A stretch of 64,000 nucleotides of DNA, taken from the NCBI GenBank assembly GCA_015478665.1, contig JADMII010000004.1:16586-80585 (forward strand). The letters are read 5' to 3'. Below the pieces are notes generated by a model. That model saw only the letters and a program-made list of their open reading frames with translations. It was not told the origin of the DNA and made no database searches. Positions 1 through 64,000 of this stretch are shown here, piece after piece. Source of the stretch: Dehalococcoidia bacterium (GTDB lineage: Bacteria > Chloroflexota > Dehalococcoidia > DSTF01 > JACRBR01). Every line of letters begins with the position of its first letter. The stretch's first letter is position 1. The translations under genes and the position numbers were made by a program.

Positions 1-3000
1 GCCATCCTGCGCGACGTGCCGCACGTGCTGATCACGACGCCGGAATCGCTCTACCTCATGCTGACGGCGGAGCGGACACGCGCCTTGCTGCGCGGCGTAC
101 GGACGGTGATCGTCGATGAGCTGCACGCGCTGGTGCGCGACAAGCGCGGCAGCCACCTGGCGCTGTCGCTCGCCCGCCTCGACGCGCTCTGCCTCGAAGG
201 TGCGCCTCCCGGCCGCCGGCGCCCGGTGCGCGTCGGCCTCTCGGCGACCGTGCACCCGGTCGAGGATGCGGCGCGCTTCCTCGTCGGCACGCAGCGCGTC
301 GATGACGCCGGCCGGCCGCGCTGCACGGTCGTGGACGTCGGACATCGACGGGAGCTGGACGTCGCCATCGAGGTGCCGCCGGGCGACCTCCAGGCCGTGA
401 TGTCCGCGGAGCAGTGGTCCGACGTCTACGACCGACTCGCCGCGCTGATCGCGGCCGAACGCACCACGCTCGTATTCACCAACACCCGGCGGATGGCCGA
501 GCGCGTCGCCCATCACCTCGCCGAGCGCATCGGCCCGGAGCACGTCGGCGCACATCACGGCAGCCTCTCGAAGGAGCGCCGGCTGCGGCTCGAGCAGCGG
601 CTGAAGGACGGCGAGATGCGCGCCATCGTCGCCACGGCGTCGCTTGAGCTGGGAATCGACGTCGGCAGCGTCGACCTCGTCTGCCAGATCGGCTCGCCGC
701 GCGCGGTCACGACGTTCCTGCAGCGCATCGGCCGCAGCGGCCATGCGGTCGGCCGGACGTCGCGCGGCCGCCTCTTCGCGACCAGCCGCGACGAGCTGGT
801 CGAGTGCGCCGCGGTCGTCCGCGCGGTGCATGCGGGCACGCTCGACCGCACGTTCCCGCCGGTCGCGCCGCTCGACATCCTCGCCCAGCAGATCGTCGCC
901 GAATGCGCGACGCGCGCATGGTCGGAGGACGCGCTGTTCGCCATGGTGCGCGAGGCCGAGCCGTACGCGACCCTCTCGCGCGCGGACTTCGACGACGTGC
1001 TGGAGATGTTGAGCGAAGGCCCGGCGCCGCGGCTCGGACGCGGCCGCGCGCTGCTGCACCGCGACCGTATCGCGCGCACGCTGCGCGGGCGGCGGGCAGC
1101 GCGGCTGACGTCGCTGACGAACGGCGGCGCCATCCCGGAAGTCGCCGACTTCCGCGTGCTGCTCGACCCCGACGACACGTTCATCGGCACCGTGAACGAG
1201 GACTGGGCGATCGAAAGCATGGCCGGCGACATCTTCCTCCTCGGCTCGCACTCCTGGCGCATCCGCCGCGTCGACTCGAACCGCGGCGTCGTGCGCGTCG
1301 AGGACGCGCAGGGCCGGCCGCCGAGCCTGCCGTTCTGGCTCGGCGAGGCGCCGTCCCGGACGTGGGAGCTCTCGGAGGAGGTGTCGCAGCTGCGCCAGGC
1401 CGTCGTCGCCCGCCTCGACAGCGTCGGCGGCGAAGCGACCGCCCGCTGGCTGACCGAGGCGTGTGCGGTCGATGCCGCCGCCGCGGCGCAGATCGTCGGC
1501 TACCTGGCGGCGCAGCGCGGCGCCCTCGGCGTCGTGCCGTCCCAGGATGACGTCGTGTTCGAGCGCTTCTTCGACGACGCCGGCGGCATGCAGATGGTCG
1601 TGCACGCGCCGTTCGGCGGCCGCGTCAACCGCGCCTTCGGGCTGGCGCTGCGCAAGCGCTTCTGCGTCAACTTCGGCTTCGAGCTGCAGGCGGCCGCCAC
1701 CGACGACGCGATCGTCCTCTCGCTCGGGCCGCAGCACAGCTTTCCGCTCGAAGACGCGTTCTCGTTTGTGCGCGCCGACAACGTGCGGCAGGCCGTCGAG
1801 CAGTCGATCCTCTACACGCCGCTCTTCCCGGTGCGCTTCCGCTGGAACGCCCAGCGCGCGCTCGCCGCGCCGCGCAGCCGCGGCGGCAAGAAGGTGCCGC
1901 CGCAGATCCAGCGCATGATCTCTGATGACCTGCTCGCCGCCGTCTTCCCGCAGCAGGTCGGCTGCCAGGAGAACGTGACCGGCCCGCTCGAGATCCCCGA
2001 CCACCCGCTGACCCGCCAGACGGTGCGCGATTGCCTGTACGAGGCCATGGATATCGAGCGGCTGGAGGCCATCCTTCAGCGCATCGAGGCGGGCGAGATC
2101 CGCCTCCACGCCCGCGACACGACCGAGCCGTCGCCGTTCGCGCACGAGGTGCTGAACGCCCGTCCCTACGCCTACCTCGACGACGCGCCGCTCGAGGAGC
2201 GACGCACGCGCGCCGTCTCGCTGCGCCGCGTGCTGCCCGAAGATGCGCGCGACCTCGGCGCGCTCGATCCGGCGGCAATCGAGCGGGTGCGCGTCGAGGC
2301 GCGGCCCGCCCCGCGCGACGCCGACGAGCTGCACGACCTGCTGCTCTCGCTCGTCGCCGTCCCCGCCGGCCTGGAGCCGGCCTGGCAGGCCTGGGCCGAT
2401 GCGCTCATCGCCGCCGGACGCGCATCGACGGCGCAGGTCGACGCACACGGCTTCTGGTTCGCCACCGAACAGCTGCGCCTGATCGAGGCGCTGCATCCGG
2501 CCGCCCGCATCGCGACGGCCGTCGTCGTGCCGCCGAGCCTCCTCGCAACCGCGGTCGACCGCGACGTCGCGCTGCTGGCGGCGGCGCGCGGCCACAGCGA
2601 GTACCTCGGCCCGTTCACCATCGACCAGCTGGCGGCGCTGCTGCGCGCGGGCGTCGGCGAGACGGCGTCCGCCATCGCGCGACTCGAGGGCGACGGCACG
2701 CTGCTGCGCGGGCGCTTCACCCCCGGCCTCGGCGCGGAGGAGTTCTGTGACCGTCGGCTGCTCGCCCGCATCCATCGCTACACGCTGGACCAGCTGCGCA
2801 AGGAGATCGAGCCGGTCAGCGCGCAGGACTTCATGCGCTATCTGCTCGAGCGGCAGCACGTCGCCGGCGGGCGCCGCCTCGAAGGCAAGCGCGGCGTCCT
2901 GGAGGCGATTGCGCAGCTGCAGGGGTTCGAGGTCGCCGCGTCGGCGTGGGAGCGTGACGTCCTGCCCCTGCGCGTCGCCAACTATGACCCGCGCTGGCTC

Positions 3001-3912
3001 GATGAGCTCTGCCTTGCCGGCGACGTCGTCTGGGCGCGCCTTTCGCTGCGGAAGCCGGCAGCCGCCGGCACGCGCGCAGCTACGCCATCGCGGGCGACGC
3101 CGATCGCGCTCGTGCTGCGCCACGACCTCGCCTGGCTCCTGGAGGCCGTGCGCGGCGAGGCGCAGCCGGAGACGCCGGACGCGGGCGCCGCATCGGCGGC
3201 GTTCGACGCCCTGCGCGAGCACGGCGCGCTCTTTTTCGCCGACCTGAGCGCCGCGACGCGCGAGCTGCCGGCGCGGCTCGAGGAGGCGCTGTGGGAGCTC
3301 GTATCGCGCGGCCTCGCCACCGGCGACGGGTTCGAGGCGCTGCGCCAGATCATGGCGCCGAAGGGATCCGCGCGCGCGCGGGCCGCGCGTCGCCATGCCC
3401 GGCGCCGGTCGCTTCGCTCGACCGGCCGCGGCGCGTCGCCGTCCGGGCGATGGTCGCTCGTGCAGCGGTTCCACGCCGATGCGTCGCCGGTCGACGAGCT
3501 GGCGGAGCGGGTGGCGCTGCAGCTGCTCGCCCGCTACGGCGTCGTCTTCCGCGACCTCGTCGCCCGCGAGAACTTCGCCGTGCCGTGGCGCGAGATCGTG
3601 CGCGCGCTGCGTCGCATGGAGGCGCGCGGGACGGTGCGCGGCGGCCGCTTCGTGTCCGGATTCATCGGCGAGCAGTACGGGCTGCCGGAAGCGGTCGACT
3701 CCCTCCGACGGGTCCGCCGGCAGGAGCGGATGGCGGAGGTCGTGCGGATCAACGCCACGGACCCGCTGAACCTCGCCGGGATCACCACGCCGGGTCCGCG
3801 CGTCGCCGCGCTGCCGCGGAACGCGCTGGTGCTGCGCGACGGCGTGCCGGTCTCGGTCGAGGAGGGCCGCCGCGTGACGACGCGCGCCGAGGCGACGCCG
3901 GCCATCGTGTGA
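1..3912 (+). CDS. lhr: Lhr-like DEAD/DEAH ATP-dependent helicase, 5' truncated by window start
   Basis: Helicase motifs (VIVDELHALV, GLSATV, TNTRRMAER, ATASLELGIDVG, QRIGRSGH) and long Lhr-type C-terminal region; ORF open at window start. Confidence 0.93.
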   Translation, partial: AILRDVPHVLITTPESLYLMLTAERTRALLRGVRTVIVDELHALVRDKRGSHLALSLARLDALCLEGAPPGRRRPVRVGLSATVHPVEDAARFLVGTQRVDDAGRPRCTVVDVGHRRELDVAIEVPPGDLQAVMSAEQWSDVYDRLAALIAAERTTLVFTNTRRMAERVAHHLAERIGPEHVGAHHGSLSKERRLRLEQRLKDGEMRAIVATASLELGIDVGSVDLVCQIGSPRAVTTFLQRIGRSGHAVGRTSRGRLFATSRDELVECAAVVRAVHAGTLDRTFPPVAPLDILAQQIVAECATRAWSEDALFAMVREAEPYATLSRADFDDVLEMLSEGPAPRLGRGRALLHRDRIARTLRGRRAARLTSLTNGGAIPEVADFRVLLDPDDTFIGTVNEDWAIESMAGDIFLLGSHSWRIRRVDSNRGVVRVEDAQGRPPSLPFWLGEAPSRTWELSEEVSQLRQAVVARLDSVGGEATARWLTEACAVDAAAAAQIVGYLAAQRGALGVVPSQDDVVFERFFDDAGGMQMVVHAPFGGRVNRAFGLALRKRFCVNFGFELQAAATDDAIVLSLGPQHSFPLEDAFSFVRADNVRQAVEQSILYTPLFPVRFRWNAQRALAAPRSRGGKKVPPQIQRMISDDLLAAVFPQQVGCQENVTGPLEIPDHPLTRQTVRDCLYEAMDIERLEAILQRIEAGEIRLHARDTTEPSPFAHEVLNARPYAYLDDAPLEERRTRAVSLRRVLPEDARDLGALDPAAIERVRVEARPAPRDADELHDLLLSLVAVPAGLEPAWQAWADALIAAGRASTAQVDAHGFWFATEQLRLIEALHPAARIATAVVVPPSLLATAVDRDVALLAAARGHSEYLGPFTIDQLAALLRAGVGETASAIARLEGDGTLLRGRFTPGLGAEEFCDRRLLARIHRYTLDQLRKEIEPVSAQDFMRYLLERQHVAGGRRLEGKRGVLEAIAQLQGFEVAASAWERDVLPLRVANYDPRWLDELCLAGDVVWARLSLRKPAAAGTRAATPSRATPIALVLRHDLAWLLEAVRGEAQPETPDAGAASAAFDALREHGALFFADLSAATRELPARLEEALWELVSRGLATGDGFEALRQIMAPKGSARARAARRHARRRSLRSTGRGASPSGRWSLVQRFHADASPVDELAERVALQLLARYGVVFRDLVARENFAVPWREIVRALRRMEARGTVRGGRFVSGFIGEQYGLPEAVDSLRRVRRQERMAEVVRINATDPLNLAGITTPGPRVAALPRNALVLRDGVPVSVEEGRRVTTRAEATPAIV

Positions 3913-4203
3913 GCCCGAACGGCGTCCGTCAGGCGCTCAGGCGCCGTGTGACGCCGACTCTGCATGTTGAGTGAGCAGCGCCGCATAGCATGACAAGCCC
4001 TCACCATCATCGAAGACCCCGCGTTGCACGCGAGGCGCCGGCGCAGTTGCGCGATGGCCACGTCCCGTTCACGCCCGGCGCCTTCGGGCGCCCGCAAGGC
4101 GACGCAGCCTACCGATGCGCCGGCGGCCACGCGCCGCACTTTCCGGCGCGCGCGTCACAGCGTCACGGCGATGTCCGTGCCCCACCGATGCCGGGCGCCG
4201 ACG

Positions 4204-5085
4204 TCAGATCCCGCCGCCCTCGAGCTCCGCCGCCGCCGATGGCGCGTACGCTGCCGCGGGCGCCGGCAGCGGCTCGCCGGCGAGCAGCGCGCGGATCGCC
4301 GGCAGCGCCGCGCGCGCGGCCGCCGCGCCGGCCTCCAGGCACTGCATCATGCGGAACGGCGAGTTGCTCCGGCGCGAGATCAGCGGCCGCAGCACCAGGT
4401 TCGCCGTGCGGCCCGGGACGGTCTCGCGCGCCATCGCCTCGATCGTGAACGGCAGTCCGGCCAGCGTGCGCCGGTTGCCGACGCCGGAGAGCCGTCGCGC
4501 CATCCATGAGGCCGGCCGGCGCAGTGGCTCCGGCAGCGTGTAGGGGTCGCCCAACTCCACCGCGACGATGACATCGGCGCCAATCTGCAGCGCCGCATCG
4601 ACCGGCGCCGCATCCCAGAAGCCGCCGTCGAGCAGGTAGCGGCCCTGGTGCGCCACGGGCCGCGCGAGGAAGGGGATCGCGATGCTCGCCTCGAGCGCAT
4701 CGATCACCGGACCGTGGTCGATGACGACCGGACAGTGGCGGACGATGTCCGAGGCGGTGGCGGCGAACGGCGTCGCCAGCGATTCGATCTGCAGCCCGGC
4801 GAGCGCGTCGTAGAACCGGCGCGCGAGGCGGTTCGGATGGCGGATGCGGAGGCGATGCTGGAAGAAGCGGAGGACGTCGCGGTGCGGGCACTCGCGGATC
4901 CCCGCTTCGATGAAGGCCGGCGTGTAGCCGGCCGCGTAGGCTGCGCCGTAGAGGGCGCCGATGCTCGTGCCGGCGATGGCATCGATGCGGATGCCGGCGT
5001 CATCGAGCTCGCGCAGAACGCCGACGTGGGCCGCGCCCTTCGTGCCGCCGGCGCCCAGCGCCAGCCCGAGCTTCAACTCCCTCAT
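4204..5085 (-). CDS. Patatin-like phospholipase / RssA-type protein
   Basis: GAGGTKGAAHVGVL, GTSIGALYGAAYA (GxSxG) and DGG motifs; start at MRELKLGLALGAGG. Confidence 0.9.
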   Translation of the reverse strand: MRELKLGLALGAGGTKGAAHVGVLRELDDAGIRIDAIAGTSIGALYGAAYAAGYTPAFIEAGIRECPHRDVLRFFQHRLRIRHPNRLARRFYDALAGLQIESLATPFAATASDIVRHCPVVIDHGPVIDALEASIAIPFLARPVAHQGRYLLDGGFWDAAPVDAALQIGADVIVAVELGDPYTLPEPLRRPASWMARRLSGVGNRRTLAGLPFTIEAMARETVPGRTANLVLRPLISRRSNSPFRMMQCLEAGAAAARAALPAIRALLAGEPLPAPAAAYAPSAAAELEGGGI

Positions 5086-5280
5086 CTTCAACCCCCCGCG
5101 GGAACCCGACGTTGCCTCATTGCATTGTGACAGATGGTCGCGCGCGTGTTGCGTTCGCATGACACAGATCCAACGCGCGGCACGTCATCCTGCGACAGTT
5201 TCGGGCGACGATCAACCGACGGACGGGCTGCGACGTCAAGCATGCGTGCGACAGGCGACCGCCTATCGATGTAGCGGCCC

Positions 5281-5760
5281 TCAGCCGGGCTTGAACGCCG
5301 GCGCGCCATCGTCCGCCGGCGCCACCTCGACGTACTCCGCGCCGGCGTACTCGGCGATGCGCCGCGAGATGGCGTTCAGCTCGTCCTTGACGAAGCCCGC
5401 CGACGCGACCATCACGCGTCCCGGCGGCTCGACGAGGTAGAGCGTCGGCGTCGATGGCGGGTCGTACGCCCGCGAGACGGCGAGCGCCGGCGCATCGACG
5501 AGCACCGTCGGCCGGAAGTCGTGCCGCCGCACGAAGCCGGCCGCGGCGGCTGCTCCCTCCTGGCAGATCGCCCAGAACGACCAAGTGAGGTTCTCGTAGG
5601 CATCGTAGAGCCGGTTGAAGTAGGGGGCGGCGAGCGCGCACGCCGGGCACTCCGTCTGCCAGAAGGCGAGCAGCACCGGCCCCTTGCCCAGCCCCTCGTG
5701 CAGCGCGTAGTCCAGTCCGTCGAGGCCCGACAGCGTGAAGTCCGGCGCGCGATCGTCCAT
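5281..5760 (-). CDS. Thioredoxin-fold redoxin (AhpC/TSA/TlpA-like)
   Basis: APDFTLSGLDG start and CPAC active-site-like motif. Confidence 0.8.
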   Translation of the reverse strand: MDDRAPDFTLSGLDGLDYALHEGLGKGPVLLAFWQTECPACALAAPYFNRLYDAYENLTWSFWAICQEGAAAAAGFVRRHDFRPTVLVDAPALAVSRAYDPPSTPTLYLVEPPGRVMVASAGFVKDELNAISRRIAEYAGAEYVEVAPADDGAPAFKPG

Positions 5761-6089
5761 CACCCGTCAGTGTATGTGCGTGAGGCGCGCGCCGACAGCG
5801 AACCCGGTCGATGGCGATGGCGGAGCACGGAGGTCGCCGTCGGGAGGCGGGGCGACCTGCCAGCCTGGCACTCTGAAGCGACGCGAAGGGTCGCGTCGCG
5901 CGGGCGCCGCGGTCCTGCTGGCTCGGTCCCGGGCGCAGTCGAGGCGTCGATGGCGCTGCAGGCGCGCGTGCGGGATCGTTCGCTGGCGCTCGAGCGCCGG
6001 CGAAGCGTCCCGTCGCCGGTGTGCCTACGTGGAACGCCCGTATGTACACCCGCTAGCGGCCGTACGGCATTCGATCTAAGCTCGCCGAC

Positions 6090-6590
6090 GTGAGCGCCTT
6101 CGACACCGCCTACACGCTGCTCCGCAAGGGCAACGCCTTCGAGGACTTCGAGGTGGGCCAGATGTTCGCGCATCACTGGGGACGCACGCTGAACGAGGGC
6201 GACAACAGCCTCTTCACCGCGCTGACGCTCGCCTACAACCCCCTCTACTTCAACGAGACGTACGCGCGCGCCGCCGGCCATCCCGGCGTCGTGCTCAACC
6301 CGATGCTCGTGCTCTGCACGGTCGTCGGGCTCTCCGTCGAGGACCTGAGCGAGGCCGGCGGTCCGTTCCTGGGCATCGACGCGCTGACGTTCCATCGCCC
6401 CGCGTATCCGGGCGACACGTTGAGCGCGCGCAGTATGGTCGTCGGGAAGCGGGCGTCGGAGAGCCGGCCCGGCTTCGGCGTCGTCACCTGGCACAGCGAA
6501 GGCCGCAACCAGCGCGACGAGCTCGTCGTGGACTACCGCCGCAGCAACCTCGTCGTCATGGGCGAGCGGCGGCGGGAACGCGACGGATGA
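6090..6590 (+). CDS. MaoC-like dehydratase
   Basis: FEDFEVGQMFAHHWGRTLNEGDNSLFTALT hot-dog MaoC signature; GTG start. Confidence 0.88.
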   Translation: MSAFDTAYTLLRKGNAFEDFEVGQMFAHHWGRTLNEGDNSLFTALTLAYNPLYFNETYARAAGHPGVVLNPMLVLCTVVGLSVEDLSEAGGPFLGIDALTFHRPAYPGDTLSARSMVVGKRASESRPGFGVVTWHSEGRNQRDELVVDYRRSNLVVMGERRRERDG

Positions 6591-7819
6591 GCGGCGCGAA
6601 CCCGTACCTTACCGACGTTCGCCTGGCGCTGCAGGCGACGGCGCGCCGCTTCGCCCTCGACGAAGTGCTGCCACTCGCCAATGAGCTCGACCGCCAGAAG
6701 AAGGACATCCCGCGCGACTTCCTCCGCCGCATCGGCGAGATGGGGTACTTCGGCATCATGATCGGGCGCGAATACGGCGGTATGGGCCTCGGCGTCTTCG
6801 AGTACGCGCTGATCACGGAGGAGCTGGCGCGCGCCTGGATGAGCGTCGCCAGCATCATCGCGCGCGGCAACGGCATGGGCACGCAGGCGCGCGACCGGCA
6901 GCGCCGCGCGGAACTGCTGCGCCGCAGCGCCCGCGGCGACTGGATCGGCGCCGCCGCACTTTCGGAACCCGGCGCCGGCTCCGACCTGGCAAACGTGCAG
7001 TGCCGCGCTGTCCGCGACCGCGACGGGTACGTGATCACGGGCGAGAAGCGCTGGTGCGGCAACGCACTGGCCGCAGACTTCATCTCGCTGCTGGCGCGCA
7101 CGTCGGAGCCGGGCGCCGGCGAGAGCCGCGGCCGCGGGCTGGAGACGTTCCTCATCGAGAAGCCGCGCGACGCCTTCCCTGCGGGGCTGACGGGCACGCC
7201 GATCGACAAGATCGGGTATCACGGCATCACAACGTTTCACCTCGTCTTCGACCATCTGCGTGTGCCGGCAGACGCGATGCTCGGCCGCCGCGAGCCGGCG
7301 ATGCGCGCAGAGGCGGCGAGCGCTGGCGGGGCAGCGGCGCCGGCGCGCGAGGACGGGCGCGCCTTCAATGCGACGCTGCACGGCCTCAACGTCGCCCGCG
7401 TGCACACCGCCGCGCGCGCCATCGGCCTCGCGCGCGGCGCGCTCGAGGATTCGCTCGCCTACGCGCAGGAGCGGGTGCAGTTCGGGCGGCCGATCGGCGA
7501 GTTCCAGGCCGTGCGCTTCAAGCTGGCCGACATGGCGACGCAGATCGAGGCGGCGCGGGCGCTGATCTACAGCGTGGCGCAACGCTGCGACGGCGGCGAG
7601 CCGATCGAGAAGGAAGCGGCGATGGTGAAGCTCTTCGCGACGGAGATGGCCGAGCGCATCACGGGGGACGCGATCCAGGTACACGGCGGCAACGGCTACA
7701 CCACCGAGCGAGCGGTCGAGCGCTACTGGCGTGACGCCCGGCTGACGACGATCTTCGAAGGCACATCGGAGATCCAGCGCGTGATCATCAGCGACCGGCT
7801 GCTGGGACGCGCGCGATGA
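6587..7819 (+). CDS. Acyl-CoA dehydrogenase
   Basis: ALSEPGAGSDLANVQ, FGRPIGEFQAVRFKLADM, IQVHGGNGYTTERAVERYWRDARLTTIFEGTSEIQRV. Confidence 0.95.
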   Translation: MSGANPYLTDVRLALQATARRFALDEVLPLANELDRQKKDIPRDFLRRIGEMGYFGIMIGREYGGMGLGVFEYALITEELARAWMSVASIIARGNGMGTQARDRQRRAELLRRSARGDWIGAAALSEPGAGSDLANVQCRAVRDRDGYVITGEKRWCGNALAADFISLLARTSEPGAGESRGRGLETFLIEKPRDAFPAGLTGTPIDKIGYHGITTFHLVFDHLRVPADAMLGRREPAMRAEAASAGGAAAPAREDGRAFNATLHGLNVARVHTAARAIGLARGALEDSLAYAQERVQFGRPIGEFQAVRFKLADMATQIEAARALIYSVAQRCDGGEPIEKEAAMVKLFATEMAERITGDAIQVHGGNGYTTERAVERYWRDARLTTIFEGTSEIQRVIISDRLLGRAR

Positions 7820-7988
7820 CATGCGAACAGGCGACTCGGCCACACGTCGTCGGACAGCCCCCTCCGTTGTCTGGTGCCTGCTCTCTGTCCTCCCGCGACG
7901 CGAACCGGCGTCCGCTGCATGGAGAGGCGTCGCCAGCACCACCGCACCGCGAGTACACGCCACCGGCAAACAGCGACGGGGCGGGTCG

Positions 7989-8468
7989 ATGAACGCGCAC
8001 TCGGCGGCGGCGCCGCAATTCTTCGAAGACTTCACCCCCGGCGACCGCTACCGGCACGCCCGCGGCACGACGGTGGGTGAACCCGAGAATCAGCTGCTGA
8101 CGAAGCTCGTCATGAACACCGCGCAGGCGCACTTCAACGAGCACGCGATGACGGCCGGTCCGTACGGGAGGCGCCTCGTCTTCGGCCTGATCACCGGCTC
8201 GATCGTCATCGGCCTGGCGACGCAGGACACCGCGTCGCAGGCGATCGCCGAGCTCGCGCTGGACCGCCTGCGCTTCACCGCGCCCGTCTTCCACGGCGAT
8301 ACCCTGTACGCCTACACGGACGTGCTCGACGCATCGGACGCCGGCCGCGACGACGCCGGCATCGTGCGCTTCCGCCATATCGGCGTGAAGCCGGAGGGCG
8401 AGCAGATGGTCGTCGTCTTCGAGTGCGAGCGGAGCGTGCTGGTGCGTCGCCGGGAACGACGGGCGTGA
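7989..8468 (+). CDS. MaoC-like dehydratase
   Basis: FFEDFTPGDRYRHARGTTVGEPENQLLTKLVMNTAQAHFNEHAM; ATG at 7989. Confidence 0.85.
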   Translation: MNAHSAAAPQFFEDFTPGDRYRHARGTTVGEPENQLLTKLVMNTAQAHFNEHAMTAGPYGRRLVFGLITGSIVIGLATQDTASQAIAELALDRLRFTAPVFHGDTLYAYTDVLDASDAGRDDAGIVRFRHIGVKPEGEQMVVVFECERSVLVRRRERRA

Positions 8469-9658
8469 TGATCGAGAAGCGCAGCGGCCCGCTGTCCGAC
8501 GTGCGCGTCGTCGACCTGACGCAGGCGCTCGCCGGCCCCTTCTGCACGATGCTGCTCGCCGACCTGGGCGCCGATGTGATCAAGGTCGAACCGCCGCGCG
8601 GCGACATGACGCGCGCGATGCCGCCGTGGCCGGGAGAGACCGCGCCGAAGACCTACGGCGGCTACTTCGGCAGCGTCAACCGCAATAAGCGCAGCATCAT
8701 CCTCGACCTGCGCAAGGAGGACGACCGCGAGACGCTCTTCCGCCTCGTCGAGACGGCCGATGCCTTCACCGAGAACTCGAAGGTCGGCGTCATGGACCGC
8801 CTGGGCGTTGGCTACGAGACGCTGCGCGCGCGCAACACGCGCATCGTCTACGCCGCCGTCCGCGGCTTCGGCGACCCGCGCACCGGCGCCAGCCCCTACG
8901 CCGAGTGGCCGGCGTTCGACATCATCGCCCAGTCGATGGGCGGCATGGTGGGCATCACCGGTGCGAAGGGGCAGCCCGGTGTGCCGGCCGGCGCCAGCGT
9001 CGGCGATCTGTTCCCCGGCACACTGGCGGCGCTCGGCGTCGTCGCGGCGGTGCATCACGCGCGCAACAGCGGCGAGGGCCAGTTCCTCGATGTCTCGATG
9101 TACGACGCCATCCTCGCCCTGTGCGAGAACATGGTCTATCACTACGCCTATCACCGCCGCACGCTCGACCCGCGCGGCAACGGCCACGCCGCCCTCTCGC
9201 CGTTCGATGTCTATCCCACCGCCGATGGCGCCATCGCCGTCGCCGCACCGACGCCCAAGCACTGGGCGCTGCTCTGCGCGATCATCGACCGCGTCGACCT
9301 CATCGACGACGAACGCACGTACGACAACATCGCCCGCCTGAGGCACCGCGATCTCGTCGACGACGCCGTCTCGGCGTGGACGCGCGGACGGACGAAGGCG
9401 CAGATCGTCGAAGAGCTCGGCGGCCGCGTGCCCGTCGGGCCCGTGAACGTCGCGCCGGACATCTTCGCCGACCGGCACGTCGCGGCGCGCGACATGCTCG
9501 TGGCGGTGGATCACCCCGAGCGCGACGAGCCGGTGCTGATGCCAAACTCGCCGATTAAGCTCACCGCCACCCCTTCGGGCATCTACCGGCCGCCGCCGCT
9601 CCTCGGTCAGCACACCGACGAAGTCCTCCGCGAGCTCGGGCTGCCGCCGCGCGGCTAG
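8468..9658 (+). CDS. CaiB/BaiF family III CoA-transferase
   Basis: VVDLTQALAGPFCTMLLADLGADVIKVEPPRGD...NRNKRSIILDLRK; ATG overlaps preceding TGA. Confidence 0.95.
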   Translation: MIEKRSGPLSDVRVVDLTQALAGPFCTMLLADLGADVIKVEPPRGDMTRAMPPWPGETAPKTYGGYFGSVNRNKRSIILDLRKEDDRETLFRLVETADAFTENSKVGVMDRLGVGYETLRARNTRIVYAAVRGFGDPRTGASPYAEWPAFDIIAQSMGGMVGITGAKGQPGVPAGASVGDLFPGTLAALGVVAAVHHARNSGEGQFLDVSMYDAILALCENMVYHYAYHRRTLDPRGNGHAALSPFDVYPTADGAIAVAAPTPKHWALLCAIIDRVDLIDDERTYDNIARLRHRDLVDDAVSAWTRGRTKAQIVEELGGRVPVGPVNVAPDIFADRHVAARDMLVAVDHPERDEPVLMPNSPIKLTATPSGIYRPPPLLGQHTDEVLRELGLPPRG

Positions 9659-9736
9659 CGCGCTCGGGCCGGCAGGCGGCGTGGAAGGTAACGCCGGCGC
9701 CTTGACACTCGCATCTCCGGACTGTGATCTGTAGGC

Positions 9737-10204
9737 ATGGTCACACTGCAGATCAACGGACAGACGCGCGACGCGCCGGATGCCGCCCGCAACCTGCTCA
9801 GCTACATCCGCTTCGACGCCCGCCTCACCGGCACGAAGTACGGCTGCGGCGAAGGGCTGTGCGGGGCCTGCACCGTGCTCGTCGATGGCCAGCCGCTGCG
9901 TGCGTGCACGACGACCGTTGGCGCCGTCGCCGGCGGCGCCATCACGACGGTCGAAGGCTTGGCGCGCGATGGCGTGCTGCATCCGGTGCAGCAGGCGTTC
10001 GTCGAGGAGTCGGCGATGCAGTGCGGCTACTGCATCCCCGGCTTCATCATGACCTCCGTGGCGCTGCTGGGCCGCGAGCAGCGGCCGACGCGCGGGCAGA
10101 TCCGCGAGGCGCTCTCGCTCAACATGTGCCGCTGCGGCACCTACCAGCGCATCCTCGACGCCGTCGAGAAGGCGGCGCAGGCGACGGAAGGCGCCGCGCG
10201 ATGA
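9737..10204 (+). CDS. (2Fe-2S)-binding small subunit of xanthine-dehydrogenase-family Mo hydroxylase
   Basis: CGEGLCGACTV and CGYCIPGFIMT...CRCGTY iron-sulfur motifs. Confidence 0.95.
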   Translation: MVTLQINGQTRDAPDAARNLLSYIRFDARLTGTKYGCGEGLCGACTVLVDGQPLRACTTTVGAVAGGAITTVEGLARDGVLHPVQQAFVEESAMQCGYCIPGFIMTSVALLGREQRPTRGQIREALSLNMCRCGTYQRILDAVEKAAQATEGAAR

Positions 10205-12282
10205 GCGACCGCAACGCCGCCACGGCCGCCGGCCTGCGCATCACGGGCGACGTCCACACGGGCCCGCCACCGGCGCGTACGAGCTACGCCCGCGCCGCCT
10301 ACGCCAACACGGCGCCGGACGCGACGAAGGCGACGTGGCTCGTCGTGCACGCCGACGGCACGGCGACCGCCTACGCCGGCAAGGTCGAGTACGGCCAAGG
10401 CATCCGTACCGGCCTGGCGATCGAGGTGGCCGACGAGCTACGGCTGCCCGTCGCCGCCGTCGAAGTCGTGCTCGGCGATACGGAGCTGGTGCCCTGGGAC
10501 ATGGGCACGTTCGGCAGCCAGTCGACGGCGCGCGTCGGGCTGCAGCTGCGGAAGGCCGCCGCCACCGCCCGCGAGGCGCTGCTCGAGCTGGCGGCGGACC
10601 GCTTCGACCTGCCGGCGGGCGGCCTGCGCGCCGAGGCCGGCCGCGTGAAGGCCGATGGCGACGGCGGCCGCAGCGCCACGTACGCGGAGCTGCTCGCCGG
10701 CCAGAGCGTCGAGCGCGAGCTGGCCGATGACGTCGCGCTGATGCCGCCCGCCGGCTTCACGCAGATGGCGCGGCCACAGCGTCGCATCGATGCCGACGCG
10801 CGCGTCACCGGCGCCGCCGTCTACGCCCGGGATGTGATGGTCGACGGCATGCTCTTCGCCGCCGTGCTCCGCTGGCCGGCGGCCGGCGCCCGCCTCCGCG
10901 ACGTCGACACCAGCACGGCCGAGCGCATGCCCGGCGTCGCGCGCGTCGTCCGCGACGGACACCTCGTCGGCGTCCTCGCCGACAGCGACGAGCATGCGGC
11001 GGCCGGCGTGGCGGTGCTGCGGGCGCAGTGGGACGAGCCCGGCGAGTCACCGGCGACGCCGGTCGACCTGCCGGCGCTCCTCGTCGAGAGCGGCCGCGAC
11101 CCCTACGTGACGCAGGAAGCCGGCGCCCCGGAGGACGCCTTCCGGGGCGCGGCCGGCGTGCTGGAGGCCACGTACTTCATCCCCTACGTCTCGAACGCGC
11201 CGATGGAGCCGCGTGCCGCCGTCGCGCGCTGGGACGGCGACCGTCTGACGGTATGGGCCGGCACGCAGCGGCCATTCGGCATCCGCAGCGAGCTGGCGCA
11301 GCGCTTCGGGATCGAGGAGTCGGCGGTGCGCGTCATCGCGCCGGAGATCGGCGGCGGCTTCGGCAGCAAGAGCCCCTACCCGGTCGCGCACGAGGCGGCG
11401 CGGCTGGCACGCATCGCCGGCTGTCCGGTGCGCGTCGCCTACACGCGCGCCGAGGACATGGCGTACGCCACGTTTCGGCCGGCGGCGCTGATCACCATCA
11501 AGAGCGGCTTCATGTCCGACGGCAAGCTCGTCGCCTGGCGGTTCGAGGGCTATCACGCCGGCGACCGGCCGTTCCTCGGCCGACGCGGCTCCGAGACGCC
11601 GTACGACGTGCCGCACGTGAAGGTCACCACCTACACCTCCGACAGCCCGCTGCCGACCGGCTCGTACCGTTCGCTGGGCGCCGCCGTCAACCACTTCGCC
11701 CGCGAGTCGCACATGGACGAGATCGCCGCGGCGGTGGGTATCGACACCGTCGAGCTGCGGCTGCGCAACCTCTCGGACGCGCGCTTCCGCCGCGTGCTGG
11801 AGCGCGCCGCGGCGGCCCACGGCTGGAGCGCGGAGGCGCCGCCTTCGAAGCGCGGCCAAGGCGTCGCCATCGGCATCGACGTCGGCAGCTACTGCGCGAC
11901 CGTCGCGCAGCTCGACGTGCAGGGCAGCGAGGTGCGCGTCGAGCGCGTCACGGCGGCGCTCGACTGTGGGCTGACGGTGAACCCGGACGGCGCCCGCAAC
12001 CAGGTCGAAGGCTCGGTCGTCATGGGCATGGGGACGGCGCTCTACGAGGCGATCGATTTCCGCGGCGGCCGCGTGCTGAACGCCGGCTTCACGCGCTACC
12101 GGGTGCCGCGGAGCAGCGATGCGCCGGCGGTCCAGGTGGAGCTCGTCGGCGACGACGACACGCCGTCGACGGGCGCCGGCGAGCCCGGCATCGTGCCCAT
12201 CGCCGCGGCCATCGCCAACGCCGTCTTCGACCGCACCGGCACGCGCCTGCGCGAGCTGCCGCTCCAACGCGTGCTGCGCTAG
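10201..12282 (+). CDS. Molybdopterin-binding large subunit, xanthine dehydrogenase family (IorB-like)
   Basis: GKVEYGQGIRTGLA, GGGFGSK, TGSYRSLG, GAGEPGIVP; ATG overlaps TGA of small subunit; the ORF track fuses unrelated upstream sequence from 9724. Confidence 0.93.
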   Translation: MSDRNAATAAGLRITGDVHTGPPPARTSYARAAYANTAPDATKATWLVVHADGTATAYAGKVEYGQGIRTGLAIEVADELRLPVAAVEVVLGDTELVPWDMGTFGSQSTARVGLQLRKAAATAREALLELAADRFDLPAGGLRAEAGRVKADGDGGRSATYAELLAGQSVERELADDVALMPPAGFTQMARPQRRIDADARVTGAAVYARDVMVDGMLFAAVLRWPAAGARLRDVDTSTAERMPGVARVVRDGHLVGVLADSDEHAAAGVAVLRAQWDEPGESPATPVDLPALLVESGRDPYVTQEAGAPEDAFRGAAGVLEATYFIPYVSNAPMEPRAAVARWDGDRLTVWAGTQRPFGIRSELAQRFGIEESAVRVIAPEIGGGFGSKSPYPVAHEAARLARIAGCPVRVAYTRAEDMAYATFRPAALITIKSGFMSDGKLVAWRFEGYHAGDRPFLGRRGSETPYDVPHVKVTTYTSDSPLPTGSYRSLGAAVNHFARESHMDEIAAAVGIDTVELRLRNLSDARFRRVLERAAAAHGWSAEAPPSKRGQGVAIGIDVGSYCATVAQLDVQGSEVRVERVTAALDCGLTVNPDGARNQVEGSVVMGMGTALYEAIDFRGGRVLNAGFTRYRVPRSSDAPAVQVELVGDDDTPSTGAGEPGIVPIAAAIANAVFDRTGTRLRELPLQRVLR

Positions 12283-12394
12283 CCAGCCGCGCGCGCTGTA
12301 CCCCTGCCAGCGCTGAGCCGGTGCAAGCCATATCGCCGGCCCGCCGCCGCCCGCCGGCGACGCTGCGGCCCGGCGAATCCGCTACGCTGATCCC

Positions 12395-13522
12395 GTGATC
12401 ACGACGGACCTCCTCGACGAGATGGCGCGGCTGCTCGCGGCCGGGCGGCCGTTCGCGCTGGGCACGCTCATCGACACGCGCGGTTCGACGCCGCAGAAGG
12501 CCGGCGCGCGCCTGCTCGTGCGCGCGGACGGCAGCACACTGGGAACGCTCGGCGGCGGCTGCGTCGAGGCGGAGGCCTGGCAGGCAGCGTCGGAGGCGCT
12601 CGCGTCGGACACGGCGCGCGTGCTCGACTTCGAGTTGACCGAGGACATCGCCGTCGACTACGGGCTGGCCTGCGGCGGCAACGAACGCATCTTCGTCGCG
12701 CCCGTACGGGGAACGACGGCGCCAGCGCTGGTCGCGGCGCTGCGGGAGGGCGCGCGCAGGCGACGGCGCGGCGCGCTCGTGACCGTGATCTCGCCGGCGG
12801 ACTCACTGCGCGCCGGCGAGATGCTCGCCGTCTGGGACGACGGGACGACGCAGGGCGCGGCCATCGTCGCCGGAGATGACGCGCTGGCCGCAGCGCGCGC
12901 CGTCATCGACGCGCCGCGGCCGCAGACGCACGTCATGCGCCTGCCCGATGGCGCCGAGCTGTTCGTCGAGCCGCTGGCGCCGCCGACCGAGGTGATCGTC
13001 GTCGGCGGCGGACACGTCGGGCGCGCCGTCGCCTCGGCGGCGAAGTTCCTCGGCCACGCCGTCGCCGTCATCGACGACCGCTCCGACTTCGCCAGCCGCG
13101 AGCGCTTCCCGGACGCCGACGCGCTCGTCGTCGGCGATGTCGAGCAGGAGCTGCTCGCCTACCCCGCGACGTCGAGCAGCGCGATCGTCATCGTCACGCG
13201 TGGGCACAAGTGGGATTACCAGGCGCTCTCCGCCGGCGCCCGCTCGCCGGCGTTCTACGTCGGCCTCATGGGCAGCCGGCGCAAGGTGGCGCTGATCTAC
13301 CGGCAGCTGATGATCGACGGCGTTCCCGAGTGGCGGCTGCGGCAGGTGCATGCGCCGATCGGCCTCGACATCGGCGCCGTCACGCCCGAGGAGATCGGCA
13401 TCAGCATCATCGCCGAGGTGACGCAGGCGCGCCGCGGCGGCACCGGCGCCCCGCTCACGGTCGATGCGCGGATCGTCGAGCGGCAGCACGCGCACGCCCA
13501 ACCGCGCACGGGCGGAGCCTGA
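12395..13522 (+). CDS. XdhC/CoxF family Mo-enzyme maturation factor
   Basis: GTLIDTRGSTPQKAGARLLV...GGGCVE, VVGGGHVGRAVA, YVGLMGSRRK. Confidence 0.93.
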   Translation: MITTDLLDEMARLLAAGRPFALGTLIDTRGSTPQKAGARLLVRADGSTLGTLGGGCVEAEAWQAASEALASDTARVLDFELTEDIAVDYGLACGGNERIFVAPVRGTTAPALVAALREGARRRRRGALVTVISPADSLRAGEMLAVWDDGTTQGAAIVAGDDALAAARAVIDAPRPQTHVMRLPDGAELFVEPLAPPTEVIVVGGGHVGRAVASAAKFLGHAVAVIDDRSDFASRERFPDADALVVGDVEQELLAYPATSSSAIVIVTRGHKWDYQALSAGARSPAFYVGLMGSRRKVALIYRQLMIDGVPEWRLRQVHAPIGLDIGAVTPEEIGISIIAEVTQARRGGTGAPLTVDARIVERQHAHAQPRTGGA

Positions 13523-13526
13523 CGCC

Positions 13527-14210
13527 GTGGCGCCGCCGGACATCGAAGCGCACCACGGCGTGCGCGGCAGGCCGTCGGTCTCGGCGATCCTGCTCGCCGC
13601 CGGCCGCTCCCGGCGCATGGGGATGCAGAAGGCGCTCCTGCCGTGGGGAGAAGCGACGCTGCTCGACTACCAGCTCCACCAGCTCGCCGCGGTCGATGCC
13701 GTCACCGAGATCGTCGTCGTCACCGGCTACAACGCCGAGGCGCTGATGCCGCGCATCGACGGCGCTGCGAAGGCGCGTACGGCACACAACGCGGCCTTCG
13801 ACGACGGCAAGGCCGGCTCCGTCCGGACGGGCGCCTCCGCCGTCGATGCGCGTGCCTGGGCGGTGCTGCTGCTCGCCGTCGACCAGCCGCGCCCGGCGGC
13901 GCTCCTGCGGACGCTCGTGGAAGCGCACGCGCGCGGCGCATCGATTACGGCGCCGGCGTGCGAAGGACGGCGCGGCCACCCGCTGATGTTCGATGCAGCG
14001 CTGCTGCCGGAGCTGCGCGCGGTCGACGAGGCGTCGCTGGGCGTACGCGCCGTGCTCGAGCGCCACGCGGCCGCGGTCCGCGACGTCACCATCGATGACC
14101 CGGCGGCGCTCGTCGACATCAACACGCCCGAGGACGCGGTACGCGCGCGCGAGCTCCCGGTGTTCGCGGCGGCGTCGGCTGAGGGCGGCCGTCGCGTGGT
14201 GCGTGGGTAG
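13527..14210 (+). CDS. MobA-like/MocA nucleotidyltransferase (NTP transferase)
   Basis: SAILLAAGRSRRMGMQKALLPWGEATLLDY; DQPRP; GRRGHPLMF; follows xdhC; GTG start at 13527. Confidence 0.88.
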   Translation: MAPPDIEAHHGVRGRPSVSAILLAAGRSRRMGMQKALLPWGEATLLDYQLHQLAAVDAVTEIVVVTGYNAEALMPRIDGAAKARTAHNAAFDDGKAGSVRTGASAVDARAWAVLLLAVDQPRPAALLRTLVEAHARGASITAPACEGRRGHPLMFDAALLPELRAVDEASLGVRAVLERHAAAVRDVTIDDPAALVDINTPEDAVRARELPVFAAASAEGGRRVVRG

Positions 14211-14250
14211 CAGTTCTCGTTCGCACGGTGGTGCTATACTCCGGCGCGAG

Positions 14251-14898
14251 ATGAAGCCCGAAGGACATCGCTGGTTCGCCGCTACCTACGCGCTGCAGAC
14301 GCGCTTCACCGAGCGCGGGCGCATGCTCGAGGCGCGTCGGCGGCTGCTCGCCGGCCTGCGCGGCGACGTGCTCGAGATCGGCGCCGGCACCGGAGCCAAC
14401 TTCGCGCACTACCCGCCCGAAGCGCGCGTCATCGCCATCGAGCCTGACCCGCACATGCTGCGGCGCGCGCAGGCGACGCTCGCCGCGCTCCCCGCGCGCA
14501 ACATCGATGTGCGCCTCGCGCCGGCGGAGCACCTGCCCTTCGACGACGCCTCGTTCGATGCGGCGGTGACGACGCTGGTGCTGTGCAGCGTCGGCGACCT
14601 CGCGCAGTCGCTCGCCGAACTGCGGCGCGTGCTGCGGCCCGGCGGCGAGCTGCGCTTCATGGAGCACGTGCGCGGCGAAGGCGCGCTGGTCCGCGTACAG
14701 TCGCTCGCGCAGCCGGTCTGGGGCTGGTGCGCCGCCGGCTGCCACCTCGATCGCCGGATCGAAGACGCGCTGCGGGCCGCGGGCTTCGAGATCAGCTCGC
14801 TCAAGCACAGCAAGCTCGCGCCGTGGCTGCCGATGATTCGCGGCGTCGCCACCGCGCCTTCGCCGGCCGCGGCGGACGCAACCCCGCCGGGCGGATGA
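14251..14898 (+). CDS. Class I SAM-dependent methyltransferase
   Basis: VLEIGAGTGANFAHYPPEARVIAIEPDPHML. Confidence 0.88.
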   Translation: MKPEGHRWFAATYALQTRFTERGRMLEARRRLLAGLRGDVLEIGAGTGANFAHYPPEARVIAIEPDPHMLRRAQATLAALPARNIDVRLAPAEHLPFDDASFDAAVTTLVLCSVGDLAQSLAELRRVLRPGGELRFMEHVRGEGALVRVQSLAQPVWGWCAAGCHLDRRIEDALRAAGFEISSLKHSKLAPWLPMIRGVATAPSPAAADATPPGG

Positions 14899-15323
14899 GC
14901 ATCGACGTCGTCGTCGCCCGCACGCCAGAAGAGCGTGATGCCGCCTTCCGGGTGCGGATCGCCGCCTTCGTCGTCGAGCAGCGCATCCCGCGCGCCGAGG
15001 AGCTTGACGCGCTGGATGCCACCGCGACGCACGCCGTCGGCTACGTCGACGGCAAGCCGGTCGCCGCCGGCCGCCTCGTGCTCGATGGCATGCAGGCGAA
15101 GATCGGGCGCATGGCGGTACTCAAGGAGCATCGTGGCCGCGGCTACGGCACCGCGATCCTCGCTGCGCTCGAGCGGGAGGCGCGGGCGCGCGGTCTGCGC
15201 CGCTGTCGGCTCAGCGCGCAGGTGCACGCCGCCGGGTTCTACGAGCGCGCCGGCTATACGCGCCTCGGCGATGTCTACGACGAGGTCGGCATTCCCCACG
15301 TGGGGATGGAGAAGGCGCTGTAG
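14895..15323 (+). CDS. GNAT family N-acetyltransferase
   Basis: FRVRIAAFVVEQRIP...KIGRMAVLKEHRGRGYGTAIL. Confidence 0.85.
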   Translation: MSIDVVVARTPEERDAAFRVRIAAFVVEQRIPRAEELDALDATATHAVGYVDGKPVAAGRLVLDGMQAKIGRMAVLKEHRGRGYGTAILAALEREARARGLRRCRLSAQVHAAGFYERAGYTRLGDVYDEVGIPHVGMEKAL

Positions 15324-15488
15324 CCGCGCCGGCGCGAACGGCGGGCGACGTCGGCGCAGGTCGTCGCGCGCCGCGTCTCCTCCGCGCGCCGATGCGGCCC
15401 GCCGCCGCCGCCGATCTTCATTCCGTCGTGTCGCGGCACTATACTCAGGCCACGCACAGGGCGGCGAAGCGCGGAAGGCAGGTGGTGT

Positions 15489-16784
15489 GTGACGGAAGGA
15501 CATCCCGGACCGCTCGCGGGCGTGCGCGTCCTCGAGTTCTCGGAGATCATCGCGGCGCCGTTCGGCGGCACGCTGCTGTCCGATATGGGCGCCGAGATCA
15601 TCAAGGTGGAGCCGCCGGCGGGCGACCCATGGCGTGGCTTCCAGCCGCTTGGCCTGCGCGAGGGCCGCGGCTACATCTCCCTCAACCGCGGCAAGCGCGG
15701 CATCGCCCTCGACCTGAACCTGCCCGAAGCGCGCGAGATCGTGCAGCAGCTGGCCAAGGAGATGGACGTCGTCATCGTCAACTACCGTCCTGACGTCTCG
15801 GCGAAGCTCGGCATCGACTACGCGACGCTCGCGGCCCTCAACCCGCGCCTCATCTACTGCGACAACACCGCCTTCGGCCGACGCGGCCCGTACGCGCACC
15901 GTCCCGGCTACGATCTCATCGCGCAGGCCGTCACGGGGCTGATGTCCGTCGAGGGGCGGCAGAAGGAGGGCGTGCCGCTGGTCAACGCGCTGCCTTCGGC
16001 GGACATCTCGACCGGCGTCGCCATCGCCTGGGGCGTCTGCGCCGCGCTGTACGCCCGCGAGCGCAGCGGCCGCGGCCAGCGCATCGACACGACTCTGATG
16101 TCGAGCGCGCTGGCGATCCAGGGCACGCGCTTCATGTCGATCGATGCGACCGACCTGGAGCGCCGGGAGCAGGCGCTGGAGAAGATCCACGAGCTGCGCC
16201 AGCACGGCGGCAGCTACCAGGAACAACTCGACGTCATCCTCGGCGTCCGGCCCGTCGTCGGCAACATCTACTATCGCGTCTACAAGACGGCCGATGGCTT
16301 CATCGCAGTCGGCTGCCTGAGCACGCCGCTGCGGCTGAAGCTGCTCGGCGCCATCGACATGCATGACTGGCGCATCGGCCTGCCGCCGAGCGAGGTCGAC
16401 GCCGCCGACCCGGAGGTGCAGCAGCGCGCCGAAGCGCTCGTGCAGCAGGCGGAGGCGATCTTCGCGGCGAAGACGACGGAAGAGTGGCTGCCGATCCTCG
16501 ACCGGGCCGGCGTGCCCGCCGGACCGCTGCGCTTCACGGAGGAGCTGCTGGACGATGAGCAGGTGCTCGAGAACAACTACGTCGTCGAGGTCGACCACCC
16601 GCTGATGGGCCCGGTGCGGATGGCGGGGCCGATGATCCAGATGAGCGAGACGCCGCTGCGCGTGCAGGGTCCCTCGCCGACGCTCGGGCAGCACACGGAC
16701 GACGTGCTCCATGAGCTGGGCTACGACGACGGGCGCATCGCCGGCCTGCGTGCTCGCGGCGTGCTCGGCGCGCTGCCCGGATAG
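15489..16784 (+). CDS. CaiB/BaiF CoA-transferase
   Basis: VLEFSEIIAAPFGGTLLSDMGAEIIKVEPPAGDPWRG...LNRGKRGIALDL. Confidence 0.94.
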   Translation: MTEGHPGPLAGVRVLEFSEIIAAPFGGTLLSDMGAEIIKVEPPAGDPWRGFQPLGLREGRGYISLNRGKRGIALDLNLPEAREIVQQLAKEMDVVIVNYRPDVSAKLGIDYATLAALNPRLIYCDNTAFGRRGPYAHRPGYDLIAQAVTGLMSVEGRQKEGVPLVNALPSADISTGVAIAWGVCAALYARERSGRGQRIDTTLMSSALAIQGTRFMSIDATDLERREQALEKIHELRQHGGSYQEQLDVILGVRPVVGNIYYRVYKTADGFIAVGCLSTPLRLKLLGAIDMHDWRIGLPPSEVDAADPEVQQRAEALVQQAEAIFAAKTTEEWLPILDRAGVPAGPLRFTEELLDDEQVLENNYVVEVDHPLMGPVRMAGPMIQMSETPLRVQGPSPTLGQHTDDVLHELGYDDGRIAGLRARGVLGALPG

Positions 16785-16997
16785 CCGCTGCCGGCGAGGC
16801 ACGAAGCGCGGAGGCCCGCCGCTGTTGCTCTCTTCGACGGTGGGATCATCGCCCGCCCGGTGCGCCCGGTGCGCCCCGTGCGCCGTCAGGCGATCGCCGG
16901 AGCGACTCGCGCGTGTTCCCCGATGTGGCCCGCAGCCGCGGCGCCGATGCACCGTGAGAAGGTGCGCGCGGCCGGCGGCGCTTCGAGGGGGAGCAGC

Positions 16998-17741
16998 ATG
17001 GACCAGACATCGTCAACCGACACCGCCGCGGCGGCCGAGGGTGCGTCGGCGTCGCTGCCGGCGCCGCAGCCGATCCCTTCGCCCGAGCGCGAATCGCAGC
17101 GGTTGCGGACGACCGCCGTCGCCTGCGCGCTCGTGCTGCTCCTCACCATCGGCTGGCTCTACCCGTCACACTGGGGCATCGTGCCGTTCGTCGGGCTCTT
17201 CCTGCTCCTGCTGCTCGCCGTCACCGGCGGCACGCTGGCCTTCATCTGTGGGCAGATGGTTGTCGATGAGCCGGCGTCAGAGATCCTCAACGTGCTGTTC
17301 GGCCAGCACCTGTCGGTCCGCAACCGCTCGCGCTTCATCAACCGGCTTCAGCACGAATGCGACGCCGCGGCGGCGGGGCGTCGCGGCCGCAACTTCTCCG
17401 TCGTGGTGCTGATGCTCGACGACGTCCACAGCGAGCCGGACCGTCTCGAACGGCTGGCACAGATGCGCGATTTGGTGCGGGAGCGCATCCGTTCGCGCGA
17501 CGTGCTCGGCGACATCGGCAAGGATGAGCTCTGGCTCATCGCCCCCGGCGCCGGCGCGCTCGCTGCCGAAGCGCTCACCGCCCGCCTGACCGAGAGCCTG
17601 CGCGCCGCGGCGACGCCCGGCGCGCCGCCGGCGAAGGTCGGCTGGAGCACCTTCGGCGGCGACGCCGACAGCCCGCTGGCGCTGCTCGACGCCGCACGCG
17701 CGCGCGCTCTCGGCGACGCCGCTCGGCCCCACGCGGCCTGA
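16998..17741 (+). CDS. Membrane protein with degenerate GGDEF-like domain
   Basis: Two hydrophobic segments, then GGDEF-like fold cues (FINRLQHE, DVLGDIGKDELWLIAP) without a canonical GGDEF motif. Confidence 0.6.
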   Translation: MDQTSSTDTAAAAEGASASLPAPQPIPSPERESQRLRTTAVACALVLLLTIGWLYPSHWGIVPFVGLFLLLLLAVTGGTLAFICGQMVVDEPASEILNVLFGQHLSVRNRSRFINRLQHECDAAAAGRRGRNFSVVVLMLDDVHSEPDRLERLAQMRDLVRERIRSRDVLGDIGKDELWLIAPGAGALAAEALTARLTESLRAAATPGAPPAKVGWSTFGGDADSPLALLDAARARALGDAARPHAA

Positions 17742-17963
17742 CGCGCGCCGATCATCACCGCGGCCCAACTCGTTACTCCGCGAGGCCGGCGGCTGGCGTT
17801 ACCTGCCGAACGCGACACGATTGCCGCGCATATTGGTACGACGACGGACGGCAAGATCAACGGCCTCGACCTGGGCGAGCCGTGCCGCCGTCTTCCTCAG
17901 CTGCGTCGGCAACTGCGCCTCACGGCGTCTGAGAGCGTGCGTCGTCTCGCATGGCGCCGGCGC

Positions 17964-19181
17964 TCAGGCGGCCGTGTTCGGCAACTCTTCCCAGAAGAGG
18001 CGCAGGTCGTTCGCCGTGCGGACGCGGTTGCCGCCGTCGCGCTTGGCGAGGTACATCGCCTGGTCCGCCAGCTTCACCAGCACCGTGTACTCATCGGCAT
18101 CGAAGGGGCAGGTGGCGACGCCGACGCTCAGGCCGACGTGCAGGTCATCGGGGAGCGTATCGTTGAGGCCACGCAGCGAATCGATGAGCTGCTGGGCGCG
18201 CTCGAAGGCGGTCTCGCGCGTGAGGTTCGGCAGGATGACGACGAACTCGTCGCCGCCGTACCGGCCGATGAACTCCGGCGCGCGCAGGCAGCGCTTCAAC
18301 GCCGCGCCGGCCTGCTTGAGCACGCGGTCGCCGATGTCATGGCCGAGCTCATCGTTGATCCGCTTGAGCTTGTCCATGTCGCAGAAGAGCACGCTCAGGT
18401 AGCTGGCGCTGCTGCGCGACCGGCGCAGTTCGCGGTGCGCCTCCTTCTCGAAGTGGCCGCGGTTGAGCAGCCCGGTGAGCCGGTCGACGCGCGCCGCCCG
18501 CTCGGTGCGCGTCATCAGCTTCGTGTTCTCCGCGTGCAGCCGCTCGATGACCTCGATCTGCTTCGAGCGGTCCTCCTCCTCCCGCGCCAGGTTGCCGACG
18601 CCGACGGCGATGAAGAACAGGTACGAGAGCCGCAGCAGCAGCTGCCCGAAGGCGTCGGCTGAGGGCGCCGAGCCGGCGACGAAGACGAGCGCGTAGGTGC
18701 AGGCGTAGAGCAGGTAGCACATCAGCGCCTGCCGCAGCTGGAAGCGCATCGCGACGGCGACGATCGAGAGGAAGTACAGGAGGTAGAACGGGCTCGCGTC
18801 CGCGCCCGTCGCGGCGACCAACGCGGCGACGAAGATGGAATCGGCCGCTGCGGTGATAAAGCTCGTCTGGAAGAGACGCCAGCGCCGGTACGGCTGCAGC
18901 ACGGCGACGGGCAGCGCGTAGATCCAGGCCAGCCCGGAGATCGTCCAGGCAGCGTCGAGACGGTAGCCGCGCGTGTCGAGGAAGACCGCCAGCGCGAGCG
19001 CGTTCACCGCGATCACGAGCACGCGCATGCGCGCGATCAGCGCCTCCATGCGCAGCGTCCGCTCGCTGTGCGCGGGTATGTCGAAGAGCCAAGCGAACGG
19101 CCTCCGTCCCGCCAGGGCTTCCGGTTCCGGCATGCGCGTCATCGGCGCGACCGTCTGGGCGCACCCCTCCAGAAGAATCAT
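17964..19181 (-). CDS. Membrane diguanylate cyclase (GGDEF)
   Basis: Multiple TM segments then DRLTGLLNRGHFEKEAHRE, FCDMDKLKRINDELGHDIGDRVL, RYGGDEFVVILP. Confidence 0.92.
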   Translation of the reverse strand: MILLEGCAQTVAPMTRMPEPEALAGRRPFAWLFDIPAHSERTLRMEALIARMRVLVIAVNALALAVFLDTRGYRLDAAWTISGLAWIYALPVAVLQPYRRWRLFQTSFITAAADSIFVAALVAATGADASPFYLLYFLSIVAVAMRFQLRQALMCYLLYACTYALVFVAGSAPSADAFGQLLLRLSYLFFIAVGVGNLAREEEDRSKQIEVIERLHAENTKLMTRTERAARVDRLTGLLNRGHFEKEAHRELRRSRSSASYLSVLFCDMDKLKRINDELGHDIGDRVLKQAGAALKRCLRAPEFIGRYGGDEFVVILPNLTRETAFERAQQLIDSLRGLNDTLPDDLHVGLSVGVATCPFDADEYTVLVKLADQAMYLAKRDGGNRVRTANDLRLFWEELPNTAA

Positions 19182-19267
19182 CGGCGGTGAAGCGGCGATC
19201 TGAGGCGCCGTTTTCGGCCCCGAAGTGGTGCCCGGATCACGGGCGCACGGCCGTCCCGCCGGGCGGC

Positions 19268-20668
19268 TCAGGGCGCCGGCGTAGGCGTCGGTGGGCCGCC
19301 GGGGGTCGGCAGCTGGATGACCGCCGTGCTGGACGGCGCGGGCGGCGGCGTCGGCACGATGACGCGCGTCGGTGTCGCCGGCGGACGCGTCGGCGCGGGC
19401 GGCGGCGTCGGGACCGCCGGCGGCGGCGTCGGCGTGTCGGCGGGCACGGAAGTCGGGCTCGTGCTGGGCGCGGGCGAAGGCGACGGCGCCGGCGTCGGCG
19501 TATCGACGGTGACGCCGGGAGAGGGCGTCCCGGCCGGTGTCCCGGCCTCTTCGGGAGTGCCGGTGGTGGTGGTCAGGGCCGCGGCACCGCCGCCACCGCC
19601 GCCGCCGATGCCGAAGGCGCCAACGGCGATGCCGCCGATGATGAAGGCGACGGCCAGCAGGCCGACGGCCGCAGCGGCGAACCAGATGATGCCGCGGTTG
19701 CCCTCGTCGCCGAACGCCGTGCCTCCGAGGCGGCCGCCGCCGCCATCGAAGCTGCCGTCGAGCGTGAGCGTCGTGGACCCGACGGGCGCCGGCGGCAGAT
19801 CTCCGGCAGCAGCGCCGCCGCCGCCGAAGCGCAGGCCGGCGTCGGCGAGCGCGACCGCGTCGGTCGCGACGACCGCCGCCCAGCTGCCGACGAGCGCGCG
19901 CCACGTCTCGCCCTTCAGTACGAACGGCGGCTGCACCGGCGCCAGCCCGGCGATGATCTCGACTGGCCGTGCCGGCAGCGACCTGCTCGCCGTGCAGGCC
20001 TCGCATGACGCCGTGTGCGCCTCGATGGCCTGCCGCACGTCGTCGCTGTAGCGGGGGAAGCCGCTGTCGCTGACCACGGCGCGCAGCCGCTCGCAGCTCG
20101 CGCCGCCGCGGCGGGCGAGCACGTAGGTCAGCATCGCTTCATCGGCGGCGCGTTCGAGACGGTCGATCGCGGCGCGCGAGTTGCCCTTCGCGACGCCGAG
20201 GATCGCCGCGAGCGCCGGCGGCTCCAGGCGCTGGCGCAGGTGCAGATCCAGCGCGGCGTAGTCCTGGGCGCCGAGCGCGGTCGCCGCTTCCCACACGGTG
20301 CAGGCGAGCGCGTGGTCGCCCCCCGTCAGCGTCGGGTCGAGGAGGCGGCAGGGATCCGGCGCGTCGAAGCTGCCGAAGGCCTCTTCGTGCAGCGGCTGTG
20401 GCGCCTGCGACGCCGCTTCGCTGCGGGCGAGGGCGCGCTGCGCGGCCGCCAGCAGCACCCAGGCGCCGAAGTCGCCGCCGCGCCCGATGTGCGGCAGCGC
20501 GTCGCGGGCGGCCTCGAAGACGTCGCGGCTGATGACGCCGGCGGCGTCGGCATCGCGCAGCACCCGCCACGTGAAATCGTAGACGCGGCCGAAGTACAGG
20601 TCGTACAACTGCCCGAAGCTATCAAGGTCGCCGGCCGCCGCGCGCGCGGTGAGGAGCATCGTATCCAT
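19268..20668 (-). CDS. Sigma-70/ECF-like domain protein with Cys-rich segment, TM helix and Pro/Thr-rich C-terminal tail
   Basis: DLDSFGQLYDLYFGRVYDFTWRVL (region 2-like), LAAILGVAKGNSRAAIDRLERA (region 4-like), HTASCEACTASR (anti-sigma zinc-finger-like), IIWFAAAAVGLLAVAFIIGGIA TM, then PTPAPSPSPAPS tail. Confidence 0.7.
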   Translation of the reverse strand: MDTMLLTARAAAGDLDSFGQLYDLYFGRVYDFTWRVLRDADAAGVISRDVFEAARDALPHIGRGGDFGAWVLLAAAQRALARSEAASQAPQPLHEEAFGSFDAPDPCRLLDPTLTGGDHALACTVWEAATALGAQDYAALDLHLRQRLEPPALAAILGVAKGNSRAAIDRLERAADEAMLTYVLARRGGASCERLRAVVSDSGFPRYSDDVRQAIEAHTASCEACTASRSLPARPVEIIAGLAPVQPPFVLKGETWRALVGSWAAVVATDAVALADAGLRFGGGGAAAGDLPPAPVGSTTLTLDGSFDGGGGRLGGTAFGDEGNRGIIWFAAAAVGLLAVAFIIGGIAVGAFGIGGGGGGGAAALTTTTGTPEEAGTPAGTPSPGVTVDTPTPAPSPSPAPSTSPTSVPADTPTPPPAVPTPPPAPTRPPATPTRVIVPTPPPAPSSTAVIQLPTPGGPPTPTPAP

Positions 20669-20835
20669 GCGTCTCCGGTGGCCCAGGCGGAGCGGGATCG
20701 TCGACCGCAGGGCGCACCGAAGATAGCACATGGTCTGCGCTTATGGTGAGCTGAAGACGGAGGAGACGGTGGCTCCGAGGCCCCACGTCAACCCGGTCAG
20801 GACCGCCGAACGAACGCCGCGAAGCCCCTCGCGGG

Positions 20836-22402
<1,567 letters not shown>

Positions 22403-22410
<8 letters not shown>

Positions 22411-23776
22411 CGCGCAGCGCCTCCACCAGGGCATCGATCTCGGCGCGGCTGTTCGTCTCCGTCACGCAGAGCAGCATCGCCGGCGTGCCGTCGCGGCCGG
22501 CGACGGCGCTCACGTCGTAGCCGCCGATGATGCCACGTGCGAGCAGGCGGCGGTTGAGGCGCGCGACCGGCTGCGGCGTGCGGACGACGAACTCGTGGAA
22601 GTACGGCTCGTCGTCCTCGACGACGAAGCCATCGAGCGCGGCGATGCGGCGGGCGGCCTCGTGCGCCTGCTCGTAGCACAGCTCGGCGACGCGGCGGAGG
22701 CCGCGCGCCCCGAGCGTCTCGAGGTAGACGGCCGTTGAGAGCGCCACCAGCTGCTGGCTCGTGCAGATGTTGCTGGTCGCCCGCTCGCGGCGGATGTGCT
22801 GCTCGCGCGTCTGCAGTGTCAGCACGTAGCCCGTGCGGCCTTCGAGGTCGACCGTCTCGCCGACGACGCGCCCGGGCATCTGCCGGATGTAGCGGTCGCG
22901 GCAGGCGAAGAGGCCGACATACGGGCCGCCGAAGGACAGCGGCACGCCGAGAGACTGCCCTTCGCCGACGACGACATCGGCGCCGTAGCGCGCGGGCGGC
23001 CGGAAGAGCCCGAGGCTCACCGGGTCGGCGGCGACGACGTAGAGGGCGCCGGCGTCGTGCGCGGCGTCGCCCCACGCCGCCGCATCGAGCGCCAGGCGGC
23101 CGAGGAAGTCCGGTTGCTGCACCGCGAGGCAGGCGTGCTCGTCGCTGACGGCGAAGGCGGCGTGCGGCTGCACGTCGACGGCGATGCCGCGGCCCGCAGC
23201 GTAGCCGCGGACGACGGCCAGCGCGTGCGGATGCACCCGGTCGGAGGCGGCGATGCGGCGGCGTCCGGTGACGGCGCAGGCCATCAGGCAGGCTTCCGCG
23301 AGCGCCGAGGCGCCGTCGTACATGCCGGCGTTCGCAACGTCCATGCCCGTCAGCTCACAGACCAGCGACTGGAACTCGAAGATCGTCTGCAGCGTGCCCT
23401 GGCTGACCTCCGGCTGATACGGCGTGTAGCTGGTGAGGAACTCACCGCGCATCACCAGCGCATCGACGAGCGCCGGCCGGAAGTGGCGATAGGCGCCGGC
23501 GCCGAGGAAGCAGGCGGAGCCCGCCGCCGTGCGGTTGCGGCCGGCCAGCGCGCGCATCTCGGCGACGAGCTCGAGCTCCGATAGCGCGTCGGGCAGATGC
23601 AGCTGCGGATGCCGGTAGGCGGCCGGGATGTCCTCGAACAGCGCATCGACGGACGGCGCCCCGACGACGGCGAGCATGGCGGCGCGGTCGTCGTCGGTCA
23701 GCGGCACGTAGGGATGCGGCGCGCCACCGTCGCCGCGCGCGCTCTCCGTGCCCACCCTGTCCAACTCCAGCGTCAT
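22403..23776 (-). CDS. gcvPA: Glycine dehydrogenase (decarboxylating) subunit 1
   Basis: FLGAGAYRHFRPALVDALVMRGEFLTSYTPYQPEVSQGTLQTIFEFQSLVCELTGMDVANAGMYDG; overlaps gcvPB by 8 nt. Confidence 0.97.
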
Positions 23777-23929
23777 CGTCCCGTCAGTCCTTCGCCGTGC
23801 GCGCGTGGTGCCGACCGTTGTGCATGATCGGCGCGGCACACGGCCTGTTTGCCCTCTGCCGTTGCTGTCTGCTCTCTGCCGTCGCGCCCTCTCTTGTCTG
23901 TTGTCTGCCGCTGTCGCAGCCCGCACGCT

Positions 23930-24337
23930 TCACGGCCCGATCGCCGCATCCTTTGCTTCGCTCGCGGTGAAGGCATCGTAGTCCGCCGCGGAAAGCAGCG
24001 TCTCGAGCTGCGACGGGTCGGCGAGCTTGATCTGCAGCAGCCAGCCGGCCTCGTGCGGGTCGCTGTTCACCAGCTCCGGCTTCTGCGCCAGTTCCTCGTT
24101 CGCCATCAGCACCTCGCCCGATGCCGGGGCGTACAACTCCGAGACCGCCTTCACGGACTCGATCTCGCCCATCTTCTCGAACTGCGTGATCGCCTTGCCG
24201 GCCTCCGGCAGGTCGACGTACACTACGTCGCCGAGCTGGTCCTGCGCGTAGTCGGTGATGCCGATGTACGCGGTATCGCCTTCCTGCTTCAGCCACTCGT
24301 GCTCCTTCGAGTAGCGCCGGTCAACAGGGCTTGGCAT
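23930..24337 (-). CDS. gcvH: Glycine cleavage system H protein
   Basis: YSKEHEWLKQEGDTAYIGITDYAQDQLGDVVYVDLPEAG...EKMGEIESVKAVSELYAPASGEV (lipoyl lysine region). Confidence 0.97.
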   Translation of the reverse strand: MPSPVDRRYSKEHEWLKQEGDTAYIGITDYAQDQLGDVVYVDLPEAGKAITQFEKMGEIESVKAVSELYAPASGEVLMANEELAQKPELVNSDPHEAGWLLQIKLADPSQLETLLSAADYDAFTASEAKDAAIGP

Positions 24338-24453
24338 CGCTCATCCCTTCAACTTCCTGCGTGATCCCCCGCGCGCGTCGAGCGCTTCCGCCAGAACACC
24401 TCATTCCCACACCCGGGCCGCCGCCTCGCAGATCGTCGCCGAACCAACGCGGG

Positions 24454-25581
24454 TCACGCCGCCGGCGTCGCGGCTCCCGTCCCGCCACGCACGAATGGGC
24501 GCTTCACCACGACCATGGCGAGCGCGCGGCCGCGCACGTCGGCGGCGAGCGGCCTGCCCTCGGCGGCCAGTCCGCGCGGCACGTACGCCAAGGCGATGCT
24601 GACGCCGAGCGTCGGCGAATAGCCGCCGCTGGTGACGCGGCCGACGACCGCGCCGTCATCCAGCACGTCGTAGCCGTCGCGGACGACGCCACGATCCTTC
24701 GCGCGCAGGCAGACGAGCTTGCGTGCGGCGCCGTGCTGCTTGATCGCGGCGAGCGCGTCGCGGCCCGCGAAGTCCGCGCCGTCATCGAGGCTGACCACCC
24801 AGCCGAGGCCGGCCTCGTACGGGTCCGTGCTCTCGTCGATGTCGTTGCCCCACAGCGGCAGCGCCGCTTCGAGCCGGAGCGTGTCGCGCGCGCCGAGTCC
24901 GCATGGCTCGACGCCCTCCGCGACGAGTTGACGCCAGATCGCCCGGCCCGCGTCGGGCGCTGCCACCAGCTCGAAGCCGTCCTCGCCGGTGTAGCCCGTG
25001 CGCGAGACGAAGAGCTTGTGCCGCATGAACGGCAACTCCGTGCAGGCGCGCTTCTCCATCGCCGCGATCTCCGGGCCGATGGCGCGCGCCAGGAAGCCAC
25101 TCGCCGCCGGGCCCTGCACCGCGAGCATGACGGTCTGCTCCTGCCGGTCGAGCAACTCCGCATCGGCGCCCGCGTCTGCGAGCGACCGGAGCCGCGCGGC
25201 ATCGCCGGCGGCGTTGGCGGCGTTGCCGACGAAGAGGAAGCGCGTTCCGTCGAGCCGGTAGACGTACGGGTCGTCGATGATGCCGCCGCGCTCGTTGCAG
25301 AGCAGCGTGTAGTGGCCGCGGCCTTCGGCGAGCGACGACACGTCGTAGGTGACGGCGCGACGCAGGAGCTGCGCGGCGCCGTCACCGACGACGAAGAGGC
25401 GGCCCATGTGCGAGACGTCGAAGACCCCCGCGCGCTCGCGGACCGCGCGGTGCTCCTCGACGATACCGCGATACTGCACGGGCATCGCCCAACCGGCGAA
25501 CGGCACGATGCGCGCGCCCTGCCGCTCGTGCAGGTCGAAGAGCGCGGTCTTCCGGAGAGCCGGGGCGTCGGTGCGGGACAT
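24454..25581 (-). CDS. gcvT: Glycine cleavage system T protein (aminomethyltransferase)
   Basis: LRKTALFDLHERQGARIVPFAGWAMPVQYRGIVEEHRAVRERAGVFDVSHMG. Confidence 0.97.
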   Translation of the reverse strand: MSRTDAPALRKTALFDLHERQGARIVPFAGWAMPVQYRGIVEEHRAVRERAGVFDVSHMGRLFVVGDGAAQLLRRAVTYDVSSLAEGRGHYTLLCNERGGIIDDPYVYRLDGTRFLFVGNAANAAGDAARLRSLADAGADAELLDRQEQTVMLAVQGPAASGFLARAIGPEIAAMEKRACTELPFMRHKLFVSRTGYTGEDGFELVAAPDAGRAIWRQLVAEGVEPCGLGARDTLRLEAALPLWGNDIDESTDPYEAGLGWVVSLDDGADFAGRDALAAIKQHGAARKLVCLRAKDRGVVRDGYDVLDDGAVVGRVTSGGYSPTLGVSIALAYVPRGLAAEGRPLAADVRGRALAMVVVKRPFVRGGTGAATPAA

Positions 25582-25841
25582 CTCTCTGATTGTATCGAGA
25601 GGCGGGGCGTCGGGGCAGCTTTCGTCATGGCACATACGGCGGCTGATCCTCGACCGCGCGCAGGAGCCGTGCGGCGGTGCCCGGTAAGGCCGGGTCGGTC
25701 GGCGCGAAGGACCCGGTCGGGCGCACGGCGAGCGGGTGCTGAGAGAGCCGGTTTCGGACGCGTTATGGCTCGCAGTCGACCGGAATTCGAAGCTGACGGG
25801 ACCGCTCGTCAGTCGCGCGCGCGGCGTTCTTCGTCACCCCG

Positions 25842-26186
25842 CTACGTCTTCTCGAACCGCGCGACGTCGAGGACGAAGACGATGGCGCCGCCGGTGCGCA
25901 CCTCGATCGGCTCCTGGAGCACGGAGCCTTCGCCGAAGAACGGCAGCGTTTGCACCGGCACGTACTCGGTGCGCGCTGCCGCCTCGAGGCGCACCATGGC
26001 GATGATCTGGTCGACTTCGTTGGCTTCGACGCCAGAGAGGATCGTGGCGTTGCCCTTGCGCATGAAGCCGCCGGTGCTGCTGATCTTCGTCGCCGGGTAG
26101 CCCTGCTCGACGAGCTTCTTCGTCAGCTTCTCGGCGTCGGCATCGGAGGAGATGATGACGACCAGCTTGAGCGATCCGTCCTGCAC
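25842..26186 (-). CDS. Cyclic-di-AMP receptor-like PII-family protein (DarA/PstA-like)
   Basis: KLVVIISSDADAEKLTKKLVEQGYPATKISSTGGFMRKGNATILSGVEANEVDQII matches CdAMP_rec family pattern. Confidence 0.85.
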   Translation of the reverse strand: MQDGSLKLVVIISSDADAEKLTKKLVEQGYPATKISSTGGFMRKGNATILSGVEANEVDQIIAMVRLEAAARTEYVPVQTLPFFGEGSVLQEPIEVRTGGAIVFVLDVARFEKT

Positions 26187-26437
26187 GGTCGGCCCCCTTC
26201 ACACTATCCCGCCGCGCGCATCGTAGGCGCGCCTGCGATCGGCTGTCAAACGGTGGGGAGCCGGATACGCGCCGCGGCGCCGGCGTGTCGCCGGGCGAAG
26301 ATCCGCCGGCAGACGGCAAGCAGGCCGACAGCGAAGACGAAGAGCAGTGAATGGCTTCGCTATACTGCCGCGGCGAGTCGGCGGCGGCGGGTGCGTCGCG
26401 ACAACGAGTCATCGCCCATCCAGGGCGGGAGGTTCAC

Positions 26438-27817
26438 GTGACGGACACGACGAGCGGTGATGCCGCGCGCGCGACGGATTCGGCGGAGCGCGCTGGCGTC
26501 GATATGGAGACGCTGATCTCGCTCTGCAAGCGGCGCGGCTTCATCTTCCAGAGCAGCGAGATCTACGGCGGCCTGCAGGGCGCCTGGGACTACGGTCCGC
26601 TCGGCGTCGAGATGAAGCGCAACGTGAAGGACGCCTGGTGGCGCGCCAACGTGCGCGAGCGCGACGACATGGTCGGCCTCGATGCCGCCATTCTCATGCA
26701 CCCGCAGGTATGGCGCGCGAGCGGTCACCTCGACACGTTCACGGACCCGATGGTGGACTGCCGCAACTGCCAGGCGCGCTTCCGCGCGGACGAGCTGCCG
26801 TCAGCCGGCGACGGCGTCTGTCCGAACTGCGGCGCGAAGGGCCAGTTCACCGAGCCCCGCATGTTCAACCTGATGCTGCGGACGTTCGTCGGCCCGGTGC
26901 AAGACGACGCGGCGACGGTGTACCTGCGTCCGGAGACGGCGGCCGGCATCTTCGTCAACTTCGAGAACGTGCTGACGACGACGCGGCGCAAGCTGCCGTT
27001 CGGCGTCGCGCAGATCGGCAAGTCGTTCCGCAACGAGATCACGCCGAAGAACTTCATCTTCCGCACGCGCGAGTTCGAGCAGATGGAGATCGAGTACTTC
27101 TGCCGTCCGGAGGAGTCCGCGCGCGTCCACGACGCGTGGATGCGCGACCGGATGGCCTGGTACGCGCGCTTCGGCATGCAGTCCGGCCGCCTGCGCCTCC
27201 GCGCGCACGAGCGGGAGGAGCTGTCGCACTACAGCAGCGCGACGTCGGACGTCGAGTACCTGTTTCCGATCGGCTGGGCGGAGCTCGAGGGCATCGCCAA
27301 CCGCGGCAGCTTCGACCTGACGCAGCACTCGACCTACAGCGGCAAGGACCTGAACTACTACGACGACGACCGCAAGGAGCACGTCGTGCCGCACGTGATC
27401 GAGCCGTCGCTCGGCGTCGACCGCTGCATGTTGGCGTTCCTCGCCGATTCGTACGACGAGGAGGTCGACGAAAAGGGCGAGAAGCGCGTGGTGCTGCACC
27501 TCCACCCGGCCCTCGCGCCGATCAAGGTGGCGGTGCTGCCGCTGAGCCGCAACGAGAAGCTGACGCCGACGGCGCGCGACGTCTACGCGCGCGTCCGCTT
27601 GCACTGGATGACCCAGTACGACGACGCGCAGAGCATCGGCCGCCGCTACCGCCGGCAGGACGAGATCGGCACGCCGCTGTGTGTGACAGTGGACTTCCAG
27701 ACGGTCGAGGAGGACCGGGCGGTGACGATCCGCGAGCGCGACAGCATGGCACAGGTGCGCGTGCCGATCGACGGCCTCGTCGACGCGCTGCGGGAGCGAC
27801 TGGTCGACGTCGGGTGA
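26438..27817 (+). CDS. glyS: Glycyl-tRNA synthetase, single-chain type
   Basis: LCKRRGFIFQSSEIYGGLQGAWDYGPLGVEMKRN, GRRYRRQDEIGTPLCVTVDF; GTG start with upstream SD. Confidence 0.97.
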   Translation: MTDTTSGDAARATDSAERAGVDMETLISLCKRRGFIFQSSEIYGGLQGAWDYGPLGVEMKRNVKDAWWRANVRERDDMVGLDAAILMHPQVWRASGHLDTFTDPMVDCRNCQARFRADELPSAGDGVCPNCGAKGQFTEPRMFNLMLRTFVGPVQDDAATVYLRPETAAGIFVNFENVLTTTRRKLPFGVAQIGKSFRNEITPKNFIFRTREFEQMEIEYFCRPEESARVHDAWMRDRMAWYARFGMQSGRLRLRAHEREELSHYSSATSDVEYLFPIGWAELEGIANRGSFDLTQHSTYSGKDLNYYDDDRKEHVVPHVIEPSLGVDRCMLAFLADSYDEEVDEKGEKRVVLHLHPALAPIKVAVLPLSRNEKLTPTARDVYARVRLHWMTQYDDAQSIGRRYRRQDEIGTPLCVTVDFQTVEEDRAVTIRERDSMAQVRVPIDGLVDALRERLVDVG

Positions 27818-27934
27818 CCGCGCGCCCGCGGCGTGCGCCGGTGGTACGTCGGCATCGAGTCCTCCAACCGATGTGCGTCGCCGGCATGCAGGTTCCCCCG
27901 CGCGCACGCTCGCGGTCACATGCGAGGTGAGCGC

Positions 27935-28774
27935 TCAGCCGCCCGTCGCGCCCGATGCGACCGGCGGCCACGCTTCGCCCGCGGCCGTCATCTGGAAGCG
28001 CAGACGCTGTGCCGCCTCCGGCGTTCGCCCGTCGGCGATGAGTGCGAGGATCTGCCGCACCTCACGCCCGAGCGCGTCCGAGCGCGCGCCCAGCACGCCC
28101 TCCTGCCGCAGCAGCGCGCCGATGCCTGACCGCAGCTCGCTCAGTTCAGCCTGGAGCGCCTCGTACTCCGTTGTGCTCAATCCGTCCTCCTCCTCCCGCT
28201 CGTCGAAGTCCAGCGACACGCCACAGAGCCGCGTCGTGTCATGCCACTGCGTCATCGTCGCCCGGCTCCAACCGCCGTACGGCACGAACGGCGGTATGGG
28301 GTCGCCCTCCCGGCGCACGTAGCGCGCGTCCCACAGTGGCAGAGCCGCGAAGTCGCGCGCGTCGCCGGTGCTGCGCCGCCACCACGCGCGCGCCGTGTAG
28401 ATGCCGCAGGCGATGCCCGCGCACGCCGCGACCGCTTCGGCGATCATCGCGACGGTCGTCGCCGGCGGCGGCTGCGGGACCGAGAGATACTGCTCGCAGT
28501 CGATCCACAGGCGCCGGACGGGCGTCCCGGCGATCGTGCCGCGCCCCGCGCGCACCTGCGCCGCGACCGGCCATTCGCCCGACGACCGCGGCCAGCGCAG
28601 GATGACGTACGCCTCCGTCCGCAAGCCGGCCGCCTCTGCCGCCGCGATCTGCCGGCGCGTGATCTCCGGCTCCTGCGTGCCGCAGATCAGCAGCTCGATG
28701 CCGGCGCGCTTCAGGCAGCTCGCCTGCTCCGCCGTGATCGTTCCGCTCCAGTTCGATACGTCGGCTGCCCGCAT
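27935..28774 (-). CDS. GH25-like lysozyme/glycoside hydrolase-like TIM-barrel protein with C-terminal coiled coil
   Basis: AADVSNWSGTITAEQASCLKRAGIELLICGTQEP, LWIDCEQY, GIYTARAWWRR, LWDARYV; resembles phage endolysins of the GH25 type. Confidence 0.65.
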   Translation of the reverse strand: MRAADVSNWSGTITAEQASCLKRAGIELLICGTQEPEITRRQIAAAEAAGLRTEAYVILRWPRSSGEWPVAAQVRAGRGTIAGTPVRRLWIDCEQYLSVPQPPPATTVAMIAEAVAACAGIACGIYTARAWWRRSTGDARDFAALPLWDARYVRREGDPIPPFVPYGGWSRATMTQWHDTTRLCGVSLDFDEREEEDGLSTTEYEALQAELSELRSGIGALLRQEGVLGARSDALGREVRQILALIADGRTPEAAQRLRFQMTAAGEAWPPVASGATGG

Positions 28775-29123
28775 GCGTCCTCCTTCGGCAGCGACGGTAG
28801 CAGGGGCGGGCGTGTAGCTCACATCGCCCGATGACGCGGAAGACGCCCGCGAGCGGGACAGCGCGTCGGCGCGCCTTCCACCCGCCCGCGCGCCAGGTGA
28901 TGCATCCGCGCGCGCGGGAGTGCTGCAATGGGCGCAGGGCGACCTGCTCGCCCGACGACCGGAATCACTGTTCGCATTCCTCCAATGTTCTTGTCAGACC
29001 CGCGGCGGCATCTGCTACCATGAGGCCGCGGTACCCCGCGGACGGCAGGGAAGCCCGTCCCGCTTCTCTCCTCACTGCCGTCGCCTGTCGTGTCCACGCG
29101 TCGCAATTTGGCAGGCACCCGGC

Positions 29124-30569
29124 ATGCACCACGCCCCCTCCTCGATTCCCGATCGCTTCCGCCGCGAGCTGGATCTGCTCGAGGTGCGCGTCCATCGCAT
29201 CGCCCGACGCGCCGGCACCGCACGCGATGCGGACGCACTGCGCCTGCTCCGCGCCGCGATCGCCGACCTCGACCAGCGGCTGCGCGATCTTCGCGACCGC
29301 TACGTCGAGGACGCGCGCCGCCGCACGGAGGCGGAAGAGGCGCTGCGCCGCGGTGAGTACGAATTCCAGCGCCTCCTCGACGAGCTGCCCTGCGCCGCCT
29401 GGCGCACCGACGCCGATGGCACCATCCGCTACGTCAACGGCCGTTGGCGCGAGTACGCCGGCTACGATGCGGCGCAGACGGCCGCGCGCTGGGATTCGAT
29501 CATCCACGAAGACGACAAGGCGCGGACGGGGATCAGCTGGTTCGCGGCCAGAGCCGCCGGCGAGAGCTGGCAGGCGGAGCACCGCCTCCGTCGCCACGAC
29601 GGCGTCTTTCGCTGGCACCTCACACGCGCCCATCCCGTCCGCGACGCGGGCGGTCGCATCAGCGAGTGGGTTGCCACATCGGCCGACATCCACGACCTCA
29701 AGGAGGACGACCTCCGCAATCAGCGCCTCTACGACGACGCCCGGCACGTCTCCGAACAGCTGGTCCGTACCGTCGAGACCAAGGACGAGTTCCTCGGCCT
29801 CATCTCCCACGAGCTGAAGACGCCGATCACGACGATCCTCGGCAATGCCGAAGTGCTGCTCCGCCGCCACGAGCAGCTCGACCCCGCAGCGCGGAGCGAA
29901 GCGCTCTCCGACATTCACCGGGACGCCTCGCGGCTGCACCGCATCGTCGAAGACTTGCTCTCGCTCGCGCGCATCGAAGGCGGGCAGCCGGCCGACGTGG
30001 AGCCGCTGCTGCTGGGACATGTGATCGCCCACGTCATTGCGGAGCACCAGCAGCGCTACCCGGCGCGCATCGTCGAGGCGGAGCTCGCTCCCGAGCCGCC
30101 GCCGGTGCTCGGCGCCCGCGGCTACGTCGAGCAGGTCGTGCGCAACCTACTCAGTACTGCGGAGAAGTACAGTCCGCCCGAGCTGCCGATCTCCGTCGTG
30201 CTCCGCTCCGCCGGTCGCGAGGTCGAGGTGATCATCGGCGACCGCGGCGGCGGAGCCGGGCGAGGCGGCGCGCATCTTCGAGCCGTTCGTCCGTCTGGCG
30301 AGGACGGCGCTCCAGGCCAGCGGCAGCGGCATCGGCCTCGCCGTCTGCAAGCGGCTGGTCGAAGCGCAGTCCGGGCGTATCCGGGCGCAGCCGCGCGCCG
30401 GCGGCGGCAGCGAGTTCTGCTTCGCCCTGCCGCTCGCCGAAGAGGCCGAGCCGGAGGTCGTCCAAGCGCCGGCGATCCGTGCGGCCGGCGCCCGACGCGC
30501 GCGCGTCACCGTCGCTGCGGTGGCTCGCTCGCGCGCTCGCTGGGTCGGGCGGGCGCCGGCGCGGCCTGA
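29124..30569 (+). pseudogene. PAS-domain sensor histidine kinase, frame broken in the HATPase domain near 30246-30255
   Basis: PAS region, H box FLGLISHELKTPITTILGNAEVLL, N box VEQVVRNLLSTAEKYSP, VIIGDRGGG; the continuing HATPase sequence (ARIFEPFVRLARTALQASGSGIGLAVCKRLVEAQSG) lies in another frame. Confidence 0.75.
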
Positions 30570-31492
30570 TGCTGCCGCACGAAGAGGCCCTTCACGGCGC
30601 CGAGGAGTCGCGTCGCCAGTGGCGGCCCCGGCGGCCCGGGCGCGAACTCCGCCGCATAGTCGCCGCGTTCCAGCCGCGAGACCGTCGCCGACACTTCGGC
30701 GCCGATGAGGACGATGTTCGATGACAGGTACATGTAGAGGAGGAACAGCAGGATCGCCGCCAGCGAGCCGTACACCACATCGTAGTTGTTGAAGTTCGCC
30801 ACGTAGATCGCGAAGGTGTTCTTCAGCACCTCGAACAGCAGCGTCGCGATCAGCGCGCCGGGCAGCGCCTCGAGCAGCGTCGGCCGCGCCGCCGGCACGA
30901 TGCGGTACAGCGCCAGGAAGGCGGCGAACGAGACGAGCGCCGGTACGAGGATGAAGGCGACGTCCCAGAGCGGCGTGTATCCCGCCAGCGGCCCGAGGCG
31001 GTCCGCGCTCAACGATTGCACCGTCTTCACCAGACCGGTCAGCACCATCGAGCCGATGAGGAACAGCGCGATGCCGCCGACCTGCGCGATGTCCAGCAGC
31101 TTCCCCTGGAAGAAGGGCCGGTGCTCGTCGACGCGGAACACGGAGTTCAGCGATGACCGCAGCGCGCCGAACATCGTCGTCGACGTCCAGAGCGTGACCA
31201 GCAGCGAGAGCACGGCCGCCGGGCCGCTGATCTGCTTGACGTTGTTCAGGGTGTTCTCGACGGTCGTCCGGCCGTTCGCCTCGCTCAGCGGAAGCTGGTT
31301 CAGAATCTGGTCGATCACGTCCTTGCGGACGCTGGCGTTGTTCAGGACGAAGCCGAAGATCGAGAGCAGGAAGATGGCCAACGGGACGATGGAGAAGAGC
31401 GCGTAATACGAAACGGCAGCGGCCAGCCGCGAGCAGCGGTCATCGCGAAAGCCGAAGAAGGCGTGCCTGGCGACTACCCAAAGCCGTTTCAA
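30506..31492 (-). CDS. YihY/BrkB-family inner membrane protein
   Basis: AAAVSYYALFSIVPLAIFLLSIFG, multi-TM, VVYGSLAAILLFLLYMYLSSNIVLIGAE. Confidence 0.92.
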   Translation of the reverse strand: MKRLWVVARHAFFGFRDDRCSRLAAAVSYYALFSIVPLAIFLLSIFGFVLNNASVRKDVIDQILNQLPLSEANGRTTVENTLNNVKQISGPAAVLSLLVTLWTSTTMFGALRSSLNSVFRVDEHRPFFQGKLLDIAQVGGIALFLIGSMVLTGLVKTVQSLSADRLGPLAGYTPLWDVAFILVPALVSFAAFLALYRIVPAARPTLLEALPGALIATLLFEVLKNTFAIYVANFNNYDVVYGSLAAILLFLLYMYLSSNIVLIGAEVSATVSRLERGDYAAEFAPGPPGPPLATRLLGAVKGLFVRQHQAAPAPARPSERASEPPQRR

Positions 31493-31541
31493 CGCCCTTC
31501 ATTGTAGCCGCTGGCGCCGCCCGCCGGCCCGCCGGCACGCA

Positions 31542-32678
31542 TCACGCCGCCTGCAGCCGCTCCTCGAGCAGCGCCAGCACCGCCGCTTCCTCCGGCCGAA
31601 GCTCCGGCAGCGACTCCCGCATCGCCGCCTCCGTGCACGAGCGCAGCGTCGCCAGCAGCGAGCCGTCGAGATAGGCATCGAGGATCGCCGGGTGGATGTA
31701 GCACTTCCGGCAGACGGCCGGCGTGTTTCCGAGCCGCCCCGCCACCGACTCGATCGCCCGCACGATATTGCGTTTCGCCTGCGCCTCGCTGTCGAAGGCC
31801 TCGAACTCCCGCAGGGCCAGCGCTGCGAGCACGGTGCCCGCCCAGGTGCGGAAGTCCTTCGCGGTGAACTCCTCGCCGCTGATCTCGCGCAGATACGCGT
31901 TCACATCGGCTGAGTCGATGTTGTGGCGCTCGCCCTCGTCATCGACGTACTGGAACAGCTCCTGGCCCGGCAGCTCCTGGCTGCGCTTGACGATCCGCGC
32001 CAGCCGCCGGTCGCGCACGCCGACGCTGTGCTCCTTGCCGCTCTTGCCCCGGAAGCGGAACCGCACCGTGCCGCCGGCAACCGCGGCGTGGCGGTCGCGC
32101 ATCGTCGTCAGGCCGAACGACTGGTTGTCGCGCGCGTACTCCTCGTTGCCGACGCGGATCAGCGTCGCTTCCAGCAGCCGCACGACCGTCGCCAGCATCT
32201 TCTCGCGGGGCAGCCCGGGCAGCGCCAGGTCACGCTCCGTCGCCGCGCGAATGCGGGGCAGCGCCGCCGCGAACAGCAGCATGCGGCCGTACTTCGTCTC
32301 GTCCCGCACTTCGCGCCAGCGCCGATGATACCGGTACTGCTTGCGTCCCTTCGCATCCCGCGCAGTGACCTGTATGTGCCCATTCGGAGTCGGGCAGATC
32401 CAGACGTCCGTCCACGCCGGCGGGATGACCAGCGCCCGGATCCGCCGCAGCTCGTCTTCGTCCCGCAGCGGCGCGCCGTCCGGCCGGGCATAGCTGAAGC
32501 CGGCGCCGCAGTTCACGCGACGGATGCCCGGCATCTGGTCGCTGACGTAGCGCAGCCCGGCCGCCCTGGCCGTTGTCGGCGCGTCCAACTCCAGCGGCGC
32601 CGGCGGCGGCGACCGCTGGCCAGTGCGCCGTGCTGTGAGCCGTTGCCCGGGCCGCGTCTCGCGGACGATCGTGACCAT
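31542..32678 (-). CDS. DNA topoisomerase IB
   Basis: VIPPAWTDVWICPTPNGHIQVTARDAKGRKQYRYHRRWRE, FRFRGKSGKEH, AKDFRTWAGT, CRKCYIHPAIL (active-site Tyr region). Confidence 0.95.
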   Translation of the reverse strand: MVTIVRETRPGQRLTARRTGQRSPPPAPLELDAPTTARAAGLRYVSDQMPGIRRVNCGAGFSYARPDGAPLRDEDELRRIRALVIPPAWTDVWICPTPNGHIQVTARDAKGRKQYRYHRRWREVRDETKYGRMLLFAAALPRIRAATERDLALPGLPREKMLATVVRLLEATLIRVGNEEYARDNQSFGLTTMRDRHAAVAGGTVRFRFRGKSGKEHSVGVRDRRLARIVKRSQELPGQELFQYVDDEGERHNIDSADVNAYLREISGEEFTAKDFRTWAGTVLAALALREFEAFDSEAQAKRNIVRAIESVAGRLGNTPAVCRKCYIHPAILDAYLDGSLLATLRSCTEAAMRESLPELRPEEAAVLALLEERLQAA

Positions 32679-32849
32679 GGGTTGATTTCCTGTTACGAAT
32701 GTGTGAACTTTGCAATCGGACGGCGGCGGCCGCCCGGTCGTCCGAAGGATCGCTGAATCACGTGACGCCCGGCGCGTACCTGCGCGCGCCGGTCTTGCAA
32801 GTTGCTCACATCGCAGGCAAGTCAGGTCGGTCGGGTTATGATAGGCGGT

Positions 32850-33290
32850 ATGACGATGAACCGTGACAACGGCGGCATCATCGGCGACGGCGACTACCGA
32901 TCGCTCGCCGAGTTCCGGGTGCAGATCCGCCGCTACCTCCACTTCAGCGAGGACCTCGCGCGCCGCTCCGGCGTCGAGCCGGCGCAGTACCAGCTCATGC
33001 TCGCCGTCAAGGGCATGCCGGAAGGCCGCGTCCCGACGATCAGCTACCTGTGCGAGGCGCTCCAGATCCGGCACCACAGCGCGGTCGAGCTGGTGAACCG
33101 CACGGAGGCCCGCGGTTTCGTCGCCCGCTTCCGCGAGGCCGCCGACCGCCGCCTCGTCTTGGTGCGCCTCACGGACAGCGGCGAGCAGTTGCTCGCCGCC
33201 CTGGCGTCGCACCACCTCATGGAGCTGCGCACGGCTGGCCCGACGCTTGTGCACGCCCTCGAGTCGATCCTCGAGCGCCACCGGGTGTAG
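32850..33290 (+). CDS. MarR-family transcriptional regulator
   Basis: wHTH: ISYLCEALQIRHHSAVELVNRTEARGFVARFREAADRRLVLVRLTDSGEQLL. Confidence 0.85.
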   Translation: MTMNRDNGGIIGDGDYRSLAEFRVQIRRYLHFSEDLARRSGVEPAQYQLMLAVKGMPEGRVPTISYLCEALQIRHHSAVELVNRTEARGFVARFREAADRRLVLVRLTDSGEQLLAALASHHLMELRTAGPTLVHALESILERHRV

Positions 33291-33298
33291 ACCACGCG

Positions 33299-33330
33299 GA
33301 CGGGGCGTCGTGCATGCACGACGCCCCGTC
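33299..33330. terminator. 32-bp perfect palindrome between convergent MarR and capsid genes; probable bidirectional terminator
   Basis: gacggggcgtcgtgca|tgcacgacgccccgtc equals its own reverse complement. Confidence 0.6.
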
Positions 33331-33357
33331 GGGCTTCCGCCATCCCGGCGCTGGACG

Positions 33358-34245
33358 CTACGGGCGCACGCCGATCAGCTTCGCCACCTTCAGCGTGTTG
33401 AAGAGCGCCGTCGCCACGTACCACTTGACGCGCGTCCGTGTCGCGTCCTTCGTCTCCAGGCTGCCGATCGTCTCGACCTGCAGGCCGCCCGGCGCCGTCA
33501 GCCCCGCCAGCGCGCCTTCGCCGAACTGCAGCGCGTACACCGTCGAGCAGTCTGCGCTCGTGCCGACGGTCTTCGCGTCGGAGATGTAGTCGGAGACGCC
33601 GATGGGGATGCCGTCGTAGAACTGCACCATCTGCCCGAAGGCGTCGCGCTCCGTCTGCAGAAACGAGTTCACCCCGCGCGCCAGGGTGTTCAGCGAGCGC
33701 CGCGTGCGCTTGCTCATCAGCAGCAGGTCCGGCGGCCCGCCCTTCACGAGGTCAATCAGCTCGTCGAACTTCGCCATCGTCGGCGTCGCGCCGTTCGCGC
33801 CCATCGTCGCGATCTGGCCGCCGGCGGTCATCTTGTCGATACCGTCGAACGACTTCGCGTCGACGGCGGCGTCGCCGTTGACGAACGTGTCCTCGAACTT
33901 CTGCCGCACCGCCTTGGCCTTCAGCCGGATCACCGCCGACTGCAGGTCCTGGATGTTGCTGCGCGTCGTCAGCAGGTAGTTGTCGATGTCCGCGTCGCCG
34001 CCGACGATCGTCAGGCTCGTCGTGATCTGCGTGAACGTGCTCGTGCTCTCGACCCACGTATCGCCGACGCTGAAGAATGATGCCGTCGCCGCCGCGTTCT
34101 CGCGGTTGTAGGTGAGCCCGTTGCCGGTGATCTCGATGAACGGCAGCGCCTGCAGGATCGGCGAATCCTGGATCACCGTCTCGATCACGCCCTGCACGAC
34201 GACGTCGTTCGAGAGCTTCGCTGCTTCGGCCAGCGTCAATGTCAT
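33358..34245 (-). CDS. HK97-fold major capsid-like protein
   Basis: TLTLAEAAKLSNDVVVQGVIETVIQDSPILQALPFIEITGNGLTYNRE...DGIPIGVSDYI...; resembles phage major capsid proteins (fold not verified). Confidence 0.75.
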   Translation of the reverse strand: MTLTLAEAAKLSNDVVVQGVIETVIQDSPILQALPFIEITGNGLTYNRENAAATASFFSVGDTWVESTSTFTQITTSLTIVGGDADIDNYLLTTRSNIQDLQSAVIRLKAKAVRQKFEDTFVNGDAAVDAKSFDGIDKMTAGGQIATMGANGATPTMAKFDELIDLVKGGPPDLLLMSKRTRRSLNTLARGVNSFLQTERDAFGQMVQFYDGIPIGVSDYISDAKTVGTSADCSTVYALQFGEGALAGLTAPGGLQVETIGSLETKDATRTRVKWYVATALFNTLKVAKLIGVRP

Positions 34246-34335
34246 GGTCTGATCTCCTTGCTCCTGCACCGCATGCCGGGTGCCGGGTACCGGGTGCCGG
34301 GGTTGAGTGCCGCGAACCGGGACTGGCGCCCGGCG

Positions 34336-35280
34336 TCAGCTCCTGCGCTGCGCCAGGCCGTAGCGGATCTTCTCGTCCGGCGTCATCGCGCTGACGTCCG
34401 GCGCGCGTCGCACCGGCGCGCCCGCGGGCACGCCCGCCGCCCGCGCCCGCCGTGTGATCTGCGCCTCCACCTGCCCGACGATCTGGCGCGCCGCTTCGAC
34501 CGCGCGGTCGACCGCCTCGATGCTGTCGCCGGCCACCAGCTCCGGCGGCAGCGACGGCTCCTCGCGCAGCACCAGCTCCCGGTAGCGGACCGCCGCCGCC
34601 CGCTCGCGCTCGCCCGCCGCCGCGAGCTCGTCCCGCAGCGCCGCCGCCTCGGTCGAGGCGTCCTGCGCGGCCCGCAGCTCCTCGCGCAGCGTTGCGCTCT
34701 CGGCGTACGCCTCCGCTGCGCGCGCCTCCGCGCGCGCGAACTCGGCCTGCAGCCATTCGACGCCGGTCGCAGCGGTGTCGTCAGCGTCGTCCGCCGCGCC
34801 GTCCGCCGACTCGTCGGCGGTGGGCTCGTTGCCTTCGCTGGCGGCGTCGTTTGCCGCCGCCGATGCGACGCCGGCGTCCGCCTCCGTCGTTTCGACGGCG
34901 GGGTCAACCGCGACCGCGCCATTGTCGTCCGCGGCCACGGTCGCGTCTTCCAGCCTCTGCGGTCCAGCCGCGCCCGACGCGTTCGCCTCCGCCGTCTGTC
35001 CTTGTGCGCCGTCGGCACGCACGCCGTCCTCCACGTCCACCTCCCTCCACTCGCGCTCGCCCACGATGGGCCGACGGTACGTCGGGGCGCCGCGCATCTC
35101 CAAGCGGACGACGGCACCAGAGTCCTCGATCGAGCTGTTCGGCGGGATGCCTTGCGGTTCGCTCGCCTGCGCGAGGGCTACAATGCTTCGGCGCTCGTCC
35201 GGGATCGCAGGGCTGGAGATCGCGGCACGCCGCCGCGCAGGCGAGCGGCCGGCGTCACCGACGGTGGCCGTCCGCATCAA
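34336..35280 (-). CDS. Acidic coiled-coil, phage-scaffold-like protein (start uncertain; internal ATG at 35097)
   Basis: Ala/Glu-rich coiled coil immediately upstream of the capsid gene on the same strand; conserved-looking C-terminus MTPDEKIRYGLAQRRS. Confidence 0.5.
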   Translation of the reverse strand: MMRTATVGDAGRSPARRRAAISSPAIPDERRSIVALAQASEPQGIPPNSSIEDSGAVVRLEMRGAPTYRRPIVGEREWREVDVEDGVRADGAQGQTAEANASGAAGPQRLEDATVAADDNGAVAVDPAVETTEADAGVASAAANDAASEGNEPTADESADGAADDADDTAATGVEWLQAEFARAEARAAEAYAESATLREELRAAQDASTEAAALRDELAAAGERERAAAVRYRELVLREEPSLPPELVAGDSIEAVDRAVEAARQIVGQVEAQITRRARAAGVPAGAPVRRAPDVSAMTPDEKIRYGLAQRRS

Positions 35281-35364
35281 CGACGATAGCGGCCGGGCGA
35301 GGAGCAGCCGTCACCCAGGCGGTTCGCCCCTCCCGCAGCCTCCCACAGCGAGGTGCCTCCTGCG

Positions 35365-36315
35365 ATGAACCTCTACCTCTACGATGGCGACGGCGGCCTC
35401 CGCGCCGTCAACGTGCCGGCCGCGCGGCCGCTGCGCTGGGCGGCGTGGCGCCCCGACGGCGCCTGGGCGATGCTCGCGGGCAACCGGGGCCTCGTGCTGC
35501 GGCTCGAACTGCGCGGCGTCGACGTGGCGTTCGCGCCGATGCCGACGGGAAGCACGCACAACCTGCGGGGGGTAGGCTGGGCTCCCGACGGCGAGCGCGC
35601 GCTGCTCGTCGGCAACCGCGGCGCCGTGCTGCTCTACGAGCGCGAGCGCTTCCGGGAGCTGGAATCGGCGACGGTCGAGAATCTGCGCCGCGTCGCCTGG
35701 GCGCCCGACGGCTCCTGCGCGCTGATCGCTGGCAACGCGGGCGTCGTCCTGCGCTTCGATGCTGCGGCGCGCACGCTACAGCCCGTCCCGGGAGACCGTG
35801 CCCACACGATGCGGTCGATCGCCTGGCGGCCCGATGGCGCCTACGCGCTCATCGGCGCCTACGCCAGCCGCTACGCGGGCTACCCGCGGCCGCATCTGCT
35901 GTATCGCTGCGATGGCCGCTATACGCAGGCGCTGCTCGCGACCGACGACGACGATGACGCCCTGGCGCTCGATTGGCGCCCCGGCGCGCGTCCCGCGCAG
36001 GCGCTCGCGCTCGTCGTCGCGTACCGCGAGGACCAGCGACCGACGAACAAGATCTTCCTCTACGACGGCGCCGGCTTCGACCGCCGGCCGATCGAGGCGC
36101 CGGCGACGCTGCTCGGCGCCGCCTGGGCGCCGGATGGCGCGCGCGCCCTCGTCTGCGGCGAGCGTGGCACGCTCCTGCTGCTGACCGATGCGGCGATCAC
36201 GCCCGTCGCCTCAGCCACGCGAGACAACCTCATCGGCCCCTTCTGGCGCCCGGGCGTCGCTGCCGCGTCTGCGCTCCTGCTCAAGGGACCGGACGAGAAG
36301 GTGTTCACGGCGTAG
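35365..36315 (+). CDS. WD40-like beta-propeller protein
   Basis: Repeated blades: WAAWRPDGAWAMLAGNRG, GVGWAPDGERALLVGNRGAVL, VAWAPDGSCALIAGNAGVVL, SIAWRPDGAYALIGAY, AAWAPDGARALVCGERGTLL. Confidence 0.85.
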   Translation: MNLYLYDGDGGLRAVNVPAARPLRWAAWRPDGAWAMLAGNRGLVLRLELRGVDVAFAPMPTGSTHNLRGVGWAPDGERALLVGNRGAVLLYERERFRELESATVENLRRVAWAPDGSCALIAGNAGVVLRFDAAARTLQPVPGDRAHTMRSIAWRPDGAYALIGAYASRYAGYPRPHLLYRCDGRYTQALLATDDDDDALALDWRPGARPAQALALVVAYREDQRPTNKIFLYDGAGFDRRPIEAPATLLGAAWAPDGARALVCGERGTLLLLTDAAITPVASATRDNLIGPFWRPGVAAASALLLKGPDEKVFTA

Positions 36316-36554
36316 CCGGGGAAGCCGAAGCGGCGGACGTCGGAGGCCGGCGCGCCTGCGGTCGGACGGTGGAGGTTGGAGGCCGGGGCTGTCCCGCGGA
36401 GGGACGCCCGTGTAGCCCACGCTGGCCCAGCCCTCCGGTCCGGTGGTGGCTTCAGGGTGACGATGCGCCGTCATCTCGTGTGTTGTTTGTGGCCGTTCGC
36501 GCTGATGCCGGGCGGCTGTCCGAGCCCGACAGCGCCGCAATCCTCCCGCGTTTC

Positions 36555-37175
36555 TCACCCGAACGCCGCGGCCAGCTCCGACGCCGCGCGCGCCGGCGCC
36601 GCCGCGCCGCACACGGCGCCGATCACCGCTGCGGCGTCCGCGCCCGCCGCGACCACATCCGTGATGTTCGACGCGTCGATGCCACCGATGGCGACGACGG
36701 GAACACGCACCGCCGCCCTCACGTCGCGCAGCCGCTCGAGGCTGGCGGGCCGCGTCACGTCCTTCGAGCGCGTGCGAAAAATGGCGCCGACGGCGACATA
36801 GTCGGCGCCTGCCGCCTCCGCCCGGCGCGCCTCGTCGGCGTCGTTCGTCGAGACGCCGACGATCAGCCCGCCCACGATCCGGCGCACTGCATCGACCGGC
36901 AGGTCATGCTGGCCCACGTGTACCCCGTCGGCGTCCGAGGCCAGCGCCAGGTCGGCGTGGTCGTTGACGATGAACGCGGCCGCCCGCTCCCGGCAGATCG
37001 CCGCGATCGCGCGGACGTCATCGAGCTGATCGCCCTTGTCGCGACGCTTGTCGCGCCACTGCAGCACCCGCGCCCCGCCCTGCAGCGCCGCCCGCGCGAC
37101 CTCGACCGGATCCATCGCGCCGCAGGCGTCCGGGTCGACGATCACGTACAGTCCTGCGATCCGCCTCCGCTCCAC
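36555..37175 (-). CDS. thiE: Thiamine-phosphate synthase
   Basis: GLYVIVDPDACG, VLQWRDK, FIVNDHADLALASDADGVHVGQHDLP, VAIGGIDASNI. Confidence 0.95.
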   Translation of the reverse strand: MERRRIAGLYVIVDPDACGAMDPVEVARAALQGGARVLQWRDKRRDKGDQLDDVRAIAAICRERAAAFIVNDHADLALASDADGVHVGQHDLPVDAVRRIVGGLIVGVSTNDADEARRAEAAGADYVAVGAIFRTRSKDVTRPASLERLRDVRAAVRVPVVAIGGIDASNITDVVAAGADAAAVIGAVCGAAAPARAASELAAAFG

Positions 37176-37260
37176 GATCTCCTCCGTCCGGCAGATGCCG
37201 TGCCCGCAGCACGTACGCCGCGGGCCAGTCCATCGGTCCGCGGCCCGTCGTCGTCCGCCG

Positions 37261-38004
37261 TCATCCCGCGTCGCCGCTCAGGCTGCGCCCCTGAAGCTCC
37301 GCCGCCGCCTCCTGATCGAGCAGCCACGTGCAGTCGTCGTGCTGCTGCAGCCACGACGCGGGCACCTCTGCCTTCACCGGACCAACGACCGCCACGCGCA
37401 CGATGGCGGCCTTCGCCCGGCCGCTCGCAAGCACGAGCAGCCGCCGCGCGCCGAGCAGGTCGGCGATGCCGAGCGTCAGCGCGCGTGCCGGCACCCGCTC
37501 GACGCCGCCGAAGTCTGCCGCGTGCGCCGCCCGCGACCCCGCCGCGAGCGTCACCACCCGCGCCCGCGAGTCACGCGCCGACCCCGGTTCGTTGAAGGCG
37601 ATGTGCCCGTTCATGCCGATGCCCAGGATGCACAGGTCGAAGCCTCCCGCGCGCCGCAGCGCATCGGCGAACGCGGCGATGTGCGCCGCCGGATCGCGCG
37701 CGGCCGGGTTCGGGATCTGCAGGGCGCGCAGCGGCAGCCGCACGTGCGCTCGATAGAACACGCTGTTCGTCCCAGGCGCAGCTCGTGGCACGCCGGAGAA
37801 CTCGTCGATCGCCCAGCCGACGGCCCGCGAGAGGTCGACCGCGCCGGCTTCGACGCGCCGCTGGAGCTCATCGTACAGGCCGATCGGCGTGTCGCCCGTC
37901 GGCAGCCCCAGCACCGCATCCGGCCGCTCGCGCAGCACGGCGGCGACCAGATCGGCGCCGGCGCAGGCGAGCGCGCCCGGGTCTGTCGCGATGCGGATGC
38001 GCAT
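37261..38004 (-). CDS. nagB: Glucosamine-6-phosphate deaminase/isomerase
   Basis: VLGLPTGDTPIGLYDELQRR, WAIDEFSGV, LGIGMNGHIAFNEPGS. Confidence 0.93.
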   Translation of the reverse strand: MRIRIATDPGALACAGADLVAAVLRERPDAVLGLPTGDTPIGLYDELQRRVEAGAVDLSRAVGWAIDEFSGVPRAAPGTNSVFYRAHVRLPLRALQIPNPAARDPAAHIAAFADALRRAGGFDLCILGIGMNGHIAFNEPGSARDSRARVVTLAAGSRAAHAADFGGVERVPARALTLGIADLLGARRLLVLASGRAKAAIVRVAVVGPVKAEVPASWLQQHDDCTWLLDQEAAAELQGRSLSGDAG

Positions 38005-38214
38005 GGCTGCATCGTAACAGCGGCCGTGCCATCGTCGCCTCCGTCGCCGCCCCTCGATGGCGGTGAGCGCCGGCTCGATCACACGGGCCGCACGCCGATG
38101 CGCGCTGCTCCGCTTCGCCGCCGTGATGGAGCATCGGCTCGGAACAGGTTAGCGTGTGCTGCAGGCGATCGCGGCACAGGCGCACAGGAAAGATGGCATC
38201 GCCAGGAGGCTCCC

Positions 38215-38994
38215 ATGCCGGAAGTGACGGCGGACGACGGCGTATCGATCCATTACGAGGCCGCAGGCAGCGGCCAGCCGGTGCTTCTGATCACCGGCGC
38301 CTTCAGCTCGCTCGAGGACTGGTACGAGTCTGGCGTCTTCGACGAGCTCGTGCGCGACCAGCGCGTCATCGCCCTGGACCTGCGCGGGCACGGCAAGAGC
38401 GGCAAGCCGCACGCCGCGGCGTCCTACGGCTGGCCCCGCAACGCCACCGACGCGCTCGCCGTCCTCGAAGCCGAAGGAGCGCGCGGTGCTGACGTCTACG
38501 GCTTTTCGATGGGCGGCCAAGTCGTCGTGGCGATGCTGCACGCCGATACCAGTCGCCTCCGCTCGCTCTGCGCGATGGGGGTCTACGTCCCGGGCGATGA
38601 CTTCGAGCCGCCGGCGCAGCAGCTGCTCGACCGCGCCGCGTCGCTGCGCCGGCGCGGCCTGAGCGAGGAGGCGATGCAGACCGGCGAGCTCCAGATCCAG
38701 GACGTCCCGCCCGGCGCCTGGCTCGCGCGGGCCGTCGCGGGCGACGCCGAGGCGTACATCGCCGAGGCTGAGGGGCAGGCGCCGATGGACGACCAGCGGC
38801 TGCCAGCCGCAGGCCCGCCGATGCTCCTCGTCGCGGCCGAGGGCGACCCGTTCGCCGTCGCGCTCTGCCGTGACCTGCCGTCGCGTTATCCGTACGTGCG
38901 TTATCGCCAGCTCGATGGCGTCGGTCACTACGCCGGCATGGGCCGGCCGATGGTCGATGTGCTGCGCGAGTTCTGGGCGGCGCTGCCATCGTAG
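38215..38994 (+). CDS. Alpha/beta hydrolase
   Basis: DLRGHGKSGKP, YGFSMGGQVV, C-terminal His; ORF upstream of 38215 is antisense noise. Confidence 0.9.
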   Translation: MPEVTADDGVSIHYEAAGSGQPVLLITGAFSSLEDWYESGVFDELVRDQRVIALDLRGHGKSGKPHAAASYGWPRNATDALAVLEAEGARGADVYGFSMGGQVVVAMLHADTSRLRSLCAMGVYVPGDDFEPPAQQLLDRAASLRRRGLSEEAMQTGELQIQDVPPGAWLARAVAGDAEAYIAEAEGQAPMDDQRLPAAGPPMLLVAAEGDPFAVALCRDLPSRYPYVRYRQLDGVGHYAGMGRPMVDVLREFWAALPS

Positions 38995-39100
38995 GTCGCC
39001 TCGCCGGCTCGCCATCAGCCGCGGGCGCGTCCCGCTTCGTCGCCGCACCCGCCTGCGCCTCCCTCTACACAACTGCCGCGGGCGGTGCGATACTACGCGC

Positions 39101-40186
39101 ATGACCACGCAGACCGCTCCCGAGCGCGAGGACATCGCCGACGTCGTGCGCAAGGAGGTCGAGCGCACGCTCCAGCGCTCGGTGCGCGGCATCGATGTGC
39201 TGCTGAACCGCGACGAGCCGGACGTCGGCATGACGCCGAAGGACGTGATCTACAGCCGCGGCACAATGCGGCTGTACCACTATCGGCCGCTCTCCGACGA
39301 GGTCTACCGCGTCCCCGTCGTCCTCGTCATGTCGCTGATCAGCAAGCCATACATCCTTGACCTGACGCCCGGCGTCAGCTTCGTCGAGTTTCTGCTGCGC
39401 AGCGGCTTCGACGTCTTCATGATCGACTGGGGCGTGCCCCGGCCCGAGGACACGCGGCTGCGGCTCGAAGACTACACGCAAGACTTCATCCCGGCCTGCG
39501 TCGAGAAGGTGCAGCGAGCGACGGACGAGCCCCAGGTGTCGTTCATCGGTTACTGCATGGGCGGCCTGCTCGCGCTGATCTACGGCGGACTGCACCCAAG
39601 CGCGCCGATGGCCAACCTCGCGTGCATCGCGACCCCCGTCGACTACGAGGGCATGGGGCTCTTCAGGCAGTGGACGGACAAGCGCTGGTTCGACGTCGAC
39701 CGCGTCGTCGACCAGATCGGCAACATCCCGCCGGATCTGATGTACCGCTCGTTCGAGCTGCTGCGGCCGGCCGACCGCCTCGTGTCGTATGTGCGGCTCT
39801 GGGACAACCTCTGGAACGACCAGTACGTCAAGCACTACCGCCTGTTCAACAAGTGGACGAGCGACCAGATCCCGTTCCCCGGCGAGTGCTTCCGGCAGAC
39901 GACGAAACAGCTGATGTGGGAGAACCGGCTGATGTCCGGCGAGCTCGAGGTCGGCGGCCGGCGTGTCGACCTGCGGCAGATCACCTGCCCGGTGCTGAAC
40001 GCGATGGCGCAGCACGACCACATCGCCCCGTACGAGGCCACTCACGCCCTGACGCAACTCGTCGGCAGCGAGGACAAGGAGGACATCGTGCTGAAGGGGG
40101 GACACGTGAGCCTCGTCGCCGGCCCCAACGCCGTGTTACGGCTCTGGCCGAAGGTCAACGAGTGGCTCTCGGTGCGCTCCGTATGA
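39101..40186 (+). CDS. phaC: Poly(3-hydroxyalkanoate) synthase, class III PhaC-like
   Basis: FMIDWGVPRPEDTRLRLEDY, lipase-like box GYCMGGLLA, AQHDHIAPYEA, GGHVSLVAG. Confidence 0.93.
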   Translation: MTTQTAPEREDIADVVRKEVERTLQRSVRGIDVLLNRDEPDVGMTPKDVIYSRGTMRLYHYRPLSDEVYRVPVVLVMSLISKPYILDLTPGVSFVEFLLRSGFDVFMIDWGVPRPEDTRLRLEDYTQDFIPACVEKVQRATDEPQVSFIGYCMGGLLALIYGGLHPSAPMANLACIATPVDYEGMGLFRQWTDKRWFDVDRVVDQIGNIPPDLMYRSFELLRPADRLVSYVRLWDNLWNDQYVKHYRLFNKWTSDQIPFPGECFRQTTKQLMWENRLMSGELEVGGRRVDLRQITCPVLNAMAQHDHIAPYEATHALTQLVGSEDKEDIVLKGGHVSLVAGPNAVLRLWPKVNEWLSVRSV

Positions 40187-40779
40187 GCGGCACGCTGACG
40201 CTGCCACGCGCCGCGCGCCTCAACGACGGGACGGAAGTCCGCTTGCGGCTGCTCCGCCGCAGCGACCGCGCTGCGCTGCTCGCCTTCACGACGTCGCTGC
40301 CGGAGCACGACCTGCTCTTCCTGCGCATCGATATCTCCGACCCTGACGTGATCGACGTCTGGCTCGACAACATCGACCTCGGCGGCATCGTCACGATCGT
40401 CGCCGAGCGCGACGGGCGCGTCCTGGGGTATGGCAGCCTGCACATGGCGAACGCACAGTGGTCGCGGCACGTCGGCGAGTTGCGCGTGCTCATCGGCGAG
40501 GAGCTGCGGGGCAAGGGGCTCGGCCGCGCGCTGACGGAAGCGATCTTCGCGCAGGCGCTGGAGCACGGCATCGAGAAGATGGTCGCGCAGATGACCGTCG
40601 ACCAGAAGGGCGCCATCGCCACGTTCGAGGAGCTCGGCTTTCACCCGGAGGCGCTGCTGCGCGACCACGTCCGCGACCGCGCCGGCGAGAAGCACGACCT
40701 GCTGGTGTACGCGCACGAGGTGGCGGCGTTCCAGTCCCAGCTCGATGCCTACGGGGTCACCGAGGCGGCGTCCGGCTGA
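40183..40779 (+). CDS. GNAT family N-acetyltransferase
   Basis: ELRVLIGEELRGKGLGRALTEAIFAQALEHGIEKMVAQM; starts overlapping phaC stop. Confidence 0.9.
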   Translation: MSGTLTLPRAARLNDGTEVRLRLLRRSDRAALLAFTTSLPEHDLLFLRIDISDPDVIDVWLDNIDLGGIVTIVAERDGRVLGYGSLHMANAQWSRHVGELRVLIGEELRGKGLGRALTEAIFAQALEHGIEKMVAQMTVDQKGAIATFEELGFHPEALLRDHVRDRAGEKHDLLVYAHEVAAFQSQLDAYGVTEAASG

Positions 40780-40809
40780 GCGCGGGCGCTGGTGACCCTC
40801 GGCCGGCAG

Positions 40810-40902
40810 CCCTTACCCGCTGCCACGGGAGAGGGGAGGGTGCGCGCACGTCCGCCAGCCGGACTACCCCTCCCCCGGCGCCACCACGGGTGGAGAGGGG
40901 AG
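40810..40902. repeat. Two REP-like G/C-rich imperfect palindromes between convergent genes
   Basis: CCCTTACCCGCTGCCACGGGAGAGGGGAGGG and ACCCCTCCCCCGGCGCCACCACGGGTGGAGAGGGGAG share CCAC..GGG..GAGAGGGGAG. Confidence 0.5.
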
Positions 40903-40917
40903 CGCACGGAAGCCGGG

Positions 40918-42837
40918 CTAGAGGAAGACGTAGTCGTCGGGGTTCGGCTCGCGCGTCTGCTGCCAGTACTCGATCAGGTTGAAGGGCCAGTTCTGCGCGA
41001 CGCGGCCCGACTCGCTCTTGTACCAGGTGTTCACGCTCGACACGCCCCACGCCATCTTCAGGTTGCCGGCGTCGATGCGCGCGTTGTAGGCATCGTGCAC
41101 GTCAGGCTTACAGTCCAGCGCGCGGTGGCCGTCTTCCAGCAGCAGCCGCAGGCAACCGACGATGTACTGGACCTCACATTCGGAGAAGTAGATGATGCTG
41201 CCGTTGACGACGATGTTCGTGTTCGGCCCGTACATCATGAAGAAGCTCGGGAAGTTCGGCACAGTGATCCCCAGGTAGGCGCGCGCGTCGCCGCCCCACT
41301 GCGCGTTGAGGTCGACGCCGCCGCGACCGGTCACCCGCATCGGCGTCAGGAAGTGGGACGCCTGAAAGCCGGTGCCGTAGATCAGCACGTCGGCCGCATG
41401 CTCGGTGCCGTCCTTCGTGCGCACGCCGCGCGGCGTGATCTCGTCGATGGGCTCGGTGATCAGGTGCACGTTGTCGCGCTTCATCGCCTCCGCCCAGGCG
41501 CCGTTATCGAGCACCACCCGCTTGGACGCCGGTGGGTACTGCGGCAGCGCCTTCTCGAAGAGGTCCGGGCGGTCCGCGTACTGCGCCTGCAGCCAGGCCG
41601 TCAGCAGCATCCGCAGCTGGTCGTTCGCGACGCCGACGGCGCGTGAGAAGTCGGTCCAGCCCTCGTCGACGGTCGCCGAAGGCAGCAGCCCTTCCGTCGT
41701 CGTCCAGAACAGCCAGAAGCGGTACCAGTGCATGTAATGCGGCACGTGCTCGAAGAGCCAGCGCAGGCCCGCCGGCACGTCGTCGTGATAGTGCGGCACC
41801 GGCACGAACCACGCCGGCGTCCGCTGGAAGACGTCGAGCTGCGCCACCCGCGGCGCGATCTCCGGCACGAACTGCACGGCGCTGGCGCCCGTGCCGATCA
41901 CCGCCACCCGCTTGTCCGCGAGGTCGGTCTCGTGATCCCAGCGCGCCGAGTGAAACGACGGCCCCTCGAACGTGTTCATGCCGGCGATCTTCGGCATGTT
42001 CGGCCGGTTCAACTGTCCGACGGCGCTGATCACCGCCTGCGCGTCGAGCGTCTCCTCGCCGCCGTCCGGCGTCCGCAGGCGCAGCCTCCACGAGCAGCGC
42101 GCCTCGTCGAACGTGATCGACAGCACCTCCGTGCGGAAGCGGATGCTCCCGCGGACGCCGTACTCGTCGGCGCAGGTGCGGAAGTAGTCGAGCAGCACCG
42201 CCTGCGGCGAGAAGAACTTCGGCCAGTCGATCTTCTGCGCGAAGGAGTAGCTGTAGAACGCGTTCGAGACGTCGACGCGGGCGCCGGGGTAGGTATTCTC
42301 GAACCAGGTGCCGCCGACATCCTCGTTCTTCTCGATCACGACGAACGGCACGCCCGCCTGCTTCAGCCGGATCGCCGCCAGGATGCCGGACATTCCGGCG
42401 CCGACGATCGCCGTGAGGAACGGCGTCTTGCCGTCGTAGCGCCACGCCGGCGCCCGCGGGTCCTCGCCGAACGGCGCCAGCTCTTCGAGCAGGAGCGGCA
42501 TGTAGTCCTGCGCCGCGTCGGAACCGGTCATCCAGGCGGCGATGCGCCGGACGTTCTCTTCGTCCGGCCGCCCGTCGCCGTGTGCCGGGCGGTCGCGCAG
42601 CCGGCGGAGCGCGTCGAGGGCGAGCGCCTTCGCTTGCTCCTGCTGCTGCGGCGTCATGCCGCCCTGTGCCACAGCCGGCGCCATGCCGGGCGGCCGCAGC
42701 TCCTCACGCAGCAGCGAGAGGTCGCCGGTGGCCTGCGCCAGCGCCGGCAGCAGCGCCGGCAGGAAGGCGTCCTCGAGCGCCGCGCGGATCGCCGCGTCGT
42801 CGGCCGTCAACGGTTGGGTATCGCGTGCGATGACCAT
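40918..42837 (-). CDS. Flavin-dependent Baeyer-Villiger-type monooxygenase with N-terminal extension
   Basis: AIVGAGMSGILAAIRLKQAG, GGTWFENTYPGARVDV, FEGPSFHSARWD (BVMO-like fingerprint), VIGTGASAVQ. Confidence 0.93.
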   Translation of the reverse strand: MVIARDTQPLTADDAAIRAALEDAFLPALLPALAQATGDLSLLREELRPPGMAPAVAQGGMTPQQQEQAKALALDALRRLRDRPAHGDGRPDEENVRRIAAWMTGSDAAQDYMPLLLEELAPFGEDPRAPAWRYDGKTPFLTAIVGAGMSGILAAIRLKQAGVPFVVIEKNEDVGGTWFENTYPGARVDVSNAFYSYSFAQKIDWPKFFSPQAVLLDYFRTCADEYGVRGSIRFRTEVLSITFDEARCSWRLRLRTPDGGEETLDAQAVISAVGQLNRPNMPKIAGMNTFEGPSFHSARWDHETDLADKRVAVIGTGASAVQFVPEIAPRVAQLDVFQRTPAWFVPVPHYHDDVPAGLRWLFEHVPHYMHWYRFWLFWTTTEGLLPSATVDEGWTDFSRAVGVANDQLRMLLTAWLQAQYADRPDLFEKALPQYPPASKRVVLDNGAWAEAMKRDNVHLITEPIDEITPRGVRTKDGTEHAADVLIYGTGFQASHFLTPMRVTGRGGVDLNAQWGGDARAYLGITVPNFPSFFMMYGPNTNIVVNGSIIYFSECEVQYIVGCLRLLLEDGHRALDCKPDVHDAYNARIDAGNLKMAWGVSSVNTWYKSESGRVAQNWPFNLIEYWQQTREPNPDDYVFL

Positions 42838-43095
42838 GGTTCCGCTCCTGTCCGCTACCAATCTAATGCAGGCGCGGGCCTGGTGGGAGAGGCGTCTGAG
42901 ACGGGAAGTGGGGGTTGGCGAGTGGGCGGCGGTTCGCTGCGGAAGGGGACGCTGCCGGCAGATCGCGGTGCGGTGGAGTGCCACCTGGGGTGATGGAGCA
43001 GGGTTCGAGAGTACCCCCGGCCGTCGCCACTGCGGTCGAGAGGAGAAGTGCGCACCGAAGCGAGTCAGGCAGCCGGATCCGTCGTGGGCGCTGTA

Positions 43096-43171
<76 letters not shown>

Positions 43172-43288
43172 ATCCGCTCACCATGGGTATACGGGAAGTC
43201 TAGCACGCCGTCTTCGCGCGACAACACCGCTGCAGGCGCGCTGCTCGCCGATGATGCGGCGCCGGAGACGATCGTGCCGGCCTCGGCG

Positions 43289-43888
43289 TCAGAGCGACGT
43301 GCGCAGCTTCTCGACGATCTCCCAGCCCGCCGGCACCGCGAGCGACGCGGCGACGAGCTTCGCCAAGTCGCCCGCGACGAACGGCCAGAGCCCGTAATCG
43401 AGCGTCGTCTGCCAGCTGATCGGCGTCTGCACGACGGCGAATTGCTGGTGCAACCAGATCAGCCCCGGCACGTAGATCGCGGCGTTCGCCGCCAGCATCG
43501 GCAGCACGATCCAACGGCTTCGGTCCCAACCGCGCTCGGCGAACCAGCCGACGATAAAGGCAGCGATGACGAAGCCGAAGAGGTAGCCGCCGGACGCCGT
43601 CGCGAACTCCCAGATGCCGCTGTGACCCTGCGCGAACACCGGCAGGCCGGCGCTGCCCTCGGCCAGGTACGCGAAGATGGCGGCGGTGCCGAGCCGGCTG
43701 CCCAGCACGGCGCCGATCAGCAGCGCGCCGAACGTCTGCCCGGTGACGGGCACGGTGCTGAACGAGAACTGGTAGCTGAAGCGTGCGGACACCGCCATCA
43801 GCGCGCTTCCCGCCACCACCAGCACGACGTTCGTCAGCCAGGACTCCGGCAAGACGCGCGCCGAGAGCGTGTTCCCGCGGAAGGTCAT
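43289..43888 (-). CDS. bioY: Biotin transporter S component
   Basis: VPVTGQTFGALLIGAVLGSRLG, EGSAGLPVFAQGHSG, GGYLFGFVIAAFIVG. Confidence 0.93.
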   Translation of the reverse strand: MTFRGNTLSARVLPESWLTNVVLVVAGSALMAVSARFSYQFSFSTVPVTGQTFGALLIGAVLGSRLGTAAIFAYLAEGSAGLPVFAQGHSGIWEFATASGGYLFGFVIAAFIVGWFAERGWDRSRWIVLPMLAANAAIYVPGLIWLHQQFAVVQTPISWQTTLDYGLWPFVAGDLAKLVAASLAVPAGWEIVEKLRTSL

Positions 43889-44193
43889 GGTCTGCTGCAC
43901 GGACGGCTCCTCTGCTGATTGGGCTGGTTGCTGGTGACTGATGACTGGTTCCAGGTGACCGGTCACGTGGCAGGTCGTGTACCCGCTGCAGTCAGGTCGT
44001 CGAGATGATTCCGGACTGGAGGATTAGGGTCAAGGACGGACGGATCGGTGTAGATGGGCAGTGATTCTGGCACTCCGTGACTCGCACGTGTCCACGCGTC
44101 CCGTGTCCCGCACCAGCCGCGCTCCCACCGCGCGCCGTCAGCCTTCGCACCCTGCGCTCGACGCGCGGTGCCCTGCCTCGTACAATCGGCGCG

Positions 44194-45282
44194 ATGCCAC
44201 GCCCGCACGAGAGCGTCCGCCGGCGGCTCGAGGAGCGCGAGGAGCGGCTCGCGCCGGCCGCCGTCCGCAGCGCCCGCAGCCGCGGCCGCGAGCGGCCGGA
44301 AGCCGCGTCCGACATGCGCACGGCGTTTCAGCGCGACCGCGACCGGATCGTCCACTCCAAGGCCTTCCGGCGGCTGAAGCACAAGACACAGGTCTTCATC
44401 GCGCCCGCCGGTGACCACTACGTGACGCGCCTGACGCACACGCTCGAAGTGGCGCAGATCGGCCGCACGATCGCCCGCGCGCTCGACCTCAACGAGGATC
44501 TGAGTGAGGCCATCGCGCTCGGGCACGACCTCGGGCACACGCCGTTCGGCCACGCCGGCGAGCAGGCGCTGGCGGCGCTGCTGCCCGAGGGCTTCCGCCA
44601 CAACGAGCAGAGCCTGCGCATCGTCGATCTGCTCGAACGCGACGGCGACGGCCTCAACCTGACCTGGGAGGTGCGAGAGGGCATCCTCAAGCACTCGAAG
44701 CCGCGCGAGGGAATCTTCGAGGAGCTCGAGGACCGCCACTGGGCGGCGGCCGCCTGGGGCGAGCCGTTGGCGAGCACGCTCGAAGGCCAGATCGTCCGCC
44801 TCGCGGACTCGCTCGCCTACCTCAACCACGACATCGCCGACGCCGAGCGCGCCGGGCTCCTGCGCCCCGGCGACCTGCCGGCGCGGGCTCGCGCCGTCCT
44901 CGGCGAGACGCACGCGGAGCGCATCGATACGCTCGTGAGCGACGTCGTCGACGCGTCGTGGCGGTTCGCGAACGAGCCCCGCGGCGAAGGGCCGCCGCAG
45001 CCCATCACGATGAGCGACGAAGTCGCGGCGGCGACCGACGAGCTGCGCGACTATCTGTTCGAGAACGTCTACCTGTGGGAGGAGCGCCTGGCGGAAGCGG
45101 ACCGGGCGCGGCGCCTGATCGAATTTCTCTGGGCGCACTTCCTGCGTGATCCCTCGGAACTCGATGCCTCGGACTACACGCGCCGCGAGGATACGCTGAG
45201 CCGCCGTGTCGCCGACTACATCGCCGGCATGACGGACCTCTACGCCCTGGCGGCCGCCGGACGGTTGGGCTTTACGAGCTGA
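44194..45282 (+). CDS. dgt: Deoxyguanosinetriphosphate triphosphohydrolase-like HD protein
   Basis: FQRDRDRIVHSKAFRRLKHKTQVFI, RLTHTLEVAQIGRTIAR, GHDLGHTPFGHAGE, FRHNEQSLRIV. Confidence 0.96.
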   Translation: MPRPHESVRRRLEEREERLAPAAVRSARSRGRERPEAASDMRTAFQRDRDRIVHSKAFRRLKHKTQVFIAPAGDHYVTRLTHTLEVAQIGRTIARALDLNEDLSEAIALGHDLGHTPFGHAGEQALAALLPEGFRHNEQSLRIVDLLERDGDGLNLTWEVREGILKHSKPREGIFEELEDRHWAAAAWGEPLASTLEGQIVRLADSLAYLNHDIADAERAGLLRPGDLPARARAVLGETHAERIDTLVSDVVDASWRFANEPRGEGPPQPITMSDEVAAATDELRDYLFENVYLWEERLAEADRARRLIEFLWAHFLRDPSELDASDYTRREDTLSRRVADYIAGMTDLYALAAAGRLGFTS

Positions 45283-45460
45283 TCGCCGGCTGGCGGGCGC
45301 GCTGCCGCTCCTCGACGACGATCTGGTGGACCCGCTGGCGCGACACCTTGAAGTGCTCCGCGAGGCGCGTCTGGTCTCCCTTGTTCATGCACTCGCGCTC
45401 CAGAAGGTAGCCGACGACCTTCCGCAGCTTCTCGGTCCGTTCCGGGTCTCGTCGCGCCAT
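45272..45460 (-). CDS. Small helix-turn-helix protein
   Basis: RLAEHFKVSRQRVHQIVVEE HTH pattern; SD-like GAGAGAGGA upstream. Confidence 0.6.
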   Translation of the reverse strand: MARRDPERTEKLRKVVGYLLERECMNKGDQTRLAEHFKVSRQRVHQIVVEERQRARQPAISS

Positions 45461-45534
45461 GTGCGTCCTCTCTCTGTCACTTGAACGTAGAACGCCCGGA
45501 AGGCCGCGATCGTTACCACTGGTCCGCTATTGTT

Positions 45535-46098
45535 ATGCAAACGAGACGCGCTGGTGAGGTGAGTACGGTGGCGATGCCCGAAGCGGTCAGCGATCTCGTC
45601 GAGAAGATGCGCGAGCAGCGTGAGGCGCTCCTCGCCGAGGCGGAGGCGTTCGCCGACGACCGCGCCTCGGCGGTTCCATCGGATGGCGAGGGGGAGGCGC
45701 AGTGGTCGGTGAAGCAGCAGCTCGCGCACCTCGCGGAGATGGAGACGAACTATCGCGCCTGGGTCGAGGCGGCGCTCATCGCGGACGACCCGGACGTCAG
45801 CGCCGTCCGCGGCGACCGCGTCGCCGTGCCGCTGACCGCCGCCCAGGCGCATAGCGTGCCCGAGTTGACGGCGCAGCTGCGCGCCGAGCGCGCGAAGACG
45901 CTCAGGCTGATCGAGTCGATGTCCCCGGAGCAGTTCGACCGGACGGCGTCGCAGTCGATGTTCGGGCGCCTCACTGTCATGCAGTGGCTGCGCTCGTACT
46001 ATCGACACGACCGGATGCATCGTGATCAGATGGCCGGCCGCGAGCCGGAGTACCGGCCGCGCTTCGTCGGCGGGCGCGAGCCGGACCAGCGGCGATAG
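45535..46098 (+). CDS. DinB-like four-helix bundle protein (start uncertain, 45535-45571)
   Basis: QWSVKQQLAHLAEMETNYRAWV, LRSYYRHDRMHRDQM DinB-type histidines. Confidence 0.8.
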   Translation: MQTRRAGEVSTVAMPEAVSDLVEKMREQREALLAEAEAFADDRASAVPSDGEGEAQWSVKQQLAHLAEMETNYRAWVEAALIADDPDVSAVRGDRVAVPLTAAQAHSVPELTAQLRAERAKTLRLIESMSPEQFDRTASQSMFGRLTVMQWLRSYYRHDRMHRDQMAGREPEYRPRFVGGREPDQRR

Positions 46099-46253
46099 GC
46101 GATCAGGGCCGCGGGGGCCGTGGGCGAAGTGGCGGGCCGGCTGGCGGCGTGTCGCCTGCCCGGGCAGGTGCAGAACACAGAGACGATCGGAGGCGCGCGC
46201 GTGCCGGCCCGGCGCCGACCGTCGGTAGCCCCGGCGCCACTTCGGACGGCGGT

Positions 46254-46898
46254 CTACTTCACGCCGGCGACGGCCAACTGCCCCTTCAGGTAGAACGTCA
46301 TCGATTGCAGCGAGAGCACCGGGTCGATGTCCTTGATGTGGACGTCGGGCGGCACGTGCGCGGCGATCGGCGCGTAGTTCAGGATCGCCTTCACGCCGCA
46401 GCCGACGAGGTCATCGATGACGGCCTGCGCGTGCGCGGCGGGCGTCGCGACGATGCCGATGTCGGCCGGCCGCTGCGTCAGCGAGAGCTTCAGCTCGGAC
46501 GCCGGCTTGATCACCAGATCGTTGATCTCCTGACCCACGAGGCCAGGGTCAGCATCGAAGGCGCCGACGATGCGGAAGCCCTGCGGCGCGAAGCCGCCGT
46601 ACGCCAGGATCGCCCGTCCGAGCTGGCCGACGCCGATGAGCACCATCAGCCAGTCGCGGTCGAGGCCGAGGATCTGGCGCAGCTCCTCCAGCAGGCGCGG
46701 CACGCTGTAGCCGCGGCCCTGCTTGCCGAATCTGCCGAAATAGCTCAGATCCTTGCGGATTTGGGCGGGCGTCACGCCCAGCTGAGCGCCCAGCTCCTGC
46801 GAGCTGACGACCTCGCGGCCGCTGCGCTGGAGCAGGTTGAGAGCGCGCGCGTAAATGGGAAGGCGATCGATGACGACATCGGGGATCTCGATGGGCAT
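46254..46898 (-). CDS. rex: Redox-sensing transcriptional repressor Rex
   Basis: RLPIYARALNLLQRSGREVVSSQELGAQLGVTPAQIRKDLSYFGRFGKQGRGY, LIGVGQLGRAIL, ILNYAPI. Confidence 0.97.
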   Translation of the reverse strand: MPIEIPDVVIDRLPIYARALNLLQRSGREVVSSQELGAQLGVTPAQIRKDLSYFGRFGKQGRGYSVPRLLEELRQILGLDRDWLMVLIGVGQLGRAILAYGGFAPQGFRIVGAFDADPGLVGQEINDLVIKPASELKLSLTQRPADIGIVATPAAHAQAVIDDLVGCGVKAILNYAPIAAHVPPDVHIKDIDPVLSLQSMTFYLKGQLAVAGVK

Positions 46899-46937
46899 AC
46901 GGGCTCCGGCGCGATGTAGCGGGCGGGGAACGGACCG

Positions 46938-46957
46938 ATTGCGCGATTTTTCGCAAT
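46938..46957. promoter_or_regulatory. Candidate Rex operator upstream of rex
   Basis: ATTGCG-cgattttt-CGCAAT inverted repeat, 18-bp TTGCG-N8-CGCAA geometry like the canonical TTGTG-N8-CACAA Rex site. Confidence 0.6.
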
Positions 46958-47143
46958 GTAGCATCGCGCCAACGGTGGGTCAACGATGCTTCGAGCCGTA
47001 CCGCTCGATCCTGAAGCCGCCGGTGATCACCTCGAACGTCAGCGTGGTCGATCCGCCCGTGGCCTCCGCGCCCGGCGCGTCGCTGCCCGCCGGGGTGTGC
47101 GCGTCTCCGCCGCCCGCGGCGCACTGCCCCAGCTCGCGAGCCG

Positions 47144-47353
47144 CTACACCGTGAGCGCCAGGATCTCCCGCGCGACCGCGCCGTCCGGCTTGACGTGCAT
47201 CCGCACGTCGATGATCCGCACCTTGAGTCGCTCCGGTGTGTCATCGAAGTACAGCTCGTCGCCCTTCTGGAATCGGTACTCCGTGCTCAGCGTCGCCAGC
47301 AGTCTGCCCTTCTTCGGCGTGAAGGGGTCGGATTCCCAGATCTCCGTCTTCAC
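47144..47353 (-). CDS. Small conserved-looking hypothetical protein (69 aa, GTG start)
   Basis: VKTEIWESDPFTPKKGRLLATLSTEYRFQKGDELYFDDTPERLKVRIIDVRMHVKPDG; protein-like composition. Confidence 0.55.
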   Translation of the reverse strand: MKTEIWESDPFTPKKGRLLATLSTEYRFQKGDELYFDDTPERLKVRIIDVRMHVKPDGAVAREILALTV

Positions 47354-47463
47354 CGCGCCTCCCCTGAAACAGCAGCACCAAGCGGAGCCGAAGCGCCCCG
47401 CCACGCCGCGATCGTACCCCGGCGGCTGCACGCCCCGGTTGCAACACCACGCCGCCGTGACGA

Positions 47464-47488
47464 CAAGCCGGCGGCGCTCGCCGGCTTG
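47464..47488 (-). terminator. Hairpin downstream of fumarase beta gene
   Basis: CAAGCCGGCG-gcgct-CGCCGGCTTG perfect 10-bp stem, no clear U-tract. Confidence 0.4.
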
Positions 47489-47524
47489 CGACCTCTGCCG
47501 CTGTCCGGCCGCCGCGCTCTACGC

Positions 47525-48145
47525 CTACCCTGCCTTCTCCGCCGGGCCGACGGATTGGTAGGCGCCCAGCGTCGCCTGGTCGCGGTACTGCTCCTTGCCC
47601 TCGAGCAGAAGGTCGCCGCCGTACATGTCGCAGCAGACGATCGCCGGGAAGCCTTCGACCTCCAGCTTCTTGACGGACTCGGTGCCGAGGTCCTCGTAGG
47701 CGATCACGTCGAGCTGCTTGATGGTCTTCGAGAGGAGCGCGCCGGCGCCGCCGATGGCGATCAGGTAGACGGCGTGGTACTTCTGCAGTGCATCCTTGAC
47801 GGCCGGCCCGCGGCCGCCCTTGCCGATAATCGCCTTGAGTCCGCGTTCGAGCAGCGGCGGCGTGTAGGGGTCGAGGCGCATGGCCGTCGTCGGGCCGGCG
47901 GCGCCGACGATGCGGCCGGGACGTGCGGGCGTCGGACCGACGTAGTAGATCACCTGCCCGGGGAGTTCGTACGGGAGCGCGTCGCCGGCGTCGATGGCGG
48001 CGATGATCCGCTTGTGGGCCGCGTCGCGCGAGGTGTAGATGGTGCCGAAGAACTTCACGTGGTCGCCGACGCGCAGCTGCGCGACGTCGTCATCGCCCAG
48101 CGGCGCGCTGACCCGGATCTCGCCGTTCTCTCTGGTTACTGGCAT
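47525..48145 (-). CDS. Fe-S type fumarate hydratase, C-terminal (beta) subunit
   Basis: ISAPLGDDDVAQLRVGDHVKFFGTIYTSRDAAHKRI, IYYVGPTPARPGRIVGAAGPTTAMRLDPYTPPLLERGLKAIIGKGG. Confidence 0.93.
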   Translation of the reverse strand: MPVTRENGEIRVSAPLGDDDVAQLRVGDHVKFFGTIYTSRDAAHKRIIAAIDAGDALPYELPGQVIYYVGPTPARPGRIVGAAGPTTAMRLDPYTPPLLERGLKAIIGKGGRGPAVKDALQKYHAVYLIAIGGAGALLSKTIKQLDVIAYEDLGTESVKKLEVEGFPAIVCCDMYGGDLLLEGKEQYRDQATLGAYQSVGPAEKAG

Positions 48146-48233
48146 GGCTGCTGTCCTTCCTTCCTTCGCCCGACCGCTGCTTCAGGCGGATCCCCCGGCG
48201 TGTCGCTGGCCGCGGCGCGATCTTCCGAATCGA

Positions 48234-48641
48234 TCACTCATCCTGCAGCACCTCGTCCGGCAGGTCGACGTTCACCACGACGTTCTCCTGACCGCCGCGC
48301 GCGAGGATGAGCACGAGCGGCTCGTCGGAGATGCTCATCTCCTGGTGGATCGTCTGCGCGGGGACGAAGACGAAGTCACCGGCCTCGGCATCGAGCCGGT
48401 GTTCGAGGCGCTCGCCCCAGCGCATGCGCATCCGGCCGCGCAGGACGTAGATGGCGCTCTCCAGATCGCCGTGATGATGGGCACCCGAGCGGAAGCGGGC
48501 CGCCGTCGTCACCTCGCCCATCCAGACCGCCGACGCGCCGCAGGTGGCCAGCGAGACGCCGGCGACGCGCGCCATGCCCGGCGTCTGCGCCGTCGCGGGA
48601 TCGCGCCCGGAGGGGCGGATGACGCGGCAGTCGACGCTCAT
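48234..48641 (-). CDS. Cupin-domain protein
   Basis: GAHHHGDLESAIYVLRGRMRMRWG...EAGDFVFVPAQTIHQE. Confidence 0.85.
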   Translation of the reverse strand: MSVDCRVIRPSGRDPATAQTPGMARVAGVSLATCGASAVWMGEVTTAARFRSGAHHHGDLESAIYVLRGRMRMRWGERLEHRLDAEAGDFVFVPAQTIHQEMSISDEPLVLILARGGQENVVVNVDLPDEVLQDE

Positions 48642-48744
48642 CGTCCGCCGCCCGTCTGGAGCACGCGCGCGGCGCGACCTGCGGCCGCTGTCCTGGGGCG
48701 GCGGCGCGGGTTGGCGATGAGGGCGATGGCGGCATCGACGCGGA

Positions 48745-49287
48745 TCATAGGTCCTTCGCCATCTCCACGTACGTGAACTCCTGCCTGGCATCCCAGAGCC
48801 GGCTGGGCGATTCCTGCGTGACGCGGTAGCCGAGCGACTCGTAGTAGGCCGGCAGGCCGTTCTCGCGGATGCAGCCGAGGCCGAGCGCATGATAGCCCGC
48901 ATCGCGGGCGCGTCGCTCCGCTTCGGCGATCAGCAGCGGCGCGATGCCGCGGCCCTGGAACGCGGGGCCGGTGGCCAGCAGGCCGAAGTGCGCCTCATCC
49001 GGCCGCAACCAGAGCGCGAGGTGGCCGGCGAGCGCGCCGTCCATCTCGGCGACGATCAGCGTGCCGTCCGGGTCGGCGAGCGCGTCGAGCAGCTCCTCGC
49101 CGTCCGTGCGCAGCTGCTCGAAGAGCCACCAGTCGACGGGCTTGTACGCCGCGTTGATCAGCGTGACGAGCGCCGGCACGTCGCCCGGTGTCGCCTCGCG
49201 GATGCGTACGCCGGCGCGCGTGGCGGCGTCGGGTGTGCGGTGCGAGGCGCCTACAGTTCGGCGTGCTTCGATCGGGCGCTGTGGCAT
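48745..49287 (-). CDS. GNAT family N-acetyltransferase
   Basis: IREATPGDVPALVTLINAAY, GLLATGPAFQGRGIAPLLIAEAERRARD. Confidence 0.9.
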   Translation of the reverse strand: MPQRPIEARRTVGASHRTPDAATRAGVRIREATPGDVPALVTLINAAYKPVDWWLFEQLRTDGEELLDALADPDGTLIVAEMDGALAGHLALWLRPDEAHFGLLATGPAFQGRGIAPLLIAEAERRARDAGYHALGLGCIRENGLPAYYESLGYRVTQESPSRLWDARQEFTYVEMAKDL

Positions 49288-50120
49288 TGCAGGTTCACCG
49301 CTACGGGCAGCGACGTGATGTGCGTCGGGTACGTCTCGATGTTGACGGCGAGGGCGGTGTTGCTGCCCCCGACGGCTTGCGGGCCGACGCCGAGCGCGTT
49401 GACCTTCGCGAGCAGCTCGTGCTCGAACTGGCGCGTCTCCTCGTCGGCGCTCTCCTCGCCGACGGGCCGGGTGATCGCCTTCTTGGCGAGGAACATCGCG
49501 TACTCGGCCGAGCCGCCGACGCCGACGCCGACGACGAGCGGCGGGCAGGGATTGCCGCCGGATTCCTCGATGGTCTGGAGGACGAATTCTGTGATGCCGT
49601 CCTTGCCGCGGCCCGGCAGCATGATCTGGAACTTCGTCATGTTCTCGCAGCCGCCGCCCTTCGGGACGATGGTGAGGTGGAGCCGGTCGCCCGGCACGAT
49701 CTCCGTGTGGATGACGGCGGGCGTGTTGTTCTTCGTGTTGACGCGCGTCGAGAAGGGGTGGTCAACGATCGACGCCCGCAGGTAGCCCTCGGTGTAGCCC
49801 CGGCCGACGCCGGCGTTGATCGCGTCGCGCAGCGAGCCGCCGACGATGTGCACGTCCTGACCGACTTCGGCCATGACGACAGTAGTGCCCGTGTCCTGGC
49901 AGAGGGGGATGCGGTCGCGCTTCGCGATGTCGACGTTCTCGAGCAGCTCGATGAGCACCTGCTTGCCCAGCGGCGAGCGCTCCGAGCGCTCGGCGCGCTG
50001 CAGGCCGGCGACGACGTCATCGGGCAGGACGTGCGCCGCCTGCTCGCAGAGCTCGGCGACCTTCGCCGTGATCTCGTCGGCGTGGATCTCGCGCAGGTGT
50101 GTGGTGGTGTCGCTGGCCAT
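49251..50120 (-). CDS. Fe-S type fumarate hydratase, N-terminal (alpha) subunit
   Basis: IPLCQDTGTTVVMAEVGQDV, PKGGGCENMTKF, NPCPPLVVGVGVGG. Confidence 0.95.
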   Translation of the reverse strand: MASDTTTHLREIHADEITAKVAELCEQAAHVLPDDVVAGLQRAERSERSPLGKQVLIELLENVDIAKRDRIPLCQDTGTTVVMAEVGQDVHIVGGSLRDAINAGVGRGYTEGYLRASIVDHPFSTRVNTKNNTPAVIHTEIVPGDRLHLTIVPKGGGCENMTKFQIMLPGRGKDGITEFVLQTIEESGGNPCPPLVVGVGVGGSAEYAMFLAKKAITRPVGEESADEETRQFEHELLAKVNALGVGPQAVGGSNTALAVNIETYPTHITSLPVAVNLQCHSARSKHAEL

Positions 50121-50129
50121 GGTGCGCCT

Positions 50130-51071
50130 CTACTTCAGGTCCGCGATGAGGTTCTTCGTGGCGTCGGCGGCGGCGCGGATCTTGTCCGCCTCCCCGTCGC
50201 TGACCGGCGATTCGTACGCCTTCTTGATGCCGCCGGCGCCGAGCTGGCACATCAGCCCACAGACGATGTCCTGGATGCCGTACTCCCCCTGGCACAGCAC
50301 GGCAGACGGGATGAGGCGGTTCTGGTCGAGCAGGATCGCCTCGACCATCTCGACGGTCGCCGCCGAGGGGGCGTAGTAGGCGCTCGACACCTTCATCAGC
50401 TGGCCGATCTCGGCGCCGCCCTTCATCGTGCGGGCGACGATCGCTTCGATCTCGTCGGGCGTGAGGAACGACGCCAGCGGCAGGCCGCCGATGCGTGCCT
50501 GCGAGACGATCGGCACCATCGTCGTGTCGGTGTGGCCGCCGAGGACGTAGGCGTGCACGTCACGGACGCTGACGCCCGTCGCCATCGAGAGGAAGGCGCG
50601 GTAGCGGGCCGTGTCGAGGGCGCCGCCCTGGCCGATGATCCGCTCGCGCGGGAAGCCGGACGCCTTCAGGGCGACGTGGCACATCGCGTCCATCGGGTTG
50701 GCGAACATGATGATGACGGCGTTGGGCGAGGCCTTCGCCGCGTCGGTGACCTTCGCGCGGACGATGTCGGCGTTGCCGTTGAGCAGCTCTTCCCGGCTCA
50801 TGCCGGGCTTGCGCGGCGCGCCGGCGGTGCAGACGATGACGTCTGAGCCGGCCGTCTCCTCCCAGCCGTCGGTGGCAGTCACCTGGGTCTCGAAGCCGAG
50901 CCAGGAGGCCGACTGCATCATGTCGAGCGCCTTGCCGTGGTGGAGGCTGCCGGCGAACTGCGGGTCGTCCTGGACCACGACGTCGGCGATGCCCTTCTCG
51001 ACGAGCCGCTGGGCGATGGCGCCGCCGGTCATGCCGCCGCCGATCACCGTGACTTTCTTGCGTGCTGCCAT
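50130..51071 (-). CDS. mdh: Malate dehydrogenase
   Basis: VTVIGGGMTGGAIAQRLVEKG, VIVCTAGAPRKPGMSREELL, VLGGHTDTTMVPIVSQARIGG. Confidence 0.95.
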   Translation of the reverse strand: MAARKKVTVIGGGMTGGAIAQRLVEKGIADVVVQDDPQFAGSLHHGKALDMMQSASWLGFETQVTATDGWEETAGSDVIVCTAGAPRKPGMSREELLNGNADIVRAKVTDAAKASPNAVIIMFANPMDAMCHVALKASGFPRERIIGQGGALDTARYRAFLSMATGVSVRDVHAYVLGGHTDTTMVPIVSQARIGGLPLASFLTPDEIEAIVARTMKGGAEIGQLMKVSSAYYAPSAATVEMVEAILLDQNRLIPSAVLCQGEYGIQDIVCGLMCQLGAGGIKKAYESPVSDGEADKIRAAADATKNLIADLK

Positions 51072-51100
51072 TCGACCTCCCTCTGTCTCAGCCCGGCGCC

Positions 51101-52207
51101 CTAGCGGGCGGCCGCCGGCGTCTTCTGCATCTTCTCGATCACGGCGTCGGCGACCTGCGACGTGCCGACGGCCGTCGGGTCGTTGCGGTCGGCCTTCATG
51201 TCGTACGTGACGGCGGCGCCTTCGGCGATGACGGCGGCGATCGCGCGCTCCATGCGGTCTGCGGCGTCGGTCTCTTCGATGTAGCGGAGCATGAGGACGC
51301 CGCTGAGCATCATCGCCATCGGGTTCATCTTGTTCTGCCCGGCGTACTTCGGCGCGCTGCCGTGGATCGGCTCGAAGAGCGCGGCGACATCGCCGATGTT
51401 GGCGCCGGGCGCGACGCCAAGGCCGCCGACGAGGCCGGCACACAGGTCGGAGAGGATATCGCCGTAGAGGTTCGGGAGAAGGAGGACATCGAACCACTCG
51501 GGCCGCTGGACGAGCTGCATGCACAGCGCATCGACCAGCACCTCGTCGTATTCGATGTCCGGGTACTCCCTGGCGACCTCGCGGCTCGTGGCGTAGAAGA
51601 GGCCGTCCGTGTATTTCATGATGTTGGCCTTGGAGATGGCCGAGACCTTCTTGCGGCCGTTCTTGCGCGCGTACTCGAATGCGTACTTCGCGATGCGGCG
51701 GGTGCCGAACTCCGAGATGATCTTGATGCTGACGCCGGCGTCGTCGCGCAGCTCGCCCTGACCGCTCTCGCTGACGATGCCCGAGAGCTGCTTGACGTAC
51801 GGCGAGCCCACCTCGAACTCGATGCCCGCATACAGGTCCTCGGTGTTCTCGCGCATGACGACGATGTCGACGCCGGCGTCGGCGTAACGGGTGCGGACGC
51901 CGGGGTAGACCTTGCAGGGGCGGACGCAGGCATACAGCTGAAGGGCCTTGCGCAGGGCGACGTTGACGCTGCGGAAGCCGGTGCCGATGGGCGTCGTGAC
52001 GGGGCCTTTGATGCCGAGCTTCGTGCCCTTCAGCGACTCGATGGCGCGGTCCGGCAGCGGCGTCCCTTCCTTCGCCATCACGTCGACGCCGACGTCCTGC
52101 ACATCCCACTCGAAGGGGACGCCCGTGGCTTCGAGGACGCGGCGGGTGGCCTGGGCGATCTCCGGGCCGGTGCCGTCGCCGGGGATAAACGTCACGCGGT
52201 AGGCCAT
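51101..52207 (-). CDS. Isocitrate/isopropylmalate dehydrogenase family (NAD-type IDH-like)
   Basis: VTFIPGDGTGPEIAQATRRVLEATG, VVMRENTEDLYAGIEFE, NLYGDILSDLCAGLVGGLGVAPGANIG. Confidence 0.93.
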   Translation of the reverse strand: MAYRVTFIPGDGTGPEIAQATRRVLEATGVPFEWDVQDVGVDVMAKEGTPLPDRAIESLKGTKLGIKGPVTTPIGTGFRSVNVALRKALQLYACVRPCKVYPGVRTRYADAGVDIVVMRENTEDLYAGIEFEVGSPYVKQLSGIVSESGQGELRDDAGVSIKIISEFGTRRIAKYAFEYARKNGRKKVSAISKANIMKYTDGLFYATSREVAREYPDIEYDEVLVDALCMQLVQRPEWFDVLLLPNLYGDILSDLCAGLVGGLGVAPGANIGDVAALFEPIHGSAPKYAGQNKMNPMAMMLSGVLMLRYIEETDAADRMERAIAAVIAEGAAVTYDMKADRNDPTAVGTSQVADAVIEKMQKTPAAAR

Positions 52208-52558
52208 GAGTGGTGCTCCTTGCGGCGGCGCGATCCCGCGCCGGCGGCGATCCGCTCTCGAGGGCGACGGCGAGGCATCGGGATGGACGGCCCAGCGAGC
52301 GCCCCGTGCGACGGATCACCTGGGCCCTTTCCTGCGTGGAAGGCTCGCCCCCGCCTCGCTCGCGACTGCTCGAAAGGAGCCCGTTGGGCCCGAGCTGAGG
52401 CGCCTTTGTGGGACGTGATCACTATAGCGCCGGCGTCAGTGTGCTGGAAGCGGGATGCCCGGAGCCTGGAGGCGGGAGGGCTGAAGGCTGGAGGCGCGCG
52501 TGCCCGGCGCTGCGCATCATCGGCGCGCGGCCGATAGTGATCGAAGGTAAAGGGGGAG

Positions 52559-53383
52559 ATGCCTGTGAGCGCTCGCGTGCCTCGTCGTCACCGTCCGCCG
52601 GAGGACGGCTCCGTGTTCCCGCTGATCCCGGTGGCGGGGCGCCCGCGCGAGGAGTCACGCGGCGTCGCCTGGGTGCCGATCGCGCTGCGGCTGCTGACGA
52701 TCGCCTGGGGCGGCACGATCCTGGCCGCGCTGCTCGACGAGTTCGGGGTGGTGCCGCACTTGCCATTTCTCATCGCCATCGGCATGACGGGGTTGCTGGT
52801 CGCGGCGATCTTCGTCCTGACGCGCGACGAGCGGGAAGCGCAGCTCGCAGGCGCCGGCGACGAGGAGGCCGACGGGGAGCACGATCTGCTCACGGACCTG
52901 CCGACGTTCAACCACTTCGCGCGCCGCCTGAACGACGAGTTTACCCGCTCGCGGCGAATGGGCCGGAATGTCTCGGTCGTGCTCGTCGATGTGAACAACC
53001 TGACGGCCGTCAACCGTGAGTACGGCGTGCGCGCGGGCGACGCGGTGCTGCGCCACGTCGCGCGGACGATCGACGCGACGAAGCGCTACAGCGACGTTGT
53101 GGCGCGGCTGGGCGACGACGAGTTCGGCGTGCTGCTGTTGGAGACGGGCGCTGAGGGCATCGAGGCGTTCGTCGAGCGGCTGGAGGACCGGCTCGCCCGC
53201 GAATCGGCGATGACGCAGGTGAACGGCCGCGATGTCTCGCTGTGGGCGGGCGTCTGTTCGGGAAGCGTCACCGCGACGCCCGAGATGACGCACGCCGACG
53301 CGCTGCTCGAGGCGGCGATGGCGGACCTGAATCGCGCGAAGCAGGACCGCGAGCGGCGGCGCCGCATGTGGTTGTCGGCGTAA
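52559..53383 (+). CDS. GGDEF-domain protein, GDDEF variant motif
   Basis: TM pair, DLPTFNHFARRLNDE, VLVDVNNLTAVNREYGVRAGDAVL, RLGDDEFGVLL. Confidence 0.85.
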   Translation: MPVSARVPRRHRPPEDGSVFPLIPVAGRPREESRGVAWVPIALRLLTIAWGGTILAALLDEFGVVPHLPFLIAIGMTGLLVAAIFVLTRDEREAQLAGAGDEEADGEHDLLTDLPTFNHFARRLNDEFTRSRRMGRNVSVVLVDVNNLTAVNREYGVRAGDAVLRHVARTIDATKRYSDVVARLGDDEFGVLLLETGAEGIEAFVERLEDRLARESAMTQVNGRDVSLWAGVCSGSVTATPEMTHADALLEAAMADLNRAKQDRERRRRMWLSA

Positions 53384-53678
53384 CTCTACCCCGTCCCTCG
53401 GCCGAAGCTCCTGGCCGTGCGCCTCGCGCCCGTCTGAGCCGAACGGCGCCGATCGCGCGCCGCATCATGTCGACCGCCCGGTTCCGGCACGTCCGGCAGG
53501 GCGCCGTCGTGCCGCAGCTGGTCGTCGCGCGCCCCGCCGTCTGGAGGCGGACGCCGGGTGAGTGCTGATGTCTGCGGCCAGCAGGGCGCCCGCGCACGTT
53601 CGTCAGGCGTGCACCAGGCCCGCCATCACCCGCGCGAATGAAGGGGTACCGCCGTCGGGCCGCGGTCGACGCCGGGGA

Positions 53679-54185
53679 TCAGGCGGCGATGCCGAGGCGG
53701 ACAGCGGCTTCGCTGGCGCTCGCCGGGTCGTTGCGCGTGAGCAGCTGGATCAGCGTGCCGATGCGCAGGATCTCGGCGAGGCCGCTGCCGGGCCGCGAGC
53801 GGTCCATCAGCGTACGGTCGAGGCACGCCTCGTAGCCGGCGCGCAATTGTGCGCGCAGCTCCTCGGAGCGGCCGGCTTCCGCCCAGATCTCCACGAGGAC
53901 ACGGCCGAACGCGGCTGCCGGCAGAGCGGACTCGCCGGTCGTCGCCGTGAACGGCGGCAGCAGCGCATCGATGCGGATCAGACGCTCGACGACGGCGGTG
54001 AGGACGGCTGACTTCTGCGGGAAGTGGTGGTAGAGTCCACCCTTGGAGCAACCCGCCGCGAGCGCGACGTCATCCATCGACGCGGCGGTATAGCCCTTGA
54101 GCGCGAAGACGGTGAGCGCCGCCTGCACGACCTGGTCGCGGGTGCGCTGGGCGCGGAGTGCCTGGCGTTCTGATTTGTTTGGCAT
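53679..54185 (-). CDS. TetR-family regulator
   Basis: RAQRTRDQVVQAALTVFALKGYTAASMDDVALAAGCSKGGLYHHFPQKSAVLTAVVERL. Confidence 0.93.
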   Translation of the reverse strand: MPNKSERQALRAQRTRDQVVQAALTVFALKGYTAASMDDVALAAGCSKGGLYHHFPQKSAVLTAVVERLIRIDALLPPFTATTGESALPAAAFGRVLVEIWAEAGRSEELRAQLRAGYEACLDRTLMDRSRPGSGLAEILRIGTLIQLLTRNDPASASEAAVRLGIAA

Positions 54186-54268
54186 GCGTCCTATGAGATG
54201 TATCGGCCGGGACGCCCGCGACGCGCACATCGGGCCGGCGCGAGACAAGCATTTTTTGTGAACGTCCT

Positions 54269-54309
54269 TGTCAATCCCTCTTGACAGACTAGCCGGCCGG
54301 TGAGAAACT
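54269..54309 (+). promoter_or_regulatory. Promoter: inverted repeat TGTCAA-N6-TTGACA overlapping -35 TTGACA (54281-54286), 17-bp spacer, -10-like GAAACT (54304-54309)
   Basis: Direct reading; consensus -35 box and paired hexamers. Confidence 0.55.
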
Positions 54310-54311
54310 AA

Positions 54312-54327
54312 TACCGACGGGTCGGTA
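54312..54327. promoter_or_regulatory. Operator-like perfect inverted repeat TACCGAC-gg-GTCGGTA, candidate TetR site
   Basis: 7-bp perfect half-sites divergent to TetR gene and placed at the expected +1 region of the + strand promoter. Confidence 0.65.
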
Positions 54328-54376
54328 ACCCGTTTCCGGAAGTGGGTCAGGCAACGTCAGGTTAGGAGGAACGAAG

Positions 54377-54403
54377 ATGGTTCAGCGCGTTTCCTGGGGC
54401 TAG
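54377..54403 (+). CDS. Candidate 8-codon micro-ORF MVQRVSWG
   Basis: SD AGGAGGA at 54364-54370, ATG 54377, stop TAG 54401-54403 inside hairpin TGGGGC-TAG-GCCCCA. Confidence 0.4.
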   Translation: MVQRVSWG

Positions 54404-54424
54404 GCCCCAACAGCACATCGAAGC

Positions 54425-54467
54425 GAAAGACTCCCGTGAGCCGGATCTCGGCTGACGGGAGTCTTTC
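54425..54467 (+). terminator. Strong terminator-like hairpin
   Basis: GAAAGACTCCCGTGAGCC-ggatctc-GGCTGACGGGAGTCTTTC, 18-bp stem with one mismatch, followed by cgtattt. Confidence 0.65.
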
Positions 54468-54500
54468 GTATTTCCACTCGGAATCGCAGGCAGACTGCCG

Positions 54501-56012
54501 TTACGCGGCTTGGCGGGGCGCCGCTGAGGCGTGATGCTCGGTCACCTCGTCGTGGTCTGCCATGCGGATCGCGACGATCTTGTCGAAGGCGAGCAGGAAG
54601 GCCTGCACGCACTTCGGGTCGAACTGCGTGCCACTACACTTGATGATCTCGTCTCGTGATACTTCCGGCGTGAGCGCCCGGCGGTACGGCCGGTCCGACG
54701 TCATCGCATCGAACGTGTCTGCGAGGACGAAGATGCGTGCGCCGAGCGGGATCTCGTCCTGCGCCAGCCCCTTCGGGTAGCCCCGGCCGTCGAACCGCTC
54801 GTGGTGCGCCAGGACGATCGTGGCGGCGCCGGAGAGGAACGAGATGTCCTTGATCATGTCGTGGCCGATCTTCGGATGGCGGCGCATGTCGACCCACTCC
54901 TCGTCGGTGAGCGGCCCGGGCTTGTGGAGGATGGTGTCCGAGACGCCGATCTTGCCGACGTCGTGCAGGAGGGCGCCGCGCTGCATGTCGACCCACTCAT
55001 CGGTCGAAGGCTGGATCCCCATGTGGAAGGCGATCTCCATCATGTAGCGGGCGACGCGGATCGAGTGGCCCTTGGTCTCCCGGTCGCGCGCGTCGAGCGC
55101 GGATACGAGGGCTTCCAGCGTGCCGTCATAGGTCTGGCGCAACTCTGTCGCCATATGAAGGATCTCCTGATTGGCCTTCTGGAGATGGCGATTCGTGTTG
55201 CGCAGCTCTTCGACGTTCTCGGCCGTCTTGTCGACGTACTGCTTGAGCGAGAAGCGCATCATGAGCGGCGGCGCGACGAAGGCGAGGATGCCGGCGAAGC
55301 CGATGGCATCGTAGGCGACGGCGAGTGCCAGCCCGAGCAGTCCGAACACTACATAATGCGGGATCAGCCACTCGAACTTCTCTCGCCAGACGGAAACGAT
55401 ACTCGAGCGCGTCGAGAGGCTGACTGCGACCGTGACGAGGCTGATGTTTGCCAGGTAGTACGCGACGACGACCAATAGGGCGATGGGCACGATCCACGGG
55501 CTGGCGTTCAGGCGCTCGCCCATCAAAAGCCACGCGATGCTGGCGGCGGCCACATTGACGAGGCTAAAGGCGCCGATGTCGAAGAGGCGCTTATACCAGC
55601 GACTGCCGCTACCGAGGTCGGTGGCGAGGGCGGCGAACGGCGCCACGAGCACCGCGCCCGCGGGCCCGAAGAGGAAGGCGACGGCGAAATCGCCGACCAT
55701 CGCGATGGAGATGGTCGTCTCGCCGTAGATCGAGAGCCGGGTGCGGCCGGCGGCGACAGCGAACACCGCCAGTACGAGGAAGCCCGGCCAGTCGCGCGTG
55801 TCGAGCTGCGGGCCGAACCAGGCGACGGCAGCGGCGCCGGCGGCGAACACGAGCAAGGCGTAGGCCAGGGCGGGCAGCGGCAGGCGCTCTGCCGGCCGCG
55901 GAGGCGCTTCCGCGGCGGCGTTGAGCTGCACGACGTTGCCCTCGCGCTCCCGCTCCGCTGGCTGCGGGAAGTCGCGCTCGTCTGCCGGTTCCTTGAAGGC
56001 TCGATTCAACAT
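54501..56012 (-). CDS. Membrane HD-GYP domain phosphodiesterase-like protein
   Basis: GHSIRVARYMM, ALLHDVGKIG, LAHHERFDGRGYPKGLAQDEIPLGARIFVLADTFDAMTSDRPYR; N-terminal TM helices. Confidence 0.95.
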   Translation of the reverse strand: MLNRAFKEPADERDFPQPAEREREGNVVQLNAAAEAPPRPAERLPLPALAYALLVFAAGAAAVAWFGPQLDTRDWPGFLVLAVFAVAAGRTRLSIYGETTISIAMVGDFAVAFLFGPAGAVLVAPFAALATDLGSGSRWYKRLFDIGAFSLVNVAAASIAWLLMGERLNASPWIVPIALLVVVAYYLANISLVTVAVSLSTRSSIVSVWREKFEWLIPHYVVFGLLGLALAVAYDAIGFAGILAFVAPPLMMRFSLKQYVDKTAENVEELRNTNRHLQKANQEILHMATELRQTYDGTLEALVSALDARDRETKGHSIRVARYMMEIAFHMGIQPSTDEWVDMQRGALLHDVGKIGVSDTILHKPGPLTDEEWVDMRRHPKIGHDMIKDISFLSGAATIVLAHHERFDGRGYPKGLAQDEIPLGARIFVLADTFDAMTSDRPYRRALTPEVSRDEIIKCSGTQFDPKCVQAFLLAFDKIVAIRMADHDEVTEHHASAAPRQAA

Positions 56013-56085
56013 GGCACCGCCCAGATACGAATGCGCCGCTTCGGGCTCATAGGAGTATCGGCACCCGGGCGGGAGGCCGTAGGGG

Positions 56086-56811
56086 TCAGGCGGCTTCCTC
56101 GAGCTGGGAGACGAGCTGGCGGCGCAGTGTCGACAGGATCCGCTTATGCAGCTGGCAGACGCGCGATTCGGAGAGCCCGAGCATGTCGCCGATGACGTGG
56201 AACGGCTTGGATTCGCCGTATCGCAGCTTCAAGATCGCGCGATCGCGAGCATTCAGCTCATGCAATGCGCCATCGAGCATCGCCAGCGATGCGTTGTGGT
56301 CCGCCGCCTTCGCCGGGTCGCCGGTCTCATCCTCGTCGACGGGGTCGAGCGACGGCGCGTGCTCGCCGCCGCGGTCCTGAATGGCATGCTCGAGAGAGAT
56401 GAACTTCGAACCGGCGTGGCGCATGATCCCCTGGATCTGGTCCGCCGGCATCCCCAGCCGGAAGGCGATCTCCTTGCTCGTCGGCCAGCGCCCGAGGCTC
56501 GCCGCGAGCTCCTGCGATGTCTGTTCGACCTCGCGCGTGCTCTTCCGCAGCGAACGGGGAAGCGGGTCCATCTTGCGGATCGCATCGAGGATCGAGCCGC
56601 GGATGCGGCGGACGGCGAAGCTGGCGAAGCTGGTGCCGCGGTCCAAGTCGAAGGCATCGACGGCCTGGATGAGGCCCTCGGTGCCGTAGGCGAGCGCGTC
56701 CTCGCGGTCGAGCCCGAGGGTCTTCTGGTTGTCGGTGGACATGCGGCCGACGACGAAGGCGACGAGCGGCATGTGCCGCATGATCATGTCCTGGCGTTCT
56801 GGTGTGCGCAT
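56086..56811 (-). CDS. FliA/WhiG-type sigma factor
   Basis: LVAFVVGRM, DREDALAYGTEGLIQAVDAFDLDRGTSFASFAVRRIRGSILDAIRKMDPLPRSLRK, ILKLRYGESKPFHVIGDMLGLSESRVCQLHKRIL. Confidence 0.95.
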   Translation of the reverse strand: MRTPERQDMIMRHMPLVAFVVGRMSTDNQKTLGLDREDALAYGTEGLIQAVDAFDLDRGTSFASFAVRRIRGSILDAIRKMDPLPRSLRKSTREVEQTSQELAASLGRWPTSKEIAFRLGMPADQIQGIMRHAGSKFISLEHAIQDRGGEHAPSLDPVDEDETGDPAKAADHNASLAMLDGALHELNARDRAILKLRYGESKPFHVIGDMLGLSESRVCQLHKRILSTLRRQLVSQLEEAA

Positions 56812-57118
56812 CGAACTGCTCCCCCGTTCTGCGATTCTGGCGCAGGCCAGACATCCGAGGGGGATGCGACGCAAGACGGGTTCGAGCGATGGCGCTCGAG
56901 GTCTTCGGCGGCCCGGCTGTCCGCGCTGGTGGTGGCGGACCCGTGGCTTTGCGTCCTCGCCTTTCGGCGAGTTTGCCCTGTCGGAACCTCTGACGAACGC
57001 GATGCGGCGTCCTGCCTTCCGCTCCGACTCCCTTCGCTCTCGTCAAGTCCTAACGTGGCGGCGCCGTGATTGTTACAGCCGGACGGGCGATCCAGCCAAC
57101 TTTTTTTTGAAGTTGCCC

Positions 57119-57159
57119 TGTCAAGCCGGATTGGCAAAGCGCGTTCGCTCGTGCATACT
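57119..57159 (+). promoter_or_regulatory. Promoter of second TetR gene: TGTCAA-N6-TTGGCA inverted repeat, -35 TTGGCA (57131-57136), 17 bp, -10 CATACT (57154-57159)
   Basis: Same layout as 54269-54309, also preceded by a T-tract. Confidence 0.55.
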
Positions 57160-57220
57160 GGTCGGGACGGTGTGCATGGGCGCCGATACGTGTGCGCGAG
57201 AGTGGCGCGGCGAGGGGAAC

Positions 57221-57826
57221 ATGGACCGGTTCGAGCAGCGGAAACTGACCCGGGCGCGCCTGATCGACAGCGCCATGAAGCTCTTCTCGGAGCGCGGATA
57301 CGACCACGCGACGATCGACGACATCGCGCAGGAAGTGGGCTACTCGAAGGGCGCGTACTACTTCCACTTCTCAACGAAGGAAGACATCCTGCTCGAACTG
57401 CTGCGCCGCTGGAGCGAAGACCGCACGCGGATGCTGGCAGCGGCCGGCGCGGGCCAGCCGGGCACCGACGCCCGGGCGCTCGTCGAGGCGCTCGTCTCCT
57501 ACGACGAAGAGCGACGCTGGCCGGGCGTCGTGCTCGAGTTTTGGGCGCAGTCGATGCGCAACGAGGACGTGAAGAAGCGGCTGACGCAGGCCTACGCGGC
57601 GTGGCGCGCGCAGCTCGCCGAGGCGCTTGCCGCCGCCGGCACCGCGGCGAGCGCCGAGGAGGCCGCCGGCGTCGCCTTGGCCGCCCACGACGGCTATGTC
57701 GTCCAGCTGGCGATCGGGCCGCACAGCGGCGGCCTGATGTCGGCCACGGACCTGGCGGACGCGCTCGTGACGCCGCTGGAAGGCGAGCGAGCGGGTGAGC
57801 GCGGCCGCCGCGCGGCAGCGGTCTGA
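57221..57826 (+). CDS. TetR-family regulator
   Basis: RARLIDSAMKLFSERGYDHATIDDIAQEVGYSKGAYYFHFSTKEDILLELL. Confidence 0.93.
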   Translation: MDRFEQRKLTRARLIDSAMKLFSERGYDHATIDDIAQEVGYSKGAYYFHFSTKEDILLELLRRWSEDRTRMLAAAGAGQPGTDARALVEALVSYDEERRWPGVVLEFWAQSMRNEDVKKRLTQAYAAWRAQLAEALAAAGTAASAEEAAGVALAAHDGYVVQLAIGPHSGGLMSATDLADALVTPLEGERAGERGRRAAAV

Positions 57827-57953
57827 CCAGCTGAGCCACTCGTCGGATGGCGGTCCGGTTGGCTTCGCGCCTCGTCAGCTTCTGGCCGACTATTAAGGTG
57901 CGGCGGCGGACGCCGCATCGCGGCCAGCGGCCGGGCTCCTGTCAGGGATCGCC

Positions 57954-58952
57954 TTGCGTGCACTGATCCTCGCTCCGTTCGCTGAACGCTGGCTGGCGCG
58001 CCTGCTGCGGTTGGGCGACGTCACGCACGAGGACTGGCTCCAGACAGGCCGGATCTACGACCCTGAAGCGCTGGGCGCGCGGCTGGCCACGTCGGGCACC
58101 GACGTCCTCGTCGTCGAAGCGGACTTCATCTTCGACGAGCTGTTCGAGGCCGCGCCAGGGCTGCGGCTCGTCGGCGTCTGCCGCAACGCGCTGACCACCG
58201 TGGACGTCGAGAGCGCCAGCGAGCACGGCGTGCTGATCACGCATGCGCCCGGTCGCAACACGAACGCCGTGGCGGAGATGACGCTGGGACTCATGCTCTC
58301 ACTGGCGCGTCAGATCCCGCGCGCGCACGCGCTCGTCGGTGGCGGCGGCTGGCGCGACCCGGTCGCCGGCTATCGCATGCTCCGGGGCACGGAGATCGCC
58401 GGGGCGACGGTCGGCATCGTCGGCTTCGGCCAGATCGGCCGCGCGGTCGCCGCGAAGTGCCTGGCGCTGGGCGCGCGCGTGCTGGCGTACGACCCGGCGG
58501 TGCGCGCCAGCCGCATGCGGGCACTCGGCGTGGAGGCGGCGCCGCTCGACGAGGTCGCCCGGCGGTCGCACTGGGTGAGCCTCCACGTCCCGGTCAACGA
58601 AGGCACCGCGAAGCTCGTCGACGCCGGGTTCATCGCCGCGATGCAGCCCGATGCGTACCTGGTCAACACGAGCGGCGGCGCTGTCGTGGACACGGGGGCG
58701 CTGGTCGAGGCGCTGGCCGCCGGCCGAATCGCCGGCGCCGCGCTCGACGTCTTCGAGGGGCATCCGCTGCCGCTCAGCAGCCCTCTGCTCTCGGCGCCCA
58801 ACGTCATCCTGACGCCGCACATCGCTGGCGCGACGACCGAGACCGTCGAGCGGCAGTCGCGGATGATCGCCGGCGAGGTGGAGCGGCTGCTCGCCGGCCG
58901 TCCGCTGCGCTTCGCCGTCAACCCCGATGTCGACCCTGCGCGTGGCCGCTGA
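57954..58952 (+). CDS. D-isomer-specific 2-hydroxyacid dehydrogenase (TTG start)
   Basis: VGIVGFGQIGRAVAAKCLALGARVLAYDP, LVNTSGGAVVDTGALVEAL, NVILTPHIAGAT. Confidence 0.93.
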   Translation: MRALILAPFAERWLARLLRLGDVTHEDWLQTGRIYDPEALGARLATSGTDVLVVEADFIFDELFEAAPGLRLVGVCRNALTTVDVESASEHGVLITHAPGRNTNAVAEMTLGLMLSLARQIPRAHALVGGGGWRDPVAGYRMLRGTEIAGATVGIVGFGQIGRAVAAKCLALGARVLAYDPAVRASRMRALGVEAAPLDEVARRSHWVSLHVPVNEGTAKLVDAGFIAAMQPDAYLVNTSGGAVVDTGALVEALAAGRIAGAALDVFEGHPLPLSSPLLSAPNVILTPHIAGATTETVERQSRMIAGEVERLLAGRPLRFAVNPDVDPARGR

Positions 58953-60408
58953 CCCTGTCGTTGTCGTCGATGCCGGCACGAGCGGCCTCCGCGCCGTGGT
59001 GGTGACGGCCGACGGGACCGTGCGCGTCGCCGCGCGGGAGCCGTGGGAGATGCGCACCCCGCCTGACGCCGCGTCGTTCGGACGGGAGTTTCACGCGGCG
59101 TCGGTGCTGGCTGCGCTCGCGCGGGTGATCGAAGCGGCGTCGGCGGGCGGGCCGTTCGCGGCGCTGGCGTTCACCGGGCAGCGCGAGGGGATGGCGTTCG
59201 TGGCGGAGGACGGCGAGGCCGTGTATCTGGCGCCGAACATCGATGCGCGGGCGGCCGCCGAGGGGATGGAGATCGACGCCCGACTCGGCGACGTGGTGTA
59301 TGCGGCGACCGGGCATCTGCCGTCGCTGCTGCAGGCGCCCGCGAAGCTCTCCTGGCTGCGGCGGCACCGCCCCGCAGACGCGGCGGCGGTGCGCCGGGCG
59401 CTGCCGCTGGCGGACTGGCTGGCGACGACGACGACCGGCGCGAGCATGACTTCGCGCAGCCTCGCGGTGGAGAACGGCCTGCTCGACATCCGGGCGGGGA
59501 CGCCGCCCGAATATCTCACCGACCTCGCCTTTGACGAGGCGCTGCTGCCGCCGACCATCGCCGATGGCAGCATCGCGGGCACTGTCCGCGCGGGCCCGCT
59601 CGCCGGCACGCCGGTCGTGCTCGCGGGTGCCGACACGCAGTGCGCGCTCGTTGGCATGGCGGCGATCGCGGCCGGCGACTGCGGCGTGCCGGCCGGCTGG
59701 AGCGCGCCGGTGCAGATCGTGACGGCGACGCCCGTGTTCGACCAGAAGCGCCGCACGTGGACGGGCGTGCACGTCGGGCCGGCGGCGTTCGTGCTCGAAT
59801 CGAACGCCAGCGAGACCGGCCGAGGATGGGCGTGGGCGTGCGCGATGCTCGGGCGGCAGCCGGAGGACGCGGCGCGGCTCGCGGCGCAGGCGCCGCCGGG
59901 GAGCGACGACGTGATGGCCGTCCTGGGCGCGCGGGCGATGCGGGCGTCGGCGATGAGCGCGGGCACGGGTGCACTGACCGTCCCGCTGCCGCTGGTGATG
60001 TCCGACCCCTCGCCAGCCGCCGTCCTGCGGTCTGTGCTCGAGGCGACGGCGTACGCTGTCCGCGCCAACCTCGAGCAGCTGGAGGAGATCACCGGCGCGC
60101 CCATCGGCAGGCTGGCGCTCGGCGGCGGCATGTCGCGCATGCCGCTCTTCGCCCAGATCGTCGCCGACGCGGTCGACCGGCCGCTCGAGGTGGCGACGAC
60201 GCCGGAGACATCCGCCCTCGGCGCGGCGGTGCTGGCGTCCGTCGCGCTCGGCCGGCACGCGTCGCTGGCAACGGCCGCGACGGCGATGGCGGGCGGCCGG
60301 ACGATCGTCGAGCCGGATGCGGCGGCGTCCGCGGTGTACGAGGACTGTTACGGGCGCTGGTGCGCGATGGCGGATGCCTTCGATCGCGGCGCCATGGAGG
60401 GGGAATGA
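58927..60408 (+). CDS. FGGY-family carbohydrate kinase
   Basis: VVVDAGTSGLRAVVV, FTGQREGMAFV, LAGADTQCALVGM, LALGGGMSRMPLFAQIVADAVDRPLEV. Confidence 0.92.
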   Translation: MSTLRVAADPVVVVDAGTSGLRAVVVTADGTVRVAAREPWEMRTPPDAASFGREFHAASVLAALARVIEAASAGGPFAALAFTGQREGMAFVAEDGEAVYLAPNIDARAAAEGMEIDARLGDVVYAATGHLPSLLQAPAKLSWLRRHRPADAAAVRRALPLADWLATTTTGASMTSRSLAVENGLLDIRAGTPPEYLTDLAFDEALLPPTIADGSIAGTVRAGPLAGTPVVLAGADTQCALVGMAAIAAGDCGVPAGWSAPVQIVTATPVFDQKRRTWTGVHVGPAAFVLESNASETGRGWAWACAMLGRQPEDAARLAAQAPPGSDDVMAVLGARAMRASAMSAGTGALTVPLPLVMSDPSPAAVLRSVLEATAYAVRANLEQLEEITGAPIGRLALGGGMSRMPLFAQIVADAVDRPLEVATTPETSALGAAVLASVALGRHASLATAATAMAGGRTIVEPDAAASAVYEDCYGRWCAMADAFDRGAMEGE

Positions 60409-61070
60409 AGCAGGAGTTCGAGGACGAGCGGCGCGAGGTGCTGAGCGCGGTCGAGCGCATCGCGGACGCCGGGCTGGTCGCGGGTTCGAGCGGCAACGTC
60501 AGCCGTCGCATCACGACGCCCGACGGCGACCTGATCGCCATTACGGCGAGCAGCGTGCCGTATCATCGGTTCACGCTCGCCGACGTGCTGGTTGTCGACT
60601 TCGATATCGAGCCCGTCGTGGGTGACGGCATCCCATCGAGCGAGTCGCTGACGCACGTCGCGATGTACCGCGAGCGCCCGGACGTCGGCGCTGTCGTGCA
60701 CACGCACTCCCTGCACGCGAGCGCCTTCGCCGTCGCCGGCAAGCCGATCCCGGCCGTGCTCGACGAGCAGGTGGTGATCCTCGGCGGCGCGATCGAGGTG
60801 GCCGCATATGCGTCATCGGCGAGCGAGGAGCTCGCGAGGCGCGCGGTCGAGGCGCTCGGCGAGCGGGCGGCGGTGCTGCTGCGCCAGCATGGCGTCGTCG
60901 GCGTCGGGCGGCAGCTCGAGGAGGCGGTCGCGGTCGTCGAGCTGGTGGAGCGGGTGGCGCAGGTGCAGGCGCTCGCGGGCATGCTCGGCGGCGCCGTCGA
61001 ACTGCCGGCAGAGGTCGTGGCACGCGAGCGGCAGGTGTACAGGATGCTGCATGGCTTCGGGCCGGAGTAG
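60405..61070 (+). CDS. Class II aldolase/adducin family protein
   Basis: GLVAGSSGNVSRR, ITASSVPYHRFTLADVLVVD, VGAVVHTHSLHASAFA, LLRQHGVVGVG; ATG overlaps kinase TGA. Confidence 0.93.
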   Translation: MKQEFEDERREVLSAVERIADAGLVAGSSGNVSRRITTPDGDLIAITASSVPYHRFTLADVLVVDFDIEPVVGDGIPSSESLTHVAMYRERPDVGAVVHTHSLHASAFAVAGKPIPAVLDEQVVILGGAIEVAAYASSASEELARRAVEALGERAAVLLRQHGVVGVGRQLEEAVAVVELVERVAQVQALAGMLGGAVELPAEVVARERQVYRMLHGFGPE

Positions 61071-61204
61071 GTTCCGGACGCGCGATGTTGCGCCGCGGTC
61101 GTGGGCGCCACTCGCGCGGATGGCACCTTGGGCAGCGGTGGGCGATACTTGCGGTCGGCGTGCCGGGGACGCGCGCAGCTGACGTTCGGAAGGAAACTCG
61201 ACGC

Positions 61205-61600
61205 ATGCAGGTGCCATCATTTTTGCTGCGGCGGTTGTACGTGAAGGGCAGCCTGCGCAACGAGGACGGCGGCTTCGCCTTCGACCTCAAGAACTCGCTG
61301 GGCTCCGGCTACGCCGAGCAGGTGCTGCCGCTCACCGTCGACGGCGAGGAGGTGCCGCCCGAGCAGGCCAGCTTCTCGATCGACGGCCAGCGGGTGCAGT
61401 TCAGCGCCGTCTCGAGCGCGCAGCCGTTCACGCTGGCGATGAACAAGGTCGTGACGATCGGCGTCGAAGGGCTGACGCTGCCCGCCGGCAAGCACAAGCT
61501 CGGCGTCGGCTTCGTCGTCACGGGCATGGGGACGATGCAGTTCGATGTCACCGACGCGATCGGTGGCGCTGCGGACGGCGCGGGAGACGCTGACAGATGA
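61205..61600 (+). CDS. DUF6379 / C-glycoside deglycosidase beta-subunit-like protein
   Basis: SLRNEDGGFAFDLKNSLGSGYAEQVLPLTVDGEEVPPEQASFSIDGQRV...KHKLGVGFVVTGMGTMQFDVTDAI; family by recall, not searched. Confidence 0.55.
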   Translation: MQVPSFLLRRLYVKGSLRNEDGGFAFDLKNSLGSGYAEQVLPLTVDGEEVPPEQASFSIDGQRVQFSAVSSAQPFTLAMNKVVTIGVEGLTLPAGKHKLGVGFVVTGMGTMQFDVTDAIGGAADGAGDADR

Positions 61601-62478
61601 CAACCGACAGGAGCGACGCGCTGCCGCCGCCAGCCGCCGCCATCGATTACGTCGCCCGGTGGGCGGAGATCGTCGAGCGACGGCGCGCGCAGATGGACGC
61701 GGCGTACGCGGCGGCCGGCCGGACGAGCGACGACTACTGGGGCCGGCGGGCGACATCCTATCGCGCCGCCACGCACGCGATGACGCCGCACGACCCGTTC
61801 CTGCCGCGCCTGCTCGCGCACGTGGACGGCACGAGCAGCGTGCTCGACGTCGGCGCCGGGCCAGGCCGCCACACCCTGGCGATCGCGCCGCACGTCTCGC
61901 GCGTGACGGCGGTCGAGCCTTCAGCGGCGATGCTCGGGCTGCTGCGCGAGGACCTGAAGGAGCAGGGAATCGACAACGTGCGCACCGTCGATGCGGCGTG
62001 GATGGACGCCGAGGTCGAGCCGGCGGACGTCGTCATCTGCTCGCACGTGCTGTACCCGATCGGCGATGTCGTGCCATTCGTGCGGAAGCTGGAGGCGCAC
62101 GCGCGCGAGCGGGTATTCGTCTACCTGCGCGCGGACCCGATGCCGACGGACTTCGGGCTCTGGAGCGAGTTCTACGGCGAGCCGCTGCAGGCGCAGCCGA
62201 CGCACGCCGACCTGTTCAACGTGCTCGCGCAGATCGGCGTCATGGCCGATGTGGAGGTCGTGTGCGCGCCGCTGACCTGGGGCTTCGACTCGCTCGACGA
62301 CGCCGTGCGCGAAGTGTCGGGCCGGCTCTGCCTGGCGGCCGACGACGCGCCGGCGCAGGAGAAGTTGCGGCGCCTGCTGGCGTCCCGCTTCGACGCCGAT
62401 GGCGGCCGCATCATGCCGGACAGCGGCGCCGGGCGCTCGGCGATCTTCTCGTGGCGCCCGGAGAGCGCGGGCGGCTGA
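61597..62478 (+). CDS. SAM-dependent methyltransferase
   Basis: VLDVGAGPGRHTLAIAPHVSRVTAVEPSAAMLGLL; ATG overlaps preceding stop. Confidence 0.88.
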   Translation: MTTDRSDALPPPAAAIDYVARWAEIVERRRAQMDAAYAAAGRTSDDYWGRRATSYRAATHAMTPHDPFLPRLLAHVDGTSSVLDVGAGPGRHTLAIAPHVSRVTAVEPSAAMLGLLREDLKEQGIDNVRTVDAAWMDAEVEPADVVICSHVLYPIGDVVPFVRKLEAHARERVFVYLRADPMPTDFGLWSEFYGEPLQAQPTHADLFNVLAQIGVMADVEVVCAPLTWGFDSLDDAVREVSGRLCLAADDAPAQEKLRRLLASRFDADGGRIMPDSGAGRSAIFSWRPESAGG

Positions 62479-62580
62479 CGGCGCCCGTTCGGCGCGCTCC
62501 CTGGAGGGATCCCTCGTCAGGCAGCCATCGATCCAGCGGATGAAGCCGGCAATCTGAAGCGCCCCGGCGGAAGGGTATCG

Positions 62581-62785
62581 GCTCGACGACGGCTCGTGGC
62601 GATCCAGCTCGTGGGTGCCATCAATCCTGCATATCCGCCGTCTGGAACTCCCGTCTCCACAGCGTGGAGCGAGGCGCCGGGAGAGCCGTTCGCTCGACGA
62701 CGGCTCGTGGCGAGGACGGCTCGTCTCCCTGACTCAATCCTGCAGATCCGGCGTATGAACGCCCCTCACCGCAGCGTGGAGAGGG
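62581..62785. repeat. Imperfect tandem duplication, two ~112-bp units
   Basis: GCTCGACGACGGCTCGTGGCGA at 62581 and 62692; TCAATCCTGCA at 62621 and 62734; CAGCGTGGAG at 62660 and 62772. Confidence 0.8.
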
Positions 62786-62797
62786 CGGAGATTGCCG

Positions 62798-63097
62798 TCA
62801 GCGCGCGCCGCGGCGTTCGATGCGCGCGATCTTCCACCAGCCACCGACCTCGCGCAGCGTCTCGCGCAGCGTGATGGAGCGCGCGCCATCGGCGTACGTG
62901 ACATCGAATACGGGCGCGCCGTCGCCGGATGCGACGCGCTCGAGTCGCACGTCGCGGGTGCGCGGCAGCCCGCGCGCGCCGAGCGCGAGCGCGGCTGTCG
63001 TCGCCTCGGGCGTGAGGTCGATGATCGTCGGGGCGATGGCGCCGGTCATCGCCTTCAGCGCGTGGATGCGCATGAACTGCTCGGCTTCCACGCTCAC
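62798..63097 (-). CDS. Small hypothetical protein
   Basis: 99 aa, overlaps the upstream PRC-barrel gene by 4 nt (operon-like). Confidence 0.65.
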   Translation of the reverse strand: MSVEAEQFMRIHALKAMTGAIAPTIIDLTPEATTAALALGARGLPRTRDVRLERVASGDGAPVFDVTYADGARSITLRETLREVGGWWKIARIERRGAR

Positions 63098-63915
63098 CTC
63101 CCGATCGTGCTGAGGACGCGCTGCTTCAGCGAGCGATGCGGCGGCGCGGGCTCGGCGGCGCGACGCGCTTCGTGCTGGGCGACTTCACGCCGCTTCCGCA
63201 TGATGCCGAGTGAGAGCATTGCCAGGGCGGCGGCGCGGAGAGCCATCTCCGGCCAGCGCCAGCCGCGCATCGTGGCGACGACGGAGCCTGCTACGGCAGC
63301 GACGGCGCCGGCGAGATAGAGCCGGCCGTCGGCCTCGGTGTCGTCGACGGCGGTCTCGAGGCGAGACTCTCGGGCGATCCCGCTCGCGCCGGATCCGCCG
63401 CGTGTCGCCGGCTCGCCCGGCGCATCGACCACGGTCGTGTGGATCGGGTCGTCGCGAGGGATGTCCGGCCAGCGCAGGGCGCCCTCCTCCGGGGAGGCAT
63501 CGGGCAGTGACCTCTGCGTCGCCGGCGGTTCAGAGCCGGAGGCGGGGATCTGGGCGCGGACATCGCGCGGCAGGCCGGTCGGAGAGCCCTCGAAGGAGTA
63601 CTGCAGGCCGTAGTGATCGTACAGGTGCTGCTCGAGGTCCTGGCTGATCTCCCGGTCGAGCACTTCCGGGGTATCAAGCACGGCGTCCTTGCCCCAGGCG
63701 ATGCACACGCCGCGCTCATCGATGCGGGCGCCGACGGCGGGGGCGAGGACGCGCTTCGAGCCGAAGGGGCTGGTGTCGACGCCGAGCCACTCGGGGACGC
63801 GGGTGGCCTTGTCGAAGTACACCTCGACGAGCTCGCCGACCTTGTCGCCGTGGACGTCGAGCACGTCGCGATGGCGCATCGCCATCAGCCCTTCGAGCGT
63901 CGGTGTCGTCGCCAT
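63094..63915 (-). CDS. PRC-barrel domain membrane-associated protein
   Basis: HRDVLDVHGDKVGELVEVYFDKATRVPEWLGVDTSPFGSKRVLAPA PRC-barrel pattern; C-terminal hydrophobic segments. Confidence 0.85.
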   Translation of the reverse strand: MATTPTLEGLMAMRHRDVLDVHGDKVGELVEVYFDKATRVPEWLGVDTSPFGSKRVLAPAVGARIDERGVCIAWGKDAVLDTPEVLDREISQDLEQHLYDHYGLQYSFEGSPTGLPRDVRAQIPASGSEPPATQRSLPDASPEEGALRWPDIPRDDPIHTTVVDAPGEPATRGGSGASGIARESRLETAVDDTEADGRLYLAGAVAAVAGSVVATMRGWRWPEMALRAAALAMLSLGIMRKRREVAQHEARRAAEPAPPHRSLKQRVLSTIGR

Positions 63916-64000
63916 CGTCCCTCCTGCCCCCATGCTAACGCCCGCCGCCGATCAGCCGCGCATCGACGCGCGCAGTGATGTTGCATGGGCGTGACGACGC

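Follow-up and report, generated by a model that had tools for sequence, protein, structure and literature searches.

A predicted conserved micropeptide gene with a single-copy putative TetR-type operator in a c-di-GMP locus of Dehalococcoidia

The MccA peptide of microcin C is encoded by a gene of about seven codons with a hairpin directly 3' of it. Leaderless communication peptides (LCPs) are 8-10 residues long and are generally encoded divergently from the gene of their receptor (PMC13361665, PMC10518010), as exemplified by SIP/RopB of Streptococcus pyogenes and its relatives (PMC6565748, PMC10518010, PMC13361665), and the long propeptides of the RRNPP type are cut to signals of 5-8 residues (PMC10518010). 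It has also been reported that selected peptides induce TetR via its tetracycline pocket (PMC3407185); such TetR-inducing peptides (TIP) are further ascribed to Goeke et al. 2012 where PMC4482099 cites that work. In the literature searched, neither a natural genomic peptide-TetR pair nor peptides or a system of the kind described below in Chloroflexota could be found.

The unit described here lies in a stretch of 64,000 nucleotides from a Dehalococcoidia bacterium, which was analysed as a whole and is called the window. Its host group within Chloroflexota comprises poorly known bacteria of soil and hot springs. Judged from the DNA, the unit represents a micropeptide gene that is conserved and has a putative TetR-type operator in single copy. 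In what follows, genomes are referred to by handle (G...) and families as f1-f61, in the numbering of the tool.

The unit in the window and its gene neighbourhood

An initial annotation had read, on the plus strand, a TTGACA -35 element, a perfect inverted repeat at the expected start site, a Shine-Dalgarno (SD) sequence and an ORF of eight codons, a hairpin with the stop codon as its loop, and a terminator with an 18-bp stem, with minus-strand genes on both sides. The whole series is present in the sequence, and the divergent TetR gene (start 54185) and the convergent HD-GYP gene (3' end 54501) are real; the terminator also stands, its stem being about 20 bp with one internal mismatch rather than 18 bp. 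The features are as follows.

54281-54286, plus strand: -35 element TTGACA of the micro-ORF promoter, from the sequence
54304-54309, plus strand: -10 element GAAACT after a 17-nt spacer, weak
54312-54327, strand '.': TACCGACGGGTCGGTA, putative TetR-type operator on the expected start of transcription, from the sequence
54364-54369, plus strand: SD sequence AGGAGG, with the start codon 7 nt further on, from the sequence
54377-54403, plus strand: micro-ORF MVQRVSWG and stop, ATG GTT CAG CGC GTT TCC TGG GGC TAG
54395-54409, plus strand: stop-codon hairpin TGGGGC-TAG-GCCCCA, 6 bp with TAG as the loop, from the sequence
54426-54466, strand '.': bidirectional intrinsic terminator separating the transcripts of the micro-ORF and of HD-GYP, from folding
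53679-54185, minus strand: divergent TetR-family regulator, 168 aa, with a small C-terminal domain (PF00440)
54501-56012, minus strand: convergent MASE9-HD-GYP c-di-GMP phosphodiesterase (PF13487, E 4e-32; MASE9, E 2e-6)
56086-56874, minus strand: FliA/WhiG-type sigma factor (TIGR02479), encoded 5' of HD-GYP and in the same direction
56903-56986, minus strand: c-di-GMP-I-GGC riboswitch before the sigma and HD-GYP genes (Rfam RF03167, 68.8 bits)

The operator TACCGACGGGTCGGTA has a 2-nt centre between two perfect 7-bp arms. The micro-ORF promoter of the window was not called by a consensus promoter scan; several relatives carry TATAAA at the -10 position, and 18 of the 19 tabulated loci have a TTGAC element 78-182 nt 5' of the start codon. 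Throughout the family, an SD-like element is found ahead of the start codon. The terminator folds with a dG of -39.7 kcal/mol (z -7.9), and most relatives have a hairpin 3' of the micro-ORF, although its sequence differs.

Because the unit is followed by a convergent gene (HD-GYP in the window and in short-form relatives, TetR in most f36 members), an attenuator or leader peptide was rejected, in line with the earlier view of an orphan unit that does not lead into a downstream gene. The same annotation had suggested that translation termination might be linked to RNA folding through the stop-codon hairpin. The genus of the window and the distant G047, which both encode WG-stop, do have a hairpin over the stop codon, but it is strong only in G000, G001, G002 and G047, moderate in G071, and weak or absent in most other members; moreover, it is unremarkable when taken alone (dG -10.5 kcal/mol, z -1.0), and there is no gene for it to attenuate. 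An attenuator-like coupling is therefore highly improbable, and its general form was rejected.

The divergent regulator matches TetR_N (PF00440; E 4e-14, 52.5 bits against a cut-off of 24), which was the sole domain found in the protein, with no TPR at the C-terminus. Its AlphaFold2 model, based on a four-sequence alignment, is all-helical with a mean pLDDT of 85, and a structural search with this model returned TetR regulators only, with TM-scores up to about 0.6 and none of them close. Given the small C-terminal domain and the lack of a close structural match, the model yields no ligand hint. The corresponding neighbours of the micro-ORF in G001-G003 are 61-74% identical to the TetR of the window, and the TetR gene is divergent in G000-G003, G005, G010 and G047 (families f1, f2, and f34). 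In most f36 species, the micro-ORF and HD-GYP have TetR between them, on the strand of HD-GYP and convergent with the micro-ORF. The flanks read in f3, f4, f25 (481 bases), f28, and four f36 species (G049, G264, G322, and G337) showed no TetR, which may thus not accompany the unit everywhere. TetRs of f1/f2 show only distant kinship to those of f36 in a tree that had no useful background set and leaves their orthology unsettled.

Two further observations concern the position of TetR. Upstream of the TetR start, GGCCGATA (54201-54208, minus strand) is kept in G001-G003 and partly in G005; it resembles the -10 element GCCGATAA of FliA/WhiG sigma factors, and no matching -35 element was seen upstream of TetR. 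In f3 and f4, a divergent Cys-rich, zinc-ribbon-like protein stands in the place of TetR beside the micro-ORF, for which a Pfam search gave no family at its cut-off:

L086, 2087-2668, minus strand: Cys-rich protein of f4, MQIDWDKTIDEIL...CPRC
L088, 1083-1628, plus strand: Cys-rich protein of f3, MQFDWAKTIEDIF...CPRC

On the other side, HD-GYP is the most constant neighbour of the micro-ORF. This association is partly ascertained, because most loci were located via HD-GYP, and operator searches, which are independent of HD-GYP, agree with it. The adjacent sigma gene scores 177 bits with TIGR02479 against a cut-off of 189.6 (E 4.5e-52) and contains Sigma70 regions 2-4, and the c-di-GMP-I-GGC riboswitch was detected at 7 of the 14 relative loci searched (f1, f2, f4, and f28). 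In addition, a GGDEF (diguanylate cyclase) gene is found at 52559-53383 (plus strand), convergent with TetR and also present in G001 and G002; enzymes of c-di-GMP synthesis and breakdown thus stand on either side of the TetR/micro-ORF pair. Beyond the riboswitch, another TetR-family gene, whose C-terminal domain is of BetI type (PF13977), occupies 57182-57826 on the other (plus) strand.

Occurrence and peptide forms among relatives

A DNA similarity search gave no matches beyond the window's genus, and relatives were therefore traced via the TetR and HD-GYP genes instead. The micro-ORF unit was found at the same place in 33 of the 43 genomes of the class that have a MASE9-HD-GYP orthologue, spread over eight families (f1, f2, f3, f4, f25, f28, f34, and f36). 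The recurring parts are a promoter, an operator-like site, an SD sequence, a tiny ORF with Trp near or at its end, and a terminator. The unit was not found beside HD-GYP in G091, G308, G347, G024, G092, and five f61 genomes, an absence that refers to this position rather than to the whole genome. The genomes are mostly draft, and contigs end near the unit in G004, G006, G008 and G038. Family f36 takes in Tepidiforma, which belongs to the class Dehalococcoidia of Chloroflexota (PMC10284905). The initial annotation had offered a micropeptide as one product and had named a lack of micro-ORF conservation in related genomes as the finding that would speak against it; the micro-ORF is conserved, and its retention across eight families supports the predicted micropeptide.

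Within the window's genus, G001 and G002 encode MVQRATWG together with the operator, SD sequence and stop hairpin, and a search of 393 genomes with the exact micro-ORF pattern gave matches in this genus only. Across the family and order, the layout is kept but the sequence has diverged. The short peptides include MFRIQW (G003), MTFRVSW (G004), MTFRVQW (G005), MTFRITW (G006), and MKKYHWF (G010), and further peptides are MKKLAGIASAALVVAAVAATQTPVLLWISWWWR (G008), MVRGWSDE (G009), MAYGWDD (G011), MKLMWTGMAAALLVATALAPYAPTIMGIRVR (G012), and MKLVWTSLAVALLVATAVAPYAPTILGLRW (G017). The 3' flanks of HD-GYP genes across the class added MTFDITWGE (G071), MARGSWWG (G047), MSVSWDG (G038), and MALW (G041), as well as the f36 short forms MAKIIRW (G049) and MARNITWED (G322) and fourteen 30-residue forms of f36 (e.g., MARLRTLLVVGALAAVAVVSTAVPALTISW and MARLRMLLVAGVLAAVAVVSTAAPMLTIRW). 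Trp lies in the last four residues of 32 of the 33 peptides, the exception being G012. The core varies in Trp position and charge, which exceeds the expectation for one ligand with one receptor, though covariation of the receptor is possible.

In the Tepidiforma relatives, the ORF has 30 codons, and the same Trp core (...LTISW) is preceded by an N-terminus resembling an export signal. These long forms begin with one or more basic residues, followed by about 14 hydrophobic residues and then by small residues, often with proline, an arrangement that by inspection reads like a Sec signal. By the same inspection, a leader-like N-terminus is present in f36, f4 and G008, and absent from MVQRVSWG of the window. 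Both forms occur within f2 (MKKYHWF; MKK...WISWWWR) and within f36 (MAKIIRW and MARNITWED; MARLRTLL...LTISW), and what they have in common is the C-terminal Trp-bearing core, implying that the core is needed whereas the hydrophobic N-terminus can be spared. Most simply, the core would be the active part, and the leader may have been gained or lost repeatedly. Five long-form peptides had no significant match in Pfam/NCBIfam, and a profile of the 30-residue form, run against 301 genomes of the phylum, found one convincing f36 genome, the other hits being weak and almost without exception internal to long frames. The Trp core shared across the family, the leader-bearing 30-residue relatives and the HD-GYP association all go beyond what had been noted from the window.

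An alternative role for such peptides is that of an accessory or regulatory subunit, in which the 30-residue form would sit in the membrane and tune MASE9-HD-GYP, and the short forms would dock on its cytoplasmic side. The constancy of HD-GYP as a neighbour, the membrane sensor nature of MASE9, and the single hydrophobic stretch of the long form are consistent with this. However, that stretch has only about 14 residues, and small residues, often with proline, come after it, which makes a Sec signal likelier than an anchor, and the short forms have no hydrophobic stretch; such a subunit is considered unlikely.

Chance, selection and operator copy number

Among 16 short-form loci, an ORF of 4-9 codons with an SD sequence and a C-terminal Trp was observed at 14, compared with 0.06 expected from 400 dinucleotide shuffles per locus (SD matching at least 5 of 6 positions, Trp in the last four codons); as the criterion was set post hoc, these figures are descriptive only, though the gap is large. 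As a control, the two strands were compared over 95 kb of flanks: six matches fell on the expected strand and one on the opposite strand, and all six lay no more than 350 nt from where the stretch read at HD-GYP ends.

The 30-residue ORF of f36 is under purifying selection (pN/pS 0.12-0.26). In genus g67, 0.102 synonymous and 0.026 nonsynonymous differences per site were counted (ratio 0.26), and the corresponding values in genus g135 were 0.300 and 0.037 (ratio 0.12). The short forms keep FR[VI] despite synonymous codon changes (TTC/TTT, CGC/CGT, and GTT/GTG). These 30-residue relatives, with their export-signal-like front and purifying selection, do not fit a translation minigene, which would act through peptidyl-tRNA drop-off or through the nascent peptide on its own ribosome and have no use in trans. 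Extreme shortness (as in MALW), a strong SD sequence, and, in most members, a Trp codon next to the stop or close to it would be expected of a minigene, but the last codons vary as well (W, WG, WED, WDD, and WWWR), leaving this reading improbable.

Conservation along the unit is uneven. Between species, the SD-ORF segment is 64-100% and the promoter-operator segment 73-86% identical, versus 45-57% for the leader between operator and SD and 43-58% for the first 60 nt past the stop codon; G001 and G002, the closest pair, reach 72% in the leader and 63% past the stop. The low identity of the RNA leader and 3' part argues against the other product that the annotation had offered, a small regulatory RNA under TetR control, whose micro-ORF would be incidental or serve stability. 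Although the predicted transcript of about 150 nt is strongly folded (z -4.1) and no downstream gene is present, its strongest single fold is the terminator, and an Rfam scan gave no match for the micro-ORF unit. A small RNA thus retains only a low probability.

The exact operator TACCGACGGGTCGGTA has no second copy in the window's genome, where two-mismatch matches are no commoner than those of a control. Similarly, TACCGACNNGTCGGTM occurs as one exact copy per genome, at the micro-ORF promoter, in nine genomes of the order, and TACCGRCNNGTCGGYA as one exact copy at the same promoter in nine f36 genomes and G071. With a single exact operator in each of 19 genomes, there is no second exact site for another target, a count that covers exact matches and would pass over mismatched or differently shaped sites. 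When the operator was combined with TTGAC in a pattern search of 400 genomes of the phylum, three sites outside the family were found, all right before ordinary TetR genes. The position of the operator at the start site and its single copy per genome agree with the TetR-type control that had been predicted for the unit.

A layout in which a TetR regulator faces a missing gene might also be left when the former operon of TetR is deleted, with promoter, start codon and terminator remaining. Such a remnant was rejected and is largely refuted, its chance being minimal: eight families share the micro-ORF/terminator layout, with similarity at the peptide level and one operator per genome, and a full-length gene stands at that position in none of the relatives read. 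The unit is very probably a genuine conserved peptide-coding gene.

A candidate peptide signal compared with known systems

As a working model, the divergent TetR would bind the operator and let go on a cue, after which the micro-ORF would be translated from its strong SD sequence. The functional part would be the Trp-bearing C-terminal core (RVSWG in the window), made directly in the short-form species and probably cleaved from a Sec-type precursor in the long-form species. The envelope of Tepidiforma has been described as a cytoplasmic membrane, a peptidoglycan layer and an S-layer (PMC10284905), and an exported peptide would accordingly face no outer membrane. The peptide would most likely signal to the adjacent sigma/HD-GYP c-di-GMP module. 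One option is that it binds the MASE9 membrane sensor domain of the HD-GYP phosphodiesterase, and another is that it relieves its own TetR in a self-inducing loop; MASE9 is a candidate because HD-GYP is the constant neighbour, and TetR because of the single operator and the precedent of artificial peptides.

The module looks like an undescribed peptide signalling module. That the micropeptide acts as a peptide signal may be given an even chance, and a free-standing, TetR-guarded micropeptide gene in a c-di-GMP locus, which is the best explanation of the whole, is about equally likely to be right or wrong. A new signalling class, in which a TetR with its sole operator on a 4-9-residue peptide has that peptide as its own ligand or as that of MASE9-HD-GYP, with repeated switching between leader-bearing and leaderless forms, is a tentative proposal. 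Peptides of 4-9 residues encoded directly in the genome escape gene callers, and the micro-ORF, found in eight families and in many of them with its own single-copy operator, is among the shortest conserved peptide genes for which sequence by itself makes a case. Should the proposal be true, Chloroflexota would gain a peptide signalling system, a TetR-family protein or a c-di-GMP phosphodiesterase would be a natural peptide receptor, and the leader-bearing and leaderless forms of one peptide would offer a natural comparison.

Among the known systems, MccA shares with the unit a very short gene followed by a hairpin, whereas the micro-ORF in the window has no adjacent modification or export genes. 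TIPs resemble it as short peptides able to induce a TetR-family repressor, but they were artificially selected and are used fused to a carrier protein. RRNPP propeptides (Phr, PapR, and NprX type) recall the 30-residue relatives in their export-signal-like N-terminus and short C-terminal core; on the other hand, the window form is leaderless, the receptor class is another one, and processing of the long forms here is conjectural. LCPs share the free-standing short ORF with no leader and its own translation signals (MVQRVSWG with AGGAGG), as well as the divergent orientation to the regulator gene in those genomes where TetR is divergent. Since its regulator is of the TetR family and has no TPR receptor domain, as opposed to the TPR receptor of Rgg/RRNPP type, the window unit is not a member of the LCPs. 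Moreover, LCPs belong to Firmicutes and carry aliphatic runs, whereas the host here is of Chloroflexota, the peptides contain Arg and a C-terminal Trp, leader-bearing relatives occur in the same family, and the unit stands in a c-di-GMP locus.
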